The translations under genes and the position numbers were made by a program. Shown here piece by piece: positions 1-64,000 of a stretch of 64,000 nucleotides of DNA (the stretch's first letter is position 1; every line of letters starts with the position of its first letter). The notes under the pieces were generated by a model that saw only the letters and a program-made list of their open reading frames with translations, searched no databases and was not told the origin of the DNA. The DNA is from Enterococcus mundtii (GTDB taxonomy: Bacteria > Bacillota > Bacilli > Lactobacillales > Enterococcaceae): contig NZ_AP019810.1 in the NCBI RefSeq assembly GCF_013394305.1, positions 2,370,001 to 2,434,000 on the forward strand, written 5' to 3'.

Positions 1-55
1 ATTTTTTTGGGTTCTCTGCTTATTTCTCGGAGTTGGACACTTCTGTCACAACCTC
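1..55. repeat. Edge of an interspersed two-hairpin element
   Basis: The first 55 bases resemble the reverse-oriented end of the intergenic element found at 58381-58472: GCTTATTTCTCGGAGTTG followed by a short loop and CAACCTC, against CTTGTTTATCGAGGTTG and CAACCTC there. The rest of the element would lie before the window. The match was made by eye and is imperfect. Confidence 0.45.
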
Positions 56-60
56 TACAA

Positions 61-133
61 AGCCACTTGACGGGCTTGAACCGTCGACCTCTTCCTTACC
101 ATGGAAGCGCTCTACCAGCTGAGCTAAAGCGGC
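61..133 (-). tRNA. tRNA-Thr (GGT)
   Basis: Read on the minus strand, this 73-nt sequence folds as a cloverleaf. GCCGCTT pairs with AAGTGGC in the acceptor stem, the D arm contains AGCTCAGCTGGTAGAGC, the anticodon stem CTTCC/GGAAG holds loop ATGGTAA with anticodon GGT, and the T arm contains GGTTCAAGCC. CCA is not encoded. Confidence 0.95.
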
Positions 134-287
134 ATTTTTACTACGTAAATAGGATAACTAATTTATAGTCATTTGTCAATAACTTTTCTCTATGAACAGA
201 CGACCTTTAAAAGAAATTGAGTTGTTTTTCACAAATATAAAATAACGATGGTTAATTAGTGATTATTTGAAAAATTGAAAAAAAGTA

Positions 288-316
288 TTGCGTTATATGT
301 TGAAAATTGATATTAT
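288..316 (+). promoter_or_regulatory. Promoter of tRNA-Asn
   Basis: TTGCGT (288-293), a 17-bp spacer and TATTAT (311-316) form a sigma-A-type promoter that ends 16 bp before the tRNA. Confidence 0.65.
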
Positions 317-332
317 ATTTATGTAATTTGAT

Positions 333-406
333 TCCGGCATAGCTCAGTTGGTAGTAGCGCATGACTGTTAATCATGATGTCGTAGGTTCGAGTCCTACTG
401 CCGGAG
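333..406 (+). tRNA. tRNA-Asn (GTT)
   Basis: This is a cloverleaf of 74 nt. TCCGGCA pairs with TGCCGGA in the acceptor stem, the anticodon stem CATGA/TCATG holds loop CTGTTAA with anticodon GTT, and the T arm carries GGTTCGAGTCC. CCA is not encoded. Promoter and terminator flank it closely, so it is a single-tRNA transcription unit. Confidence 0.96.
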
Positions 407-416
407 TAATACAAAA

Positions 417-446
417 AGTCTAGGAGAGTTCTCCTAGACTTTTTTT
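417..446 (+). terminator. Rho-independent terminator of tRNA-Asn
   Basis: AGTCTAGGAG pairs with CTCCTAGACT around a 4-nt loop (10-bp perfect stem), followed by six or more T. Confidence 0.9.
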
Positions 447-508
447 GTTTTTCAATGGAAATACGCAGATTGAATCGCATGATTGTTCTGAATTTTCAGA
501 ATAGCACG

Positions 509-537
509 TTGTAATTCAAAGGGTTAAAGAGTAAAAT
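509..537 (+). promoter_or_regulatory. Promoter of pepC
   Basis: TTGTAA (509-514), a 17-bp spacer and TAAAAT (532-537) lie 33 bp before the pepC start codon. Confidence 0.6.
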
Positions 538-570
538 GGAGATATATTTTCAATCGGGAAGGATGATTAA

Positions 571-1899
571 ATGAACGCAATTACACCAGATATGACAAAA
601 AAATTTGCCGATCAATTTCAAACGAATAAAAAGCAACAAGCCTTACAAAATGCTGTTGTAAAGAATGGGATCACAGCTTCAGCAGAAAATATTGCTTCAC
701 ATACAAAAAACACCCCGGTATTTTCTGTAGATCTAGCGACTGGAAAAGTCTCAAACCAAAAACAATCTGGCCGTTGCTGGATGTTTGCGGCGTTGAATAC
801 ATTCCGTCACAAATTGTTGAATCAATTCCACTTAAAGGAATTTGAATTATCACAAAATTATACTTTCTTTTGGGATAAATACGAGAAAGCAAACTATTTT
901 TATGAAAATATTCTTGCAACTGGTAATGAAGCATTAGACAGTCGTAAAGTCGCTTTTTTACTGGCTGTTCCCCAACAAGATGGTGGACAATGGGATATGA
1001 TCGTATCATTATTCCAAAAATATGGTGTCGTACCAAAATCAGTGATGCCAGAAAGCGCGAATAGCTCAAATTCTCGTGATTTGAATAACTACTTAAATAA
1101 ATTATTGCGTAAAGACGCCGTTAAACTACGTCAATTAGTGGCAGAAGGAAAAACAAATGAAGAGATCCAAGTAGAAAAAGAAAAGATGTTAGCTGGGATC
1201 TATCAATTTCTAACAACTTCTTTAGGTACGCCACCAACTGAATTTGATTTTGAGTATCGAGATGAAGAAAAAAATTACCATATCGATCAACAATTGACTC
1301 CACAAATGTTTTACGATAAATATATAGGTGTAAATTTGGATGATTATGTAAGTATCATCAATGCACCGACCGCAGACAAACCGTATGATCGCTCTTATAC
1401 GGTTGAAATGTTAGGGAATGTTGTGGGAGGAAAAGAAGTCAAATATCTTAATGTCGATATGACAACGTTCAAAAATTTAGCGATTGCTCAATTGGAACAA
1501 GGAGAATCTGTGTGGTTTGGGTGTGATGTTGGTCAATCTTCTACAAGAGATAGCGGCATCATGGCAACAGACGTTTATGAGATGGATGAATTATTTGATT
1601 TAGATTTTTCTATGACGAAAGCGGAGCGTTTGGATCATGGCGAAAGTTTGATGACTCACGCGATGGTCTTGACTGGTGTCGATTTAGTTGATGGAAAATC
1701 AACGAAATGGAAAGTCGAAAATAGCTGGGGAGAAAAAGTCGGAGATAAAGGATTCTTTGTGATGAGTGACGAGTGGATGGATGAATATACGTATCAAATC
1801 GTTGTCCGCAAAGATTTATTGACGGAAGAACAGCTAGCCGCATTTAATGCTGAACCAATTTTATTAGCTCCTTGGGACCCAATGGGGGCATTAGCTTAA
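571..1899 (+). CDS. pepC: Aminopeptidase C (bleomycin hydrolase family)
   Basis: This is a cytoplasmic cysteine aminopeptidase of 442 residues, the usual length of lactic-acid-bacterial PepC, which trims amino acids from the N terminus of peptides. The papain-like catalytic residues are visible: Cys in QSGRCWMFA (about residue 69), His in LMTHAMVLTG and Asn in VENSWGE near the C terminus. The protein ends in LALA-type residues at the C terminus, where this family has a tail that reaches into the active site. The start at 571 has GGAAGGA upstream. The gene is monocistronic, with its own promoter and terminator. Confidence 0.97.
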   Translation: MNAITPDMTKKFADQFQTNKKQQALQNAVVKNGITASAENIASHTKNTPVFSVDLATGKVSNQKQSGRCWMFAALNTFRHKLLNQFHLKEFELSQNYTFFWDKYEKANYFYENILATGNEALDSRKVAFLLAVPQQDGGQWDMIVSLFQKYGVVPKSVMPESANSSNSRDLNNYLNKLLRKDAVKLRQLVAEGKTNEEIQVEKEKMLAGIYQFLTTSLGTPPTEFDFEYRDEEKNYHIDQQLTPQMFYDKYIGVNLDDYVSIINAPTADKPYDRSYTVEMLGNVVGGKEVKYLNVDMTTFKNLAIAQLEQGESVWFGCDVGQSSTRDSGIMATDVYEMDELFDLDFSMTKAERLDHGESLMTHAMVLTGVDLVDGKSTKWKVENSWGEKVGDKGFFVMSDEWMDEYTYQIVVRKDLLTEEQLAAFNAEPILLAPWDPMGALA

Positions 1900-1917
1900 T
1901 TTCAATATCAATCAAAA

Positions 1918-1956
1918 CAGATACAGAGACTTGATAGTTTTCTGTATCTGTTTTTT
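1918..1956 (+). terminator. Rho-independent terminator of pepC
   Basis: CAGATACAGA (1918-1927) pairs with TCTGTATCTG (1941-1950) and is followed by six T. Confidence 0.88.
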
Positions 1957-2080
1957 GTTGATTTCTTGATTTCAGGATTTTATAAATACCTGTGTTATAC
2001 TTTAAAATGATATAGGAGTTGTTGCGGGCGTACTTGATCGATTAATCATCGATCTTGTGAAATAGCAAGGAGGAGTGAAA

Positions 2081-2914
2081 ATGGATATCCAAGAAGTGTT
2101 AACAGAGATTCGTTTGAGTGGTAAAGTGATACCGATTACTGGGGGAGATGTGAATCAAAACTATCGAATTGATGAACAGCAAAAATCCTATTTTCTAAAA
2201 ATCCATCCTCATGTGACCAAACGCTTTTTTGAAGCAGAAGTGGATGGTCTGAAAGAGCTTGCACCACATGTACGAGTACCTGAAACTTATATGTTAGGCG
2301 AAACAAATGAAGGTGCCTATCTATTGATGGAATGGATCGAACCAGGGAAAGGTGATCCTCGAGAACTGGCAAAAGACTTAGTAAAAATCCATCGTTCAAC
2401 TGCACCACAGTTTGGTTTTCGCAAGGACAATTATCTAGGGAGTTTATCACAGCTCAATACATTTGAAGAAGATTGGTGGACCTTCTTTTTCAAAAATCGC
2501 TTGGAGGCTCAAATCGACATAGCGGAGAAAAACAATCGATGGAATGAAACACGTGAAAAAGAGTATCAACGGTTAAAAAAAGAACTACTAAATCGTGACG
2601 ATCATCGGAAGATTACGCCTAGCCTCTTGCATGGAGATTTATGGAGTGGTAATGTTTTCTATGATAAGCAAGGAAGACCAGTGTTTATCGATCCAGCAGT
2701 TTCTTATGGGAATCGCGAGCAAGATATTGCGATGAGTCAGTTGTTCGGTGGCTTTCGTCCTGAATTCCTGGAAGCTTACCAAGAAAGCTGGCCATTGGAA
2801 GAGGGCTGGGAGAGTCGTTTGCCACTCTATCAACTCTATTACTTGTTGGCGCATCTCAATATGTTTGGAGAGAGTTATGGGACACAGGTCGATCATATAT
2901 TAATGAAGAAGTAA
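2081..2914 (+). CDS. Fructosamine kinase family protein
   Basis: The 277-residue protein belongs to the fructosamine/ketosamine-3-kinase group of the aminoglycoside-phosphotransferase fold. Visible motifs are the catalytic-loop-like LLHGDLWSGN (about residue 185) and the metal-binding FIDPAVSYG that follows, in the order expected for this fold. It probably phosphorylates a sugar adduct on an amine; the real substrate cannot be read from sequence. ATG 2081 was chosen over an upstream in-frame GTG at 2075 because AAGGAGG lies at correct distance. The thioesterase gene starts 15 bp after its stop, so the two are likely co-transcribed. Confidence 0.85.
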   Translation: MDIQEVLTEIRLSGKVIPITGGDVNQNYRIDEQQKSYFLKIHPHVTKRFFEAEVDGLKELAPHVRVPETYMLGETNEGAYLLMEWIEPGKGDPRELAKDLVKIHRSTAPQFGFRKDNYLGSLSQLNTFEEDWWTFFFKNRLEAQIDIAEKNNRWNETREKEYQRLKKELLNRDDHRKITPSLLHGDLWSGNVFYDKQGRPVFIDPAVSYGNREQDIAMSQLFGGFRPEFLEAYQESWPLEEGWESRLPLYQLYYLLAHLNMFGESYGTQVDHILMKK

Positions 2915-2928
2915 TTGGAGGTTTTCTT

Positions 2929-3678
2929 TTGGCACAAAAATATACAAAAAAACATGAAGTATCTTATTATGAATGTGATATCAACAAAACAATGACTTTT
3001 CCGTCCATGCTGGGTGTGGTCATCAAGACTTCGGAAGAACAAAGTGATCATTTAGGCCGAGGAACCGACTTTGTCAGTAGCTTTGGCTTGACTTGGGTAA
3101 TCACGAACTATTCGATGAACATCAATCGCTTGCCTCATGTCGGTGAAAAAATCGATGTTACCACACAAGCGATGCAGTATAATAAATTCTTTTGTTATCG
3201 TAATTTTTGGATTCATGATGAGGAAGGAAATGAATTAGTTGAAATCGAATCAGTATTTGTTTTGATGGATCTAGTGAACCGTAAGATGAGTAGTGTGAAT
3301 GAAGAAATCATTGCACCTTTTGAAAGTGAAAAAATCAAGAAAATCAAACGACAAGAAAAAATCGAGCCAATCGAATCAGGCTTGATGTTGCCATATCGTG
3401 TGCGATTTTATGATATTGACAGCAATCAACATGTGAACAATGCGATGTACTTCAACTGGATCATTGATGTTTTAGGTTACGATTTTTTGACAACACATAC
3501 ACCTAAACATGTGTTGATCCGTTTTGATAAAGAAGTTGAATATGGCAATGAGATCGAGAGTCATTATGAACAAACGGTGTCTGGAACAGAGGTAAAAACG
3601 AGACATGAGATCAGAATGCAAGAGCAACTTTATTGTGCAGCGAATATCTTATGGGAGAAAAATGAAGAAACAAAATAA
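2929..3678 (+). CDS. Acyl-ACP thioesterase
   Basis: This 249-residue protein matches the FatA/FatB-like bacterial acyl-ACP thioesterases, with two tandem hotdog domains. It would release fatty acids from acyl carrier protein in the cytoplasm. The second half carries RVRFYDIDSNQHVNNAMYFNW, the DxNxHVNN-type signature of this family, near residue 160-180. The start codon is TTG at 2929, with GGAGG 7-8 nt upstream; there is no better ATG near it. It follows the kinase gene closely and ends before a large palindrome (3717-3775) that may serve as terminator. Confidence 0.88.
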   Translation: MAQKYTKKHEVSYYECDINKTMTFPSMLGVVIKTSEEQSDHLGRGTDFVSSFGLTWVITNYSMNINRLPHVGEKIDVTTQAMQYNKFFCYRNFWIHDEEGNELVEIESVFVLMDLVNRKMSSVNEEIIAPFESEKIKKIKRQEKIEPIESGLMLPYRVRFYDIDSNQHVNNAMYFNWIIDVLGYDFLTTHTPKHVLIRFDKEVEYGNEIESHYEQTVSGTEVKTRHEIRMQEQLYCAANILWEKNEETK

Positions 3679-3685
3679 ATCGAGT

Positions 3686-3775
3686 GAGATAAGATTGTGA
3701 GATATTTTGCTTCGATAAATAAGCGCGAAAAACCGAAAATTGTTCTTCCAATTTTTGGTTTTTTCGCGCTTATTT
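3686..3775. repeat. Two-hairpin intergenic element, copy at 3.7 kb
   Basis: AAATAAGCGCG...CGCGCTTATTT forms a very long imperfect hairpin (3717-3775) with an inner AAAATTG/CAATTTT stem around a TTCTT loop. It shares its outer AAATAAG and inner AAAATTGTTCTT parts with copies at 11950, 58214 and 58381, while the middle of the stem differs but still pairs. It lies between two convergent genes and probably ends transcription on both strands. Confidence 0.7.
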
Positions 3776-3882
3776 CCAAAGGAGTTTCATTTGGAACTCC
3801 GTTTAACAATGATGTGATTGTAGCGTCTATTGAGTTTTCCATATGAAGAGGCGAGCAAGCCCTGTATTACTCAATTTGATTT

Positions 3883-4851
3883 CTATTGTGTCATAAATTT
3901 GATCAACTGTTCTTCTGACAAGCCACCGTTAATGGCAATCAAAAGTTTTATTCTAGCTTTTTGGCTATTGATACTATTACAAAAAATAACGCCCATACTT
4001 GCGAGTTCTTTTCCGCCACCTTCGTAATCATAGACGGGTTCAGCGATTCCGTTGAAACAACGAGAAACCAAGACTACTGGTATTTTTTGTATCAAGAGTT
4101 TCTTTAATGCTGTTAATGCCTGCGGAGGCAGGTTCCCAGCGCCTAAAGCTTCAATGACCAGACCGTCGACTTTCGAATGGGCAAGTGCTTCTAATAAATC
4201 ACCTTGCATACCCGCATAGGCTTTGACGATTGGGATCGTTCCTTTGACTGATGCGATATCTAGTCTTTGCGCTTCAAGTAATTCTTGCATAAACAATATA
4301 CGATTTTTAGTGATCAAACCGATTGGTCCTAACGTAGGAGTACGAAAAGTAGCAACATTAGTCGTGTGGGTTTTAGTGACATAGCGTGCTGAGTGGATCT
4401 CATCGTTCATCACGACCAAAACACCTTTGTCTTTTGCTTCATCACAACTTGCTACCCGAATCGCACTTTCAAAATTATATAGACCATCGCTACCTAACTC
4501 ATTACTTGAACGCATCGCTCCTGTTAAGACGATCGGTAATTTATCACCAATCGTTGAGTCTAGAAAAAATGCTGTTTCTTCCAACGTATCTGTCCCATGC
4601 GTGATCACGACACCTTGGATGTCAGAAAGAACGGCTTGATTGATTCTTTCTTTAAGTTGTAACATATGTTTAGGCATGATGTGCGGGGAAGGAAGATTAA
4701 AGATATCTTCCATGATCAAATCAACATTTTCTGGAATCGTTACTTCTGCATCTAATAGTGGGTTAGCCACATCTGGACTCACACCACCTGTTAAAGAATT
4801 TTCTTTCATGGCGATTGTGCCGCCTGTGTGTAAGATAAGAATTTTTTTCAT
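3883..4851 (-). CDS. ansA: L-asparaginase, type I
   Basis: This 322-residue enzyme hydrolyses asparagine to aspartate and ammonia. The two family signatures are present: HTGGTIAM at the N terminus (residues 8-15) with the first catalytic Thr, and VVITHGTDTLEETA (about residue 81-94) with the second Thr-Asp pair. There is no signal peptide, so this is the cytoplasmic form. The start at 4851 is preceded by a GGAAG-type ribosome site on the minus strand. The gene is divergent from the DUF72 gene and convergent with the thioesterase gene. Confidence 0.95.
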   Translation of the reverse strand: MKKILILHTGGTIAMKENSLTGGVSPDVANPLLDAEVTIPENVDLIMEDIFNLPSPHIMPKHMLQLKERINQAVLSDIQGVVITHGTDTLEETAFFLDSTIGDKLPIVLTGAMRSSNELGSDGLYNFESAIRVASCDEAKDKGVLVVMNDEIHSARYVTKTHTTNVATFRTPTLGPIGLITKNRILFMQELLEAQRLDIASVKGTIPIVKAYAGMQGDLLEALAHSKVDGLVIEALGAGNLPPQALTALKKLLIQKIPVVLVSRCFNGIAEPVYDYEGGGKELASMGVIFCNSINSQKARIKLLIAINGGLSEEQLIKFMTQ

Positions 4852-4876
4852 TTTCAGAACTTCCTCACGAATAATT

Positions 4877-4906
4877 TTGCATAGGGTTTCTAGCTTATTG
4901 TATACT
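4877..4906 (+). promoter_or_regulatory. Promoter of the DUF72 gene
   Basis: TTGCAT (4877-4882), an 18-bp spacer and TATACT (4901-4906) face right in the ansA/DUF72 divergent gap, leaving an 80-90 nt leader. Confidence 0.5.
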
Positions 4907-4994
4907 ATATAAAAGAGTTTTGCTATGAATGAATCAAACAGAACAATTTGGGAACAAAGATAAAATGAATTTAAACGAATGGAAGTGATTCGTC

Positions 4995-5828
4995 GTGATC
5001 AAAATTGGCTTGACTTCATTTAAAGAACATGAAAAATTAACAGGAAAAAAGAATAATACTCTTTACGATTATGCGAGTGTCCTTTCATTAGTCGAATTAG
5101 ATACCGCCTATTATGGTATACCAAGAAAGTCATCTGTGGAGAAGTGGGTGAATGAAGTACCAGCATCTTTTCGCTTCGTGATGAAAGCTTACCAAGGAAT
5201 CAGTGGTCAAGGCGACTGGCAGAAGTATTATCAATCCGAAGAAGAGATGATTGAACGCTTTTTAGATGTGATGGCACCGATGAGCGAGTCAGGTAAACTC
5301 TTTTGTTTTTTAGTTCAATTCCCTGCTTCATTTAAATGCACCAAAGAAAATGTTGCCTATTTAAGAAAACTAAGAAAATGGTTCAATGGCTATCCGGTAG
5401 CTATTGAGTTACGTGACTATTCTTGGTACAGCGACCAATTTCTGTCACGCACGAGACAGTTTATGACTCGTGCAATGTTTTCCTTAGCAATCATTGATGA
5501 ACCACAATTATTGAATACGACGATTCCTTTCGATCCTTATGTGACAAATACGGATTTTACCCTTTTCCGTTTTCATGGAAGAAATGAGCAAGGTTGGCAA
5601 GCAAATGATCAGGATTGGCGTAAAAAAAGAACGTTGTATCGCTATTCTGAAGAAGAATTACAGGAATTAGCAGCAGCCATCAAAAAAGTAGACGGTGCAA
5701 CAAAACATGTTGGGGTGATCTTCAATAATAACTCTGGTGGAGATGCGGCTGAAAATGCTTTGGCATTACAAAAAATCTTAGGGATCGAACCAGATGAGCT
5801 TAACCCAAAACAAATCGATTTGTTTTGA
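4995..5828 (+). CDS. DUF72 (YecE-like) family protein
   Basis: The 277-residue protein fits the DUF72/YecE family, a TIM-barrel group of unproven enzymatic role. Typical features are the early ELDTAYYGIP segment (residues 34-43), PASFRFVMKAYQ and the C-terminal GVIFNNNSGGDAAENA segment. The GTG start at 4995 has GGAAGTGA upstream and gives the family's normal N terminus. It stands alone between ansA and a HAD phosphatase gene, with about 120 bp to the next gene. Confidence 0.85.
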   Translation: MIKIGLTSFKEHEKLTGKKNNTLYDYASVLSLVELDTAYYGIPRKSSVEKWVNEVPASFRFVMKAYQGISGQGDWQKYYQSEEEMIERFLDVMAPMSESGKLFCFLVQFPASFKCTKENVAYLRKLRKWFNGYPVAIELRDYSWYSDQFLSRTRQFMTRAMFSLAIIDEPQLLNTTIPFDPYVTNTDFTLFRFHGRNEQGWQANDQDWRKKRTLYRYSEEELQELAAAIKKVDGATKHVGVIFNNNSGGDAAENALALQKILGIEPDELNPKQIDLF

Positions 5829-5948
5829 AGACCTGGCTTTTGTAACCACTCTATATAAAAAGTAGCAAGCACGCCTTACCAATAAGAAATGAAACTGTTC
5901 AACTAGAAATTTTTACTAAATAATAATCGGAAGAGGTGATGGAACGAC

Positions 5949-6788
5949 ATGATCAAAGCAGTTTTTTTTGATATCGATGGCACATTAGTCAACAACCAAG
6001 CAAAAGCGTTGGCTTCAACTAAATATGCGATTGATCAACTACAAAAAAAGGGCATATTATGCGGTGTTGCCACTGGGCGCAGCCCTGTAAGAATCAAAGA
6101 AGTGATCGATGAACTTGAACTAGACATGTTCGTCGTCTATAATGGTCAATTAGTCTTTGACCGTGATCAAACGATCGTCGACCATCCTTTTGATAAAACA
6201 GTATTAGCGGATATCGTCCACTTTTCGGATGCCCATCACCGACAAATCATTTTTGGTGGGCGAGATCAACTAGATGGTTCAACGACAATGATGCTAGGAC
6301 AATCGATCATCATCAAAAAAATCGTCAATCACTTACCCAAAAAATTCCCTGTACGTCTATTGAAAAAAATCTTGCAAGTGTTCAGTCCCCATCGGCAACG
6401 AAAACGATATGAAACATTAGCAATCTTAAACGAGCCGATTTATCAATGTATTTTATTGAGCCAAACATCTGAGCAAGAAAAGCTTGACCAACGATTCCCA
6501 GAGTGTTCGTTCCAACGTTCCAATCCTTATACGGTCGATATTATTCCTAAAGGAGGGTCCAAATTGTTAGGAATCCAACAATTTGCGACAAATAAAGGAA
6601 TTGCATTGTCCGAAATCATGGCGTTTGGCGATCATTACAATGATGTTGAAATGCTAAAAGGAGTTGGAATTGGTGTTGCAATGGGCAATGCGCCAACTGG
6701 TGTGAAGCAGCAAGCTGATTTTGTCACGGCTTCGAATGAAGCGGATGGTATTTATATAGGTTTGAAGCATTTTGGGATAGTTGATTGA
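5949..6788 (+). CDS. Cof-type HAD-superfamily phosphatase
   Basis: This is a cytoplasmic HAD hydrolase of the Cof/IIB class, 279 residues. Motif I is DIDGTL at residues 8-13 with the nucleophilic Asp; the Lys of motif III lies in the PKGGSKLLG segment and motif IV is GDHYNDVEML near the C terminus. A large C2-type cap occupies the middle. Relatives dephosphorylate sugar phosphates or flavin precursors; the substrate here is unknown. It has GAGGTGA before the start and overlaps no gene, but the MazG-like gene follows within 35 bp. Confidence 0.9.
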   Translation: MIKAVFFDIDGTLVNNQAKALASTKYAIDQLQKKGILCGVATGRSPVRIKEVIDELELDMFVVYNGQLVFDRDQTIVDHPFDKTVLADIVHFSDAHHRQIIFGGRDQLDGSTTMMLGQSIIIKKIVNHLPKKFPVRLLKKILQVFSPHRQRKRYETLAILNEPIYQCILLSQTSEQEKLDQRFPECSFQRSNPYTVDIIPKGGSKLLGIQQFATNKGIALSEIMAFGDHYNDVEMLKGVGIGVAMGNAPTGVKQQADFVTASNEADGIYIGLKHFGIVD

Positions 6789-6819
6789 ATGTGTGTCAGT
6801 TAGGAGGACTAAAATCGTT

Positions 6820-7374
6820 ATGGAGCCAGAAACACCTTATCAAAAAGTAGAACGATTCCATCGGACGTTCGATCCAAGAATACCAGAGCGACCCACTGCA
6901 TTTACAAAAAAACATGCCGATGACCGAGCGGGTTTTAAAATCGAAGAGTTAGTTGAATTTGTGGCAGCAGCCAGTGACGGTGATGCAAAAAAATTGCATG
7001 ATTCCGTCCAATATTTGCATGATGCACTTGATCAAGCAGAAAAAAAGATTCTCACAAAACAAAATTGGGGAGAGGAAAGTCTCGTTGAGCAAGTAGATGC
7101 GCTGACTGATTTGCTTTATTTTACGTATGGCTCTTTTTCTTTGCTGGGCGTTGATCCTACGAGGATTTTTGATATTGTCCATCAAGCGAATATGGGAAAA
7201 CTGTTTCCAGATGGAAAACCTCACTACGATCCTGTTACAAACAAAGTATTGAAGCCAAACAATTGGCAAAAGGATTATGCACCTGAAGAAAGGATCGCAA
7301 AGGAAATCAATGAACAAATGAAGAAGGCAGAGCGAGTAAAGTTTGCCGAAGAAAATTCTTCAACGAGTCTTTGA
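6820..7374 (+). CDS. MazG-like (PRA-PH family) pyrophosphohydrolase
   Basis: The 184-residue protein carries an all-alpha MazG/PRA-PH signature: KIEELVEFVAAA (about residues 40-51) and DALTDLLYFTYG (about residues 93-104) supply the acidic residues that bind Mg2+. Relatives cleave nucleoside triphosphates or phosphoribosyl-ATP to monophosphate and pyrophosphate. No histidine genes are nearby, so a housekeeping nucleotide role is more likely. ATG 6820 was chosen although AGGAGG lies 12 nt away; an in-frame TTG at 6781 lacks a ribosome site. Confidence 0.78.
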   Translation: MEPETPYQKVERFHRTFDPRIPERPTAFTKKHADDRAGFKIEELVEFVAAASDGDAKKLHDSVQYLHDALDQAEKKILTKQNWGEESLVEQVDALTDLLYFTYGSFSLLGVDPTRIFDIVHQANMGKLFPDGKPHYDPVTNKVLKPNNWQKDYAPEERIAKEINEQMKKAERVKFAEENSSTSL

Positions 7375-7452
7375 TAAGGTCTTCTCATTTTAGTTGGTAG
7401 AAAGATAGCAAAAAAGATTTTTTATGTAGGTAGTGTATGACTGAACATAGTA

Positions 7453-7461
7453 TGTTATAAT
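7453..7461 (+). promoter_or_regulatory. Extended -10 promoter of ezrA
   Basis: TGTTATAAT is an extended -10 element; no good -35 is visible. It lies about 115 bp before ezrA. Confidence 0.5.
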
Positions 7462-7577
7462 ATAAAATAGATGTCTTTTTGCACGAAAGACGTATTTACA
7501 ATGTTATGCAAATCAGATTCGTCTGATCACAAACAAATAGAGACAGTAGATGCATATTGAAAACGGAGGAACCTTAA

Positions 7578-9299
7578 ATGGGAAATAATGTTATCATCGG
7601 GATCGTCATTGCAATCATTATAGTCGCCATTCTGGCTTTTTTGGTTAGTTACGTAATGAAGAAAAAAAACCAAGATCGATTGGACGTCTTAGAAAAACGC
7701 AAGGAAGAATTATTCGACTTGCCTGTGATTGAAGAAGTTGACGATGTCAAAAAAATGCATCTAGTGGGGCAAAGCCAAAATACCTTTCGTGAATGGAGTC
7801 AAAAATGGAATGACATCTCTACCTCATCATTTGCCGAGTTAGAAAGTCAGATCTTTGAAGTTGAAAATCTCAACGAGAGCTTTAGATTCTTAAAAGGGAA
7901 AAAAGCAGTAGAAGAAGCCGAAGCAACCATGAACCAAATGGAAAAAGAAGTTGCGGAGATTCGTGACGGCTTAAAAGAATTGCGTGAAACAGAAGAACGT
8001 AATTCCTTAGCTGTTCAACAAGCTTTAGACGTTTATGAGGAACTAAAAGCAACGATCCGAGAAGAAGAACAGCAATACGGTCCAGCTTTACCTGAGTTAC
8101 AAAAGCAAGTGAAAACGATTGAAAATGAGTTTACACAATTTGTTACGTTAAATACTTCAGGTGATCCAGTTGAAGCCCGTGAAGTGCTGGATAAAGCGGA
8201 AAAACACACGTATGAAGTGGATGCGTTAATGAAAAAAATCCCGCCATTATTTGAAGATTTGAATACGACTTTCCCGGCGCAAGTGGAAGAGATTCAAGAG
8301 ACCTATGACCGCTTAATCAAAGAGGAGTATGTTTTTCCAGAAGAAAGCCTGTCTGGCGATATCGAAACGATCAATCGTCGAATCGAACGTTCGTTGATCA
8401 ATATTGAGAAAACGGAAGTTGAAACTGTTGAATTTGAAAATCGTGAAACGGCTAATCTGATCGATGCATTATACGATATTTTAGAACGTGAGATGGAAGC
8501 ACAAGTATTTGTGACTAAAAATCAAGCAACGATCGAACAATATATCAAACATGCGACGAAAAACAATCGTCAATTATTGATCGAATTAGATCATACCGCT
8601 CAAAGTTATACATTGAACCATAACGAAATCGGGCGTGTACGTGGTTTCCAAACAGAAGTGGAAGAAATCGAACGTCAAAACGAACAAATCAAACCACAGT
8701 TACAACAACATGAAGTGCCTTACTCAGAAGTAAGAACGTTCTATAAGAAAGTCTTCAAAGTATTAGAAGATATTGAAAACCAACAGGTTGAAATCAGCGA
8801 TTCTTTACACGAACTAAGAAAAGGTGAAAAAGAAGCGCAAGAAAAAATCGACACATTCGAATTTAAATTGCGCAGTCTTAAACGGTTTGTTGAAAAACAA
8901 CGTTTACCAGGTTTGCCAAATGATTATCTAGAGTTTTTCTTTGTGGCAACAGAACGTATCGAAGAATTGAGTACTGTGTTGAATAAAATCAGAGTCAACA
9001 TGGATGAGGTCGAACGTCTTGTAGCATTATGTGAAGAAGATCTAGAGTTACTCGATAAGAAAACCCACGATCTAGTCGATGCAGCAGCATTAACCGAACA
9101 AATGTTGCAATATGCGAACCGTTACCGTCACACACATGAAGAAGTGAAAGAAGCCATTGAAAAGAGTTATTACTTATTCAATAAAGAATATCACTATCAA
9201 GAGGCTTTGGATGAGATCGGCACAGCATTAGAGCGCACAGAACCAGGTGCATTCAAACGAATCGAAGATTTTTACTTCAATCATCCTGATTTAGTATAA
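7578..9299 (+). CDS. ezrA: Septation ring formation regulator EzrA
   Basis: EzrA is a membrane-anchored negative regulator of FtsZ ring assembly. The 573-residue protein has the family architecture: a single N-terminal membrane segment (about residues 5-26, very hydrophobic, followed by KKKN) with a short outside end, then a long cytoplasmic alpha-helical coiled-coil region rich in Glu, Lys and Gln made of spectrin-like repeats. The length matches EzrA of other lactic acid bacteria. GGAGGAA precedes the ATG. An extended -10 promoter and a strong terminator mark it as monocistronic. Confidence 0.96.
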   Translation: MGNNVIIGIVIAIIIVAILAFLVSYVMKKKNQDRLDVLEKRKEELFDLPVIEEVDDVKKMHLVGQSQNTFREWSQKWNDISTSSFAELESQIFEVENLNESFRFLKGKKAVEEAEATMNQMEKEVAEIRDGLKELRETEERNSLAVQQALDVYEELKATIREEEQQYGPALPELQKQVKTIENEFTQFVTLNTSGDPVEAREVLDKAEKHTYEVDALMKKIPPLFEDLNTTFPAQVEEIQETYDRLIKEEYVFPEESLSGDIETINRRIERSLINIEKTEVETVEFENRETANLIDALYDILEREMEAQVFVTKNQATIEQYIKHATKNNRQLLIELDHTAQSYTLNHNEIGRVRGFQTEVEEIERQNEQIKPQLQQHEVPYSEVRTFYKKVFKVLEDIENQQVEISDSLHELRKGEKEAQEKIDTFEFKLRSLKRFVEKQRLPGLPNDYLEFFFVATERIEELSTVLNKIRVNMDEVERLVALCEEDLELLDKKTHDLVDAAALTEQMLQYANRYRHTHEEVKEAIEKSYYLFNKEYHYQEALDEIGTALERTEPGAFKRIEDFYFNHPDLV

Positions 9300-9315
9300 T
9301 CCTGCGATCAAAAAA

Positions 9316-9351
9316 GACAACACAGGCAAGTGCCGAGTGTTGTCTTTTTTT
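9316..9351 (+). terminator. Terminator of ezrA
   Basis: AGACAACAC (9316-9324) pairs with GTGTTGTCT (9338-9346), followed by T. A-runs on the left side would make it work in both directions. Confidence 0.88.
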
Positions 9352-9436
9352 GGAAGTCATTGATGAGTAACTGTTGGGCAGGGAATACATTGATTCGAGC
9401 GATTTTTTATAGAGTCCAACTCGGAGAAAACGCCAC

Positions 9437-9465
9437 TTGAAAGCACAAGGGACAACCGTTATAAT
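9437..9465 (+). promoter_or_regulatory. Promoter of the desulfurase-thiI operon
   Basis: TTGAAA (9437-9442), a 17-bp spacer and TATAAT (9460-9465) lie 32 bp before the start codon. Confidence 0.8.
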
Positions 9466-9497
9466 AGGTAAGAATTTCAAAAAAAGAAGGTTTAAAT

Positions 9498-10640
9498 ATG
9501 ATATATTTCGATAATAGTGCGACAACACCGATCTATCCGCAAAGTTTGGATACGTATGTCAAAACAAGTCAACGGATCATCGGGAATCCATCAAGTCTAC
9601 ACGATTTAGGCAATCAGGCGAACCGTCTGCTACAACAAGCGAGAAAACAAATCGCTGAACTGATTGCTGTGTCTCCGGAAGAAGTGTATTTCACGTCAGG
9701 TGGAACAGAAGGAAATAACTGGGTGCTTAAAGGAACGATGCTTGAAAAACTAGGCTACGGTAACCACATGATCATATCAGGCGTTGAACATCCTGCTGTC
9801 AGTGAAACAGCTGAGCAGTTAAAAAAACTCGGTATCGAAGTGAGTATTGCTCCTGTCGATAAAAGAGGGATCGTCCGCGTAGATGAGTTGAAAAAATTAG
9901 TACGTAAAGAAACGATTTTGGTTTCCGTTATGGCAGTGAATAATGAAGTAGGTGCGATTCAACCAATCAAAGAAATCAGTAGTTTTTTAAATGATTTTCC
10001 TAAAATCCATTTCCATGTGGATGCGGTACAAGCGATTGGTAAAGTTCCTTTAGAGGAATGGTTGACAGAACGTGTGGATTTTGCCACTTTTTCTGCCCAT
10101 AAATTCCATGGGCCTCGTGGTGTTGGTTTTGTTTATTGGAAAAAAGGCCGACGTTTAGCACCGCTGTTCACTGGAGGCGGACAAGAGAAAAATCAACGGA
10201 GTGGAACAGAGAATGTGCCGGGGATCGTCGCGATGGCAAAAGCGCTGCGTTTATCTCTAGATATTAAAGCACAAAAACCAAACCAAACTGCCTATCTTAA
10301 ACAAGCATTGATTGAAGCTTTACATACGTATGATAAAGTAACGATTTTTTCTGAAGGTGAAGATTACGCACCCCATATTTTGTGCTTTTCATTAAAAGGT
10401 ATTCGTGGTGAGGTATTGGTCCATGCATTAGAAGAAAAACAAATATTTGTCTCTACGACAAGCGCTTGTTCTTCTAGAAAGCACATGGCAAGTAGTACGC
10501 TGCATGCGATGCAAGTACCCAATGATTTAGCTACTTCAGCGATTCGCGTCAGCTTAGATGAAAGCAATACGATGGCAGAAGTCGAACAATTCATGATCAT
10601 CTTTAAACAGTTGTACAAGAAATTTTCAGTCATCAATTAA
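9498..10640 (+). CDS. Cysteine desulfurase (NifS/IscS class V aminotransferase)
   Basis: This PLP enzyme of 380 residues takes sulfur from cysteine and passes it on as persulfide. The PLP lysine lies in [12 protein letters not shown] (about residue 200), the PLP-binding segment SGGTEGNNW is near residue 67, and the catalytic Cys lies in [10 protein letters not shown] near residue 325. The gene sits 19 bp before thiI, an arrangement seen in Firmicutes where a dedicated desulfurase feeds sulfur to ThiI for 4-thiouridine in tRNA. That pairing, rather than Fe-S assembly, is the likely main role. Confidence 0.93.
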
Positions 10641-10659
10641 GAAACAGAGGAGTGTTTTT

Positions 10660-11871
10660 GTGAAGTACAGTGAAATCATGGTTCGCTATGGTGAACTTTC
10701 AACAAAAGGAAAAAATCGTCGAAGTTTTATTATGCAGTTGGCACAAAATGTCAGACAGGCATTGAGCGATTTTCCTGAAATCAAGATCCACGCAGAGCGT
10801 GATCGGATGCATCTACTGTTGAATGGTGTAGACGGAGACATAGTTATCCCTAAGTTAGCGAAGATATTTGGGATCCAAAACTTTTCACCTAGCGTACGAG
10901 TAGAAAAAGAAGTACAAAGTTTAAAACAAGCGGTTCAGGAAATCATGCAAGAAATCTATACAGGAAAAGAAACATTCAAGATCATTGCAAAACGTAGTGA
11001 TCATAGCTTTGAATTGGACAGCAATGAACTAAACCAAGCATTAGGAAATGCAGTCATCGATGTTTTTCCGGATATCCAAGTACAAATGAGAAAGCCAGAT
11101 ATTGCGTTGCGTGTGGAAATCCGCCGCGATGGGGCTTATCTTTCCTATGAAACGATCAAAGGAGCTGGCGGTCTGCCTGTCGGTACAAGCGGAAAAGGTA
11201 TGTTGATGCTTTCTGGAGGGATCGATTCTCCAGTTGCCGGTTATTATGCCATGAAACGTGGGGTAGAAATTGAAGCTGTCCACTTTGCTAGTCCACCTTA
11301 CACGAGTGAACAAGCCTTGCAAAAAGCGAAAGACTTAACAGTGAAGCTGACACCCTATGTTGGTAAAATCGAATTTATCGAAGTACCGTTTACAGAAGTG
11401 CAAGAAGAGATCAAACGAGTGGTGCCCCAAGGCTACTGGATGACGATCACACGTCGGATGATGCTTCGTTTGACAGATGAGATCCGCCGTATTCGTCATG
11501 GACTAGTGATTTTAAATGGTGAATCATTAGGACAGGTGGCTTCCCAAACACTCCAAAGTATGGTGGCAATCAATGAGGTCACGAATACACCGATCATTCG
11601 TCCTGTAGCGACGATGGATAAATTAGAGATCATCGAAGTGGCTGAACAAATCGATACGTTTGATTTGTCCATTCAACCATTTGAAGACTGCTGCACGATT
11701 TTTGCACCGCCACAGCCTAAGACTCGTCCACGACTAGAAAAAGTGCATCAATACGAAGAACGTTTGGATATCGATGGGATGATCGAACGTGCTTTGGCAG
11801 GCTTAAAGATCGAAACGATCCACACAGAAACAGCAAAAGAACAAGTAGAAGAATTTTCTGATTTACTTTAA
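10660..11871 (+). CDS. thiI: tRNA 4-thiouridine synthase ThiI
   Basis: ThiI adenylates U8 of tRNA and inserts sulfur. The 403-residue protein has the N-terminal ferredoxin-like/THUMP region (about residues 60-165) and a PP-loop ATPase domain with [11 protein letters not shown] (about residue 184-194). It has no C-terminal rhodanese domain, as in other Firmicutes, so sulfur must come directly from the desulfurase encoded just upstream. The GTG start at 10660 is preceded by GAGGAG. A cysteine pair occurs in FEDCCTIF near residue 344. Confidence 0.96.
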
Positions 11872-11949
11872 ACGAAGGAACTTGTACTTCTTGTACGAGT
11901 CGATCATTCGTAATAAAAGATCCAGACTCAAGAAGTAGACACGTGAAAG

Positions 11950-12035
11950 AGGACGAGACAATTGTTTAGCCTCGAGAAATAAGGCGCCATCCACGAAAAT
12001 TGTATGTTAAATTTTGTGGATGGTACCTTATTTTT
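11950..12035. repeat. Two-hairpin intergenic element, copy at 12 kb
   Basis: A small hairpin GAGG...CCTC is followed by GAGAAATAAGG and a long hairpin in which CCATCCAC pairs with GTGGATGG around an AAAATT/AATTTT inner stem (11977-12035). It is close in sequence to the copy at 58381 and is the likely thiI terminator. The 260-bp gap between thiI and rex holds nothing else except the rex promoter. Confidence 0.7.
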
Positions 12036-12066
12036 CTTGTTTTTCATGGAGTTAAGTTTCCTCCTA

Positions 12067-12095
12067 TTGCGAGGTTCCTTGTTCCATGCTAAACT
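12067..12095 (+). promoter_or_regulatory. Promoter of rex
   Basis: TTGCGA (12067-12072), a 17-bp spacer and TAAACT (12090-12095) lie 36 bp before the rex start codon. Confidence 0.6.
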
Positions 12096-12130
12096 AAAAT
12101 TATGTGAAATGATTAACAAGGAGAAACGAT

Positions 12131-12784
12131 ATGCGAGAAAAATCAGAAACGTTACCCAAAGCAACAGCGAAACGGTTGCCTTTATATTTGCGCTATTTAA
12201 ATATGTTGAATGATTCTGGTGTTCAACGAATCAAATCAAATGAATTTAGTGAGATCACACAAGTACCTTCTGCCACGATCCGCAGAGATTTTTCTCATTT
12301 AGGAGAATTAGGACGAAGCGGTTATGGGTACGATGTTCCCTATTTGATTGAAGTATTTGATCGAATTTTGAACACAGAGGAAGAAAAAAGAATCGCTTTA
12401 GTTGGTTTTGGGAATTTAGGAAAAGCATTGAAACACAACAATTTCAGAAGAAATGCAAATTTGAATATTGTTTGTGTATTTGACAATGATCCAGCCATCG
12501 TCGGAAAAGAAATCGAAGGTGTGATGGTTTATCCTATGGATCGCTTTAGTGAAATCGTTGAAAAAGAAGGAATCAAAGTGGCGATATCAACTGTGCCAAG
12601 TAAGTATTCACAAGCAGCCATCGACGAAATCGTCAAAGGAGGCATTACTGCGATCTTGAACTTTGCACCAGATCGTGTCAACGTTCCGCCACATGTCCAT
12701 ATGCAATACATCGATCTGACAACTGAACTACAGACGTTGATCTATTTTGATGAAAATTATTCGCAAGTCTTTCCTTCCAAGTAA
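12131..12784 (+). CDS. rex: Redox-sensing transcriptional repressor Rex
   Basis: Rex binds DNA when the NAD+/NADH ratio is high and is released by NADH, controlling fermentation genes. The 217-residue protein has an N-terminal winged helix (about residues 1-80, with SATIRRDFSHLGELGRSGYGYDV split over the recognition region) and a Rossmann domain with the nucleotide loop VGFGNLGKAL near residue 97. Length and both domains are complete. AAGGAGAA precedes ATG 12131. It is not in an operon here; the valS leader starts about 100 bp later. Confidence 0.96.
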   Translation: MREKSETLPKATAKRLPLYLRYLNMLNDSGVQRIKSNEFSEITQVPSATIRRDFSHLGELGRSGYGYDVPYLIEVFDRILNTEEEKRIALVGFGNLGKALKHNNFRRNANLNIVCVFDNDPAIVGKEIEGVMVYPMDRFSEIVEKEGIKVAISTVPSKYSQAAIDEIVKGGITAILNFAPDRVNVPPHVHMQYIDLTTELQTLIYFDENYSQVFPSK

Positions 12785-12856
12785 AAACTAAGTGGGAAGA
12801 TCGTGCAAAAGTGGCGTTTTTATGTGAATCGAACAGCGATTCATCAAGAGCTTTTA

Positions 12857-12885
12857 TTGACTTTGGCTACTAACCATTGTAAAAT
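12857..12885 (+). promoter_or_regulatory. Promoter of the valS leader
   Basis: TTGACT (12857-12862), a 17-bp spacer and TAAAAT (12880-12885) precede the T-box leader. Confidence 0.75.
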
Positions 12886-12891
12886 GAGTCA

Positions 12892-13126
12892 AGATGTTGA
12901 TCAAGAGGAGTAACTAGTCCGACGTTTAGAGAGAGAGAACGAATGGTGGAACGTTCTTAACGAAAGCTAGTGAAGGTAGCTTGGGAGTTTTTGTCTTGAA
13001 TCGAGTAGAGATGAACGAGTAGTGATCGTTAACTCACTTTGAGAGGTAATAGGCAACTATTACAAATTAGGTGGTACCGCGTAATTTATACGTCCTAAAT
13101 ACGAAAGTATTTAGGGCGTTTTTTTT
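12892..13126 (+). ncRNA. T-box riboswitch controlling valS
   Basis: The leader carries the conserved T-box segment AGGTGGTACCGCG (13069-13081), which pairs with the acceptor end of uncharged tRNA, and a terminator made of CGTCCTAAATAC (13091-13102) and GTATTTAGGGCG (13107-13118) followed by T8. Stem I shows the GAGAGAG run and the GGTGGAAC distal motif. A candidate valine specifier codon GTC is at 12993-12995; its place in the loop was not checked by folding. Uncharged tRNA-Val should allow readthrough into valS. Confidence 0.93.
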
Positions 13127-13147
13127 ATTTCAAAGGAGGAAGACAGT

Positions 13148-15793
13148 ATGACGGAAGAAAAGAATCTATCGACAAAGTATAATCCGCAAGAAGTTGAAGC
13201 GGGGCGTTATCAAAACTGGTTAGACGAAGATTTGTTCAAACCTAGTGGCGACAAAAAAGCAAAACCTTATTCAATCGTTATCCCACCTCCCAATGTGACT
13301 GGTAAACTCCATTTAGGTCATGCTTGGGATACAACATTGCAAGATATGTTGATTCGTCAAAAAAGAATGCAAGGCTATGATACGTTATGGTTACCAGGGA
13401 TGGATCATGCAGGGATCGCAACACAAGCAAAAGTAGAAGAAAAATTACGTGAGCAAGGTGTTTCTCGTTATGATCTAGGTCGCGAAAAATTTATTGATCA
13501 AGTATGGGAATGGAAAGAAGAATATGCCGGTCATATCCGTGAACAATGGGCAAAAATGGGTTTATCTTTGGATTATAGCCGTGAACGCTTCACCTTAGAT
13601 GATGGCTTGTCTGAAGCTGTTCGTAAAGTATTCGTTAGCCTATACGAAAAAGAGTTGATCTATCGTGGCGAATACATCATCAATTGGGACCCACAAGCAC
13701 GCACAGCTCTTTCTGATATCGAAGTGATCCACAAAGAAATCGAAGGTGCCTTTTATCATATGAGCTATGAATTGGCTGATGGTTCAGGTGTGGTGGAAAT
13801 CGCAACGACCCGTCCAGAAACGATGCTTGGTGATACGGCAATCGCTGTTCACCCAGAAGATGAGCGTTACCAAGCATTGATTGGTAAGAAAGTCATTTTA
13901 CCACTAGTGAATAAAGAAATACCGATCATAGCAGATGAATATGTCGACATGGAATTTGGAACAGGGGTTGTAAAAATCACGCCCGCACATGACCCAAATG
14001 ACTTTGAAGTCGGTAACCGTCATGACCTCCCACGAGTGAATGTCATGAATGAAGATGGCACGATGAATGAATTAGCAGGTAAGTATCAAGGAATGGACCG
14101 TTTTGCAGCACGTAAAGCGATCGTTGCGGATCTAAAAGAACTTGGTCGTCTGATCAAGATCGAAACGATGATCCACAATGTAGGCCATTCTGAGCGTACA
14201 GGGGTAGTTGTTGAACCTCGTTTATCAACACAATGGTTTGTAAAAATGGCACCTTTAGCTGAAAAGGCGATCCAAAATCAAGAAACTGATGATGCAGTTG
14301 AGTTTTTCCCACCACGTTTCAACCAAACCTTCTTACGCTGGATGGAAAATGTTCATGACTGGGTAATCTCACGTCAACTATGGTGGGGACATCAGATCCC
14401 TGCGTGGTATCATAAGGAAACTGGTGAAATGTACGTGGGCATGGAAGCACCAGCAGACAGTGAAAACTGGTTACAAGATCCCGATGTGTTGGATACTTGG
14501 TTCAGTTCAGCGCTATGGCCTTTTTCAACAATGGGCTGGCCTGACGAAGACAATGAAGATTACCAACGTTACTTCCCAACAAGTACATTAGTAACAGGCT
14601 ATGATATCATCTTTTTCTGGGTAAGCCGAATGATTTTCCAAAGCTTGGAATTTACAGAACGTCGTCCATTTGAGAATGTACTGATCCATGGATTGATTCG
14701 TGATGAACAAGGACGCAAGATGAGTAAATCTCTTGGAAATGGGATCGACCCAATGGAAGTCATTGAAAAATATGGTGCTGATGCGTTACGCTGGTTCTTA
14801 TCTAATGGTTCAGCACCAGGACAAGACGTACGTTTTAGTTACGAAAAAATGGATGCTTCTTGGAACTTCATCAATAAAATCTGGAACGCATCTCGTTTCG
14901 TTATCATGAATGTTGAAGGGATGACCGTAGAAGATATTGATCTTTCAGGTGAGAAGACTGTAGCCGATCGTTGGATTTTGACACGTTTGAATGAAACAAT
15001 CGCTAAAGTGACTGACTTATTTGAACAATTTGAATTTGGTGAGGCTGGTCGCCAATTGTATAACTTTATCTGGGATGATTTCTGTGACTGGTACATCGAG
15101 ATGAGTAAAGAAACACTTTACGGTGAGGACGAAGTAGCGAAACAAACGAACCGTAGTATTCTTGTCCATACGTTGGATCAGATCTTACGCTTATTGCATC
15201 CGATCATGCCATTTGTTACAGAAGAAATCTGGCAACACATCCCTCATAAAGGAACATCTTTAGTAGTGGCTGATTATCCAGTCGTGCAACCGGAATACGA
15301 TGATGAAGCTGCTTCAAAAGGGATGGAAGTACTGAAAGAATTGATTCGTTCTGTACGTAATATCCGTTCTGAAGTGAATACACCATTATCAAAACCAATC
15401 ACGTTACTGATCAAAACAAATGATCCGAAGATCGATCAATTCTTAAATGAAAACACTAGCTATATCGAGCGCTTCTGTAATCCAGAAGAGTTGACGATCT
15501 CAAGTGACGTAACTGCACCGGATCTAGCAATGTCAGCGGTCTTGACTGGCGCGGAAATCTTCTTACCTTTAGAAGGGCTGATCAACATTGAAGAAGAAAT
15601 CCAACGTTTAGAAAAAGAACTAGCAAAATGGACAGGCGAAGTGAAACGTGTACAAGGAAAATTAAGTAATGAGCGTTTTGTATCGAATGCACCGGATGAT
15701 GTAGTTGAAGCAGAGCGTGCAAAAGAAAAAGATTATTCAGAAAAACAAGCAGCTGTCAATGAACGTATTGCGCAATTAAAATCAATCAAATAA
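13148..15793 (+). CDS. valS: Valyl-tRNA synthetase
   Basis: This class I synthetase of 881 residues charges tRNA-Val in the cytoplasm. The HIGH-type motif is in [12 protein letters not shown] (about residue 50), the editing (CP1) domain contains [12 protein letters not shown] near residue 220, the KMSKS motif is in [10 protein letters not shown] near residue 525, and the C terminus (from about 815) is the Lys/Glu-rich coiled-coil arm typical of ValRS. AAAGGAGG precedes ATG 13148. Expression is set by the T-box leader just upstream. Confidence 0.98.
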
Positions 15794-15881
15794 AACGAAA
15801 GGGAGAGGTGACGGAAGTTGCCTCTCTTTTTTAAGTAAAAAGAGCTCTTCTGGATTTCATTGTTTCCTACGTAAGCTTTTT

Positions 15882-15890
15882 TGTTATAAT
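15882..15890 (+). promoter_or_regulatory. Extended -10 promoter of folC
   Basis: TGTTATAAT gives an extended -10 element 25 bp before the folC start; the -35 region is poor. Confidence 0.55.
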
Positions 15891-15914
15891 GAAGAGGAAT
15901 GGGGGGATAGTAAC

Positions 15915-17228
15915 GTGAAAATCGAAGAAGCAATCAATTGGATCCATAGCCGATTACCATTTGGCTCACGTCCTGGATTAGACAGAGTAGAGGCCTTATT
16001 AGAGGTAGTCGGACACCCAGAAGAAAAAGTCAAAACGATCCATATTGCAGGGACGAATGGCAAAGGTTCAACAGTGACTTATTTAAGATATTTATTAGAA
16101 GAAGCCGGCTTGACAGTCGGAACATTTACTTCCCCATATATCGAATCCTTCAATGAGCGCATTTCGATCAATGGACAAGGCATTCCTGATGAATCATTGA
16201 TTCGACTAGTAAAGAAATATCAACCGCTAGTTGAGCAGATGGATCAATTTGAAGCAGTAGCTGGTATTACCGAATTTGAAACGTTGACTGCTATGGCATT
16301 TGATTATTTCTTGGAAGAACAAGTGGACGTCGCGATCATTGAAGTGGGATTAGGTGGTTTACTCGACTCAACAAACGTAGCGAAACCTTTGTTGACGGGT
16401 ATCACAACGATTGGTATGGATCATACAGATATTTTGGGCGACACGATCGAAGAAATCGCTGCTCAAAAAGCAGGGATCATCAAGCAAAATGTGCCACTGG
16501 TCACTGGAAATATCGTACCTGAAGCCTTGGCAGTGATCGAAAAACAAGCAAAATTAAAAAATGCTACACAACACGCATGGGGAGAGGCTTACACAGTCAG
16601 TTACAAACATCCGGCAGAAGAGTGGGGCGAAATTTTTTCATTCCAAAATGAATTTGGCAAAATCCCTAAGTTGACGATCCATATGATCGGGAAACATCAA
16701 GTTGAAAATGCTGGTATGGCGATTGAAATGTATCAAATCTATTGTGGAATGATGAATCTTCCATTCCGTGAAAAAGACGTGATCAATGGCTTGAAAAAGG
16801 CGCAATGGCCAGGACGTATGGAACGATTAAGTGAAGAACCCTTAGTGATTTTAGATGGGGCGCATAATACCCATGCGATGGCACGTTTAGTCCAAAATCT
16901 TAAACAAGAATTCAAAGGCTATCATATCCATCTTTTGTTCTCTGCTTTACGAACAAAAGAGGTTGATAAAATGTTACACCAATTACAAGAAGTACCAGAT
17001 GCAACAATCTACGTCACTACTTTTGATTATCCTAAAGCCATTGAGCTGTCGGATATCCAAGCAACGAGTGATGAGAAAGTTACGATTGTTTCAATGTGGC
17101 AATTTGGGCTTGCAGAGATCTTGGAGAAGATGACGGCTGAGGATGTTCTTGTAGTGACAGGTTCACTCTATTTTATTTCGGAAGTGCGACGTTTGCTTGT
17201 ACAGTTGGGAGGAAAAAATGAAAGTTAA
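15915..17228 (+). CDS. folC: Folylpolyglutamate / dihydrofolate synthase FolC
   Basis: FolC adds glutamate to folates, and in many bacteria also makes dihydrofolate. The 437-residue protein has the Mur-ligase-type P-loop AGTNGKGSTVTYL (about residues 48-60), the folate-loop segment GTFTSPYIESFNERI (about residue 75) and the C-terminal ligase domain with LDGAHNTHAM near residue 313. The GTG start at 15915 is supported by the GGGGGGAT stretch upstream. The next gene overlaps its end by 11 bp, so both are co-transcribed. Confidence 0.95.
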   Translation: MKIEEAINWIHSRLPFGSRPGLDRVEALLEVVGHPEEKVKTIHIAGTNGKGSTVTYLRYLLEEAGLTVGTFTSPYIESFNERISINGQGIPDESLIRLVKKYQPLVEQMDQFEAVAGITEFETLTAMAFDYFLEEQVDVAIIEVGLGGLLDSTNVAKPLLTGITTIGMDHTDILGDTIEEIAAQKAGIIKQNVPLVTGNIVPEALAVIEKQAKLKNATQHAWGEAYTVSYKHPAEEWGEIFSFQNEFGKIPKLTIHMIGKHQVENAGMAIEMYQIYCGMMNLPFREKDVINGLKKAQWPGRMERLSEEPLVILDGAHNTHAMARLVQNLKQEFKGYHIHLLFSALRTKEVDKMLHQLQEVPDATIYVTTFDYPKAIELSDIQATSDEKVTIVSMWQFGLAEILEKMTAEDVLVVTGSLYFISEVRRLLVQLGGKNES

Positions 17229-17871
17229 TGCAGTGATTTTTGATATGGATGGCTTATTATTTGATACAGAGATCGTTTATTATGAGGCATCCCAAACAGT
17301 AGCCGATCGGATGGGGTTTCCCTATGACAAAGATCTTTACTTGCGATTTTTAGGCGTTTCTGATGAAGAAGTTTGGGCGAACTACCATACTATTTTTGCA
17401 AACTTTGGTCGAGAAACTGTCCAAAAATTTATCGACGATTCCTATCAAGAAACGCTTGATCGTTTTGCTTTAGGTCAAGTTAAATTAAAATCAGGTGTTT
17501 TAGAATTCTTGAACTTTTTGGAAGAAAAAGATATCCCAAAAGTAGTCGCATCAAGTAATCAGCGACATGTCATTGAACTGTTGCTAGAAAAAAATAATCT
17601 ACGTCATCGTTTTGATATGATCGTCTCAGCTGAAAATGTCAAACGTGCAAAACCAGATCCAGAAATCTTTTTACATGCCCAGGCGTTATTAGGTACTGAA
17701 AAAGCGGAGACATTGATATTAGAAGATTCACAAAATGGGGTACTAGCGGCGTATGGTGCAGGAATCCCAGTAATCATGGTGCCAGATTTACTAGCGCCTT
17801 CTGATGAATTAGCCGCTAAGACAACAGCGATTGTTTCTTCACTTCATGAAGTTCCGGCATTGATCAAATAA
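17218..17871 (+). CDS. HAD-superfamily hydrolase (beta-phosphoglucomutase-like)
   Basis: This 217-residue class I HAD protein has motif I DMDGLLFDTE at residues 8-17, motif II VVASSN near residue 110, motif III Lys in RAKPDPEIF near residue 145 and motif IV EDSQNG near residue 170. The helical cap lies between motifs I and II. Relatives are beta-phosphoglucomutases or small sugar/nucleotide phosphatases; which applies is not clear. ATG 17218 was chosen because GGGAGGA precedes it; it overlaps the end of folC. Confidence 0.88.
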   Translation: MKVNAVIFDMDGLLFDTEIVYYEASQTVADRMGFPYDKDLYLRFLGVSDEEVWANYHTIFANFGRETVQKFIDDSYQETLDRFALGQVKLKSGVLEFLNFLEEKDIPKVVASSNQRHVIELLLEKNNLRHRFDMIVSAENVKRAKPDPEIFLHAQALLGTEKAETLILEDSQNGVLAAYGAGIPVIMVPDLLAPSDELAAKTTAIVSSLHEVPALIK

Positions 17872-17934
17872 AAATAAAATAAATATCCTCCTTTTTCGTA
17901 TCTTATTTTGAGCGCACGGGAAAGGAGGTTTTTT

Positions 17935-18392
17935 ATGGAAAAAAATTTGCTTCAAACAGTACCCGCCACGTCTCTACCAAGGGAGAGGATGGAGACTTAT
18001 GGAGAGGATGCGTTATCAGATCAAGAGCTTTTAGCCATTTTGCTTCGGACTGGTCAGCATCCATATAACGTATTAGAAGTTGCGGGTACGTTATTGAAGA
18101 AATTTGGTGGTTTAGCGCTCTTGAGACAAGCAACACTAGCAGAATTAGAAGCGGTTCGTGGGATTGGTCGGGTCAAAGCCTTAGAGATCAAAGCATTGAT
18201 CGAGCTGGGGCGACGGATACAAGTCGATCAGTTGCGTCAAACAACGACTGTCCATGCGAGTTATGAATTGGCAAAATAATTGATCCTAGAACTAAAAGAT
18301 CAAAAACAAGAACATTTAGTTTGCATCTATCTCGATACCAAAAATCAAATCTTACTAAAGAAAACCTTATTCATCGGGTCATTGGATCAGAC
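17935..18392 (+). pseudogene. radC: radC, 5' part, with in-frame stop and cut by prophage
   Basis: The RadC (UPF0758) N-terminal half is intact from ATG 17935 (AAAGGAGG upstream) through the helix-hairpin-helix segment VRGIGRVKALEIKALIELG. Codon 115 is TAA (18277-18279), yet the same frame continues with clear RadC sequence (LILELKDQKQEHLVCIYLDT...LFIGSLDQT in two stretches) up to the prophage junction. The sense codon was probably CAA for Gln. So translation would stop at 114 residues, and the JAMM metal-binding part lies 39 kb away at 57563-57799. Confidence 0.93.
18391..18392. other. attL core (radC / prophage left junction)
   Basis: RadC coding sequence ends at GATCAGAC and phage sequence begins AGTAAGTAATAG. 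The only bases shared in register with the right junction are AC. A 2-bp core is what serine recombinases use. Confidence 0.75.
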
Positions 18393-18410
18393 AGTAAGTA
18401 ATAGCAAATA

Positions 18411-19820
18411 CTAAAAAATAAAATTGATAATTACGTCTTCATTTTTAAGCGTAACATCATTAATAAGTCTACGGATAAGATCTATTTTTAATTCGGTACC
18501 TGTGTTTTCCCAGTCGAAGTTTTTAGCTTCTTCTAAAAGCAAGATTTTCTCATTTTTATCATCTTTGATTTTTAGAGAGTTTAGATCATTCTTCAATTCA
18601 TCTAAAACAATATTTATAGAATCAATTCGATTATTTAAAGTTTCAACTTCAATGTTTCCAAATTGATAAAGATCAATTAGTTTACTTTTTTCTACTTGCT
18701 TTTTTTTGATTGCTTTTTTTAGTTCGTTTATTTGATCAACAGTATCTACCTTCTTATTTTCAATATCCATTTTGATTTTTTTAAAATCTAAATTCTTAAC
18801 TGCAGCGATTACCTTGTTTTCGACATCCTTACAGCGAAGTCGTTTTTGATTACAGTCCCAGTCTTTAACAAGGGACGGCATCATTTTCTTTACTGATCGG
18901 CACGTATAATAAGCATAGTTATATCTCTTACCTTTGTAACTACCGCCGCCACCAACTTCTCGAAATACTTTTGCCCCACATTTTCCACAATGAATAAATC
19001 CTGCTAAAAGAGATTTTTGATTATGATTTGTACTACCTAATTTTGCTTTTTCTTTGAATATTAATTGCGCTTGATTGAACAAGTCTTGGGAGATAAGCGG
19101 GGTGTGATTTCCTTGGTAGACATTACCATCCCAACTAATTTTTCCGATATAAAGCGGGTTTCGAAGTGCATACTTGATGATCGTTAGTGTTTTTACCTTA
19201 TCTGGATATTTCTTAACCATCTTTTTGGTAATGTATTGTTGACCTTTTCCGTGGTTTACATAAAGATCAAATATTTCGCGAACAATAGTTGCCTCGTACT
19301 CGTTGATTATTAGCTCACCATTTATATAGTCATAGCCTAAGGGTACAACTCCTGATCCGTGGTAATAGCCTTGCTTTGCCCTTTCAGTACGACCCATGTG
19401 CATTCTTTCAGTGATTGTATCTCTTTCTAACTGTGCAAAAACTGATAGCATACCAATCGTTGCACGACCGAATGGGGTAGAGGTGTCAAAACTTTCTAAC
19501 ATAGAAATAAAATCGACACTATGCTTTTGAAAGACATCTTCAATTAAATACAGGGTATTTTTTTGAGATCGAGAAAGCCGATCCAGTTTATAAACGATGA
19601 CAATATCAATTTTTTTAGCCTTGACATCAGAAATTAATTGATTAAGTCCGGGACGATCAAGTTTTGCACCAGAATAGCCTGGATCAGTATATGTGTTTAC
19701 AACATAGTAGTCTTTTGCTTCCGCATAAGCTTTAAGCTTGCTTGTCTGCGCAGGGATTGAGTATCCTTCTTTTGCTTGTTCCATAGTAGAAACTCTTATA
19801 TAGAGTGCCGCTCTTTTCAT
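18411..19820 (-). CDS. int: Large serine recombinase (phage integrase)
   Basis: The 469-residue protein integrates and excises the prophage. The resolvase domain starts AALYIRVST with the catalytic Ser at residue 11 and includes VYKLDRLSRS. It is followed by a recombinase domain (VPLGYDYING...) and a zinc-ribbon domain with CGKCGAKVF and a second CRS...C pair, then a C-terminal coiled coil rich in Lys and Asn. ATG 19820 was chosen because GGGAG lies upstream; an in-frame ATG at 19856 lacks one. The stop codon lies 19 bp from attL, as usual for these enzymes. A directionality factor is needed for excision; no candidate is recognised. Confidence 0.97.
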   Translation of the reverse strand: MKRAALYIRVSTMEQAKEGYSIPAQTSKLKAYAEAKDYYVVNTYTDPGYSGAKLDRPGLNQLISDVKAKKIDIVIVYKLDRLSRSQKNTLYLIEDVFQKHSVDFISMLESFDTSTPFGRATIGMLSVFAQLERDTITERMHMGRTERAKQGYYHGSGVVPLGYDYINGELIINEYEATIVREIFDLYVNHGKGQQYITKKMVKKYPDKVKTLTIIKYALRNPLYIGKISWDGNVYQGNHTPLISQDLFNQAQLIFKEKAKLGSTNHNQKSLLAGFIHCGKCGAKVFREVGGGGSYKGKRYNYAYYTCRSVKKMMPSLVKDWDCNQKRLRCKDVENKVIAAVKNLDFKKIKMDIENKKVDTVDQINELKKAIKKKQVEKSKLIDLYQFGNIEVETLNNRIDSINIVLDELKNDLNSLKIKDDKNEKILLLEEAKNFDWENTGTELKIDLIRRLINDVTLKNEDVIINFIF

Positions 19821-19927
19821 ATAGTAATCGCTCCCAATTTTTGATACAATAGGCATAGCAAATAAGCCTTTTGTTTTATTTGTATTGCACGCTCTTACTT
19901 TAGTCGGTTGGGCGTGCTTTTTTAATG

Positions 19928-20854
19928 CTAATAGATGGCAGATGAATATTCAATAAACAGTGGGTATTCTGCGCTACCTGGTTTTGTTGATTCTTTGATG
20001 TTGAGATCACTCACAGAACTGAGGATGTAGTTACTAATCAGATAAGCGTCCGAGCTGTTAAACACGTCTTCGGAGTCTTCTATCGTAAGATTCTTGAAGG
20101 TTGACGATTTATACAGGGTAATCACTCCTGGAAATAACGTATCGCCAGAATTTTCAGTTCGTCTCTGAATCAAAATTTCCGAAAAAACTATCTCTGACAA
20201 AGCTTCTTGTATAGATTGTACACTCTTCGCATAATCCTTGATCAAGGAGTTTTCACTCAAGGGGGCGTCGGTTTTCAATTGGATGATGATGTTGTCGTTC
20301 ACCACATCTAATTTCTTATAGCTGATCTTATTGTCTTTAAGAATGCCTGACACCTCTTGACGTTTATACCAATCGTTTTTCATGGGTTCACCTCTCAAAA
20401 GCATGTAGTCGAGATTCGCCTTATACTTCTCATCAACAATTATAGGACTAAGATCGTTAATTATCGCCACTGATTGTGCCATGCTGTTGTATTTTTTAGA
20501 AATTTCTTCTTTATACCTATCGGATTTTAAATACGGATTCATTTGACTTTTGACATCATACTCCATCGCTTTCAACCACATGTGGTAAGTTCCGAAGGAA
20601 GCTTGAAGCGCATGGCTTTCAAACTTTCCACTTCCGTCAGGACCCCATAGGTGCTCGTAATCACTTAAAAAGTCTAACTCCGCTTCTATACTTTGGTGGA
20701 GAAGCTCCCAGTCCTCCTGATCCTCTATCCCGTAAGACCATCTGGTTTCGAGTGATTGCTTCATAATAGATGAGACTTCTTCGGCAGATGTCTTTGAACA
20801 GCCCCCTAATAAAAATGCCATCGTTATTAATCCAAAAAACATGAATTTCTTCAT
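19928..20854 (-). CDS. Prophage lipoprotein of unknown function
   Basis: The N terminus MKKFMFFGLITMAFLLGGC is a lipoprotein signal with lipobox LGGC, so Cys19 should be lipid-modified and the remaining 290 residues should face outside. No domain is recognised. The mature part is charged and largely helical-looking, with Trp-rich segments near the start. ATG 20854 has GAGGG upstream; an upstream in-frame ATG at 20947 would bury the signal peptide. It sits between integrase and repressor, a position where phages often carry lysogenic-conversion or superinfection-exclusion genes; that role is only inferred from place and localisation. Confidence 0.8.
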   Translation of the reverse strand: MKKFMFFGLITMAFLLGGCSKTSAEEVSSIMKQSLETRWSYGIEDQEDWELLHQSIEAELDFLSDYEHLWGPDGSGKFESHALQASFGTYHMWLKAMEYDVKSQMNPYLKSDRYKEEISKKYNSMAQSVAIINDLSPIIVDEKYKANLDYMLLRGEPMKNDWYKRQEVSGILKDNKISYKKLDVVNDNIIIQLKTDAPLSENSLIKDYAKSVQSIQEALSEIVFSEILIQRRTENSGDTLFPGVITLYKSSTFKNLTIEDSEDVFNSSDAYLISNYILSSVSDLNIKESTKPGSAEYPLFIEYSSAIY

Positions 20855-20902
20855 TCCATTCCCTCTTTCTGGTAAAATTATAGTTGTAAGCGTATAACAG
20901 TG

Positions 20903-20942
20903 CCCCAACCAAAGCCGCAAACTTTGAAGGGGTGTTTTTTTT
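20903..20942 (+). terminator. Terminator-like hairpin upstream of the toxin locus
   Basis: CCCC-AA-CAAAG pairs with CTTTG-AA-GGGG, followed by T8 (20935-20942) on the plus strand. No plus-strand gene precedes it, so it may insulate the toxin locus; in the other direction it would lie in the lipoprotein mRNA leader. Confidence 0.45.
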
Positions 20943-20960
20943 GTCAAAATCCATTTTGTA

Positions 20961-20989
20961 TTGTTCCGTAATCTACGTTTTGCTATACT
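20961..20989 (+). promoter_or_regulatory. Promoter of the toxin mRNA (RNA I)
   Basis: TTGTTC (20961-20966), a 17-bp spacer and TATACT (20984-20989) point right, with a start expected near 20996. Confidence 0.7.
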
Positions 20990-21026
20990 AGAAAAGGCAA
21001 CTTGCCCCGAAAGCGGGGTGATTCCA

Positions 21027-21110
21027 TTGTCAGAATTCGTATCATTAGTTATCGCACCACTTTTAGTGGGACTAGTATTGTTGCTGGTTGATCGTTGGTT
21101 AGATGATTAG
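21027..21110 (+). CDS. Fst/Ldr-family type I toxin peptide
   Basis: A 27-residue peptide is read from TTG 21027: it contains SLVIAPLLVGLVLLLVDRWL and ends DD. This matches the Fst toxin of plasmid pAD1 in spacing (five residues before SLVIAP) and in the single membrane helix followed by a charged end. Fst toxins insert in the membrane and stop growth. GGGGTGA 7 nt before the TTG is the ribosome site, partly within the 5' hairpin. It was not in the automatic range because of its size and TTG start. Confidence 0.88.
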   Translation: MSEFVSLVIAPLLVGLVLLLVDRWLDD

Positions 21111-21164
21111 ACGATAGCTGCGCAAGTTGTCGCTAACCCACACGCTTGTTGTCGCATCAAGCGC

Positions 21165-21235
21165 AAAAAGAAACCCCAACCTGTGGAGTAGGTTGGGGTT
21201 TTGTGATTCCATAAAAGAATCCGTATCATATCGCA
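21165..21235 (-). ncRNA. RNA II, antisense antitoxin RNA
   Basis: A convergent RNA of about 70 nt starts near 21234 from a consensus promoter and ends at the terminator shared with RNA I; on this strand the stem is followed by TTTCTTTTT. It carries the complement of the repeat GAATCCGTATCATATCGCACC (about 21218-21238), which nearly equals the sequence over the toxin start at 21033-21057. It should therefore pair with RNA I and block toxin translation. Confidence 0.8.
21171..21202. terminator. Bidirectional terminator shared by RNA I and RNA II
   Basis: AAACCCCAACCT (21171-21182) pairs perfectly with AGGTTGGGGTTT (21190-21201) over a 7-nt loop, with T-rich sequence on both exit sides. Confidence 0.9.
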
Positions 21236-21240
21236 CCCCA

Positions 21241-21269
21241 ATTGTAGCATGACGCTATTCTTATGTCAA
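21241..21269 (-). promoter_or_regulatory. Promoter of antisense RNA II
   Basis: On the minus strand TTGACA (21264-21269), a 17-bp spacer and TACAAT (21241-21246) form a near-consensus promoter, stronger than that of RNA I, as expected for an antitoxin RNA. It overlaps the end of the cI gene. Confidence 0.85.
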
Positions 21270-21992
21270 AACTTGACCAATCATATGAATATTGTCTTTC
21301 TCATCAGCATAAAAATCAGGATAAAGCCGATTGCCATTTTTATCTTTTTCACAATTGAGAGAGACTAGCCTAATTCTGTTTTCCTCTATATATAGCTTCT
21401 TTATAAAAGCTTCATCGTTGATTTCTACTGCCGCCAACATTCCGTTATGAATGTTTTTTGTTTCCTTAACAAAAATCACTTCGCCATCTTGAAATGTCGG
21501 GTGCATACTATCACCTGATACCTCGAAAGCTATGTCATAACTTGGTGGTGCATAATCTAGAGTAATTGTTTTAATTGGATGCTCTTTGTCGAAATTAATT
21601 GATCCGTAACCAGCCGTCATTTTACCATATATATTCACGTTATAATTAGTGGGATAGTCGACTATTTTGTTTTGTTCTTTCAATTGCTGTTCAGCAAAAC
21701 TATATACTTTTTGTTGCCGTTTTTGATCTAACTGATTGTAAATTGTTTCTATAGAAGATGATAGTCTATTTTCCTTAAACGTAGTATCAATATCACTTTT
21801 CATGACGCCGAAATAATCGGCTATTTTTTGGATTACTCCGTGTGACGGGTTTGATCTTAAATTCATATAGTCACTCATTGTTGAAGGGGAGATTCCTATT
21901 GATTCAGCCAACTTTTTTTGAGTGATTTTTTTTTCGGTGATGTATTTTTTTATATTTGCAGCGATTAAAGCATTTCTTTTCCTTTCGTCCAA
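21261..21992 (-). CDS. CI-like phage repressor (HTH plus S24 peptidase)
   Basis: This 243-residue protein keeps the prophage dormant. The N-terminal HTH_XRE domain contains ITQKKLAESIGISPSTMSDYM (about residues 25-45, shown here as one motif region). The C-terminal S24/LexA-like domain has the catalytic Ser in VSGDSMHPTF, Lys in AFIKKLY and an Ala-Gly cleavage site in MTAGYG, so RecA-stimulated self-cleavage is expected. The start is TTG at 21992: GGGAGGTG lies 5-7 nt upstream, whereas the upstream in-frame ATGs lie before that ribosome site. Its promoter overlaps operator sequence. Confidence 0.93.
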   Translation of the reverse strand: MDERKRNALIAANIKKYITEKKITQKKLAESIGISPSTMSDYMNLRSNPSHGVIQKIADYFGVMKSDIDTTFKENRLSSSIETIYNQLDQKRQQKVYSFAEQQLKEQNKIVDYPTNYNVNIYGKMTAGYGSINFDKEHPIKTITLDYAPPSYDIAFEVSGDSMHPTFQDGEVIFVKETKNIHNGMLAAVEINDEAFIKKLYIEENRIRLVSLNCEKDKNGNRLYPDFYADEKDNIHMIGQVLT

Positions 21993-22016
21993 CTCTACAC
22001 CTCCCAACATATTCAC

Positions 22017-22045
22017 ATTATACGAAAGTTTATTGAAAATGTAAA
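22017..22045 (-). promoter_or_regulatory. Repressor-maintenance promoter (leftward)
   Basis: On the minus strand TTTACA (22040-22045), a 17-bp spacer and TATAAT (22017-22022) drive cI. The spacer contains TACGAAAGTTTATTG (22021-22035, plus strand), which matches one half of the operator. Confidence 0.8.
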
Positions 22046-22053
22046 CAAATAAA

Positions 22054-22068
22054 TACGAAATTTTCGCA
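22054..22068. promoter_or_regulatory. Phage operator, left site
   Basis: TACGAAATTTTCGCA is a 15-bp inverted repeat with one mismatch to TACGAAA-N-TTTCGTA, midway between the two divergent promoters. Confidence 0.75.
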
Positions 22069-22076
22069 TTTTATTG

Positions 22077-22105
22077 TTGACAGTACGAAAATTTCGTATT
22101 ATTAT
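22077..22105 (+). promoter_or_regulatory. Lytic promoter (rightward) with embedded operator
   Basis: TTGACA (22077-22082), a 17-bp spacer and TATTAT (22100-22105). The perfect operator TACGAAAATTTCGTA (22084-22098) fills the spacer, so a bound repressor would exclude RNA polymerase. Confidence 0.88.
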
Positions 22106-22130
22106 TGTTTTATCGAAAGGCGGTGATATA

Positions 22131-22406
22131 ATGCAGACCTTGAAAGAATTGAGAATTTCTAGCGGTTTAACTCAGGGGGAGCTAGCAAAATTATTTGGGG
22201 TAACTCCTAGAACGATTCAGAACATGGAGAAAGATTCTTCTAACATAAAAGACAGCCTCTTAAAGAAATATATTGACGCTTTTGGCATCAGTTACGATAA
22301 TATTTTTTTAGGTAACGAATACGAAAATTTCGTACATCTGGAAAATAAGAAAAAATCAGTCATTTTAACTTTTGAGAGTAAACAACATAAACAGCTGACA
22401 AGCTAA
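22131..22406 (+). CDS. Cro-like HTH regulator
   Basis: The 91-residue protein is a small HTH_XRE DNA-binding protein: LTQGELAKLFGVTPRTIQNME (residues 11-31) is the helix-turn-helix. It is the first gene of the rightward transcript, divergent from cI, which marks it as the Cro partner. ATG 22131 has AAAGGCGGTGA upstream; a longer in-frame ORF would start before the promoter. A third perfect operator copy lies inside the gene at 22320-22334, so the C-terminal residues EYENFVH are encoded by operator DNA. Confidence 0.88.
   Translation: MQTLKELRISSGLTQGELAKLFGVTPRTIQNMEKDSSNIKDSLLKKYIDAFGISYDNIFLGNEYENFVHLENKKKSVILTFESKQHKQLTS
22320..22334. promoter_or_regulatory. Intragenic operator in cro
   Basis: TACGAAAATTTCGTA is identical to the lytic-promoter operator and lies 236 bp downstream of it, within the cro coding sequence. 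Confidence 0.8.
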
Positions 22407-22477
22407 TAACATAAAACCACTTGATTTGAGACTTATTATAGAAAAACGAGTCAGTGGAATTTAAGGAGGTGAAAAGG

Positions 22478-22648
22478 ATGGAGAAAGAAGCAAATGAAGT
22501 AAAAGTAAAACTGCTAGGGATGGATGAAGCAATAGAAAAAGTAGAGAGATATTTCGAGATACTCAAAGAAGCCAAGAAATTGGCGAATGAATTGGCTTCA
22601 ATGGAGTTTGATATCGTTTTTAACGAAGATAAAAAGAAGGAGATTTGA
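22478..22648 (+). CDS. Small early phage protein, coiled-coil-like
   Basis: A 56-residue, charged, helical-looking protein rich in Glu and Lys; no family recognised. ATG 22478 is set by AAGGAGGTGA 5 nt upstream, which favours it over an earlier in-frame ATG at 22454. It follows cro and lies 2 bp before the next gene. Confidence 0.7.
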   Translation: MEKEANEVKVKLLGMDEAIEKVERYFEILKEAKKLANELASMEFDIVFNEDKKKEI

Positions 22649-22650
22649 AA

Positions 22651-22929
22651 ATGGAAAAGAAATTGTTTTGCTTTGGGGATTCCAAGGAAAATGTAAAAAA
22701 AATGCCAAGCCACGTTGTAGTTGAAACGCAAGACGGGCTCATAATCGATGGTTTTGAACTCGACTATGTCCTAGCTGGTGGAGTAACAGCGCAACAACTC
22801 AGCGAGGATGTAGTAAAGATTAATGTGTCTTTCCTCGCTAAGTCGTACGATTACAAATTTAAAGAACAACATGACGTTACCAAAATTTTAGATTCGGTGG
22901 ATGTAAACTTCGCCCAAAAGATGGACTAA
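22651..22929 (+). CDS. Early phage protein of unknown function
   Basis: A 92-residue protein with no recognised domain; the middle reads VVVETQDGLIIDGFELDYV and looks beta-rich. ATG 22651 has AGAAGGAGA upstream. Its 3' end overlaps by 4 bp the end of a convergent minus-strand gene. Confidence 0.68.
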   Translation: MEKKLFCFGDSKENVKKMPSHVVVETQDGLIIDGFELDYVLAGGVTAQQLSEDVVKINVSFLAKSYDYKFKEQHDVTKILDSVDVNFAQKMD

Positions 22930-23114
22930 TTGTTATCTTCAAGAGCTTTGATTGCGGTTAATGATGCAATTTTTGCTGTCGCGATGATTAAGTTTCGAAT
23001 ATCATCTTTTTGGGTGTCTGATAACTCCGTCCTAACTGCCGCATCTATGATTGTATCCCAGTTGATTTCAGAATTATTTAGTATTTTGTCGATGCTTTTA
23101 GAATATTTATCCAT
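22926..23114 (-). CDS. Minus-strand small protein in the early region
   Basis: This 62-residue, acidic, apparently all-helical protein is read against the early operon. AAAGGAGA sits 7 nt before ATG 23114, and a TATAAT promoter with an inverted repeat at the start point lies upstream (23138-23167), so it looks like a real, separately regulated gene. No family is recognised. Its own promoter suggests expression in the lysogen or under separate repression. Confidence 0.65.
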   Translation of the reverse strand: MDKYSKSIDKILNNSEINWDTIIDAAVRTELSDTQKDDIRNLIIATAKIASLTAIKALEDNN

Positions 23115-23137
23115 CTAAGTTCTCCTTTCAATGTATT

Positions 23138-23167
23138 TCGGTATTCCAGTACCGATATCTAATTATA
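23138..23167 (-). promoter_or_regulatory. Promoter with operator-like palindrome for the 62-residue gene
   Basis: On the minus strand TATAAT (23162-23167) is followed at the expected start point by TCGGTA-TTCCAG-TACCGA (23138-23155), a perfect 6-6-6 inverted repeat unlike the CI operators. The -35 is weak. Confidence 0.5.
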
Positions 23168-23249
23168 GCAAAAGAGAAACTATATGGTCACAACAATAAA
23201 TAACTACCTGCATAGGATTTGCATTAATAGTTGAGGAGGAAAGAACAAA

Positions 23250-23327
23250 ATGACTGTGATCTATTTATTGATTTTAATCCTTCAAGTGATCAATTTATCC
23301 ATGCTGATAAAAATGTACAGAGACTAA
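23250..23327 (+). CDS. 25-residue hydrophobic peptide
   Basis: ATG 23250 with GAGGAGG 9-10 nt upstream opens a 25-codon ORF encoding MTVIYLLILILQVINLSM and a short polar tail: one membrane helix with a basic end. It may be a tiny membrane peptide; no family is recognised. Confidence 0.5.
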   Translation: MTVIYLLILILQVINLSMLIKMYRD

Positions 23328-23377
23328 TTTGTACCAATACAAAGTCAAAGGTGAGAAAGAAAAACGAGGTGAAATAA

Positions 23378-23569
23378 ATGCCAAGAAAACAAAAAGAACT
23401 AAACCTTATTTGCTACTCGGCAGATGGCACACGGTTAAAAATGAATCCTGAAACAGGTAAATTTGATCCACCTTTTGGTCCGCCTGAGGAGTTACAGATA
23501 GAGCTGTTACAAATAATTAACTGGCACCAATATGGTGTACGAGTAGTAAAAAAAGAAACTAAAGCATAA
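23378..23569 (+). CDS. Small early phage protein
   Basis: A 63-residue protein with a Pro-rich centre (KFDPPFGPPEE) and basic ends. Unrecognised. GAGGTGA lies 6 nt before ATG 23378. Confidence 0.65.
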   Translation: MPRKQKELNLICYSADGTRLKMNPETGKFDPPFGPPEELQIELLQIINWHQYGVRVVKKETKA

Positions 23570-23650
23570 ATGATTAGTATTGATTGTTTGAATGTTTAAT
23601 AGTAACTAATCAACTTGTTCAATATTTTTTAGAATAAGGAGGGCTGAATA

Positions 23651-23818
23651 ATGCCAATACGAAAGTCATTTACAAAACGATCCAATGACAAAATACTCTT
23701 AGCCGCACTAACTGAAAAAAAGCATCCAGTCCATCGAGTACGTCAATTACAAGCACTTTGCTATATCAGTTTATTTTTAAATGTCATTTTGTTGTCAGTT
23801 GTTTTTGCCATTTTATAG
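23651..23818 (+). CDS. Small membrane-anchored early protein
   Basis: A 55-residue ORF: the first 35 residues are basic (MPIRKSFTKRSNDK...) and the last 20 are hydrophobic (YISLFLNVILLSVVFAIL), suggesting a C-terminal membrane anchor. AAGGAGG lies upstream of ATG 23651. The next gene, rha, starts 17 bp later. Confidence 0.6.
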   Translation: MPIRKSFTKRSNDKILLAALTEKKHPVHRVRQLQALCYISLFLNVILLSVVFAIL

Positions 23819-23835
23819 AAGAGAGGAAGAGATTC

Positions 23836-24579
23836 ATGAGCGAGTTAGTAATTAAAAAAAATAAAGAAGCTGTTACTACGAGTTTGCAAGTTGCAGAAAG
23901 CTTCGAGAAAAAACACAGACATGTTTTAACAGCAATTGATGAACTAAAAGAGGGGGTTGCCGAAAATTGGGCAGACCTATTTTGGGAAGATACTTATGTT
24001 CATCCTCAAAACAAACAATCATATCGAATCATTTATATGAATAGAGACGGTTTTTCATTGTTGGCGATGGGGTTCACCGGTAAGAAGGCTTTAAATTTCA
24101 AACTTCAATATATTGAGGCCTTCAATAAGATGGAAAAAGAAATAAAAGATCCCTTAACATTACTCCCAAAAACTAAACGAGAAATGGCTCTGCTTGCTTT
24201 AGCTGCAAATGAAGAAACGAACGAAAGAGTGGATGCTATTGAGTCCGATTTAAATGACTTGAAGAACAATCAACTTCTAGCTGAACCAGACTATCGAACA
24301 ATTTCTAATATGGTCCGTAATAAGATCAGAATTCTCTGCGATCAGCAGCATTTAAATAGCGAAGCAAGAACTGAGTTGTTCAAAGATCTGAATGGTGGAA
24401 TTAAACGCATCACTGGAGCAGTTGCTAGAAATCGCATCAAAGCAAAGCAGTTTGATGATGTAATCGAGTTCATTAATAACTGGATGCCTTCTACAGCGAC
24501 GATGACCATTATTAAACAAACGGAGTTGTTAGAGGATGAATCGCAGAGAAGATTTGAAAAAAGGGAAAGTGATTGCTGA
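23836..24579 (+). CDS. Rha-family antirepressor with ORF6C-type C terminus
   Basis: The 247-residue protein has an N-terminal Rha domain: SLQVAESFEKKHRHVLTAI (residues 16-34) and YRIIYMNRDGFSLLAMGFTG (about residues 67-86) are its typical blocks. The C-terminal part (NKIRILCDQQ...FDDVIEFINNWMP) resembles the ORF6C domain of phage antirepressors. Such proteins regulate the switch to lytic growth. ATG 23836 is preceded by GAGAGGAAGAG; the longer upstream reading has no ribosome site. Confidence 0.88.
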   Translation: MSELVIKKNKEAVTTSLQVAESFEKKHRHVLTAIDELKEGVAENWADLFWEDTYVHPQNKQSYRIIYMNRDGFSLLAMGFTGKKALNFKLQYIEAFNKMEKEIKDPLTLLPKTKREMALLALAANEETNERVDAIESDLNDLKNNQLLAEPDYRTISNMVRNKIRILCDQQHLNSEARTELFKDLNGGIKRITGAVARNRIKAKQFDDVIEFINNWMPSTATMTIIKQTELLEDESQRRFEKRESDC

Positions 24580-24667
24580 TCAATGGTGGCATGACAATAA
24601 GTCAACTATCTTAAGTCAACAGGTAATCAATAAACAAAAGAAATGGCAGGAAATTAAATGGAACTAA
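24536..24667 (+). CDS. 43-residue basic protein
   Basis: A small Trp-rich basic ORF (MNRREDLKKGKVIADQWW...) overlapping the end of rha and the start of the zinc-ribbon gene. The GGAG ribosome site is weakly placed. Kept because it links two overlapping reading frames tightly. Confidence 0.45.
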   Translation: MNRREDLKKGKVIADQWWHDNKSTILSQQVINKQKKWQEIKWN

Positions 24668-24822
24668 GACAAAAAATAAAAGAGTATCTATTTTACAGAC
24701 ATGTTTTTTATTGTCCGGATTGTCGCTATACATTACGCCTTAGTAATAAGTTGCTACAACAGTGTCATCCATGGGATGGACCGTATTGTCCAAAGTGTGG
24801 AGAAAAAATACAAAAAAAGTGA
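24658..24822 (+). CDS. 54-residue zinc-ribbon protein
   Basis: CPDC (residues 20-23) and CPKC (residues 46-49) form a likely four-cysteine zinc site in a basic protein. AGGAAA precedes ATG 24658. Function unknown; nucleic-acid binding is possible. Confidence 0.6.
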   Translation: MELRQKIKEYLFYRHVFYCPDCRYTLRLSNKLLQQCHPWDGPYCPKCGEKIQKK

Positions 24823-24878
24823 CTCCGCCTGCAAGCATAGAGTCACTAAAGAAAACGCATCTAAGGAGATGTTAACAC

Positions 24879-25229
24879 ATGGAAAAAGAACTTTCCACTC
24901 TAGATCAATATTTGACTGACCCTGATTGGGGAAAAATGAATATTAAAGGAACAAATAACCGAAAAATTAGACGAAATCTTTTGACGGATGAAGAACTAGC
25001 ATGTGATCAAGATGATCTGGGGAATTTTGTGAGTATCTATGACCATGTCTATCTTATCCATCTATCAAAACATTCAAATAAACCAGAATATATCTACGTC
25101 ATCGAAGATGGCTTGATTGATGCGCTTGAAGAGTACGAGAGGGGAAATTTGATCGATATCTCATACTACGGACAAGGGAAAAAATACATTGCTGAAATGG
25201 AGGCGGTATTCGATGAGCGAAACGAATGA
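24879..25229 (+). CDS. Early phage protein of unknown function
   Basis: A 116-residue acidic protein with AAGGAGA upstream of ATG 24879. It contains YDHVYLIHLSKHSNKPEYIY and ends inside the start of the sak3 gene (17-bp overlap). No family recognised; position before a recombination gene suggests a role in DNA metabolism, but this is only context. Confidence 0.7.
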   Translation: MEKELSTLDQYLTDPDWGKMNIKGTNNRKIRRNLLTDEELACDQDDLGNFVSIYDHVYLIHLSKHSNKPEYIYVIEDGLIDALEEYERGNLIDISYYGQGKKYIAEMEAVFDERNE

Positions 25230-25887
25230 AACTACAAATTTTGAAAAGCTATTTAGTAGAAAACTTAGTAAGTCTCTAAAGAAGAAGGGTAAGTTCGATT
25301 ATCTGTCATGGGCACGAGCGTGGGAGATGATGAAAAAGGACGATCCAGAGGCAAGAGTATCCATAAATGAGTATAAACATTATAGAGTAATTTCAGGAAC
25401 GCACCAAGACTTTCTGGTTGAAGAGTACAAACCTTATTTGACAGATGAAACAGGAACTTATGTATCTGTGTCTGTCACGCTAAGAGGTAGGACTGAGACA
25501 GAACTTTTCCCGGTGACAGATTACAACAATAAGCCAATTGCTAAACCGGATGCAAGTCAGATTAATAACTCGGTTAAGCGTTGTTTTGTTAAAGCTTTAG
25601 CTCTCCATGGGTTAGGATTACACGTTTATCAAGGGGAAGATATTCCAGCTCCACCAAAAATTGATACAAAAAAATTGAATATGCTTGAAGAAATAATTAA
25701 TAACTTCAATGGAGAAATGGGCGAAGATATGGTGCCTACATTAATCGAATTTGTTAACGAACAGACTGTTAAACGGAATCTAATTGCTGAGAAAGTAAAT
25801 GCTCTTGAAGATTTAACTTATGAACAATGCGGATTGATGGAAAGAGCAATTGCTAAAAAACGAAATGAATTAAACAAGAAGAAGTGA
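25213..25887 (+). CDS. Sak3-type single-strand annealing protein (DUF1071)
   Basis: The 224-residue protein matches the Sak3/DUF1071 annealing proteins, which promote phage homologous recombination. Diagnostic segments are FDYLSWARAWEMMKK (residues 29-43), YVSVSVTLRGRTE, the SQINNSVKRCFVKALALHGLGL stretch (about residues 115-136, helix-rich) and YQGEDIP. ATG 25213 has GGAGGCGG upstream. It stands with an HNH nuclease gene, as in many Firmicute phages. Confidence 0.85.
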   Translation: MSETNETTNFEKLFSRKLSKSLKKKGKFDYLSWARAWEMMKKDDPEARVSINEYKHYRVISGTHQDFLVEEYKPYLTDETGTYVSVSVTLRGRTETELFPVTDYNNKPIAKPDASQINNSVKRCFVKALALHGLGLHVYQGEDIPAPPKIDTKKLNMLEEIINNFNGEMGEDMVPTLIEFVNEQTVKRNLIAEKVNALEDLTYEQCGLMERAIAKKRNELNKKK

Positions 25888-25892
25888 TGTAA

Positions 25893-26579
25893 GTGTTTAA
25901 TTCATTAATTGATTCCTATTCAGCAGTTCTTAGAAAGTTCAAAGGAAAAGACATTGTCGCAACAATCAACGAAGAAGTAAACATCGAACGACTTAAAACG
26001 ATGTACGAAGGCTATGAAGGTGATCGGATCATTGAAATTCGCTTTATTGATCCACGTCGCTTCACAGCCCAACAAAGAAATTTCATCTATGCGCTCATAG
26101 GGGATATATTCATCGATACAGGTACACCAACGGACTTCTGGAAAGAATTCTTCTACGTTCGTTTTGAAGGTGTCACAGGGCGAAAAATAAGCCTCAAGGA
26201 CGAATCGGATACAACTGTAAGTGACGTAAACATCCTAGCAAATATCATCTTAGATTTCATCTTTGAACATCATATTCCATTCAAAGAAGGCTATGAAATC
26301 TTACCAGCGAATCAAGAATACTATTTCTACAAGTGTATTACGAAAAGAGTCTGTTGTATCTGTGGAAGAACAGGAGCTGACATTGATCATTTCGATAAAG
26401 CGTTGGGTAGACGGAAACGTAAGAAAATTGATCATTCAGAATACACTTACGCAGGACTTTGTAGAATACACCACACAGAAAAACATCAATTAGGTGTAAC
26501 TAATTTTAAGAACAAGTATCAAATAAAAGGGATTAAGTTAAATCAAGAGACAATCAAAAAACTTAATATAGGTGGTTAA
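25893..26579 (+). CDS. Phage HNH-type nuclease
   Basis: The 228-residue protein ends in a compact HNH-like zinc nuclease domain: CCICGRTGADIDHFDKALG (about residues 152-170) and GLCRIHHTEKH (about residues 190-200). This corresponds to the putative HNHc nuclease found beside annealing proteins in phages. The GTG start at 25893 follows GAAGTGATG. It probably processes recombination or replication intermediates. Confidence 0.82.
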   Translation: MFNSLIDSYSAVLRKFKGKDIVATINEEVNIERLKTMYEGYEGDRIIEIRFIDPRRFTAQQRNFIYALIGDIFIDTGTPTDFWKEFFYVRFEGVTGRKISLKDESDTTVSDVNILANIILDFIFEHHIPFKEGYEILPANQEYYFYKCITKRVCCICGRTGADIDHFDKALGRRKRKKIDHSEYTYAGLCRIHHTEKHQLGVTNFKNKYQIKGIKLNQETIKKLNIGG

Positions 26580-26580
26580 A

Positions 26581-26865
26581 GTGAGCAGACGTTACGATAT
26601 TGAATCTCATTTGGAAGAATTAAACAAAACCGAAAGACGGTTGCATGAAGAGATAAATACGCTAGAGAGTGAAATAGATTCTCTAGAAGAAGAATTAGAA
26701 GATTTAGAGTCAGATTATTGGGATATCCAAAAAGAAATCGATGTTCTTAAATTTGAATTAAATAACTTATCAGATGAAGAAGATGATGAAGAATATATAG
26801 CTGAAAAGTGGTTAAACCAGGAAGAAAGTTTGTTTGATAATTTTGAATTAATTAAGGAGGAATAG
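26581..26865 (+). CDS. Acidic coiled-coil phage protein
   Basis: A 94-residue protein with a heptad-like coiled coil over residues 8-70 (LEELNKTERRLHEEINTLES...) and a very acidic C terminus. GTG 26581 is favoured over GTG 26572 because GGTGG sits 6 nt before it. Unrecognised function. Confidence 0.68.
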   Translation: MSRRYDIESHLEELNKTERRLHEEINTLESEIDSLEEELEDLESDYWDIQKEIDVLKFELNNLSDEEDDEEYIAEKWLNQEESLFDNFELIKEE

Positions 26866-26867
26866 TC

Positions 26868-27695
26868 TTGGCAGAAAGAAGAATGTTCGCAAAGACGATT
26901 ATTGATTCTGATGCGTTCCTAGATATGCCTTTATCAACACAGGCATTATATTTTCATCTATCAATGCGCGCAGATGACGACGGATTTATCAATAATCCTA
27001 AAAAAATACAACGTATGGTTGGTTGTGGCGATGATGATTTAAAACTGCTTATGGCAAAAAGATTTATCTTAGTTTTCGAGAGTGGTGTGATTGTAATTAA
27101 GCATTGGAAAATACACAACTATATTCGTAATGATCGCTATAAACCTACGTTATATCAGGATGAGAAAGCTTTACTAGCGGATAAAGATAACAAAGCATAC
27201 ACCTTTGCAGAAGAGCTTCCTAATCGAGATGAAAATCTTGGTATACCAGATGACAACCAAACGGTATACCAAATGGATACACAGGTTAGGTTAGGTAAGG
27301 ATAGGTTAGGTAAGGATAGTAAAGAGATAAGAGATGTAACGCCTCCGAAAAAATCGAAGGCTAAGCCCATCCGTCATAAATACGGAGAGTATAAAAATGT
27401 TCTCTTGTCAGATGACCAAATGGAGAAACTCAAAACAGAATTCCCAAATGATTATCAAGAACGGATTGAACGGTTATCCGAGTATTGTGAATCAGCTGGT
27501 AAAACTTATAAAAACTACTTGGCCACTATTCGAAGCTGGGCAAGGAAAGAAAAAAGTGAGCCTAAGAAGATGAATAGTATCTACAATCGCACAGGAAGAC
27601 GAGAGGCACTTCCTGAATGGGCAATCGACCAAGAAGCCTATCAAAAGAAAAAAGCCCTTGAAAGAGCTAATAGGCAATCTAAAGCACCATTTTAA
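26868..27695 (+). CDS. Phage replication initiator / replisome organizer (DnaD-like)
   Basis: The 275-residue protein has the typical N-terminal winged-helix region of phage replication proteins (FLDMPLSTQALYFHLSMRADDDGF, residues 17-40 in two parts) and a C-terminal segment (YCESAGKTYKNYLATIRSWARK) resembling a DnaD-type tail. The middle is a low-complexity linker with a repeated RLGKD. TTG start at 26868 with AAGGAGG. It probably recruits the host helicase; an origin may lie in the repeats within its own gene (27238-27320). Confidence 0.8.
   Translation: MAERRMFAKTIIDSDAFLDMPLSTQALYFHLSMRADDDGFINNPKKIQRMVGCGDDDLKLLMAKRFILVFESGVIVIKHWKIHNYIRNDRYKPTLYQDEKALLADKDNKAYTFAEELPNRDENLGIPDDNQTVYQMDTQVRLGKDRLGKDSKEIRDVTPPKKSKAKPIRHKYGEYKNVLLSDDQMEKLKTEFPNDYQERIERLSEYCESAGKTYKNYLATIRSWARKEKSEPKKMNSIYNRTGRREALPEWAIDQEAYQKKKALERANRQSKAPF
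27238..27320. repeat. Repeat cluster inside the initiator gene, candidate origin
   Basis: GGTATACCA occurs twice (27240-27248 and 27263-27271), each around a GGTATACC palindrome, followed by two tandem copies of AGGTTAGGTAAGGAT (about 27289-27318). Initiator genes of lambda and SPP1 contain the origin within the coding sequence. Confidence 0.55.
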
Positions 27696-27706
27696 GAGGT
27701 GAAAAA

Positions 27707-27976
27707 TTGAAAATTGATTATTTAGAACTAATTAATGAAATCGCAAAGTATAAAGCTGGGGAGGAAATTGAAATTCTGAGAGACGTGTATGAACAACTTG
27801 AAGAAGCTGGAATCGATGGAATTAAGAAAGATCGTTCAAATTGGAGTAAACTCAGATACTATTTCGCACTCTATATCGATGGATCGCAATTAAGAAATTC
27901 AGCATATACCAAATTACTATTTATTGATTGTGTTAAAGGATTGCAAAAACATCTTGATGAACTAGAGAAGGTGTAA
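27707..27976 (+). CDS. Early phage protein of unknown function
   Basis: An 89-residue helical-looking protein (LELINEIAKYKAGEEIEILRD). TTG start at 27707 with AGAGGTGA upstream. No family recognised. It is placed straight after the initiator. Confidence 0.65.
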   Translation: MKIDYLELINEIAKYKAGEEIEILRDVYEQLEEAGIDGIKKDRSNWSKLRYYFALYIDGSQLRNSAYTKLLFIDCVKGLQKHLDELEKV

Positions 27977-27980
27977 TCAG

Positions 27981-28145
27981 ATGGACCTAAAGACATTTAC
28001 AGCACAAATTGAATTAATGCATCAAGAAGCATTGAGAAAAAGCTCTGAGTATGAAGATAAGTGGCTCAACACGTTCCATGGGGGACGTGAGAGTGCACTT
28101 GCTAGTGTACTAAAAATAATAAAGGAGGCGCAGGATGAATGTTAG
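27981..28145 (+). CDS. 54-residue early protein
   Basis: A small ORF from ATG 27981 with GAAGGTG upstream, encoding MDLKTFTAQIELMHQEALRK and more, ending DEC. It overlaps the next start. Unrecognised. Confidence 0.55.
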   Translation: MDLKTFTAQIELMHQEALRKSSEYEDKWLNTFHGGRESALASVLKIIKEAQDEC

Positions 28146-28453
28146 ATATGCGAATAGAGGACTATCGGATCGCAACTACAAGTGATTGCAAAAATATCGT
28201 TCTCTCACGTGCCGTACGTGATGAGTATGGAAAGATCCAATATACCGAAAATGCTAAAGGCGAGCAGGAAGAATCGACTTCCTTTATTGGTTACTATCAA
28301 ACTCTGACTATGTGTTTAAGAGCCATACAGCGTGACTACGCGCTGAGAGAAGGTCACGTGATAAAAAGTATTATCGAGTATAAAAAGGTGCTTGAGCGTA
28401 TCACTAGACACTTTGAGAGTGAATGTGAGATTGAAGGTGTAAAAAATGAATAA
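28139..28453 (+). CDS. Early phage protein of unknown function
   Basis: A 104-residue protein with GGAGG about 10 nt before ATG 28139; an alternative ATG at 28148 is too far from it. The central stretch IGYYQTLTMCLRAIQRDYAL is helical. It overlaps genes on both sides, as expected in a compact operon. Unrecognised. Confidence 0.65.
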   Translation: MLDMRIEDYRIATTSDCKNIVLSRAVRDEYGKIQYTENAKGEQEESTSFIGYYQTLTMCLRAIQRDYALREGHVIKSIIEYKKVLERITRHFESECEIEGVKNE

Positions 28454-28754
28454 GAAAGCAAAAATCAAACGAATTGCTGCGCTGACGTGTTCGGAGAAGT
28501 GGCAAGAAAATGAGAAGACAGTCGCAGAAGTTCAGAGAATCGCTAAAACGATTTGGCCCAAGGAAAAGTCTGGACGAAAACGACCAGGTCGAAAAATAGC
28601 GATTTGGCATGACGACAGAATTCTAGTTACAGGCACAGCTGAACAGTTAACAGAAATTACTGGGCTGTCAAAAAATATCATATGGAGCAGAGCGAAGCAT
28701 ATGGATATTGATTCTAAAGGTCGTCAATTTAAATACATGGAGGAAGAAAAATGA
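28446..28754 (+). CDS. Basic protein with an HTH-like C terminus
   Basis: The 102-residue protein is very basic in the middle (KSGRKRPGRK) and its C-terminal half contains TEITGLSKNIIWSRAK, which resembles a helix-turn-helix. A DNA-binding role is plausible but unproven. ATG 28446 overlaps the preceding gene by 8 bp. Confidence 0.6.
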   Translation: MNKKAKIKRIAALTCSEKWQENEKTVAEVQRIAKTIWPKEKSGRKRPGRKIAIWHDDRILVTGTAEQLTEITGLSKNIIWSRAKHMDIDSKGRQFKYMEEEK

Positions 28755-29062
28755 ACGAACTGACAATGAATATTGAGAAATGGGCTAAAAATAAAGGATT
28801 GGATCAGGCTCAACCAGAGAAGCAGATGTTGAAGGTAATTGAGGAACTTGGAGAGGTCGGCGCTGGCATGGCTCGTGGCAATTTAGAAGCGGTAAAAGAC
28901 GGTATCGGAGATACGATTGTTACCCTCATCATTTTAGCTATGCAACATGGGTTGACTGCTGATGAGTGCTTAGAACAGGCTTGGAACGAAATCAAAGGCC
29001 GCACAGGCAAAATGGTAGATGGTGTATTCGTGAAGTCTAGTGACATGGAGGACAGCAAATGA
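28751..29062 (+). CDS. Phage MazG-like nucleotide pyrophosphohydrolase
   Basis: The 103-residue protein shows the MazG-type metal-binding helices: VIEELGEVGAGMARG (residues 28-42) and VKDGIGDTIVTLIIL (about residues 48-62). Such enzymes hydrolyse NTPs, dNTPs or alarmone-like nucleotides and are common in phage early regions. It starts by ATGA-type overlap with the upstream gene. It is unrelated in detail to the chromosomal MazG-like gene at 6820. Confidence 0.85.
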   Translation: MNELTMNIEKWAKNKGLDQAQPEKQMLKVIEELGEVGAGMARGNLEAVKDGIGDTIVTLIILAMQHGLTADECLEQAWNEIKGRTGKMVDGVFVKSSDMEDSK

Positions 29063-29457
29063 TACCAAAAAATTATAGAGCTTGGGACAATAAAACAAAA
29101 TCAATAAGAGGCGTCTTGGTAATTGATTGGCTGAACGGGTTAATTGATTTAGAGGGCGGGATTATTGAGCGAGATTTTAAAGAAATACAACTCATGCAAT
29201 CCACAGGACTGAAAGATAAGAATGATGTAGTGATTTTTGAAGGAGATATTGTAAAAAACTCAAATGGATCAACCGGCTATGTAATTTATCTACAACAAGA
29301 AGCTGGGTTTGTAGTTGTATTAAAGAAAAGTGATTACAGATTAGGTCATAGAAATACTGGGGAATCATATGCAGAAGCAACTAACCACGAAGTTATCGGA
29401 AATGTATACGAGAATCCAGAGTTATTAGATAGCGATTTAGTGGAGGTAGAGCGATGA
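29059..29457 (+). CDS. YopX-family phage protein
   Basis: The 132-residue protein has the YopX features: an N-terminal YRAWDNKTKSIRGVL (residues 5-19), LMQSTGLKDKNDVVIFEGDIVK and C-terminal EVIGNVYENPELL. The family is common in Gram-positive phages; its role is unknown. It overlaps both neighbours by 4 bp. Confidence 0.9.
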   Translation: MIPKNYRAWDNKTKSIRGVLVIDWLNGLIDLEGGIIERDFKEIQLMQSTGLKDKNDVVIFEGDIVKNSNGSTGYVIYLQQEAGFVVVLKKSDYRLGHRNTGESYAEATNHEVIGNVYENPELLDSDLVEVER

Positions 29458-29651
29458 AAGCAAAAGAATTAATACCAATCTTACAATTTAATCCAGAAGC
29501 GGAAGTCTTAATCTCAACCGTGGATTATTACGAAAAGAGTTATCAAGATGCTGGCTACGAAAGAGGTTCTAATCAAGAAATCAGATGCGTAAGCCTTAAT
29601 AAGAAATCTGGGATCATTTATTTAGAAGGCGGAGAAGAGAGAAGCATTTAA
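29454..29651 (+). CDS. Small phage protein
   Basis: A 65-residue protein (MKAKELIPILQFNPEAEVLI...) with a short conserved-looking N terminus of a kind seen next to YopX genes. GAGGTAGAG upstream of ATG 29454. Unrecognised. Confidence 0.65.
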   Translation: MKAKELIPILQFNPEAEVLISTVDYYEKSYQDAGYERGSNQEIRCVSLNKKSGIIYLEGGEERSI

Positions 29652-29666
29652 AAGGAAGTGGAATGA

Positions 29667-30134
29667 ATGCCGAAAATATTAGATGCATGCTGTGGTAGTC
29701 GTTTGTTCTGGTTCGATAAAGATTGTAGTTTTGCAACGTATATGGATATACGAGAAGAAGAGTACGAGATCCACGGAAAGAAAATAAATGTGAAACCAGA
29801 TGTTGTAGCTGATTTTAGGGACATGCCTTTTGAAAATAATGTTTACGATTTAGTTGTATTTGATCCGCCCCATTTAAAATGGGCTGGCCAGAATTCGATT
29901 ATGAAAGGTCAATACGGACAGTTAGATAAAGAGAACTGGCCAGAAGATATAAAACAAGGTATGTCAGAGTGTATGCGAGTCTTGAAACCTAGTGGAACAT
30001 TGATTTTCAAATGGAATGAGAACCAAATAAAACTCAAAGACGTGTTGAAAGCAGTTGAACCATATAGCCCTTTGTTTGGAAATAAAAGGAGTCAAACTCA
30101 CTGGTTAGTTTTTATGAAGGAGGAACAGCGATGA
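29667..30134 (+). CDS. SAM-dependent methyltransferase, DNA-methylase-like
   Basis: The 155-residue protein starts with a SAM-binding ILDACCGSRLFWF (residues 4-16), has an acidic end of strand 2 (YMDIREEEYE) and a VFDPPHLKWAG motif at about residue 69. DPPH takes the place of the DPPY/DPPF of amino-methylating DNA methyltransferases. It is much shorter than a typical one and has no visible target-recognition domain. It may protect phage DNA or modify another substrate. ATG 29667 follows AAGGAAGTGG. Confidence 0.72.
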   Translation: MPKILDACCGSRLFWFDKDCSFATYMDIREEEYEIHGKKINVKPDVVADFRDMPFENNVYDLVVFDPPHLKWAGQNSIMKGQYGQLDKENWPEDIKQGMSECMRVLKPSGTLIFKWNENQIKLKDVLKAVEPYSPLFGNKRSQTHWLVFMKEEQR

Positions 30135-30346
30135 ATTTAAAAATACTACAGAAGAAAAGTCTCGGCTGCGAGACTGAGGCAATGTTGTTATCTGTCGAAG
30201 ATGGCGAAGCCTATCAAGTGAGCATTTGTATTACTAGACTTGAAAAGCCATACTACGCAAATCAGCTATATCGAATATTCGCTAAGCTAGATGAAGCGCA
30301 AGAGTTTTACGAAGAGTTATGCGAAATGAGGGAGCAAGATGAGTAA
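30131..30346 (+). CDS. Small early phage protein
   Basis: A 71-residue protein ending in an acidic helix (FAKLDEAQEFYEELCEMREQDE in two stretches). ATG overlaps the preceding stop (AGGAGGAACAGCG upstream). Unrecognised. Confidence 0.62.
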   Translation: MNLKILQKKSLGCETEAMLLSVEDGEAYQVSICITRLEKPYYANQLYRIFAKLDEAQEFYEELCEMREQDE

Positions 30347-31022
30347 ACAAGAAGTATTGCAAAAGATTGAAAAGTTGAGGACAGAACTTTTCAATCTAGC
30401 AACTGATCCGAAACAGACAATAGATGTCAGAAATATGGGGTATTGGATTTCCATAGGAGCGGCAGGTGCTATATCAATTGTCGAAGAACTAGATGAACCG
30501 CCGATTACAGATGAACAAGCTTGGAATAAGATCGCAGAGGCTTATCCGGATTTGCCTCAGAGTTTGAGAAATACTCTAGATAATGCTGTGTTTGGCAAAG
30601 CTGATAAAACACATAAGCCAGTTGTTCCACAGTTTGTAGCAGATTGGTTTGAAGAGAACTTTATTGCACTAGACTGGGGAAACGGCGGCGCCCTAGTAGG
30701 GGCATACAGAAATAAAAGAGAATATAGAGATGACTTTCAAGATTGGATTGCTGATACCACGAATTATCCAATTGAAACTATTATCCGCATGATAGACGGC
30801 TACGAGGTCGAGAAAGAGCCGTTGTATTATGTGAAGTTTCCAGTTGTGGATTTTAATCAGTGGGATTTAGAGGCGTATCTAATGAAAGATGATCACGGAA
30901 ATATATTGATTGCAGACAACAATGACTTCGATGATATGAAGTTCACGGAACAAGAAATCAAAACAATCGACGAAAGATACTGGGCGTTTGCTGTGCCAGT
31001 GGAAGAGGTGATGGAAGGATGA
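30339..31022 (+). CDS. DUF1642 family phage protein
   Basis: The 227-residue protein contains VPQFVADWFEENF (about residues 94-106), the DUF1642 hallmark, followed by the helical YPIETIIRMIDGYEVE and a C-terminal block with KEPLYYVKFP. DUF1642 proteins are frequent in phages of lactic acid bacteria and of unknown function. It overlaps the upstream gene by 8 bp; GGGAGCAAG precedes ATG 30339. Confidence 0.82.
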   Translation: MSKQEVLQKIEKLRTELFNLATDPKQTIDVRNMGYWISIGAAGAISIVEELDEPPITDEQAWNKIAEAYPDLPQSLRNTLDNAVFGKADKTHKPVVPQFVADWFEENFIALDWGNGGALVGAYRNKREYRDDFQDWIADTTNYPIETIIRMIDGYEVEKEPLYYVKFPVVDFNQWDLEAYLMKDDHGNILIADNNDFDDMKFTEQEIKTIDERYWAFAVPVEEVMEG

Positions 31023-31240
31023 ATATAGAAAATACAGCGTTACCTGAAAGTGGGTATTTGGAAAAAATGATTAATGTCGAGAGATTGCAAAATGGTAATT
31101 TTCAAGTGATGGTAAGAGCATTTCCAACTAGAAAAAGAAAAGTCCAAACTATTAAAATGGAATTTTCTCAAAACGGATTTAATGCATTAGTAGGATCACT
31201 AATGGCGATGGCGCAAGCGGAAGAGGTGGCAGAAGGATGA
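31019..31240 (+). CDS. Small early phage protein
   Basis: A 73-residue protein, ATG 31019 after GGAAGAGGTGATGG. The middle is beta-like (NFQVMVRAFPTRKRKVQTI). Unrecognised; 4-bp overlaps on both sides. Confidence 0.6.
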   Translation: MNIENTALPESGYLEKMINVERLQNGNFQVMVRAFPTRKRKVQTIKMEFSQNGFNALVGSLMAMAQAEEVAEG

Positions 31241-31611
31241 GTAAGCTTAAAGTTGGAGATAATGTTTTTTACAAAGGCGACGAAGGCTTCATCCGAGAAG
31301 TTATGATAGATGGAAAAGAAGATTTTTATAGGGTAGATGTTAGCAAAAAATCTATACACTACCTATATGAAGACGAATTAGATTTAATTACTCAAAAACT
31401 CAACGACAACCAGAAAGTCGTGTTGGAATGGTTGAAACTAACTGCACCAACAGGCAAGCCAATGCAAGTTGTATTTTGGATGATGAACAATGTAGCATGG
31501 GGTCATCTTGATGAATTACGGGATCCTTTGCTGGAGTTAACAGACGATCAGCAATTCGAAGTCCTAGCAGCATTCGCAGCATGGGGATTAGAACAGGAGG
31601 AAACGGAATGA
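31237..31611 (+). CDS. Early phage protein with SH3-like N terminus
   Basis: A 124-residue protein. The first 50 residues (LKVGDNVFYKGDEGFIREV) resemble small beta-barrel phage proteins, and the rest is helical with LTDDQQFEVLAAFAAWGLEQE. No family can be named. Overlaps both neighbours by 4 bp. Confidence 0.62.
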   Translation: MSKLKVGDNVFYKGDEGFIREVMIDGKEDFYRVDVSKKSIHYLYEDELDLITQKLNDNQKVVLEWLKLTAPTGKPMQVVFWMMNNVAWGHLDELRDPLLELTDDQQFEVLAAFAAWGLEQEETE

Positions 31612-31811
31612 ATAAAAAAGCAGATTATGTGATTTGCTCAATTCCTGACCATGTTAACGTAACTTGCCCTTATTGCGAGTGGGAAGATGATTACGATTGG
31701 GATGAGATCTACTCAAAAATGGGGAGCGGATTATATTATGGAAATTGCGGAAGTGTTGAGTGTGAATATTGTAAACAAGAGATTCAGCTAGGCGAATGTG
31801 AATACGATTAA
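31608..31811 (+). CDS. Zinc-binding small phage protein
   Basis: A 67-residue acidic protein with CPYCEW (about residue 20) and CEYCKQ (about residue 55) pairs, forming a probable treble-clef or ribbon zinc site. ATG 31608 was chosen because AGGAGG sits 9 nt upstream; an earlier in-frame start lacks it. Confidence 0.65.
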   Translation: MNKKADYVICSIPDHVNVTCPYCEWEDDYDWDEIYSKMGSGLYYGNCGSVECEYCKQEIQLGECEYD

Positions 31812-31856
31812 TTCTCCAATCGACAGATTTAGCAAATTAAAGCGAGGTGATAAGGT

Positions 31857-32132
31857 TTGATCGTTTCAGTTGTTTTAAGAGACATGGGCGCTTATTCAGA
31901 TAGAGAGGTTTCTATCGAAAAAGTATTTAAAACGAAGGCTCAAGCAGTTGAATATATCGCAAACAAGGGATTTACAACAGAAAAATATGGGGGATATGTG
32001 AGACCGTTTGCAAAACAGCGAGGATATAGCGAAGCAGATATCTATCTAGTCGAAGAATGGGAAGTCAGTAATCCACCAAAACGACAAACTGAAAGGAATG
32101 ATATCGATGGAATATCACAAAGATACAATTGA
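31857..32132 (+). CDS. Early phage protein of unknown function
   Basis: A 91-residue protein from TTG 31857 (GAGGTGATAAGG upstream). It contains KVFKTKAQAVEYIANKGF, which looks like a small alpha-beta fold. The next gene begins inside its 3' end in another frame. Unrecognised. Confidence 0.6.
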   Translation: MIVSVVLRDMGAYSDREVSIEKVFKTKAQAVEYIANKGFTTEKYGGYVRPFAKQRGYSEADIYLVEEWEVSNPPKRQTERNDIDGISQRYN

Positions 32133-32505
32133 AAAACTAAAAGAGAAAGTTTTGATGAAAAGAATCAATGAATTATCCAACAATAGTCTAGTTTTAGTTG
32201 ATGGTACAACAATCAATTTTGAATGTACTGATGCAGATTGTTGCGCTTCTGCAGATGGTACTTGGGAATCAGCTACAGCAGATGGTCTTATAACAGATGT
32301 GCAGTTGGTTGACGTGAAAGAAGATGAAGAAGCGTGGGGAGGAACTCAAATGATCGCTAAATTAGTAGTAATGCATGATCAAAATCCTATCGCTCAAGCG
32401 CGACTGAGAGCTGATAACGGAAATGGAGATTATTATTTTAGCGTTTTAAGTGTTTTTGTTAATGGAGAAGAGGTAGGGAAGATTTTGGAGAGCTATTACG
32501 ACTAG
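32107..32505 (+). CDS. Early phage protein with cysteine-rich motif
   Basis: A 132-residue protein with an unusual FECTDADCCASADGTW block near residue 35 and a beta-rich C terminus (YYFSVLSVFVNGEEVGKIL). ATG 32107 was preferred to ATG 32098 because GAAAGGA abuts the latter. Function unknown. Confidence 0.65.
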   Translation: MEYHKDTIEKLKEKVLMKRINELSNNSLVLVDGTTINFECTDADCCASADGTWESATADGLITDVQLVDVKEDEEAWGGTQMIAKLVVMHDQNPIAQARLRADNGNGDYYFSVLSVFVNGEEVGKILESYYD

Positions 32506-32552
32506 TCAGCTATCCGACGAGATAGCAGAATATAAAAAAGAGGTGAATAGAA

Positions 32553-32708
32553 ATGATTATTTTAAAATTGCTCCAGGCTATTTTCATTAACCCGAAGCAA
32601 CATTGTGTTTTGTGTGATTCAATTGCGGATCTTGAATTAGAAGATGGTAGGTATATTTGCGACAACTGTGCTCAAATACAAGGTGAGTTGTCTCAGAATG
32701 AATCTTAA
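32553..32708 (+). CDS. 51-residue zinc-ribbon-like protein
   Basis: A small ORF with AGAGGTGAA upstream of ATG 32553. CVLCD and CDNC give a four-cysteine zinc site. Its end overlaps the 3' end of the minus-strand gene by 4 bp. Confidence 0.55.
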   Translation: MIILKLLQAIFINPKQHCVLCDSIADLELEDGRYICDNCAQIQGELSQNES

Positions 32709-33325
32709 ATGCGTTCCCAAGTGTTTATGAAATTTTGCGCATCTACTTCTAATTCAAGAACATCCTCACTTTTTAGTGGTCCTGCTTCAATGATTTTTCC
32801 GTTTTGTAAATTTAATACCGCAAAATTTGAGTCAGGTTCCATTTGAAAGTCACGATCGGCTAGTTGCATAAGTGTTAGAGTTGATTGGATATTTCTTTTT
32901 GTAACTTTGGCATCAGTAGATTTTTTCTTGTAGTAATTCTTCACATAAAGTTTCTTATCATTAACGATAAGACCCAACTCTGGTGAGCTACCTACAAACA
33001 GCTCATCAGATAATTTCCAAAAAGATTTACCTACTTGGAAATAAGAAACATCATTCTTGTTTACAAACCGAATATACGTGTTAATGGCATTCGTATAGTT
33101 TTTCGTTTTCTTCTCGTCGATGGTTAGCAAAAGATTTGAAAGATTCTCAATCGGCAAATTGTTCTCATGTAATCTTTTGATTTCATCACGAAGAGGTTTC
33201 CAGTAATCAAGTGCAGGGTGATAGTCAGCTGAATGTTTCATATCTCGCACGGCTTTAATTTTTGCACTAGTACTAACTTTTGATGAGTAAGTTAAAAACT
33301 GTGTTAAAGAAATATTGATAGTCAT
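32705..33325 (-). CDS. Minus-strand accessory protein of unknown function
   Basis: A 206-residue protein read against the early operon. AAAAGGAGA lies 7 nt before ATG 33325, and a TATAAT-like box lies in the AT-rich sequence upstream. It begins MTINISLTQFLTYSS, has a charged helical N-terminal half and a more beta-like C-terminal half. No domain is recognised. An isolated gene on the opposite strand between early genes is typical of a moron, so expression in the lysogen is likely. I cannot assign a function. Confidence 0.75.
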   Translation of the reverse strand: MTINISLTQFLTYSSKVSTSAKIKAVRDMKHSADYHPALDYWKPLRDEIKRLHENNLPIENLSNLLLTIDEKKTKNYTNAINTYIRFVNKNDVSYFQVGKSFWKLSDELFVGSSPELGLIVNDKKLYVKNYYKKKSTDAKVTKRNIQSTLTLMQLADRDFQMEPDSNFAVLNLQNGKIIEAGPLKSEDVLELEVDAQNFINTWERI

Positions 33326-33499
33326 AGTGAATCTCCTTTTCTAATTATTTCAATGAAGTAAATACATTGATACCAAAATTATATCAAATAAAACAATAAA
33401 AATTTTTATATCTGAATAATTTTAGCAGTTAGATTGGAGGGTACACTGATAGACAATGTTCAATATCGTCAGTGATAGCAAACTAAAGGAGTAAACAAA

Positions 33500-33700
33500 A
33501 TGGAAAAAGATAAAAGTTTAATCATATGGAATAAAGACGGATCAACAATGAAATTTGAGAAAGTAACAAATTTTAGAGATGAATGGCAAAAAGAACAAAT
33601 TTCGTTTGAATATTTTGGGGTTAGCACCAAAGTCCGTCGGAAGGCAGTATTCTACACTAATAATATTGCTGGCTATGCGTTAGAACAGGAGGAAGCGTGA
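33500..33700 (+). CDS. Small phage protein
   Basis: A 66-residue protein after AAAGGAGTAAAC at ATG 33500. It contains WNKDGSTMKFEKVTNF and a C-terminal VRRKAVFYTNNIAGYALEQE, looking like a small beta-sheet protein. Unrecognised. Confidence 0.62.
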   Translation: MEKDKSLIIWNKDGSTMKFEKVTNFRDEWQKEQISFEYFGVSTKVRRKAVFYTNNIAGYALEQEEA

Positions 33701-33981
33701 TGATCAAAGGAAAAAGTAAATTTGATTCAGAAATGTTTTACGGAGATTACGATAATTGGATGGGATTTAATAAGCAAAAATACACAAAAGAACAAGCGAT
33801 TGAAGCTTGGAAAGAAGAAATGTCTGAACTTGATGAAGTTATCCCGTTCGTTGTCGAAGATGCTTTTGTCCGCTATCGTGTAGGACAAAATGAAGATCAC
33901 GAGCCTTGCGCTGGGTGGTGGTTAGAGTGGAAAGATTATGGAAACAAATCTGTGCCTGCATGGTCAATTAGACAAGCTTAA
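33700..33981 (+). CDS. Small phage protein
   Basis: A 93-residue acidic protein with many aromatic residues (MFYGDYDNWMGFNKQKY). ATG 33700 shares bases with the preceding stop (TGATG), and AGGAGGAAG lies upstream. Unrecognised. Confidence 0.62.
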   Translation: MIKGKSKFDSEMFYGDYDNWMGFNKQKYTKEQAIEAWKEEMSELDEVIPFVVEDAFVRYRVGQNEDHEPCAGWWLEWKDYGNKSVPAWSIRQA

Positions 33982-33998
33982 CCTTAGGAGGAATCGGA

Positions 33999-34286
33999 AT
34001 GATACTAAAAGACGAATTTTATACTGATGCTTATGGAATTGGTGGTTTGATGATGGATCTACCAACCAAAAATCCTATTAAGCAAGTGGAATCAGAAATT
34101 AAAGTCGGTGATATGGTTCGTTGCACAGCGGAAGAGTTCATTCATCCAATCAGAGGGTATGTAGAACGTGTGTACAATCATTCAGCAGTTATTCGTATTG
34201 AGAATACGATGGACTGTGACAAGGAACTAGCGAAGAGCAAAGCGAATATTGCAGTTGCTCGATTAGTGGATATGGAAATTCTATGA
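33999..34286 (+). CDS. Small phage protein
   Basis: A 95-residue protein from ATG 33999, with TAGGAGGAA upstream. The block VGDMVRCTAEEFIHPIRGYVERVYN suggests a small beta-barrel. It is the last rightward early gene before the DnaA-box region. Confidence 0.62.
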   Translation: MILKDEFYTDAYGIGGLMMDLPTKNPIKQVESEIKVGDMVRCTAEEFIHPIRGYVERVYNHSAVIRIENTMDCDKELAKSKANIAVARLVDMEIL

Positions 34287-34290
34287 TAAA

Positions 34291-34360
34291 TACAATATAT
34301 AGTATGCGAAAATATGTTCCTACAATATATTGTGGATAAACCTGTGGATACTGTGGATAA
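34291..34360. other. DnaA-box cluster, candidate replication or titration site
   Basis: TGTGGATAA (34331-34339), TGTGGATAC (34343-34351) and TGTGGATAA (34352-34360) are two perfect and one near-perfect DnaA boxes in the same direction. They follow two copies of TACAATATAT exactly 30 bp apart (34291 and 34321) in AT-rich sequence. No gene covers this stretch. Confidence 0.7.
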
Positions 34361-34361
34361 C

Positions 34362-34387
34362 AAAAAAAGCCAACACTTTCGGTTGGC
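34362..34387 (-). terminator. Terminator of the minus-strand membrane-protein gene
   Basis: On the minus strand GCCAAC/GTTGGC (6-bp stem, 7-nt loop) is followed by T7. It lies 3 bp after the stop of the gene at 34391. Confidence 0.75.
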
Positions 34388-34390
34388 AAA

Positions 34391-34654
34391 TTACTTTCTT
34401 CTATAAATGATTAAAAGAACAATTATGTAGAAGATAGATGTGATTATTAAACCTATTAAATAGAAATTGAACAAGTAAATAGGATCTGATAATGAATGAT
34501 ATACAATTTTTAAGATAAAGAAAATCGAAGGTAAAGAAGATAGAAGAAGTATGATGTCATATTTTTTCCAATTATGGAAGAATAGGAAAACAACAATAAA
34601 AATAAAAAAAGGAATCAAAAACAAAAACATACTCAAATTTATCAAACAACTCAC
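34391..34654 (-). CDS. Small membrane protein on the minus strand
   Basis: An 87-residue, highly hydrophobic protein with probably three membrane helices (about residues 8-27, 33-52, 60-83) and a basic end YRRK. GTG 34654 follows a GGGGGAACAGGA stretch; an ATG at residue 9 is the alternative. A terminator follows directly, so it is a separate unit against the early operon. Unrecognised; its isolation suggests a lysogen-expressed accessory gene. Confidence 0.62.
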   Translation of the reverse strand: MSCLINLSMFLFLIPFFIFIVVFLFFHNWKKYDIILLLSSLPSIFFILKIVYHSLSDPIYLFNFYLIGLIITSIFYIIVLLIIYRRK

Positions 34655-34842
34655 TCCTGTTCCCCCACGATAACGATAATAGCATTTTCTTTTTTTAGAA
34701 GAATGAAATTATAAGGATAAAACAGGAAAATATTTCAAATAAAACTTTGAGAAGAGTTGCAAGCAAAAAAAGCCGGATCGCTCCGACTGATTTAATAAAT
34801 TCGCCAAGTTTATTATATCACAAAAAGGAGCGGTTTGACTTA

Positions 34843-35259
34843 ATGCAATTACTAAGAGATGTAGACTTTAAGCAGACAAGATGTAATGCGAGAGATGTGT
34901 TGAAAAACTTCCGACGGTTGGAACGAATGGCAGGTCGTTCATTGATAGACATTAAGTCGCCGATTATAACCGACATGCCTAGATCACCAAAACACGGTAA
35001 CAAAACAGAAGATGTGCTTATTCAAATGATGGACCTAGAAGCAGAAAGAGATGCGATTTTAGTAGCATTGATGAGCTTGAGTCTTATCAGTCGTCAAATA
35101 CTCTATTATAGTTTTTGCGATGTTAACAAGCACTCTAATTATGAAATAGGACAACTAATTCAGGGGTATGGAGAGAAAAACGTAGAAAAGCTAAAATCCA
35201 ATGCATTGATCGAATTTGCCGAAGCATATAAAAAAGGTTCATTAATCAAGTATCGGTAA
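34843..35259 (+). CDS. ArpU-family late transcriptional regulator
   Basis: The 138-residue protein matches the ArpU/RinA-like activators that switch on packaging, structural and lysis genes in Gram-positive phages. The N terminus contains LLRDVDFKQTRCNARDVLKNF split over residues 3-23, and the C-terminal sigma-70-region-4-like part has LISRQILYYSFCDVNKHSNYEIG. ATG 34843 was chosen because AAAGGAGCGG lies upstream. Three 11-bp repeats and a promoter start right at its stop codon, so it probably acts on the adjacent late promoter. Confidence 0.88.
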   Translation: MQLLRDVDFKQTRCNARDVLKNFRRLERMAGRSLIDIKSPIITDMPRSPKHGNKTEDVLIQMMDLEAERDAILVALMSLSLISRQILYYSFCDVNKHSNYEIGQLIQGYGEKNVEKLKSNALIEFAEAYKKGSLIKYR

Positions 35260-35292
35260 TTTTTGTAGGGTTTTTGTAGGGATATTGTAGGG
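35260..35292. repeat. Three tandem 11-bp repeats, candidate ArpU binding site
   Basis: TTTTTGTAGGG (35260-35270), TTTTTGTAGGG (35271-35281) and ATATTGTAGGG (35282-35292) follow each other without gap, just upstream of a -35 box. Confidence 0.72.
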
Positions 35293-35295
35293 TTC

Positions 35296-35324
35296 TTGGA
35301 CGAAAAAGCGTGTTAATATGATAT
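35296..35324 (+). promoter_or_regulatory. Candidate late promoter
   Basis: TTGGAC (35296-35301) with TGATAT (35319-35324, 17-bp spacer) or TATGAT (35317-35322, 15-bp spacer). The weak -10 suits an activator-dependent promoter. Confidence 0.55.
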
Positions 35325-35404
35325 TGTCGATAGATTAGGAAACAGGACTTCGACAAAATAAAAAAATAGAAACATCGTTTGTTATTGTTCCACAATTAAG
35401 CTTC

Positions 35405-35477
35405 GATAGACAGCAGCAAATAAACTAAAGGATGTGGGGTTCAGCTCCTGCAGTTAGTTCATATGTTGCTGTCTATT
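35405..35477 (+). ncRNA. Long hairpin in the late leader
   Basis: Arms of 24 nt, GATAGACAGCAGCAAATAAA + CTAA (35405-35428) and TTAGTTCATATGTTGCTGTC + TATT (35454-35477), pair with 20 Watson-Crick and 2 G-U pairs and 2 mismatches around a 25-nt loop. No ORF with a ribosome site covers it. The 370-bp arpU-terS gap also holds the repeats, promoter and two terminators listed here. Confidence 0.65.
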
Positions 35478-35544
35478 CTTATTATGTCGTTGTGGCGGAA
35501 TGGGTAATCCCAAGCTACCAGTTAGCAAAACCCTAAAGAGTTAT

Positions 35545-35575
35545 AACTACATCTCATTATTGAGATGTAGTTTTT
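35545..35575 (+). terminator. Terminator 1 before terS
   Basis: AACTACATCTCA (35545-35556) pairs perfectly with TGAGATGTAGTT (35561-35572) over loop TTAT, followed by TTT. Confidence 0.8.
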
Positions 35576-35583
35576 ACATAGGA

Positions 35584-35607
35584 GATCACTCGTTGAGTGG
35601 TCTTTTT
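35584..35607 (+). terminator. Terminator 2 before terS
   Basis: GATCACTC pairs with GAGTGGTC over a 3-nt loop, then T5. Only 8 bp separate it from terminator 1. It lies 22 bp before the terS start codon. Confidence 0.7.
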
Positions 35608-35629
35608 GTTTGGAGAGAAGGTGATTAAC

Positions 35630-36064
35630 ATGAAATTAACTGAGAAGCAGAAGAGATTTTGTGATTACTATGTTGAGTTAGGAAATGCAACACAGGCAGC
35701 AATCAAGGCAGGATACAGCAAAAAGACAGCCAATAAAATAGGTTCTGAAAACCTCGCAAAACCAGACTTAAGAACTTATATAGATAAAAGGCTTGAAGAA
35801 ATGGAAAACAAACGAACTGCGGATGCTCAAGAGGTTTTAGAGTATTTAACAGCGGTAATGCGGGGCGAAGAAACAGAAGAGATACTCATTGGAATTGGAG
35901 AAGGAGCACAGGCTAAGATAGATATTTATGTTGGTGCTAAAGACCGCTTGAAAGCTGCTGAATTACTTGGTAAACGGCATGCGCTGTTTACCGATAAAGT
36001 TGATTTACAGACAGGTGATATTGTGATCAATGTCGGAGCGTGGGATGACAATGAGGCAGACTAA
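35630..36064 (+). CDS. terS: Terminase small subunit
   Basis: The 144-residue protein is a Terminase_2-type DNA-recognition subunit: TEKQKRFCDYYVELGNATQAA (residues 4-24 in sequence), IKAGYSKKTANKIGSENLAKP and a C-terminal oligomerisation region. ATG 35630 has GAGAAGGTGA upstream; an earlier in-frame start lies within the terminator. It selects phage DNA for packaging and hands it to TerL, whose gene overlaps its 3' end by 20 bp. Confidence 0.93.
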   Translation: MKLTEKQKRFCDYYVELGNATQAAIKAGYSKKTANKIGSENLAKPDLRTYIDKRLEEMENKRTADAQEVLEYLTAVMRGEETEEILIGIGEGAQAKIDIYVGAKDRLKAAELLGKRHALFTDKVDLQTGDIVINVGAWDDNEAD

Positions 36065-37349
36065 GAAAACAAACATCATTTTACGTTTTGATAAGCCTGC
36101 AAAAATTTTTAATAAGCATATTTATGCCACTTTATTCGATTATTCTAAATTCACCGAGATTCATTATGGCGGGGCTAGTAGCGGAAAATCACACGGTGTT
36201 GTGCAAAAAGTTGTTGCAAAAGCTTGTCAGAAATGGGCGAAACCAAGAAAAGTGCTGTTTCTTCGTAAAGTTAGCCGATCCATTAAAGATTCCATTTTTG
36301 CAGATGTGCTAGCTTGTTTGGCAGACTGGAAGCTGTTAGATTACTGTAAAGTCAACATGACAGACTTTCGAATCACACTACCGAACGGAGCAGAATTTCT
36401 GTTTAAAGGTATGGATGATCCAGAAAAGATCAAGTCAATCAAAGGCATTTCAGACGTTGTCATGGAGGAAGCTACCGAGTTCACGCTTGATGATTATACC
36501 CAGCTGACGTTGCGCTTGAGAGATAGAAAGCACAAGCAGCGGCAAATATTCTTGATGTTTAACCCAGTTAGCAAGCTTAATTGGGTTTTTAAGCATTTCT
36601 TTGGAGAAGAGGCAGAAGTTGACCCAAAACGTGTGGGAATTCATCACACGACCTATCAAAACAATAAGTTTTTGGATGATGAGAATAGGCAGACAATTGA
36701 GGAATTAGAACAAAGGAATCCTGCTTACTATCGAATATATGCACTGGGCGAGTTTGCCACATTGGACAAGCTGATTTTTCCGAAATACGAAAAGCAACTA
36801 GTGGACAAAGAAGCGCTTAAGACATTACCTAGCTTTTTTGGCTTGGATTTTGGGTTTACGAATGATCCATCCGCATTTGTACACGTAAAAATCGATGAGA
36901 AAAACAAAACTTTATATGTTGTCGAGGAGTACGTGAAAAAACATATGCTGAATAACGAGATTGCTGAAGTAGTTAAAAGTCTCGGTTATGCAAAAGAACG
37001 GATATACGCAGATTCAGCAGAGATGAAGTCAATAGCGGAAATTGCAAACAAAGGAATCTCTCGTATTCAAGCAGTGAAAAAAGGCAAAGGATCTATCATG
37101 CAAGGGATTCAATTCATCCAGCAATATCGGATAGTGATTGATGAGCGCTGCTTTAAAACCATCGAGGAATTTGAAAATTATACGTGGAAGAAAGATAAAA
37201 AAACAAGCGAATACAAAAACGAACCTGTCGACACTTATAATCATTGCATCGATGCCATTCGGTATGCGTTGAACGATGCAATTTTCAGGCTTAAGAAGAA
37301 ACCAAATACAGATAAAAAAATACAAATAGCCAAGAGATTTTTTGGATAG
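36045..37349 (+). CDS. terL: Terminase large subunit
   Basis: The 434-residue packaging motor has an N-terminal ATPase with Walker A GGASSGKSH (about residues 42-50), Walker B-like VVMEEATEF (about residues 136-144) and the coupling motif LMFNP. The C-terminal nuclease region shows GLDFGFTNDPSA (about residue 265) and YADSAEMKSI with the expected acidic residues. It is of the Terminase_3/SPP1-like type. ATG 36045 follows GGAGCG; ATG 36051 is possible. Confidence 0.95.
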   Translation: MTMRQTKKTNIILRFDKPAKIFNKHIYATLFDYSKFTEIHYGGASSGKSHGVVQKVVAKACQKWAKPRKVLFLRKVSRSIKDSIFADVLACLADWKLLDYCKVNMTDFRITLPNGAEFLFKGMDDPEKIKSIKGISDVVMEEATEFTLDDYTQLTLRLRDRKHKQRQIFLMFNPVSKLNWVFKHFFGEEAEVDPKRVGIHHTTYQNNKFLDDENRQTIEELEQRNPAYYRIYALGEFATLDKLIFPKYEKQLVDKEALKTLPSFFGLDFGFTNDPSAFVHVKIDEKNKTLYVVEEYVKKHMLNNEIAEVVKSLGYAKERIYADSAEMKSIAEIANKGISRIQAVKKGKGSIMQGIQFIQQYRIVIDERCFKTIEEFENYTWKKDKKTSEYKNEPVDTYNHCIDAIRYALNDAIFRLKKKPNTDKKIQIAKRFFG

Positions 37350-37361
37350 GAGTTGATACAG

Positions 37362-38927
37362 TTGGAAGAAGAAATCGAAAACGATATTAATCAGATCAAT
37401 AAAGTAAATGAATTCGAATACGGTATAGGGACTAGAACAGCCGTAGGAGTTACTACAAATTACGTAGATTTTAGCGTTGATTCAAACGTACACTATCGCT
37501 ATAAAAGTGCAGACGATTTACTTAGTAATCTCGATGTTTTAGCTGCTATGATTAGACATCACCAAGAACATCAAGTACCTCGCTTAGAAACACTGGATGC
37601 CTATTACAAAGCAAAGAACAGTAATATCTTGCGAAATAGACGACGAAAAGAAAAAGATAAGGCTGATCATCGAAGTTCTCACAATTTTGGGAAAGTACTT
37701 GCCACTTTTGATGTTGGGTATAACACAGGTAATCCGATTAAGATACAAGTAAACGAAGGAAAACCACAGGATGCTGTTGATGAGTTTAATTTAAATAACG
37801 ATATTGATGGTCATAACACTGAGATATGGCTCGATATGGTTAAATACGGGAGAGCCTATGAAATTATTCATCGAGGAAAAGATGATGAAGATCACATAGA
37901 TCTTTCGAATGTTTTTGAGACGTTCGTTGTATATGACACAAATGTCAGACGCGAGCCAATTGCCGCAGTAAGATATCCAAAGACTCGTTTTGGAGATCAT
38001 GGTGATCAGATGTTTTTCCAGCCAATCGTATATACAGCGGATAAGGTTGTGACTTTTGATGAGACGAATTTAGCAACATTAGAATTAAAAAATCCAGATG
38101 AACAGCCCCACGAGTACAAGGAAGTACAAATCACTGAGTTTGCACCGAATCGTTTTAGAATGGGGATCTATGAAGATGTGTTATCACTAATTGATTTATA
38201 CGATGCTGGGCAATCTGATACTGCCAACTATATGACAGATCTTAACGACGCACTTTTAGTAATAAACGGGGATCTTGACTCAGATAAGTACTCGACGGAA
38301 GACGTACTAAAGCAAAGAGATGCCAATATACTTATGCTGGAATCCGGCACCGACATTAACGGAAATAAGACGAGTGTAACAGCTGGTTATATTTACAAGC
38401 AGTATGACGTTGCAGGTGTGGAAGCATATAAAGACCGTATTAGGGCAGATATACACGAGATGTCAATGGTCCCAGATCTAACAGATCAGAACTTTTCGAG
38501 TAACCAGTCAGGAGAAGCGATGAAGCATAAGCTTTTCGGATTCGAACAGATGACCTCAGTGAAGCAACGATTATTTAAAAAAGGGCTTATTCGTCGTTAT
38601 CGTCTATTGTTTAATTTGCGTGCAGGAATCAATGAGTTGTCTAATACGGAACTTAATGACATCAAAGTGACGTTCGTACCTAACATGCCAAAAGCAATCT
38701 TAGAAGAGCTTAAAGCGTTAGTTGAAGCAGGAGCTGAAATTAGCCAAGAAACAATGTTAGGACTCGCATCTTTCATCGACAGCGTCAAAGACGAGATGGA
38801 AAGGGTGGCAGAAGAGCGCCCAAGCACTCCGAAGGCTCCAGACTATCCTGAGCAGTTCGGAGGTGGGGACGATGACATATTGGAAGAAGAGGGAACAGGA
38901 GTGGATCCAGCAACAGATCAAGAGTGA
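37362..38927 (+). CDS. Portal protein, SPP1 gp6 type
   Basis: The 521-residue protein forms the dodecameric DNA channel at the head vertex. It has the family pattern: NFGKVLATFDVGYNTGNPI, YGRAYEIIHRGKDD, the long C-terminal helices with SGEAMKHKLFGFEQM and a Pro/Gly/acidic tail. TTG 37362 was taken as start because GGAG lies 9 nt upstream; TTG 37353 abuts it. The head-morphogenesis gene starts inside its 3' end (56-bp overlap). Confidence 0.93.
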   Translation: MEEEIENDINQINKVNEFEYGIGTRTAVGVTTNYVDFSVDSNVHYRYKSADDLLSNLDVLAAMIRHHQEHQVPRLETLDAYYKAKNSNILRNRRRKEKDKADHRSSHNFGKVLATFDVGYNTGNPIKIQVNEGKPQDAVDEFNLNNDIDGHNTEIWLDMVKYGRAYEIIHRGKDDEDHIDLSNVFETFVVYDTNVRREPIAAVRYPKTRFGDHGDQMFFQPIVYTADKVVTFDETNLATLELKNPDEQPHEYKEVQITEFAPNRFRMGIYEDVLSLIDLYDAGQSDTANYMTDLNDALLVINGDLDSDKYSTEDVLKQRDANILMLESGTDINGNKTSVTAGYIYKQYDVAGVEAYKDRIRADIHEMSMVPDLTDQNFSSNQSGEAMKHKLFGFEQMTSVKQRLFKKGLIRRYRLLFNLRAGINELSNTELNDIKVTFVPNMPKAILEELKALVEAGAEISQETMLGLASFIDSVKDEMERVAEERPSTPKAPDYPEQFGGGDDDILEEEGTGVDPATDQE

Positions 38928-39762
38928 AGGAGCAATAAATCGTCAGATTGCTACAAAGTATCAGGAAGCACTCGATCAGATTGAAAAAGAGATCAAGGCA
39001 AACTGGGGCAATTTTGCTGGTAAGAACGGAATAACAATCGCTGAAGCTAAAAAGGCTACGTCTGAGATGGATGTAAAAGCATACCAGCGTAAAGCAAAGC
39101 GGTACGTTCGAGAAAAGAATTTCTCCAACACTGCTAACACAGAGATGAAGCTACACAATCTGACAATGCGGGTCAATCGCTTAGAGCTTCTTAAGTCTCA
39201 AATAGGACTTGAGTTGATTGCCTTATCTGACGATATGCAAAAATTTACTGCAGACATTCTGACTAAAGCTGGGCTTGCAGAGGCTCGCCGCCGAGCTGGT
39301 ATTATGAATGAAAATATCTTTTCCGGTTACACAAAGTTTGTGAGACAGCTAGCTAGAGCCTCGTTTCACGGTGCGACTTTCTCACAACGTATTTGGTCGA
39401 ACATGACCGTGCTGAAAGCTGAACTAGATCGCCTGTTAACTATGTCAATCATCCAAGGGAAACATCCTAACATGATGGCTAGACAGCTTCGGGATTTATT
39501 CAACGTTAAAAGGTACGAAGCAGAAAGGCTTATGCGCACCGAAACAGCGAGGATACAGTTAGGTGTGCAGCTAGAAAGCTACAAGCAATACGGCGTAAAA
39601 CATTATATCTACATCGCCGAACCATCTGCATGCAGTGTTTGTGCAGAGCTTGCTGACAAAGTCTTTGCTGTTGCGGACTTTGAGATTGGCACGAATGCGC
39701 CGCCAATTCATCCAAACTGCCAATGCAGCACAGCACCATATGTCAAAAAAGACGGAGGTTAA
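38872..39762 (+). CDS. Minor head / head morphogenesis protein (Mu F / SPP1 gp7 type)
   Basis: The 296-residue protein has a helical N-terminal half and a C-terminal Mu-F-like domain: ERLMRTETARIQLG (about residue 222), YIYIAEPSACSVCAELADKVF and HPNCQCSTAPYV, where conserved Cys and His residues lie. It is packaged with the portal and assists DNA injection or procapsid assembly in SPP1. ATG 38872 follows GGAGGTGGGG inside the portal gene. Confidence 0.92.
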   Translation: MTYWKKREQEWIQQQIKSEGAINRQIATKYQEALDQIEKEIKANWGNFAGKNGITIAEAKKATSEMDVKAYQRKAKRYVREKNFSNTANTEMKLHNLTMRVNRLELLKSQIGLELIALSDDMQKFTADILTKAGLAEARRRAGIMNENIFSGYTKFVRQLARASFHGATFSQRIWSNMTVLKAELDRLLTMSIIQGKHPNMMARQLRDLFNVKRYEAERLMRTETARIQLGVQLESYKQYGVKHYIYIAEPSACSVCAELADKVFAVADFEIGTNAPPIHPNCQCSTAPYVKKDGG

Positions 39763-39763
39763 T

Positions 39764-40027
39764 ATGCGAAATAAAGTCACATGTCCCGCTTGCCAAGGCT
39801 TTACATCTGTAAATTACCAAACAGAACGGGTAAGCGGCGACATTAAACACACCTATGCGCAATGCGAGAATTGCGACCATAAAGTGACAGTGCACTACAC
39901 GAATTCTCAGATCAGAAAACTTTTGAAACGTCAGCAAAGTACTGTTGGTATGGAGAAAAAGCGAAAGCTCGCTGATAAGATTCAACAGTTGATCTCAAAA
40001 TTAAATGAAGAGATAAGGTCTAGTTGA
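39764..40027 (+). CDS. Zinc-ribbon protein in the head cluster
   Basis: The 87-residue protein has CPACQGF (residues 6-12) and CENCDHK (about residues 34-40), a Com-like zinc ribbon, and a basic helical tail with KRQQSTVGMEKKRKL. ATG 39764 is set by GGAGG 5 nt upstream, 2 bp after the preceding stop. Phage Com proteins regulate translation in Mu; whether this one binds the hairpins just downstream is speculation. Confidence 0.7.
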   Translation: MRNKVTCPACQGFTSVNYQTERVSGDIKHTYAQCENCDHKVTVHYTNSQIRKLLKRQQSTVGMEKKRKLADKIQQLISKLNEEIRSS

Positions 40028-40053
40028 TGCTGGACTTTTTATTTTGCCTTTTC

Positions 40054-40163
40054 ACTTTTAGGCGTAAAAGAAAAAGCAGTCTCGATTGATTGGCGTAACT
40101 GATCACTTTATTTCGGCCAGTGGGCGTAACTCACTAAAATTATCGGGTAGCGGACGTAACCGT
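40054..40163 (+). repeat. Four hairpins with a common GCGTAA loop before the scaffold gene
   Basis: AGGCGTAAA (40060), TGGCGTAAC (40091), GGGCGTAAC (40122) and GGACGTAAC (40152) recur at 31, 31 and 30 nt. Each is flanked by different complementary arms: CTTTT/AAAAG, TGAT/ATCA, AGTG/CACT and CGG/CCG. The spacing is not a multiple of 3 and the copies lie in different frames, so they are not a coding repeat. The last copy ends 3 nt before the scaffold ribosome site. Confidence 0.72.
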
Positions 40164-40175
40164 GGGAGGACAAAC

Positions 40176-40748
40176 ATGAAGAGTAAGAAATTTTTATTGC
40201 CGATGAAACTGCAGTTTTTCTCAGAGGATCCAGAAGGCGGCACACCTCCAGAGGGTGGACAAGGTGAAACACCACCTGATCCAGAAAAGCCAGAGGGTGG
40301 AAAAACCTTTTCTCGCGATGAAGTATCCAAAATGCTGAATGCCGAACGTGACAAAATCAAAAAAGAGCTTGAAGACAAACAGGCCGAAGCAGAAAAACTC
40401 GCTAAAATGAACGCCGAAGAAAAAGCGAAGCATGAGAAGCAACAGCTCGAAGAGAAAGTCGCTAAGCTTGAGCGAGAAGCAGCTTTGAAAGAAATGGCGT
40501 CAGAAGCATCTAAAATGCTGTCAGAAGCTGAGTTGCCGCACGATGAGGATTTGATCGAATTGGTTACTAGAGAAGATGCAGAAGAAACAAAACAGGCGAT
40601 AGAAGTGATTACCTCGTTTGTCTCTAAGATCAAGAAAGAAAATGCACGCCAAACACCACCTGCTGCAGGAGGACAGTTTTCTAGCAGCGACAAAAACAGG
40701 AACACCACCAAAGCTGAAATGGCTAAGGAAGTAAGAATTATCAAATAG
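40176..40748 (+). CDS. Capsid scaffold protein (DUF4355-like)
   Basis: The 190-residue protein begins MKSKKFLLPMKLQFFSED, a typical leader for these proteins, then has a Pro/Gly-rich acidic stretch, a long charged coiled coil (residues 50-120) and a C-terminal segment ending KEVRIIK. It guides capsid assembly and is lost from the mature head. ATG 40176 follows GGGAGGA. The hairpin array upstream may control its translation. Confidence 0.88.
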   Translation: MKSKKFLLPMKLQFFSEDPEGGTPPEGGQGETPPDPEKPEGGKTFSRDEVSKMLNAERDKIKKELEDKQAEAEKLAKMNAEEKAKHEKQQLEEKVAKLEREAALKEMASEASKMLSEAELPHDEDLIELVTREDAEETKQAIEVITSFVSKIKKENARQTPPAAGGQFSSSDKNRNTTKAEMAKEVRIIK

Positions 40749-40760
40749 GAGGATTTGCAC

Positions 40761-41810
40761 ATGAAAAACAAACGCTTAATGAACATGAATCTCCAGTATT
40801 TCGCACAAACTTGGAACCCGGATCACGTCTTAGTCCACGAAATGAAGGACGGGACAATCCCAGATGAATACAACACATTAATCTTAAAAGAAACGATGGA
40901 AAACTCGAAGGTGATGCAGCTAGCACGATTTGAGGAAATGCAGGGCCGAGAAAAGAAATTTGAATTCTTTGCCGAAGGACCAGGCGCATACTGGGTCGGC
41001 GAGGGTGAAAAAATCAAAACCAGCACAGCTAAATGGCTACAAGTCACAATGGAGACACGGAAACTCGGGGTCATCCTACCCGTATCCCGAGAATATTTGA
41101 ACTACAAGATGTCGGACTTTTTTGCACAGATGCATCCGCGGATTGCCGAAGCATTTTATAAAAAGTTTGACGAAGCGGTGTTGTTAGACATTAATAACCC
41201 GTTCAATCAATCCATGCAAGAATCGGTGTCAGAAGCAGGAAATATTGTCACTGGACCTTTAGACTTTGATACGATTTTAGATTTAGAAGACACGCTAGAA
41301 GAGCACGAAATCGAAGCGAACGCCTATATCTCTAACCGTAAAAATCGACGCGAATTGCGAGAAGCGTCTAAGGTAATCGGCGGCAATACAGAATTAGCAT
41401 ATGATCGAAGCAACAATACGATCAACGGTTTGCCCGTTGTTGATTTTGCTTCGCTACCAAAAGGTGAGCTATTTGCAGGCGATTTTGATTACATGCGCTA
41501 CGGTATTCCGTATAACATCAATTTTAAAATCTCAGAGGAAGCTCAGCTATCTACCATCAAGAATGAAGATGGATCTCCTGTTAACTTGTTTGAGCAAGAG
41601 CTATTTGCGTTGCGTGCTACGATGGATGTCGCATTTATGATCATTAAAGACGAGGCTTTTGCCAAAATTGAGCCTGACGAAGCCTCAGAGAAAACACGAT
41701 CAGGCAAAGATCTTAATAAATCCGAAATCAAGATGATCTTAGATGAGCAAGGTATTGATTATACGGATAAGGACACAAAAGACGAGTTACTTGCAAAGCT
41801 AGGTGAGTAA
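40761..41810 (+). CDS. Major capsid protein, HK97 fold
   Basis: The 349-residue protein starts MKNKRLMNMNLQYFAQ, like the scaffold leader, and continues with HK97-fold features: VGEGEKIKTSTAKWLQVTM (E-loop/N-arm area) and LGVILPVSREYLNYK. The last 30 residues (SEIKMILDEQGIDYTDKDTK...) form an extra HeH/SAP-like helix-extension-helix domain. ATG 40761 was chosen because AGGAGG lies 7 nt upstream; a TTG at 40755 is too close. Confidence 0.95.
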   Translation: MKNKRLMNMNLQYFAQTWNPDHVLVHEMKDGTIPDEYNTLILKETMENSKVMQLARFEEMQGREKKFEFFAEGPGAYWVGEGEKIKTSTAKWLQVTMETRKLGVILPVSREYLNYKMSDFFAQMHPRIAEAFYKKFDEAVLLDINNPFNQSMQESVSEAGNIVTGPLDFDTILDLEDTLEEHEIEANAYISNRKNRRELREASKVIGGNTELAYDRSNNTINGLPVVDFASLPKGELFAGDFDYMRYGIPYNINFKISEEAQLSTIKNEDGSPVNLFEQELFALRATMDVAFMIIKDEAFAKIEPDEASEKTRSGKDLNKSEIKMILDEQGIDYTDKDTKDELLAKLGE

Positions 41811-41811
41811 T

Positions 41812-42141
41812 ATGTCGGTGAGTGAAGACGTTAAAACCTTATTATCTGGTACCGTAGAAGAAAGGCTCACTACAATTGAAAAAAGAACAAAAGAGCGTCT
41901 GACATCACTGTTGGGCGCTTCTGATTTGCCCAAAGAATTTGAGTCTATTCTTTATGAGGTAACCTTGAAACGATTCAATCGTATTGGACAAGAGGGAATG
42001 ACCTCGTTTGACCAAGAAGGACTTAAAATGACCTTTCCAGAGTCAGATTTTGCCGAGTACGACCGTGAGATTGAAGCGTATAAGCGTAAAGAACTTGATG
42101 AGTTTTTTAAGCCACGCAGAGGAAGGATTGGATTCTTTTGA
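41812..42141 (+). CDS. Head-tail connector (adaptor) protein
   Basis: The 109-residue helical protein has the size, position and YEVTLKRFNRIGQEGMTSFDQEGL-type block (two stretches) of gp6/gp15-like adaptors that bind under the portal. ATG 41812 follows AGGTGA; a GTG at 41803 is an alternative. Confidence 0.85.
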   Translation: MSVSEDVKTLLSGTVEERLTTIEKRTKERLTSLLGASDLPKEFESILYEVTLKRFNRIGQEGMTSFDQEGLKMTFPESDFAEYDREIEAYKRKELDEFFKPRRGRIGFF

Positions 42142-42455
42142 GATATAACGATGAAGTAGTGTTTGTAAAAAAACTGACTAAAGATGTTTATGACACCGAT
42201 TCTTCATTGTGGATATCAGGGGAAGAAGAAAGAAAAAACATTCAAGCAAATGTAACGGATGTTGGAACAACTCAGTCTGTGGAGATATTCGGAGATATCC
42301 AGCAAGGTGCCAAAGTGATTCGACTAATGCCCTTGGAACAGGTACCAATTTTTGATCACATTGAATTTGAAAGTAAAGCTTATAAATTAATCAAACAAAA
42401 GCAACCCGCCAGTCGAAGCACGTTGATTGTAAAAGAGGTGACTCTAAATGGTTAA
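42138..42455 (+). CDS. Head closure protein
   Basis: The 105-residue beta-rich protein has the pattern of gp16-like head-closure (stopper) proteins: MRYNDEVVFV at the start and LEQVPIFDHIEFESKAYKL in the middle. TTG start at 42138 with GGAAGGATTGG upstream. It overlaps both neighbours. Confidence 0.82.
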   Translation: MRYNDEVVFVKKLTKDVYDTDSSLWISGEEERKNIQANVTDVGTTQSVEIFGDIQQGAKVIRLMPLEQVPIFDHIEFESKAYKLIKQKQPASRSTLIVKEVTLNG

Positions 42456-42786
42456 AGGGCTACAAATTAAAGGACTTCGAGCACTGGATCAAAAACTTGC
42501 TAGAAACATTCAGATGAAGGAAGTTCGTCAGATTATTAGAACAAACGGCGCAGAAATGAACGAAACCGCACAAAGAAAAGCCCCGGTTGACACTAGCTTC
42601 TTAAGACGCTCAATTAATTTTAGTATGTTGGATAGCGGTTTTACAGCTATGTCGATGGCAGGGGCTGACTATGCAGGGTATGTGGAATGGGGAACCCGAT
42701 TTATGTCCGCCCAGCCATATATGAAACCGGCATTCATCAGTCAGAAGGTTCGTTTTCTAACTGATTTAAGGAGGCTTGTAGGATGA
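42448..42786 (+). CDS. HK97 gp10-like tail-completion protein
   Basis: The 112-residue protein carries APVDTSFLRRSINF and AGADYAGYVEWGTRFMSAQPYM, the hallmark of HK97 gp10 family proteins that join head and tail. Overlaps neighbours by 8 and 4 bp. Confidence 0.9.
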   Translation: MVKGLQIKGLRALDQKLARNIQMKEVRQIIRTNGAEMNETAQRKAPVDTSFLRRSINFSMLDSGFTAMSMAGADYAGYVEWGTRFMSAQPYMKPAFISQKVRFLTDLRRLVG

Positions 42787-43172
42787 TTAAAAAAATGCCC
42801 GATCAAGAGATTTTTGATGAAGTATACAAGCTCTGCCGAAGGTTCACAGAAAATGTTTTTGATCATCGCCCTGCCAACGAAACATCTTATCCTTTCGTTG
42901 ATATAGGAGCCACCTATATTACTAACTTCCCTACCAAATCAGCAATAAAAGGGACGGTAACGATCGATCTAAATGTATGGGGTTTGGCGCAACAAAGAAA
43001 ATCTGTTTCTGATTTAGCTAATCAAATATTTTTAGCATCCTTAGAAATGAGAGAAACACCGAACTATTTCATATCTACTGATATACAATCATCAACAATC
43101 ACATTAAGAGAGGATAACAGCACTAATACCAGACTTTGGCGTGGGATGTTAAGCCTCTCTATAAATTTTTAG
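42783..43172 (+). CDS. Tail terminator-like protein
   Basis: The 129-residue protein lies between gp10-like and major tail genes, the position of the tail terminator (gp17-like). It has an alpha-beta pattern with YPFVDIGATYITNFPTKSA and a C-terminal WRGMLSLSINF strand. The assignment rests mainly on position and size. Confidence 0.75.
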   Translation: MIKKMPDQEIFDEVYKLCRRFTENVFDHRPANETSYPFVDIGATYITNFPTKSAIKGTVTIDLNVWGLAQQRKSVSDLANQIFLASLEMRETPNYFISTDIQSSTITLREDNSTNTRLWRGMLSLSINF

Positions 43173-43183
43173 GGGGAATTAAA

Positions 43184-43762
43184 ATGGTAAAAGACACACA
43201 ACCTATTGGTAAAACAACAGCAAAGACCACTACAGCAACTGAATTGCAGGCCGTAAAGGGGATCGATGTTATCCTCCTGTTCCGTCTTCTAAAAGATGCA
43301 GAAAAAGAACCTGCTGGAAAGCTTGCTTTTCAAACAGATCATGAACATGGCAAGACAAAAGATAGTGAATCTACACCAACTAAAGATGGTCCTATTCGAG
43401 TTCCTGGAGTTTTGGATATCAGTTTTTCTTGTACGTCTATTTTATCGTTAGGTGATCCAATGGTAGATAAATTGGAAGAGGCTTTGGATAACGATGATAT
43501 TGTCGAAATCTGGGAAATCAACAAAGCAGAATCAAACGGGAAGGGTAAATTTAAGGCTACTTATTACCAAGGCTATGTAACTGGGTTCAGTAAAAGCCCG
43601 GCAGCCGAAGGGAATGTTGAGTTGTCGTTAGATTTTGGTGTCAATGGGACTGGCGCAAAAGGATTCGCAACGCTGACAGATGACCAATCTACGATTGTTC
43701 AATACGCTTTCCGAGACACTATTGCAGGAAGCAAACCTGAGCCGGAGCCAGAAGAAAAATAA
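43184..43762 (+). CDS. Major tail protein
   Basis: The 192-residue protein forms the tail tube. It has a TP901-1-like pattern with GIDVILLFRLLKDA, VPGVLDISFSCTSIL and YYQGYVTGFSKSPAAEGNVE, and ends in a Pro-Glu tail (KPEPEPEEK). ATG 43184 follows GGGGGAA. A terminator follows the gene, which would keep tube protein mRNA in excess over downstream tail genes. Confidence 0.9.
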   Translation: MVKDTQPIGKTTAKTTTATELQAVKGIDVILLFRLLKDAEKEPAGKLAFQTDHEHGKTKDSESTPTKDGPIRVPGVLDISFSCTSILSLGDPMVDKLEEALDNDDIVEIWEINKAESNGKGKFKATYYQGYVTGFSKSPAAEGNVELSLDFGVNGTGAKGFATLTDDQSTIVQYAFRDTIAGSKPEPEPEEK

Positions 43763-43777
43763 AATAATAATACAGAG

Positions 43778-43809
43778 GACCAAGCAAAATTTTGTTTGGT
43801 CTTTTTTTT
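43778..43809 (+). terminator. Terminator after the major tail gene
   Basis: GACCAAGCAAAA and TTTTGTTTGGTC form a near-perfect 24-nt palindrome followed by T8. It should be partly read through, as tail genes continue without another promoter. Confidence 0.88.
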
Positions 43810-43820
43810 GGAGGGAAATC

Positions 43821-44204
43821 ATGGAAATCACAATTAAAGAAAAAGTATATAATTTCGTATTTGGATTTGGCTTCTTACAAGAAATCAACCGACGTAATCA
43901 AGTGTATTTGGATAACGGCGTCACAATGAATGCAGGTGTAGAAAATACCGTTTTTAATCTTTTAGGCGGAGATACAGAGACATTGATTACCGCATTACAC
44001 ATTGCTAATGCAACAGAAAAACCACAGATCAGTATCGATGATCTAGCGGAACATATCGCTGAACATGAAGACACAGATTTCTTCACCATGGTATTCGATG
44101 AGTTAAAAAAGTCGGTATTTACCAAGAAAAAAGCGACCGAAATAGAAAAGGAAATGCAGAAATTCGAGAAGCGAGCCAAAGTGAAGGCACGCAAGAACAA
44201 GTAG
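43821..44204 (+). CDS. Tail assembly chaperone, G part
   Basis: The 127-residue protein sits between tube and tape measure genes, where lambda has G. It starts MEITIKEKVYNFVFGFGFL and ends with a Lys-rich tail. ATG 43821 has GGAGGG upstream. A slippery A-AAA-AAG at 44105-44111 allows a shift into the -1 frame of the T part. Confidence 0.85.
   Translation: MEITIKEKVYNFVFGFGFLQEINRRNQVYLDNGVTMNAGVENTVFNLLGGDTETLITALHIANATEKPQISIDDLAEHIAEHEDTDFFTMVFDELKKSVFTKKKATEIEKEMQKFEKRAKVKARKNK
44105..44111 (+). promoter_or_regulatory. Candidate -1 frameshift site for the G-T fusion
   Basis: A AAA AAG lies in the G frame in canonical register. The -1 frame is open without stop from there to 44569. Confidence 0.65.
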
Positions 44205-44215
44205 ATTTTGAAACA

Positions 44216-44569
44216 ATGTATGAGCAAATTAAGCTAAATTGTATTCGCTATTTAGATGTCTTTAGTTTCATAGAAATTGGGCGCATGACGATAGCCGAAT
44301 ATAAGCTACGCATGAAGGCTGCACGATTGAAAAAGCTTGATGAGGATAATTTTATCCATCGTCAAGCTTGGTTAGTTGCACAAGCGCAAGGATATGACAA
44401 AAAAGGAAAGCCTATTTTTAAGACATTCAAGGAATTCTTCGATTTCCAAAAGAATGAAAATATCATTTTGGGGATTGATGAAGAAGAAAACTTGAAACAA
44501 GAGATCTTAAAGGATGAGAATTTTGTGAATATGCTTATTCAATCAAATACAACGGAAGAAGGTGGTTAG
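44216..44569 (+). CDS. Tail assembly chaperone, T part
   Basis: The 117-residue ORF from ATG 44216 has no ribosome site, but its frame is open upstream across the G stop, and the upstream translation (EQVDFETMYEQIKLN) runs smoothly into it. It is therefore probably made as a G-T fusion by -1 frameshifting, as in lambda. It contains FSFIEIGRMTIAEYKLRMKA and ends TTEEGG. Confidence 0.75.
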   Translation: MYEQIKLNCIRYLDVFSFIEIGRMTIAEYKLRMKAARLKKLDEDNFIHRQAWLVAQAQGYDKKGKPIFKTFKEFFDFQKNENIILGIDEEENLKQEILKDENFVNMLIQSNTTEEGG

Positions 44570-44571
44570 CA

Positions 44572-47500
44572 ATGGAACAGTATAGTGTTAAAGCGATTCT
44601 TTCTGCTATAGATAGCGGTTTTACCAGCACAATGGGCGGTGCAAAGAAATCTATGTCTGGTTTAGAAGACAATACACAAAAAACGAACATGTCAATCATG
44701 AAAATGGCTGCAGGAGCTGCTGTTTTTAAAGGATTAACAATTGCAACAAACGTGCTAACCGCCTCCGTTGGTAAAGCAGTCGATCGCTACGACACCTTAA
44801 ACTCGTATCCACGTGTGTTGGAACAATTAGGTTACAGCACCATGGAAGCTGACAGCTCTACCCGTAAGCTATCAGAAGGAATTAACGGTCTGCCTACATC
44901 ACTAGATGAGGTTGTTAGCACTGCACAGCGCTTAACGATCTTAACTGGGAATTTAGAGGATTCAACTGACTTGACTATTGCACTAAATAACGCTTTCCTT
45001 GCGAGCGGATCCTCATCAGCGCAAGCGTCACGAGGCACAGAACAATACATCACCATGCTTAGTCGTGGTGAGGTTAATCTGACATCGTGGCGAACACTGC
45101 AGGAAACGATGGGCTATGCCTTGAGTGAGACAGCGAAAAAAATGGGAATAGCTTCAGGAGACGCAAACGAACTTTATGATGCTCTTAATGATGGACTGTT
45201 CACTTTTGATGAATTTAGCGCAGCGCTGATTGAATGTTCGGAACAAGCAGGAGGTTTTGCAGAAGTCGCTTTGACAGCTTCTGAGGGTGTCCGTACATCG
45301 TTTGAGAATGTGAAGACCTCGGTTGTACGTAACCTAGCCAATATCATCGAAGCTTTTGACGACATGCTTGTCGATGTGACTGGGCTTAATATTGCTGGTC
45401 ATTTGAACAAACTAAAAGATGTGGTGGACACCTCTATGGGTGCTATGACAAAGGTAATTAAGGTTTTTGGTTCAACTTTGTCTACACTTTTACCGATTGT
45501 AAAACCTTTGACACCTGCACTGGTAGGGATGGCTACTGCAATTGCGGTTAGTAAGGTCGTATCAAAAGCCAACAATGCAATTGCTGGGTATCGGATTACC
45601 CTAGCAGCATTTAACGCGACAACACTTTCAACGAGCAGTGCAGTTGCCGCAGCTACTGCCAAGAAAAAAGCTCATACGATTGCGACGCAACACGGGATTA
45701 GTGTGACAAAAGCAAGATTGGCAGCTGGAAAACTCGTAACCGCAGGGTACGCAAAAGAGACAGCGGGGATTAAGATGATCACTGCCGTTCAAAGCGCTTA
45801 TAATGCCGTAAAATTCCGAGCACTTGCTGACAGCAGAGCAGGGGTCGCAATAAATGCGCTTGATATGGCTTCAGCAGCGGCAAAAATTGCAGTAGATAAA
45901 GCCAAGTTGGCTATCACAGTAGCCAATACTGCAGCTTCAGCAGCACATAGCAAGGCTATATTAGCGGGAACAGGTGCCACAATCGCATCTACAGCCGCTA
46001 ACATTGCTTTCGGAAAATCTCTTTTGTTGGCCATGGGGCCAATTGGATGGGTGATTGGTGGAGTCGGGGCATTAGCCGGTGGGCTCTATACTTTGGTCAA
46101 ACGGTTCGGATCGGGCACTGAGGAAGGTAAGAAATTCAAAAAAGAATTAAAAGACCTTTCGAAAGCCACTGATAAAGCCGTCAATTCGGCGCAAAGTAAC
46201 GCAGAAGCGCATAAAGAAAACATTACGCAAATTAATGCGAGCGCCGGAGCAAGCCAAAAGCTGGCGAAAAGAGTGCAGGACCTAGCTAACAAAGAAAATA
46301 AGTCAGCCGGAGAAAAAGCGCAATTAAAAGCTTTAACAGAACAGTTAAACGATGCTGTTCCCGGACTGAATGCAGCATATGATGAACAAGCAGATAGCTT
46401 AAATCTGACCGAAGAAGCTATGAGCAACTACATTGAGACGATGAAAAAACAAGCAGAAGCCCAAGCCTATCAGGACCGATTGAAACAGGCCATTGAGGAC
46501 GAACTTACCCTCAGAGAACAGCGAAACGCTTTGTTGGTTAAGCAGAAAGAAATTGAAGATGATGGAAACATCTCTCTACGTGAACGTAACAAGCTAGAGA
46601 AAGAAGTAGCCGAACAGCTTGGAGAAGTCGAGGGGGCTTTGACAGATGCTACTGCAGCCACAGAATATTATGGCGAAGTTGTCGCAGAAGCGCATGAAAA
46701 AGCAGCAAGCGCCGTTGAGAAATCGACAGAACAAGCCAGAATCAGTTTTGAGGACTTGTCTGAATCCCAGCAAGCAGCAGTCTCTACGCTTATTGATCGC
46801 TACGATGCCCTTGCTAAGGGAGCTCAGAATGCCTTCGAGAAAATGCGTCATGAAACAGAAGAAACTACACAATCCATGCTCGAAACATTGAATCACAATG
46901 CGACGCAAACAGAAAAGTACGGTGAAAACTTAGCAAAGCTTCATGAACGTGCAGGCAAAGGGAGCCATGAGAATTTTACAAAATGGCTTGACACCATGAC
47001 CGAAGACAATGCGGCCGAGCTAGCAGTGCTAGTTCAGTTGACTGACGAGGAAATGAAGCAATACGAAGAGGCTCTTGAGCGCGGGGCTGCGGCTGGTGTG
47101 TCAGCGGCTTCTGCTGAAACCGGACTAGGGTTTGAAGAAATAGCTGAAAAAATAGGTGTGTTTGCCTCTGAAATGCCTAAAACTTTACGAGAAAAAATGG
47201 AAGCGGAAATGCCAGGTGTAGGAGCGGCAATTCCTGACGGAATGAAAATAGGAATTGAAGAAGGTAAAGAAGGTTGTGTAGATGCTGCACGAGAAATGAT
47301 GAATCAGCTTATTCAGGCGTCAAAAGACGAAGCAGGTGTCAATAGTCCTTCACGAGTATACAAAGAAATGGGTGGTCACTTAATCGATGGCCTTGTTCTT
47401 GGCATTGATGGTAAGCAATCAAACGGTGTAACTGCTATGCAAAAAGTACTACAAGCTATGCAAAAAGCTGTTGATGCAGAAAGCAAGTCGATGGCAAAAA

Positions 47501-48423
47501 GTTTTGATCAGATTGTCACAGGAGCTGACAACTCACTTTCTAAGCTTGCAAATGTTGCCAGAAAATCAATGTCCGACATGGAAAGTCAATTTCAGTCGGG
47601 ATCAAGGACTTCTCAAACTACAATGAGAAATCTGTCAAACCAACTTGTTCAGGCCTTTAATCGCACACCAAGTCAGATGCAGAACATTGGTAGAAACATT
47701 ATGAATAGCTTAAACATAGGGTTACAATCGCAGCAAGGACGTGTCCAAACAACAGCTAGTCAGACACACACAAGAATCATACAAGCATTCAATCGTACAC
47801 CAAGCCAAATGCAATCAATTGGTCGAAATAGCATGAGTAATTTAAATAATGGGATGCGATCGACTCAAGGCGGGGCAATCAGCACTGCTTCAAATACTAA
47901 TAGTCGTATCGTAAGCACATTTAACGGCTTACCAAGTCAGCTTAATCAGTCAGGACGAAATGCCATGGCAGGACTAACTGCTGGTATTAATGCTGGTGCA
48001 GGTGGAGCAATTGCCGCTGCTAATCGTGTAGCAAATCAGGTATCAGCAACAATCAACAAAGCACTCGATATTAACAGTCCCTCAAGAGTAACTAAGGAAA
48101 GTGGGGCATTTGCATCGGAAGGGCTTGAAGTTGGTCTATTAAGTCGTATTAACAACGTTGCATCAGCTGCAAGACGTGTATCTGATACGCTACTTGATAA
48201 CATAGTTTCTGGAGTAGACATAGCGGCTAATTTACGTGTGGCTTCGCCTGGAAAAGGACTGGCAGAAAGCAACATCGGAAAAAATCAAATGTTCCTAAAT
48301 CCTATTCACATTGTAAATAAAATGATTCTTGATGGGGAAGAAATCGCTAGCTCAACTAATCATATTTTAGCTAACGATTATGACAGGTTAAACTATACTG
48401 CAGGAGGAGGCATCTATGATTAA
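44572..48423 (+). CDS. Tape measure protein
   Basis: The 1283-residue protein sets tail length. It has an N-terminal tape-measure domain (to about residue 250), a hydrophobic segment LLLAMGPIGWVIGGVGALAGG (about residues 483-503), long coiled coils (residues 515-760) and two NSPSRV segments near residues 923 and 1165. Between them, three repeats with a period of exactly 44 residues start at about 1027, 1071 and 1115 (FNRTPSQMQ.IGRN). It overlaps the Dit gene by 8 bp. Confidence 0.95.
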   Translation: MEQYSVKAILSAIDSGFTSTMGGAKKSMSGLEDNTQKTNMSIMKMAAGAAVFKGLTIATNVLTASVGKAVDRYDTLNSYPRVLEQLGYSTMEADSSTRKLSEGINGLPTSLDEVVSTAQRLTILTGNLEDSTDLTIALNNAFLASGSSSAQASRGTEQYITMLSRGEVNLTSWRTLQETMGYALSETAKKMGIASGDANELYDALNDGLFTFDEFSAALIECSEQAGGFAEVALTASEGVRTSFENVKTSVVRNLANIIEAFDDMLVDVTGLNIAGHLNKLKDVVDTSMGAMTKVIKVFGSTLSTLLPIVKPLTPALVGMATAIAVSKVVSKANNAIAGYRITLAAFNATTLSTSSAVAAATAKKKAHTIATQHGISVTKARLAAGKLVTAGYAKETAGIKMITAVQSAYNAVKFRALADSRAGVAINALDMASAAAKIAVDKAKLAITVANTAASAAHSKAILAGTGATIASTAANIAFGKSLLLAMGPIGWVIGGVGALAGGLYTLVKRFGSGTEEGKKFKKELKDLSKATDKAVNSAQSNAEAHKENITQINASAGASQKLAKRVQDLANKENKSAGEKAQLKALTEQLNDAVPGLNAAYDEQADSLNLTEEAMSNYIETMKKQAEAQAYQDRLKQAIEDELTLREQRNALLVKQKEIEDDGNISLRERNKLEKEVAEQLGEVEGALTDATAATEYYGEVVAEAHEKAASAVEKSTEQARISFEDLSESQQAAVSTLIDRYDALAKGAQNAFEKMRHETEETTQSMLETLNHNATQTEKYGENLAKLHERAGKGSHENFTKWLDTMTEDNAAELAVLVQLTDEEMKQYEEALERGAAAGVSAASAETGLGFEEIAEKIGVFASEMPKTLREKMEAEMPGVGAAIPDGMKIGIEEGKEGCVDAAREMMNQLIQASKDEAGVNSPSRVYKEMGGHLIDGLVLGIDGKQSNGVTAMQKVLQAMQKAVDAESKSMAKSFDQIVTGADNSLSKLANVARKSMSDMESQFQSGSRTSQTTMRNLSNQLVQAFNRTPSQMQNIGRNIMNSLNIGLQSQQGRVQTTASQTHTRIIQAFNRTPSQMQSIGRNSMSNLNNGMRSTQGGAISTASNTNSRIVSTFNGLPSQLNQSGRNAMAGLTAGINAGAGGAIAAANRVANQVSATINKALDINSPSRVTKESGAFASEGLEVGLLSRINNVASAARRVSDTLLDNIVSGVDIAANLRVASPGKGLAESNIGKNQMFLNPIHIVNKMILDGEEIASSTNHILANDYDRLNYTAGGGIYD

Positions 48424-49255
48424 TTTAAGAGATAATACTAAGTTTTATATTGATGATATTTGCTTCAATGACTTTTTAACTGAAAGATCATTAGATCATT
48501 TTATTTTGAAATGTACCCCTCATTTTCCTGACATGAACCATGAATTTGAAACTTTTGCGGCTAGTGATGGACAGAGAATTATAAATAGTCGATTCAATAG
48601 CTACCCATTTGAATTAGTTTTTTATACAAAAACAGAAAATAAATATAATACCCAACTGATTATAAATGAGATAAAGGATTTACTGTTTCGTAGAAGTCCA
48701 TTTTTTATAAGTTATTCATTGGAGCCAGGGAAAAGATTTAAAGTGATCACTGAAGAAATGAAAGAAGAAGTCCAGAATACACGCTTCTCTATTTTTACAG
48801 TTTTATTCAATGTATTTGAGGGCCGTTCTGAATCACTCGCAAGTACTCAGTCTAATTTTAACTTAGAAGAGGACTGGCAATTTTCGCAAGGTTTAGCGGC
48901 AGAAGAGTATCAATATACTCATGAAACGAGTCGGTTTATTATTTTTAACGGGGGAGATTTCACGATTGATCCCAGAGAACATGACTTAACGATTCGAATC
49001 GAAGGGGAATCAGACGGAGAGTTTATCTTGTTCAATCGAACCACCGGTGATCGTTTTATTTATTACCCACCACTGCATCGTCGCTACGGAGAATCTTTAG
49101 TGCTAGAAAGTGTCTATCCACGTAAAAATGGGGTCTCTTGCGGCATTGATACGAACCACGGAGTGATCACATTAGCACCCGGCGAAAATCACATGGAATT
49201 ACAAAATATCAGTCGTGTGAAATCCGAATGGGATTTCCGATTTCTTTATAAGTAG
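48416..49255 (+). CDS. Distal tail protein (Dit)
   Basis: The 279-residue protein has the position and build of Dit: an N-terminal belt domain (MINLRDNTKFYIDDI..., with the YPFELVFYTKTENKYN segment) and a C-terminal galectin-like domain containing FIIFNGGDFTIDPREHDLTI. Dit forms the hub joining tail tube and baseplate. Codon use is more AT-rich at its 5' end than in the following genes. Confidence 0.88.
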   Translation: MINLRDNTKFYIDDICFNDFLTERSLDHFILKCTPHFPDMNHEFETFAASDGQRIINSRFNSYPFELVFYTKTENKYNTQLIINEIKDLLFRRSPFFISYSLEPGKRFKVITEEMKEEVQNTRFSIFTVLFNVFEGRSESLASTQSNFNLEEDWQFSQGLAAEEYQYTHETSRFIIFNGGDFTIDPREHDLTIRIEGESDGEFILFNRTTGDRFIYYPPLHRRYGESLVLESVYPRKNGVSCGIDTNHGVITLAPGENHMELQNISRVKSEWDFRFLYK

Positions 49256-49263
49256 GTGAACCA

Positions 49264-50292
49264 ATGTTAACGATTCGAAATTATGAAGAAACACAAGAAG
49301 AACTCCTGACCGATTACGATCAGGGGTCTTTTTATGAAAACTGGCAAATGAACGAAACGTGGGAAGTCGGTTTTGTTATTCGAAAAACAATTCGAAACCG
49401 TGTTGTGTATGATTTAGTGACTTACGAGTCTTCTGTCATCTTTCAAGGCCAACAATTTGTCATCAAAGAAATGCAAGAGTCGGCAGTTGGAGAAGCGGTG
49501 TATAAAAAAGTTGTGGCCACACATGTCTATTACACGATTCAAGACGGGTATCAATACAATAAAATTACCGGTCGGCGAACCCCGATGCAACTCTTGATGC
49601 ACATACTAGGAACAGGTGCTCGCGGTTTTACTTGGCAGTTAAGCGGTGGATTTCCAGCAACTGACAAGGAAAACTTTGGAGATGCGAATTATTTACGGTT
49701 GATCAATGAAGTCCTACAGGACTTTCGTTTAGTTGTTATTCCGGACAATAAACATTTACGCTTTATGTCCGCCGATGCGTTTGGCAAAAAAGTCCATGAG
49801 CCGATTCGATTTAAGCATAATACGGATGAAGTGATATTCGACATTGACACGTACAACTTAAAAACCCAGATTCGTGGATTTGGCGCGTTGAAAGAAGGTG
49901 TGGAAACAGATGATCCTCGGGAGAGTGATTATGTTTTCCCTCCAGTCACACTTACCAGTCAAGAATCGGCAAAATGGGGGATTCGAATTCAAGATCCTGT
50001 TCGAGATGAACGCTATCATCATCAGGAAAGTATGATGGAACGCTTGAGAAATGACCTACAAGATACACCGAATATTTCAGGTGTCGTTAAGTTGAAGTGG
50101 AAGACGCCAATACAAAAAGGCGATCACGTTCCCTTTATTTATGAGCCGATGGGAATTTCTACGTATATTCAAGTAGTTGGGCTTAAAACATTTCCCTTAG
50201 TACCGAACAAACCACCTGAAGTGGTTCTCTCGAACACTAAAAAAACAATGACGAAACTATTGGTTCAATTACGACAGAAAGGAGTGGTGTAA
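49264..50292 (+). CDS. Tail tip protein, Tal N-terminal type
   Basis: The 342-residue protein matches the prophage tail (gp44/Tal N-terminal) family that caps the Dit ring: MLTIRNYEETQEELLTDYD at the start, RTPMQLLMHILGTG in the middle and RFMSADAFGKK. It is short and has no lytic domain, so the tip lacks a visible wall-degrading enzyme. AGGTGAACC precedes ATG 49264. Confidence 0.85.
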   Translation: MLTIRNYEETQEELLTDYDQGSFYENWQMNETWEVGFVIRKTIRNRVVYDLVTYESSVIFQGQQFVIKEMQESAVGEAVYKKVVATHVYYTIQDGYQYNKITGRRTPMQLLMHILGTGARGFTWQLSGGFPATDKENFGDANYLRLINEVLQDFRLVVIPDNKHLRFMSADAFGKKVHEPIRFKHNTDEVIFDIDTYNLKTQIRGFGALKEGVETDDPRESDYVFPPVTLTSQESAKWGIRIQDPVRDERYHHQESMMERLRNDLQDTPNISGVVKLKWKTPIQKGDHVPFIYEPMGISTYIQVVGLKTFPLVPNKPPEVVLSNTKKTMTKLLVQLRQKGVV

Positions 50293-51338
50293 TGAATTTA
50301 AAAGAATTAGTCAGTAATCGGATTTCAAGTGAATGGAAGAAACTATTTAACCATAATGTCCGTGAAACAAAACAAGAAGTCGACTCAATCCATACACAAC
50401 AGCGTGCCACCAACCAACGAATTTCTAATCTAATCCTTAGTGCCGGAGGAAAATCACCAAATGAAGTGGTAGATGCACGAGTGGATCATGAGGGTACGCT
50501 ACACCAAACCTTAAACGATCGATTATTAAGCGGCGAACAAGGCGTTGCTAGGCGTATGCGTGAGCTAAAACTTCAATTAGCCAATCAAGGGGCTTCAGTC
50601 GAACAGATTAACGAAGTCATTCAACAACTGTTTTCACCTAGTGCAGCCACATTAAACATCTACGTTTCTGCTACACGAGGGGATGATCGGACAGGTATTG
50701 GGTCAGAGGAACGACCTTTTCAAACCATCCAAATGGCCGTCAATACGATTCCACTTTTAAATCTTTCTTCGATTACGATCTGGGTAGAAGACGGGGTGTA
50801 TTTAGAAGATGTCCGAGTAGCGAATATTCAGGGTAGTTCATTGGTTATTCGCACGATTCAAAGTCAAGAAACCTTAGCGCCAGCTACTCATGATTTGCCG
50901 GTAAAAGTCAGAAGTATTGGCTTCTTCTTCTGTAGTGGCTATTTTCAAATTTTAGGTATTCAAATAGTGGATACTGCAAATGCTCCTATTTTCCAAGGCA
51001 GAAGATATGGGATCATGAATGAGCAAGGCGGTTATATGGCGATCGCTTCTTGTAAATTTGGGGAGTCCACCCAACAAGCGGCTTATAATGCGCTCTATTG
51101 TGGCGGGGCATCGAAGATGAATGTTTATGGGCGAACTACTTTTGTGAATCAAGCGCTCGCGATTCATTCACGACTTATGGCAGAAATTAACGTGGGAGAT
51201 ATTTCGGGTTCTGGAAATACCGTAGGTTTTCGTTGTGACTCAGCGACTTTACGAGGAAACACGCCTTCCGGTTTTGCTAGTACAGCGACTCAAACTGCAG
51301 GTGTCGGATTGATTGTAACTAAAGGGACGGTGTTATAA
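50292..51338 (+). CDS. Baseplate protein with beta-helix-like C terminus
   Basis: The 348-residue protein has a helical N-terminal third (residues 1-115) and then LNIYVSATRGDDRTGIGSEE, a typical start of a right-handed parallel beta-helix, with short repeating beta strands up to the C terminus (GNTVGFRCDSATLRGN). Such proteins act as fibres or bind cell-surface sugars. It overlaps the Tal gene by one base. Host receptor unknown. Confidence 0.75.
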   Translation: MNLKELVSNRISSEWKKLFNHNVRETKQEVDSIHTQQRATNQRISNLILSAGGKSPNEVVDARVDHEGTLHQTLNDRLLSGEQGVARRMRELKLQLANQGASVEQINEVIQQLFSPSAATLNIYVSATRGDDRTGIGSEERPFQTIQMAVNTIPLLNLSSITIWVEDGVYLEDVRVANIQGSSLVIRTIQSQETLAPATHDLPVKVRSIGFFFCSGYFQILGIQIVDTANAPIFQGRRYGIMNEQGGYMAIASCKFGESTQQAAYNALYCGGASKMNVYGRTTFVNQALAIHSRLMAEINVGDISGSGNTVGFRCDSATLRGNTPSGFASTATQTAGVGLIVTKGTVL

Positions 51339-53525
51339 ATGGAAGAAAATCAGTTTTTTAAGGTGGCAAACAAACCCATTGTTATTGATACGGTCCAACA
51401 AGCTATCATCGACAATGGGACCACTTTTTATTCTCATGACCGTGGAACGGCAAAAATCGACTTCTTTTTAAAAAATGAAGGAGTGGCTTTTTCTATCCCG
51501 AAAGGAACACTTATTCCAATTCGATTAACGTTTCCTTTGGAGACGGCCGAGGATGGGCTAGCGAGACATGATTATTTAGCTGTGGTAGATGATCCGGTCA
51601 ATGGTCATGTGCATGTTGTATTAGAAGAGAATATTTTAGGGTATCAGGGAGTTGTAGAGGGTTCTGTTTATGTAAACTTTCCAAATCAACAGTCCCTTGA
51701 TACTGCTGGACGATTTAGGTTCAGGATCCATCGTAGTCCTTTGGAAGAAACGACAAATGAAATTGATGCCTATTACTTCAATGGGTTTAATTGGTTTGCC
51801 CAGCAAGTCGAAGAATTGACGGATTCAACCAAACAGGAGATTGAAAAACTATTTGCTCGAGCAAATGACCAATCGGTTAGTTTGGAAGAAAAGGTAAAAA
51901 TGCTGGATGAAAAAATTAATCAAACTGAGCAACAAATCAACGAGCTAGGTAATCTAAAACGGATGTACTCAAACAGCATTGATTTAGGTAATTACGACTA
52001 TTCAGGGAATGCCAATTTGTTACCAAAGATTACAGCTGCTCATTTTACATCGGGAAATGGAGCTACGGTTGAAGATGGACCAGATGGCGAGATCATTTTT
52101 ACGTTAGATGGATCTGCACAACTAACTAAATTTAATACAAGCATGCGTTTACCCGCTCTTCAAAATGGCAAGAGATACACCATCAGCGCCGAGATTATGT
52201 TACATGAAGGTTTAGAGGGAGATGCCTCTAATATTCGATTAACTAATACCTACGTACCAGGTGGAAATATTATGTTATCTACAGTTAGACCTCTCCCGAC
52301 AGCTACTAATATCTGGCATACGATTAGTGGTACGCAAATAGCAACTTATGCGACTACACTGCCTCAACAGTGGTATGTAGTCTTACAAGATGTTACAGCC
52401 TCGAGTCGAATTAAGGGGAAAATTTCTCTTCGAAATATAAAGATAGAAGAAGGAGCGGTTGTTACGCCTTATCAACCCAATCTATTAATTGCTCCTTACC
52501 AGATTTCGAAGATTTCCTTGAACAAAAACCTAGCAAATAAAGAACAAGCTTTCCCGATAAGTAGTCGACAGTATTTAGTATATTCTGCTGAAATGATTGA
52601 ACCATTTATTGCTAATCAAACGTATACATTAACTTTGAAAGGAACCAAGCTAGGTACACAATCATTTAGGGTATACACAACTGGTCCCAATAGCACTTCT
52701 AATATTGGTGACATGGAAATAGTAGAAGGTTTAGCAGATACATGGAGACTCACTTTCACACCAACATCTGCTAATTTGAATGGGAGTGTTTCACCTAGCA
52801 CGTTACAAATTTATCAATTTCCTCAAGCAACAATGGGGCAAGTAACGATTGACTCATTGAAAATAGAAAAAGGAGGGATAGCTACTCCCGATATTTCTGA
52901 GCACAAGTACTTTGGTGAAGGTATCAAAGATAGCAATAATCCATACGACTACAGCTGGGATGTCACACCTGAATACACTGAAAAAAGGTTGAATGACAAA
53001 GTAAGTCTGACAGATCCACAATCTATTGAAGGGACAAAGGATTTTCTTGAACAGCCTTATATTGAAGGTGAACGTATATCAACTGAAACCTTTGGAATCT
53101 CCTTAATTGGTGGAAGATTAACAGGAGTACCCGTTTCAGATGGGACTGTTTTAAATTGGGGTAATCCGTATGCTTATGATAATGAGCGATCAAAAACGAA
53201 TGATTTATTTACACTATCTGAAGACAATAAAACTTTAACGATTCTAAAAAACTGTGCGCTCCAATTTGTCGGTAAATTTACCTGTCAAACGAACGATGCC
53301 AGTTACCATGCTTATCTTGGGATGCGTGTAAACGGAGCCAGCGATTGGCGTGTAGCTGGTATTGCTGGTTCATTGAATTGGCGCAATGATGTTGGCTGGT
53401 TTTGTGTAAGAAAGTTTAATGCTGGAGAACGTGTCACGCTTGTGACAGAAACTAATTTTACCACTGCTTCAGTGAATAATTGGGGTGTTGATCAAGTGTA
53501 TATCAAAGAAGTTTTGGCAACATAA
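51339..53525 (+). CDS. BppU-like baseplate / receptor-binding protein
   Basis: The 728-residue protein starts with a BppU-type N-terminal domain (VIDTVQQAIIDNGTTFYSHDRG near residue 15), then a coiled coil (residues 160-205), two carbohydrate-binding-like beta domains (around 225-380 and 400-520) with KIEEGAVVTPYQPN and KIEKGGIATPD repeats, and a C-terminal head of about 150 residues. It probably determines host range. Confidence 0.82.
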   Translation: MEENQFFKVANKPIVIDTVQQAIIDNGTTFYSHDRGTAKIDFFLKNEGVAFSIPKGTLIPIRLTFPLETAEDGLARHDYLAVVDDPVNGHVHVVLEENILGYQGVVEGSVYVNFPNQQSLDTAGRFRFRIHRSPLEETTNEIDAYYFNGFNWFAQQVEELTDSTKQEIEKLFARANDQSVSLEEKVKMLDEKINQTEQQINELGNLKRMYSNSIDLGNYDYSGNANLLPKITAAHFTSGNGATVEDGPDGEIIFTLDGSAQLTKFNTSMRLPALQNGKRYTISAEIMLHEGLEGDASNIRLTNTYVPGGNIMLSTVRPLPTATNIWHTISGTQIATYATTLPQQWYVVLQDVTASSRIKGKISLRNIKIEEGAVVTPYQPNLLIAPYQISKISLNKNLANKEQAFPISSRQYLVYSAEMIEPFIANQTYTLTLKGTKLGTQSFRVYTTGPNSTSNIGDMEIVEGLADTWRLTFTPTSANLNGSVSPSTLQIYQFPQATMGQVTIDSLKIEKGGIATPDISEHKYFGEGIKDSNNPYDYSWDVTPEYTEKRLNDKVSLTDPQSIEGTKDFLEQPYIEGERISTETFGISLIGGRLTGVPVSDGTVLNWGNPYAYDNERSKTNDLFTLSEDNKTLTILKNCALQFVGKFTCQTNDASYHAYLGMRVNGASDWRVAGIAGSLNWRNDVGWFCVRKFNAGERVTLVTETNFTTASVNNWGVDQVYIKEVLAT

Positions 53526-53537
53526 AAGGAGGAAAAT

Positions 53538-53885
53538 ATGAAATCAATTTGGCAGTATGGACGAACAGGCGGGAAGTATGTTGGGAAAGTCTTGGACGAT
53601 AGTGTGATATCTGTTCCGTATACAGATGTCCCACCATTAAAAGGAATTGAATTAGCAGATCAGTTTTTTATTCCGACAGAAAACCGTTGGCAAGAATTAG
53701 AAAACGCAACACTTCGTGAAAAATTGGAAAATCTTGAATGTTTGTATGAAGAATTAAAAAAGCAAGATGAATGTAAAGGTGAACAGATTCAACAGATGGG
53801 ACAACTGAATGCCACACTCATGATGAATGATATCCAACTTGCCAATCAGTTGGCCGAAGTAAGGGAGGCGCTCCAAGATGTTTAG
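53538..53885 (+). CDS. Baseplate-associated small protein
   Basis: The 115-residue protein has an N-terminal beta segment (SIWQYGRTGGKYVGKVLDD) and a C-terminal coiled coil (ENATLREKLENLECLYEELKK). Genes of this type precede xkdX in many phages. AAAGGAGGAAA upstream. Confidence 0.68.
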   Translation: MKSIWQYGRTGGKYVGKVLDDSVISVPYTDVPPLKGIELADQFFIPTENRWQELENATLREKLENLECLYEELKKQDECKGEQIQQMGQLNATLMMNDIQLANQLAEVREALQDV

Positions 53886-54006
53886 CTATGAACAAATTGA
53901 ACGAATGTACCGGCAAGGTTTTTTCACTGCCGAACAAGTCCGGGTATTTGTGCCGTTAGCAATTTCTGAAAAACAATTAAAAAAACTACTGACTGAAGTA
54001 GAATAG
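53878..54006 (+). CDS. XkdX family protein
   Basis: A 42-residue protein, MFSYEQIERMYRQGFFTAEQ followed by VRVFVPLAISEKQLKKLL, fits the XkdX family found between tail fibre and lysis genes. GGGAGGCG lies upstream. Its role is unknown. Confidence 0.85.
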   Translation: MFSYEQIERMYRQGFFTAEQVRVFVPLAISEKQLKKLLTEVE

Positions 54007-54016
54007 GCGGTGACTT

Positions 54017-54250
54017 ATGGAGGGAATTACTATCGGGGAGTGGATCGCGATTATAACACTCGGTGGATCGTTGATAGTGGGTGTGGCGAAATTTTATGCG
54101 ATGTTCACGAAACTTGATCACACGTTAGGAAAATTAGAAAAGACGATCATCCGTGTAGAAAAAAGTCAGATTGACTATGGCAATCGGCTTTCAATTATTG
54201 AAGAACAAATCAGATCTATTTTTAAGCAAATTGGAAAGGAGAGAAAATAA
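54017..54250 (+). CDS. XhlA-like holin accessory protein
   Basis: The 77-residue protein has one N-terminal membrane helix (WIAIITLGGSLIVGVAKFYAM, about residues 9-29) and a charged helical tail (KLEKTIIRVEKSQIDYGNRL). This is the pattern of XhlA-like proteins that work with holin. AGGCGGTGA upstream. Confidence 0.75.
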   Translation: MEGITIGEWIAIITLGGSLIVGVAKFYAMFTKLDHTLGKLEKTIIRVEKSQIDYGNRLSIIEEQIRSIFKQIGKERK

Positions 54251-54251
54251 C

Positions 54252-54509
54252 ATGACAGAAATCTTAGCTGCTTCAAGTATTATTACACCACTAGTCGTAG
54301 GTGTCACAGGGTTAATCAAAACACAAATGAAGAATTACAAACTCTTACCCGTGATCAATGTGATTGCGGGTATTTTGTTAGGTGTGCTTTACGCAGTGAA
54401 CTTAGCACCACAAGATTTAGCAATCTACGCATGGGCTGGGGCTGTTTCAGGGTTAGCCGCTGGCGGATTATTTGATTTAGGAAACAGTGTTATTCAGTCG
54501 GAAGAATGA
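54252..54509 (+). CDS. Holin, A118-like
   Basis: The 85-residue protein has three hydrophobic segments (about residues 3-21, 32-50 and 57-76) and the pattern of Listeria phage A118-type holins. It makes the pores that let endolysin reach the wall. ATG 54252 follows GGAGAG, just after the XhlA-like stop. An earlier in-frame ATG has no ribosome site. Confidence 0.85.
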   Translation: MTEILAASSIITPLVVGVTGLIKTQMKNYKLLPVINVIAGILLGVLYAVNLAPQDLAIYAWAGAVSGLAAGGLFDLGNSVIQSEE

Positions 54510-54530
54510 CAAATTAGCAAAGGAAAAACA

Positions 54531-54551
54531 CAGCCAAAGGGCTGTTTTTTT
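54531..54551 (+). terminator. Terminator between holin and endolysin
   Basis: CAGCC-AAAG-GGCTG followed by T7. It would reduce endolysin mRNA relative to holin. Confidence 0.85.
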
Positions 54552-54576
54552 ATAAAAAAATTAGGAGGAATTGATT

Positions 54577-55470
54577 ATGACAAAAATTGTAGATTTAAGA
54601 GGCGATTCAAGAATTTTAGGACCAACCAATGCCAAAAGAAATGTTTCTCAAGTAACTAAAATTGCTCGTCATCATTCTGCAACATCTACTGGAGACGTTT
54701 GGGCGTTTCAGAATCATTGGAATGGCACATTGGGCTGGGGGACAGGCGGGTATCATGAAATCATTTTACGAGATGGTACCGTTCAATGGTGTTACTTCGA
54801 TAATGATGTGACAAATGGTGTGGGCGGGCATAATACACCAACTTACCATATTTGCCTTGTTGGAAATAGTTCATTTACAGCCGAACAAGAAAAAGCATTT
54901 GAAGAACGAGCAAAGGCGGCGATGCAACGTTTTGGTTTATCCGTCAATGATGTATTAGGGCATAACGAATTTAGCGGTCATACCTCGAATATCTGCCCAG
55001 GCATTAACATGAATACGGTTCGTGAACGATTACGAGCGGGGAATAACTTAACCCATGATCAAATTATCTTAGCGAGCCCCCCAAAAACGAGTGGGAATTA
55101 TGTAGGGAAGTTAGAAGTGTTTAATGAGCTACAATTGGGAATCTTCCGGATTGCTGGGTGGTTAGTGCCAATCAATGGTGCAGCGTATTTAAATCAGGGA
55201 TACGTCTTCTGGATGGATGCCGACAATCCAAATGTCGAAATTGGGCGTTGCAAATCAGCCGGTATTATCAGAGATGATGTGAATGCAGCCTATGGATTAC
55301 CTAGTGGCCTGCGATTTGGTTTGGATGGCACACTAGATATCCGTAAATTTGCAGGGAAAAGAGTCTTTCCGATGTTGCGACGAACAAACGATCCGAACGG
55401 AAATACGATCAATGGACAAACAATCGACATTCGATTTCCTGAGTATGTTTTGACGATTCCTAAGCGATAA
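54577..55470 (+). CDS. Endolysin, N-acetylmuramoyl-L-alanine amidase
   Basis: The 297-residue enzyme has an N-terminal Amidase_2 domain: IARHHSATSTGDVW with the first zinc His pair (about residue 34), GGYHEIILRDG, and LGHNEFSGHTSNICPG with the last zinc ligands (about residues 129-145). The C-terminal 130 residues (from SGNYVGKLEVFNEL) look like a duplicated beta wall-binding domain. No signal peptide, so it depends on the holin. ATG 54577 follows TAGGAGGA. Confidence 0.93.
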   Translation: MTKIVDLRGDSRILGPTNAKRNVSQVTKIARHHSATSTGDVWAFQNHWNGTLGWGTGGYHEIILRDGTVQWCYFDNDVTNGVGGHNTPTYHICLVGNSSFTAEQEKAFEERAKAAMQRFGLSVNDVLGHNEFSGHTSNICPGINMNTVRERLRAGNNLTHDQIILASPPKTSGNYVGKLEVFNELQLGIFRIAGWLVPINGAAYLNQGYVFWMDADNPNVEIGRCKSAGIIRDDVNAAYGLPSGLRFGLDGTLDIRKFAGKRVFPMLRRTNDPNGNTINGQTIDIRFPEYVLTIPKR

Positions 55471-55594
55471 AAAATAGCCCTCGCCTGATGTGCACACCTT
55501 AAAACTAGATTTTAATTCTAACTTTTTGGGGTGTATATCGAGTTAGGGGCAGTACATATAACATTAACTTCTTATTAATAATTTATACTCTGGT

Positions 55595-55623
55595 TTGACT
55601 TCATACAGATCTAAAGGTATGAT
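55595..55623 (+). promoter_or_regulatory. Promoter of the two-gene membrane operon
   Basis: TTGACT (55595-55600), a 17-bp spacer and TATGAT (55618-55623), with a start expected near 55630. The 185-bp gap from the endolysin holds only this and a small CTAACT/AGTTAG inverted repeat. Confidence 0.75.
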
Positions 55624-55655
55624 TTGTTTAATTGGTAATTTCAAGGAGAACTTGT

Positions 55656-56183
55656 GTGGGTAAAAATGAGAACTATGCCAAATCGATAAAAAATTGGCTA
55701 ACGGTTATATCTTCTGTAACATTTATAGTGAATACATTTCAAGTATCAGAAATCGAATCAGTTTTTTTGTATTCCTTTACTTATTTATCATCTATTGGGT
55801 TAGCGTTTTACAATTTATCCCCAAAGGGTGGCCAAGCTAAAACCAGGCGTGTGAGAATGGTACAAAGCGCAATAGCCTGCGTAGCCTTTAACATTATAGG
55901 AAATATAGTTGGGGGTCTTCATCCAATAGTGAAATTAATTATGTTATACATAATAAAAGCAGCATATCTGATATTTGCTTCTTTAGCGATCATTTATACT
56001 TTTAAAGACGATTCTGATTTGGATACGGTTGAAGAAAAAAATGTTAGAATAAATGTAAGAAGAAAATTGCAAGAAAAAGAAGAAGCAAAGCCGTTTGAGG
56101 TTAGAGAGAAAAAGAAAGATGAGAAGAAGCGATTTCGGAAATTCATCTCGAATAAAAAGGTTTCTAAGGAGGACATAAAATGA
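55656..56183 (+). CDS. Membrane protein with charged tail, prophage accessory gene
   Basis: The 175-residue protein has four probable membrane helices (about residues 13-33, 40-60, 72-92, 96-120) and then a 55-residue highly charged, basic cytoplasmic tail (RRKLQEKEEAKPFEVREKKK). GTG 55656 is set by AAGGAGA 6 nt upstream. No family recognised. AT-rich, with its own promoter after the lysis genes, so it is likely expressed in the lysogen. Superinfection exclusion is one possibility, not shown. Confidence 0.72.
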   Translation: MGKNENYAKSIKNWLTVISSVTFIVNTFQVSEIESVFLYSFTYLSSIGLAFYNLSPKGGQAKTRRVRMVQSAIACVAFNIIGNIVGGLHPIVKLIMLYIIKAAYLIFASLAIIYTFKDDSDLDTVEEKNVRINVRRKLQEKEEAKPFEVREKKKDEKKRFRKFISNKKVSKEDIK

Positions 56184-56557
56184 ATACTATTATAATCGTC
56201 TTGGTTTCCATGTTGATTTATTATAGTGGGCTTATGTATCTATCTTATTCAGCCTTCAGAAAAAGTAAAATAAAAATAGGTTTTGTAACTATGCTTTTTA
56301 TACCAATTTTTATTCTTAAGAATTACATTATGATCGCATATAAACATAAAGACAATTCAAAAATTAGAAATCATGCTATTTTAGAGTTTTTCTTCGGATA
56401 TAATACAGGACTAGCTATATTAGTTGAAGTAGTGCGCTTTGGATTTGAGAAAAAATACATTACATCTGAGAAAAAAGAACGTAACGGTATTTCAACTTTG
56501 ATTACAAAAGTAAAAGATATTTTTTCTAATACTTTAGACGAGTATTTAGTTTATTAA
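56180..56557 (+). CDS. Second membrane protein of the accessory operon
   Basis: The 125-residue protein has three probable membrane helices (residues 3-24, 32-51 and 67-87) and a basic end. It overlaps the preceding gene by 4 bp (ATGA), so the two are translationally coupled and may form one membrane complex. AAGGAGGAC precedes ATG 56180. No family recognised. The non-coding RNA array begins about 65 bp after its stop. Confidence 0.72.
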   Translation: MNTIIIVLVSMLIYYSGLMYLSYSAFRKSKIKIGFVTMLFIPIFILKNYIMIAYKHKDNSKIRNHAILEFFFGYNTGLAILVEVVRFGFEKKYITSEKKERNGISTLITKVKDIFSNTLDEYLVY

Positions 56558-56625
56558 AAAGTTATTACCAGAAAAAATTCGACAATATAGCAGATATTGG
56601 TTTTTATTAGAATAAAGCACATTAC

Positions 56626-56716
56626 TTGAACGATAAATAAAATCATAGTAGTCTAAAGTTGTCCTAGATACTTATGATTTATTTTTCCAAGCCCACTCTC
56701 CGGAGTGGGTCTTTTT
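56626..56716 (+). ncRNA. Type B small RNA unit 1
   Basis: Promoter TTGAAC (56626-56631), 17-bp spacer, TAGTCT (56649-56654). RNA from about 56661 with a variable insert, ending in CCCACTC-TCCG-GAGTGGG (56692-56709) and T6: about 55 nt in all. Confidence 0.7.
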
Positions 56717-56752
56717 TATAGTTAAGACCCCAACATATAAAAAACAAAACGC

Positions 56753-56868
56753 TTGCAATAAACTTTGGTTAGACTTAAACTAGCGATAGGTGCAATTATA
56801 CAAAGAGAGTATCGATAGCAAAAAACTTTTGGGGAAGTTCATAGCTGCGTATCGATACTCTCTTCTTT
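56753..56868 (+). ncRNA. Type A structured RNA unit 1
   Basis: Promoter TTGCAA (56753-56758), 17-bp spacer, TAAACT (56776-56781). The RNA forms a 15-bp stem (AAGAGAGTATCGATA / TATCGATACTCTCTT) closing a loop with a bulged G, a GCA/TGC pairing and an inner hairpin AACTT-TTGGGG-AAGTT, then a T-rich tail. About 80 nt. Confidence 0.72.
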
Positions 56869-56906
56869 AATTATAACATACGTGTTTTATTAGGCAAAAT
56901 GATCAG

Positions 56907-56990
56907 TTGAATGACAGATAAAAAGATAGTAATCTTATTGTATCACCCTAACAACATTGCTTTTTTTACATCCCGCTCTTTGGAGCGGGG
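56907..56990 (+). ncRNA. Type B small RNA unit 2
   Basis: Promoter TTGAAT (56907-56912), 17-bp spacer, TAATCT (56930-56935). Hairpin CCCGCTC-TTTG-GAGCGGG (56972-56989) without a T-run, so the transcript may run on into unit 3. Confidence 0.65.
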
Positions 56991-57010
56991 TACATAAACG
57001 AACATATTAT

Positions 57011-57113
57011 TTGAACATAACCTGAAATAGTAGTAAGCTTTACTTAGCCTCACTAATGCGGATTGAATCCTTTAGTGGCCCGCTCTTTTCGAGCGGGTAT
57101 TTTTTTGTTTAAA
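57011..57113 (+). ncRNA. Type B small RNA unit 3
   Basis: Promoter TTGAAC (57011-57016), 17-bp spacer, TAAGCT (57034-57039). The insert itself can fold (CACTAA...TTAGTG), followed by CCCGCTC...GAGCGGG and T7. Confidence 0.7.
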
Positions 57114-57160
57114 ATAAGATTCGATCAAAGTTTAAGAATTCTCAGATTAAGACAAGGTAC

Positions 57161-57280
57161 TTGCAATAATCACTGGTTACCCATAAGGTGTGAATAGGCA
57201 TCATTATAAAAAAGAGTACCAATGGACAAAGTTTTAAAAACTTGGGGAAGTTTTCAGCGTGCGCATTGGTACTCTTTTTA
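57161..57280 (+). ncRNA. Type A structured RNA unit 2
   Basis: Promoter TTGCAA (57161-57166), 17-bp spacer, TAAGGT (57184-57189). A 16-bp stem (57209-57224 with 57264-57279, including GAGTACCAATG/CATTGGTACTC), different in sequence from unit 1 but paired, encloses the same bulged G and an inner hairpin AAAACTT-GGGG-AAGTTTT, then ends in T5. Confidence 0.72.
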
Positions 57281-57324
57281 TGATTCTATCACATGTGTTT
57301 TAAACAGCAAGGAAAGCGTATTAC

Positions 57325-57404
57325 TTGAATGCGGGGTCAAACTCTAGTATTGTGAACTTGACCATATATATTCATATGTTAACGTCCGTGCCACTCTCCG
57401 GAGT
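57325..57404 (+). ncRNA. Type B small RNA unit 4
   Basis: Promoter TTGAAT (57325-57330), 17-bp spacer, TATTGT (57348-57353). Hairpin CCACTC-TCCG-GAGTGG, without T-run, like unit 2. GGTCAA/TTGACC (6-bp arms) flank the -10 box. Confidence 0.65.
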
Positions 57405-57428
57405 GGTATACATAAAAGAACATATTGT

Positions 57429-57524
57429 TTGAATCTAAAACAAATTGATAGTAATATTTAAGTATCCACATCAGACATTCTTTATCCTAAGACAGCCCGC
57501 TCTATATGAGCGGGTGTTTTTTTT
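57429..57524 (+). ncRNA. Type B small RNA unit 5
   Basis: Promoter TTGAAT (57429-57434), 17-bp spacer, TAATAT (57452-57457). Hairpin CCCGCTC-TATAT-GAGCGGG followed by TG and T8. It ends about 40 bp before attR. Confidence 0.7.
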
Positions 57525-57562
57525 GTGTTAGTTACATTTATTGGTATTTACTATTGTTTATT

Positions 57563-57564
57563 AC
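57563..57564. other. attR core (prophage / radC right junction)
   Basis: Phage sequence TTGTTTATT is followed by ACGATCGCGCATCCACG, where RadC (T-I-A-H-P-R) resumes in frame with the 5' fragment. Confidence 0.75.
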
Positions 57565-57799
57565 GATCGCGCATCCACGTGAAGTGTTCCATTACGCAGT
57601 CCGTTATTCAGCAGCACGGCTTGTCCTTGCTCATAATCATCCTAGCGGCAACGTTCTTCCATCCAAGCAAGACATGCGATTGACACGACGCATCCAGGAA
57701 TGTGGAGAGATGATGGGGATCGAAGTTCTTGACCATCTGATTATTGGCAGCAAACAATACTTTAGTTTACGTGAAGAAGGATTAATGGAAAAAGAATGA
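57563..57799 (+). pseudogene. radC: radC, 3' part
   Basis: This is the C-terminal 78 codons of RadC, starting T-I-A-H-P-R-E-V-F and containing the JAMM metal-binding segment LAHNHPSGNVLPSKQD. It has no start codon with ribosome site of its own, so it is probably silent. Joined to 17935-18392 it gives a normal-length RadC of about 230 codons, apart from the TAA at codon 115. Confidence 0.93.
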
Positions 57800-57809
57800 T
57801 GTAGCTTTC

Positions 57810-57838
57810 TTGCAAAAAAAAACAACCAAGTGTACAAT
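57810..57838 (+). promoter_or_regulatory. Promoter of the cold-shock gene
   Basis: TTGCAA (57810-57815), a 17-bp spacer and TACAAT (57833-57838). The start near 57845 gives a leader of about 100 nt, usual for csp mRNAs. Confidence 0.75.
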
Positions 57839-57948
57839 TATAATGTAATTTTGTTTGGGAATAGAAGTTGAAACATCTGTTGCACCTCTATCGTACACGA
57901 GCAATGTTACAATCAAATAAGTGCTTTGGCACGAGGAGGGTATTATTA

Positions 57949-58149
57949 ATGGAAAACGGAACAGTTAAATGGTTCAACGCTGAAAAAGGATTTGGTTTTA
58001 TCTCACGTGAAGATGGAAGCGACGTATTCGTACATTTTTCAGCAATCCAAGGTGACGGATTCAAAACATTAGAAGAAGGTCAAGCAGTTACTTTTGACGT
58101 AGAAGATTCAGATCGTGGCCCACAAGCTACAAACGTTGAAAAAGCGTAA
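57949..58149 (+). CDS. Cold-shock protein (CspA family)
   Basis: This 66-residue RNA chaperone binds single-stranded nucleic acid. The RNP1 motif KGFGFIS (residues 15-21) and RNP2 VFVHFSAI (residues 28-35) are intact, and the length is standard. ATG 57949 has GAGGAGGG upstream. The long leader suggests control at the RNA level by temperature. Confidence 0.97.
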
Positions 58150-58213
58150 TCTATACGAAAATATACTGTTATGAGGCTTGCTTTGTCATGGAGCGAACCA
58201 AATAATTGATGAC

Positions 58214-58310
58214 AGAGGTCGAAACCAACGTGTTTCCCTCGAAAAATAAGACGAGACCCACAAAAATTGTTCTTTCATATTTTTGTGGGTCTCACTTTTT
58301 TTTTATAAAA
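58214..58310. repeat. Two-hairpin intergenic element after csp (terminator)
   Basis: GAGG...CCTC small hairpin, then GAAAAATAAG and a long hairpin GAGACCCACAAAAAT / ATTTTTGTGGGTCTC followed by a T-run, so it also ends the csp transcript. The 331-bp gap between csp and rnjA holds this copy and the inverted one at 58381, nothing else. Confidence 0.75.
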
Positions 58311-58380
58311 AAACCGCGAGTAGGACATTAGTTCTCACCACCTAAAACCGAATAAACGGCGGTAACAGAAGAACCTCTTC

Positions 58381-58472
58381 AATAAACAAGGCGCCATCCA
58401 CAAAAAATTGAAGAACAATTTTCGTGGATGGCGCCTTGTTTATCGAGGTTGAACACTTATGTCGCAACCTCG
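58381..58472. repeat. Two-hairpin intergenic element, inverted copy (rnjA terminator)
   Basis: AAACAAGGCGCCATCCAC pairs with GTGGATGGCGCCTTGTTT (58383-58441) around a CAATTTT/AAAATTG-type inner stem, then CGAGGTTG pairs with CAACCTCG (58444-58472). The orientation is opposite to the copy at 58214. It lies just after the rnjA stop and can end both strands. Confidence 0.75.
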
Positions 58473-58480
58473 GTTTTAAG

Positions 58481-60160
58481 TTAGTTTTGATCCGGTGTCA
58501 TCACCATAGGGATGATCATTGGATGTCTTTCTGTACGATCGAACAAGTAAGGTTGTAATGCACCGACCATCGCTTCTTTTAATTTATGCTCCGAACAGTC
58601 GGGGGCATTTAGCACATCACGCAATGCGTGGAACAAAATACGTTGTGCTTCATTGATCATATCCCCTGATTCACGCATATAGACGAAGCCACGAGAAAGG
58701 ATATCTGGTCCAGCTAGAATCTCTTTTTTCTTGATATCGACAGTTGTCACTGCAAGAACGAGTCCTTCTTCTGAAAGTAAATGACGATCTCGTAAAACAA
58801 CATTACCGATATCACCGATTCCACTGCCATCGATATAGACATCGCCAGCGACGAATTTTCCAGCTAAACGAGCAGAATCACTTGTTAATGCTAATACATC
58901 ACCGTTTTCCATGATAAAACAATTCTCAGCTGGTACACCTGTGTCTTGTGCAAGAGAGGCATGGATCTTCAACATCCGAAACTCACCATGCACCGGTACA
59001 AAATATTTTGGCTTCATCAAGCGAAGCATCAATTTTTGTTCTTCTTGACCACCGTGGCCAGATGTATGGATATTATTGATTTTTCCATGGATCACTTCAG
59101 CGCCAGCTTCAGACAACAAGTTGATCAAATGGTTCACACTTGTTGTATTCCCTGGGATCGGTGAGCTAGAAAAAATCACTGTATCATCTGGTTGGATTTG
59201 GATTTGACGGTGGGTACCATTCGCAATGCGGCTCAATGCAGCCATTGGTTCACCTTGCGAACCTGTACATAGGATCATTGTTTCATTTGCAGGCAAACGA
59301 TTGATTTCATGCGCATCGACAAAGGTACCGTCAGGCACTTTGATGTAGCCGAGACGTTGTCCGTTGACGATCGCATTTTCCATACTACGCCCGAAAACAG
59401 CAATTTTTCTACCCGTTGCTACAGCGGCTTCCGCTGCTTGTTGTAGACGGAAGATATTAGAAGCAAAGCTGGCAAAAATGATCCGACCTTCGATTTTCTC
59501 AAATATTTTCAAAATAGAAAGGCCAATCGTTTTTTCTGATTTCGTAAACGTTGGAATCTCTGCATTGGTACTATCTGAAAGGAGGCAAAGAACGCCTTCT
59601 TCTCCGATACGAGCCATTTTATGCAAATTTGCTGGTTCTCCTACAGGTGTAAAATCGAACTTGAAATCTCCAGTAGCCACGATGTTACCAGAAGGTGTTT
59701 TGACAACCACACCTAAAGCATCCGGAATACTATGGGTCGTTCGGAAAAAGCTGACGGATGTTTTTCTGAAACGGATCACAGTGTCTTCATTGATTTCATT
59801 TAGCACAGCGTCACGAAGTAAGCCATGTTCGTCCAGTTTATTTGTGATCAAAGCTAAAGCTAGAGGGCCAGCGTAGATCGGGATATTTGCTTGCTTTAAT
59901 AAGTAAGGTATCCCACCAATATGGTCTTCGTGTCCATGAGTGATCACTAAAGCTTTGATTTTGTGTATGTTTTGTACGATATAGTTGTAATCAGGAATGA
60001 CGTAGTCAATGCCAAGCAGTTCATCTTCTGGAAACTTGATTCCAGCGTCGATGATAATGATTTCATCTTGGAATTGTACCCCATACGTATTTTTCCCGAT
60101 TTCACCTAATCCACCAATCGCAAAGACGCCTGTCTCATTATTTTTGATGGAAAGTTTCAT
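58481..60160 (-). CDS. rnjA: Ribonuclease J1
   Basis: RNase J is a metallo-beta-lactamase/beta-CASP nuclease with 5' exonuclease and endonuclease activity central to mRNA decay and rRNA maturation. The 559-residue protein has the zinc motif [14 protein letters not shown] (about residues 72-85), the beta-CASP block and the C-terminal [10 protein letters not shown] (about residue 368). GGAG precedes ATG 60160. It lies one base after rpoY, so both are one operon. Confidence 0.97.
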
Positions 60161-60161
60161 C

Positions 60162-60374
60162 TTAAAACTCCACTAATGTGAATGCTGGGTTTTCTTTTTC
60201 GTATTCTAGATGATTACCTTCTAGAAGTTGTACGAATTCGATATTGTATGGGGTATTTTCTTCCACTCGTTGGCGTGCTTCAACATCGCTGTTTGCTTCG
60301 ATGTATAGCGATTGTGTTTCTTCACGTTTTGGGTTACGGATTTTTGACTCTTGATAATAAACTTTGTAAATCAT
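60162..60374 (-). CDS. rpoY: RNA polymerase epsilon subunit
   Basis: The 70-residue protein ([19 protein letters not shown]...) is the small DUF1447/epsilon subunit found next to rnjA across Firmicutes. It binds RNA polymerase near the active-site side of the beta' jaw. AAAGGAGA precedes ATG 60374. Confidence 0.95.
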
Positions 60375-60758
60375 GGTTTATGTCTCCTTTATCTGCTTAA
60401 AGCAGTAATTTAGCGTATTTTTTGGACAACACAAAACGAGGGGACAAGCCACCTGTGTTTTTTTATACTTTAAGAAAAATACTTGATTCTCCTTAAAGAG
60501 ACAAGCCTCGCATTTGCTTATCCAATTGGAATATTTTTTACTCGGATCCTCTGTATGAAACATACAATAGTTAATTGCTATTCTAGCATAAATCAAGAGA
60601 TAAGTATAGAAAACGGTCACTGTAAAATGAAAAAACGTACGAAGAGAAAATATTTTTCAGAAAAATTTCTTTTTAAAAAATGTAGTGTTCTATAAAGTAG
60701 TAGATTGTGCTACTATTGAAAGTAATGGCAAGATAGAATATTTAAAGGAGATGATAAA
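60375..60758. other. Divergent intergenic region between rpoY-rnjA and the ABC exporter
   Basis: 384 bp without a gene. Leftward it holds an extended -10 element (TATGCTAGAAT on the minus strand) that would give rpoY-rnjA a leader near 200 nt. Rightward it holds TAGTAG-ATTGTG-CTACTA (60698-60715), a perfect 6-6-6 inverted repeat 45 bp before the exporter start, a possible operator. Confidence 0.5.
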
Positions 60759-62489
60759 GTGAAGTTAATGTGGCATTACACCATGCGCTACAAAAAATAT
60801 TTGGTGTTGAATTTTATTTGTGTGTTCGGCTTTATTCTGATCGAACTAGGTCTACCAACTATTTTAGCACGCATGATCGATGTTGGAATCCTCAACGATG
60901 ATTTTGACTATGTGAAACAACAAGGACTATTGATGATCGTGATCACTGTGATCGGGATCATAATGAATATATTTTTAGGTTATTTTGGGTCAAGGATCAC
61001 GACGAATATCGTTGCAGACATTCGTGATGATCTGTTCAAACATATCCAAACGTATTCACATCAAGAGTATGAAACACTAGGCGTATCATCATTGATCACT
61101 CGTACGACCAATGATGCGTATCAAATCATGTTGTTTCTACAAAATATTTTAAGAATCGGTTTTATGGCACCGATGATGTTTGTTGTTAGTTTGTATATGG
61201 TTATGCGAACAAGTCCATCTCTTGGTTTATACGTGATTGGTGCATTACCATTCTTATTATTAGCTGTTGTTGGGATTGCTAAATTTTCTGAACCTTTATC
61301 AAAAATCCAACAAAAGAATTTAGACAGAATCAATAGTATCTTACGTGAAAACCTATCAGGTCTACGCGTTATCCGCGCGTTTGTAAATGAAAAATTCGAA
61401 GAAAAAAGATTTGAAAAAGTCAACGAGAACTATGCTTCAAGTTCTAAAAGTCTCTTTCGCTTAATGGCAGTTGCCCAACCTGGCTTTTTCTTTTTATTCA
61501 ATATCGTGATGATTTTGATTATTTGGAGTGGCACGCTACAAATTGCAGATGGACAGTTGCAAGTAGGGAATCTAATTGCTTTTATTGAATATATTTTCCA
61601 CGCGTTGTTTTCATTTATGTTGTTTGCGAGTGTGTTTATGATGTATCCGCGAGCAGCAGTCTCTGCTAGTCGTATCCAAGAAGCTTTAAATGCTACGCCT
61701 GCTATTGTTGAAGATCCAAATGGCATAGCGGAAACAAAAACGAAAGGCTACATTGAATTTAAAAATGTGACCTTCGCTTACCCTGGACATTCGCAAGAAC
61801 CAGTGATCCGTAACGTCAGCTTTACTGCTTCACCTGGCGAAACAGTGGCATTTATTGGTAGTACAGGTAGTGGGAAGTCTACATTGATCCAATTGATTCC
61901 ACGTTTTTATGATGTTACTCATGGTGAGATCCTGATTGACGGTGTAGATGTGCGTAAGTACAAGTTGAGTAAACTAAGACAAAAAATCGGGTTTATTCCA
62001 CAGAAAGCACTATTGTTTACTGGGACGATCGCTGAAAACTTGAGATACGGAAAAGAAGATGCAACGCAAGAGGAAATGGAACGTGCGGCTGATATTGCGC
62101 AGGCGACTGATTTTATTTCTAAAAAAGCGGACGGTTATGATGAACATCTTTCTGAAGGTGGCGCAAACTTCTCAGGTGGGCAGAAACAAAGGTTAGCCAT
62201 TGCTCGGGCAATCATCCGCCGACCAGAAATCTATATTTTCGATGATAGTTTTTCAGCACTTGATTATCAAACGGATGCAAAACTTCGTGCAAGATTGAAA
62301 AAAGAAACAACTGAATCAACCGTATTGATTGTTGCCCAACGTGTGGGTACTATCATGCACGCCGATAAGATCATCGTATTAAATGAAGGAGAAGTAGTAG
62401 GTATGGGCACGCATCGTGAACTACTAGAAAATTGTCCGATTTATTACGACATTGCCGCTTCTCAATTATCGAAGGAGGAACTAGCATGA
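60759..62489 (+). CDS. ABC multidrug exporter half, first subunit (EfrA/BmrC-like)
   Basis: The 576-residue protein has six membrane helices (residues 15-300) fused to an ATPase domain. Walker A is FIGSTGSGKST, the signature is FSGGQKQ, and Walker B reads FDDSFSALD: Asp replaces the catalytic Glu. That substitution marks the degenerate partner of heterodimeric exporters such as EfrAB, LmrCD and BmrCD. AAAGGAG precedes ATG/GTG context at 60759. The second gene overlaps by 4 bp. Confidence 0.88.
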   Translation: MKLMWHYTMRYKKYLVLNFICVFGFILIELGLPTILARMIDVGILNDDFDYVKQQGLLMIVITVIGIIMNIFLGYFGSRITTNIVADIRDDLFKHIQTYSHQEYETLGVSSLITRTTNDAYQIMLFLQNILRIGFMAPMMFVVSLYMVMRTSPSLGLYVIGALPFLLLAVVGIAKFSEPLSKIQQKNLDRINSILRENLSGLRVIRAFVNEKFEEKRFEKVNENYASSSKSLFRLMAVAQPGFFFLFNIVMILIIWSGTLQIADGQLQVGNLIAFIEYIFHALFSFMLFASVFMMYPRAAVSASRIQEALNATPAIVEDPNGIAETKTKGYIEFKNVTFAYPGHSQEPVIRNVSFTASPGETVAFIGSTGSGKSTLIQLIPRFYDVTHGEILIDGVDVRKYKLSKLRQKIGFIPQKALLFTGTIAENLRYGKEDATQEEMERAADIAQATDFISKKADGYDEHLSEGGANFSGGQKQRLAIARAIIRRPEIYIFDDSFSALDYQTDAKLRARLKKETTESTVLIVAQRVGTIMHADKIIVLNEGEVVGMGTHRELLENCPIYYDIAASQLSKEELA

Positions 62490-64000
62490 AAAAAACCTTC
62501 GCTTCTTTTAAACGTTTAGCTCGCTATATCCGTCCTTACCGATTGACGTTTATCTTAGTGCTACTATTTACATTTTTAACGGTGGCTTTCAATGCGGCAT
62601 TGCCTTATGTCGTCGGGCTTCCAACAACAGAAATCAGCAAAAATCTAGTGAATAATGAGGCAATCAATTTTTCTTATATCATCAACTGTTTGATTTGGAT
62701 CGCGGTGGTTGGTACCGGTTATAGTATTTCTCAATTGCTTTCTGGGGTATTGATGACAAATGTTGTTCAGAGTGCCATGAAAGACTTGCGTAGAGATATT
62801 GAAGAAAAAATCAATCGTTTGCCGGTTTCTTATTTCGATAAAAATCAACAAGGAAATATTTTATCTCGTGTAACGAATGATGTAGATGCAGTTAGTGGCG
62901 CCTTGCAACAAGCCTTTATCGGTATTGTCAATGCTATTTTGGGCATCACGATGGCAGCAGCGATGATGTTTTATATCCAACCGGTCATGGCGTTGATTTC
63001 AATGATCATGATTCCAGCGTCAATTTGGATATCTAAACGAGTGATCAATGCTTCTCAAAAATATTTCCAAGAAATGCAAAATTCTTTAGGTGAATTAAAT
63101 GGCTATGTTCAGGAAAACATGACTGGATTCAGTGTGTTAAAAGTATACGGTCGTGAGAAAGAAACATTTGAAGGATTTCATAAGGTCAACCATAGCTTGA
63201 AACATTTTGGGTTTCGAGCAGCCTTTATTTCTGGATTGATGATGCCGTTAGTACAATTAACTGCCTACGCTACGTATATCGGTATGGCAGTTTTAGGAAG
63301 CTTTTATGTAATTTCTGGAGTCATTGTGGTTGGGCAATTACAAGCCTTTATCCAATATATTTGGCAAATCAGCCAACCAATGGGTAATGTGACGCAATTA
63401 TCCTCCGTATTGCAAAGTGCATCCGCAGCCACGAAACGGGTATTTGAGATTTTAGATGAACCTGAGGAAAAAGAAAACAAGACCGATGTTCCTTTGCCAG
63501 AAACGATCCATGGAAATGTTTCGTTTGAACATGTCGATTTTGCTTATGATCCGAAGAAACCTTTGATCCAAGACTTGAACTTTGAGGTGAAAGCTGGACA
63601 AATGGTGGCAGTTGTCGGACCGACGGGCGCTGGGAAAACAACATTGATCAACTTATTGATGCGTTTTTATGATGTGACGCATGGCGCGATCAAAATTGAT
63701 GGTATTGATACGAAAGCGATGAGCCGAAGTGATGTTCGTTCCATGTTTGGGATGGTACTGCAAGATGCTTGGTTGTACGAGGGAACGATTGCCGACAACA
63801 TTCGTTTTGGTAAATTAGATGCAACGGATTATGAGATCGTTGATGCAGCGAAAACAGCGAATGTCGATCATTTTATCCGAACGATGCCTGATGGTTATGA
63901 AATGGAGATCAATTCAGAAGGAGATAATGTCTCGTTGGGACAAAAACAATTGCTGACGATTGCTCGTGCGGTTGTTTCCGATCCGAAGATATTGATTCTG
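62486..64000 (+). CDS. ABC multidrug exporter half, second subunit (partial)
   Basis: ATG 62486 (GAAGGAGGA upstream) starts a second exporter half of the same build, cut by the window end after about 505 codons. Walker A is GPTGAGKTT and the Q-loop is VLQDAWLYEG; the signature reads VSLGQKQ rather than LSGGQ. The Walker B strand has just begun (ILIL) at the edge. With the first subunit it forms one weak and one full ATP site. Confidence 0.88.
   Translation, partial: MKKTFASFKRLARYIRPYRLTFILVLLFTFLTVAFNAALPYVVGLPTTEISKNLVNNEAINFSYIINCLIWIAVVGTGYSISQLLSGVLMTNVVQSAMKDLRRDIEEKINRLPVSYFDKNQQGNILSRVTNDVDAVSGALQQAFIGIVNAILGITMAAAMMFYIQPVMALISMIMIPASIWISKRVINASQKYFQEMQNSLGELNGYVQENMTGFSVLKVYGREKETFEGFHKVNHSLKHFGFRAAFISGLMMPLVQLTAYATYIGMAVLGSFYVISGVIVVGQLQAFIQYIWQISQPMGNVTQLSSVLQSASAATKRVFEILDEPEEKENKTDVPLPETIHGNVSFEHVDFAYDPKKPLIQDLNFEVKAGQMVAVVGPTGAGKTTLINLLMRFYDVTHGAIKIDGIDTKAMSRSDVRSMFGMVLQDAWLYEGTIADNIRFGKLDATDYEIVDAAKTANVDHFIRTMPDGYEMEINSEGDNVSLGQKQLLTIARAVVSDPKILIL

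Follow-up and report, generated by a model that had tools for sequence, protein, structure and literature searches.

The window analysed here is a 64-kb stretch of the Enterococcus mundtii genome, and a location search has placed it at positions 2370001–2434000 of contig 1 of the 3.3-Mb genome; coordinates given below are those of the window. It contains a prophage inserted in radC, in the order 5' part of radC, integrase, holin, amidase, two small unassigned genes, an array of short repeated units and the RadC C-terminal domain. By its sequence, the segment at 17908–18279 is presumably the first part of radC, and the minus-strand integrase gene adjoining this half (18411–19856) is of the large serine recombinase type and belongs to the phrog_95 integrase and DNA invertase families. 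The genes for the holin (54171–54509) and the amidase endolysin (54571–55470) are on the plus strand upstream of the array. The RadC domain begins at residue 20 of the ORF at 57506–57796, a radC remnant, and the last unit of the array ends about 40 nt upstream of this domain. The site of the array is best explained as the interval between the prophage lysis genes and the right attachment site. Two long hairpins are located at 58237–58448 between a cold-shock gene and an RNase J-like gene, and the matches of this segment to eukaryotic microRNA families in Rfam are weak and below the gathering scores.

The array consists of five plus-strand units, U1 to U5, whose TTGAA boxes start at 56626, 56907, 57011, 57325 and 57429, in agreement with the initial annotation. 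As had also been described, a 17-nt spacer ending in TAG leads to a TAnnnT box in all five units, and T-runs follow the hairpins of U1, U3 and U5 and neither of those of U2 and U4. U1 (56626–56716) has TTGAAC at 56626–56631 and TAGTCT at 56649–56654, and its predicted +1 is 56661 (GUCC), so that a predicted RNA of about 56 nt ends at a terminator hairpin (56691–56710) with its T-run. U2 (56907–56989) has TTGAAT, TAATCT at 56930–56935, a predicted +1 at 56942 (AUCACCC) and a hairpin without a T-run at 56972–56989, from which a linker runs into U3. U3 (57011–57107) has TTGAAC, TAAGCT at 57034–57039, a predicted +1 at 57046 (AGCC) and a terminator with a T-run at 57078–57098, and its insert contains a small hairpin of its own. 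U4 (57325–57406) has TTGAAT, TATTGT at 57348–57353, a predicted +1 at 57360 (GACC) and a hairpin without a T-run at 57391–57406. U5 (57429–57524) has TTGAAT, TAATAT at 57452–57457, a predicted +1 at 57464 (AUCC) and a terminator with a T-run at 57495–57515. An ATNAN motif upstream of TTGAA is common to four of the five units. The pattern TTGAA-N14/15-TAGTA has five matches in the 64 kb, all inside the array, against a shuffle mean of 0.45, and the composite TTGAA-N18-TAnnnT-N28..40-CCNCTC-loop-GAG has five matches in the window, all in the array, and none in 100 shuffles (mean 0.00). Terminator-like sites in 55500–58500 number three against a shuffle mean of 1.2, and these are the hairpins of U1, U3 and U5.

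A simple sigma-70 scan of 55500–58500 flagged none of the five U promoters and returned 10 sites against 12.3 expected, one of which is the minus-strand promoter of the element X1 described below. Therefore, the case for the U promoters rests on conservation, recurrence and shared detail. Of 17 sources scanned, 12 gave a total of 32 units in a search demanding TTGAA, AGTA, TAnnnT and the hairpin. In all 32, a purine stands at the predicted +1, 7 nt past the -10 box, and CC occupies +3/+4 in 23 of them, the remaining nine being U2 copies; a purine at +1 and CC at +3/+4 are what real starts would be expected to show. CC at +3/+4 is present in six of seven unrelated insert classes (binomial P of about 6e-9 if the classes are taken as independent). 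Among 24 aligned units picked for TTGAA, TAGTA and the hairpin, all have T as the sixth base of the -10 box, a position that played no part in the selection; the unit at L159 5639, which this set omitted, also has T there. When the promoter together with the RNCC start was searched for in 16 genomes, 11 of 11 matches without mismatch lay at U-unit loci by their coordinates, and 15 matches with one mismatch comprised seven at U-unit loci and eight elsewhere; the backward-read control gave 19 matches at up to one mismatch.

The survey of hairpins covered both strands of 13 related loci, some of them near-copies of each other, and gave 80 matches, 35 of which carry a T-run. Among these 35, a strict promoter precedes 22, a promoter with an 18-nt spacer precedes two and one with an altered -35 box precedes one; the remainder are three promoterless U1b-like copies and seven copies of a class, U6, that is positioned after X and whose copies all lack a TTGAA box. 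Loss of promoter boxes with retention of hairpins in homologous prophages, which the initial annotation had said would speak against its reading, is thus seen in part. U6 is a CCTACTC-type terminator found at L009 8693, L010 7747, L157 8202, L158 7106, L159 5943, L023 11920 and L161 148, and it may end a plus-strand transcript running through X. The compensatory exchange of A-T and G-C pairs in the stem, noted earlier among the five units, is real, with stem positions 3, 4 and 7 changed on both sides in the 35 hairpins of the 13 loci. Standard pairs occupy 242 of the 245 pair cells, a share biased upward because the search demanded at least six of seven pairs. An alignment of 24 units by MAFFT gave no consensus structure because the hairpin was misplaced in it, and the arms were then compared one by one; a covariance model, R2, with 10 pairs from a poor alignment, was left out of the results. 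By the usual signature of a G+C-rich stem followed by a U-run, the hairpins of U1, U3 and U5 are predicted to be plain intrinsic terminators, and those of U2 and U4 lack the U-run. The hairpins without T-runs are partly decayed in relatives, with a mismatch in U2 of L009 and loss of pairing in U2 of L024.

Two minus-strand elements, X1 and X2, which the initial annotation had missed, lie between the plus-strand units. They have a promoter with an extended -10, a 16-bp stem, a ACUUCCCC loop (CUUCCCC) and a U-rich tail. X1 (56795–56897) has a -35-like TTGCCT, an extended -10 (TATGTTATAAT), arms at 56803–56817 and 56850–56864, an apical loop ACUUCCCCAA and a U-rich tail. X2 (57203–57310) has a TAGAAT -10 and arms at 57209–57224 and 57264–57279 that pair at 16 of 16 positions; its stem sequence is unlike that of X1, and the motif CUUCCCCAA is common to both. 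The covariance model R1, which had both elements in its training set, scores X1 at 108 bits and X2 at 91 bits. Stems were compared in 20 of 21 copies taken, these being in register, and one copy in L167 with another stem was dropped. There are 12 distinct stems, and 6 of the 12 positions examined are changed on both sides with pairing and loop kept, several of these changes presupposing homology of a distant form that keeps the loop but differs in its stem. At two positions a single stem is mispaired, and most stems are unpaired at the twelfth. RNAalifold, applied to the 12 sequences of the closer set, gives 29 pairs, three of them with changes on both sides. The covarying stem can be seen in the sequence directly; X is readable from either strand, and we infer that the minus strand is the one transcribed.

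A possible opposing promoter on the plus strand, TTGCAA-N17-TAAACT (56753–56781), reads into X1 from the left and could give an antisense transcript of it; a similar sequence is recognised by eye at other X loci, and TTGCAA-N17-TAAGGT (57161–57189, plus strand) likewise would read into X2. These putative promoters lead to the idea that the main role of the U and X RNAs is to control one another or a transcript of the opposite strand, with X acting against a plus-strand RNA and U acting as type I antitoxins, and the loops of X and of its antisense RNA would then be complementary. Among 18 ORFs of at least 20 amino acids in 56560–57560, two are hydrophobic, one of 30 residues (56554–56646) antisense to the U1 promoter and one of 26 residues at 57142–57222, as a type I system of the par/Fst kind might include. 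However, the other units do not share the 30-residue ORF, and the strong U–X duplexes are raw predicted values. We regard antisense control of this kind as quite unlikely. An antisense peptide gene as the cause of promoter conservation was rejected, because the MILFI... frame lies opposite only 3 of 18 unit promoters at four loci, all three being U1 copies, and is absent from two of five U1 copies.

The seven insert classes are unrelated past +4, with 1 of 21 class pairs reaching p<0.05. U1 has three unrelated inserts between one promoter and one terminator: insert a in the window and L009, insert b in L009, L159, L162 and L024, and insert c in L156, L157, L022, L023, L160 and L161. With promoter and terminator unchanged around three putative pairing sequences, U1 would allow the origin of new sRNA specificities to be examined directly. 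Hypervariability is not a general property of the inserts, since those of units other than U1 are recognisably the same across loci; thus, the inserts of one given unit are mostly recognisable between prophages, and those of different units are unrelated. Between the window and L024, the promoters of the five units are 83–97% identical and the U1 terminator is 93% identical, the inserts are 56% (U1), 69% (U2), 94% (U3), 81% (U4) and 76% (U5) identical, and the left and right flanks are 31% and 55% identical. The block from U3 to X2 says little because it is near-identical throughout, including the U3–X2 spacer (48 of 48 positions), and part of the identity to L024 reflects close kinship.

These comparisons bear on whether the units are eroded accessory (moron) genes, that is, promoters and terminators left over after deletions and kept only as recombination linkers. 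The site after the lysis genes is a usual accessory spot in prophages, U2 is fused to a T-run terminator at L009 5364, L022 10629 and L158 10453 as if hairpins acted as junctions, and three of the 35 T-run hairpins are promoterless. Leftovers of this kind would not account for a TTGAA-to-hairpin distance held at 63–71 nt among the strict-promoter units, for inserts of U3, U4 and U5 mostly kept between prophages, or for an RNCC start common to otherwise unrelated inserts, and erosion is therefore an unlikely origin. Rather, the boxes, the +1 purine, the distance to the hairpin and much of the unit order recur at related loci, and together with the three U1 middles this supports the initial annotation in so far as it took the units for related genes of short RNAs and not for terminators left behind at random. 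Beyond paralogous sRNA genes, the units may amount to a bank of RNAs that temperate phages carry as cassettes, in which the terminator and the promoter with its fixed RNCC start stay constant and recombination there swaps the pairing sequence between prophages, resident prophages using the set and the opposite-strand C-loop RNAs to control host and rival-phage messages; this is a tentative proposal, on the improbable side.

In its own genome, the array has copies at two more loci, 914–920 kb and 1474–1478 kb, each within reach of holin and endolysin genes. The units lie 3' of the endolysin gene wherever lysis genes are in view (the window, L009, L010 and L022). At E 0.001, 3 of the 15 other genomes of the genus that were searched hold copies. 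The unit pattern is matched by five of the 106 genomes of the family, four of them with the match at U-unit loci within the genus and the fifth, G029, with a match judged by its sequence to be due to chance; the backward control gives two matches. Array relatives occur in the viral collection at L022, L023, L024, L160, L161 and L162. This recurrence, like the units and their terminators, is a property of the DNA as read.

The strict X pattern occurs in 4 of 396 genomes of the order, all within the genus, and the distant X-like form is invisible to it. R1 gives weak matches to the distant form in five other genomes of the genus and matches at E 2e-4 to 0.005 in six genomes of other genera; the two of these six that were aligned, L170 and L171, are plain hairpins without the loop and were rejected. 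A short, loose X pattern has 18 viral loci and at least 119 loci in the genome collection, and among the loci listed R1 matches L022, L023, L024, L056 and L072 alone, the match in L072 being degenerate. BLAST finds the distant form, unannotated, in eight phage records (three Enterococcus, four labelled Listeria and one labelled Acinetobacter) and in 10 Enterococcus plasmid records, nine of them from E. faecium, and it lies downstream of the holin, amidase and a tRNA gene in two annotated phages. The phage records H22 and H25–H28, labelled Acinetobacter or Listeria, are 91–97% identical to an Enterococcus phage region, possibly through mislabelling or mixed samples. In L168 and L172, the distant form is outside a recognised prophage setting, next to a gene that we take to encode a choloylglycine hydrolase; therefore, members of the X family may occur in the chromosome as well. 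These two loci, the modular repeated parts and the several copies per genome would fit mobile repeats similar to BOX elements or MITEs, in which any resemblance to promoters is incidental. Since the own-genome matches at E < 0.01 are confined to three loci beside phage lysis genes, such repeats are a very improbable explanation.

Some further features were noticed at the related loci. A tRNA gene with an odd anticodon arm follows the lysis genes in L009 (9779–9858, minus strand) and L022 (about 11024–11101); ARAGORN assigns the four-base anticodon tatt to that of L009, and similar phage tRNAs are annotated as tRNA-Met or tRNA-Ile. Just upstream of U1 in L009, L022, L160, L161 and L162 the sequences resemble each other, by eye, over a stretch that has a TATAAT-like box on the minus strand and shares its terminator with the upstream gene; most of it is missing from the window, and it may be a further small RNA. 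A second array in L009 adjoins an LPMO_10 gene and, by eye, a gene for a possible TIR-domain protein (11038–11682 and 11866–12723).

The initial annotation favoured guide-type or sponge RNAs, and the three alternative middles of U1 between an unchanged promoter and 3' hairpin would indeed suit RNAs that recognise rival phages or plasmids through the middle and bind a protein through the hairpin. With BLAST, which very short matches could escape, the inserts have no significant match besides array copies in their own genome or in 50,697 phage records at E up to 1. With E raised to 10 against the phage records, the best of the best 40 of 56 records has E 0.9, nothing is significant, and a weak Vibrio phage match, among the matches listed, overlaps the U4 insert. 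The 72,556 plasmid records give one weak match, E 0.8, at the U2 promoter and none that is spacer-like. Furthermore, the T-run hairpins look like plain terminators, and none of the genes listed for the window stood out as coding for a nuclease. A guide function in the CRISPR sense is thus not supported, and guide RNAs of any such kind are very improbable.

These observations lead to the hypothesis that the array contains sRNA genes of the prophage, paralogous to one another, whose RNAs pair through C-rich seeds and work in the manner of LhrC or csRNA siblings, to which we assign a probability of about 0.6. We infer transcription and mechanism as follows. U1 to U5 would be read rightward, each from its own TTGAA-17-TAnnnT promoter, to give RNAs with a mostly unstructured 5' part and a purine start, usually R-N-C-C. 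The RNAs of U1, U3 and U5 would stop at their intrinsic terminators after about 56–62 nt, and U2 and U4, without a U-tract, would probably be read through into U3 and U5 to give two-hairpin RNAs. X1 and X2 would be read leftward into hairpin RNAs of about 65–80 nt with a C-rich apical loop. In predicted folds, the 5' parts of the U RNAs are mostly single-stranded, U3 excepted, and the CCCC of the X loop is unpaired. The C-rich 5' ends and loops may pair in trans with mRNAs of the host or of co-resident phages at their G-rich ribosome-binding sites, since several Gram-positive sRNAs are known to pair through exposed C-rich stretches (PMC4132741, PMC8216469). Target prediction, which had been proposed for the variable inserts, stands against this within the window, where the best duplex energies of the five inserts and the X loop are no better than the best of seven shuffles each. 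The constant promoter and terminator would place the RNAs under common control, and the differing middle would direct them to different targets.

The lhrC genes of Listeria monocytogenes stand in tandem, and the LhrC copies lie on the chromosome and resemble each other in body; the csRNAs of streptococci are chromosomal as well. LhrC1-5 are sibling sRNAs with a common LisR promoter signal, and C-rich UCCC motifs in their loops or single strands bind mRNA near the ribosome-binding site (PMC4132741). The present RNAs would resemble them as several siblings under a shared promoter signal with a C-rich motif that predicted folds expose in the X loop and at the U 5' ends. Unlike LhrC1-5, the U bodies differ completely between units, and the units are in a prophage; LhrC is absent from the Rfam matches up to E 5 in 50000–60500. 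The CiaR-dependent csRNAs are described as occurring several to a genome, partly in tandem, with a promoter signal common to them and a terminator downstream of it, and as having homologous and differing regions (PMC8186281, PMC4211561). The U units share all of these traits, being several per genome and tandem, with a shared promoter signal, a terminator and constant and differing parts, but their shared motif is not the CiaR box TTTAAG-N5-TTTAAG, a repeat that is absent, by eye, from the five promoter regions.

PrrF1 and PrrF2 of Pseudomonas aeruginosa are tandem sRNAs, and read-through of the first terminator gives the longer joint RNA PrrH (PMC4211561). A joint RNA by read-through is likewise proposed for U2–U3 and U4–U5, whose first hairpin, unlike that of the PrrF pair, has no U-tract, and this comparison concerns layout alone. 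RoxS, RsaE, FsrA and the sponge RosA have a C-rich pairing region (PMC8216469), and C-rich stretches are likewise present in the X loop and at the U 5' ends. In the Rfam scan of 50000–60500, in which nothing matched at gathering score, there is no family relation to these RNAs. The prophage phiEnfa003 of E. faecium has the candidates sRNA_1930 and sRNA_1940, detected by RNA-seq (PMC5593968); both these and the U and X elements are candidate sRNAs in an enterococcal prophage, likened by description and not by sequence. In the literature searched, no account of either this array or X was recognised, and the searches found no prophage cluster in which a constant promoter and terminator enclose alternative middles and C-loop hairpin RNAs of the opposite strand are interleaved. 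However, the earlier statement that no described system has this layout is too strong, since PMC4132741, PMC8186281 and PMC4211561 describe sets of sibling sRNAs, in some cases tandem, that have a promoter signal in common. The kind to which the array is proposed to belong, sibling sRNA genes under shared control, is already known.
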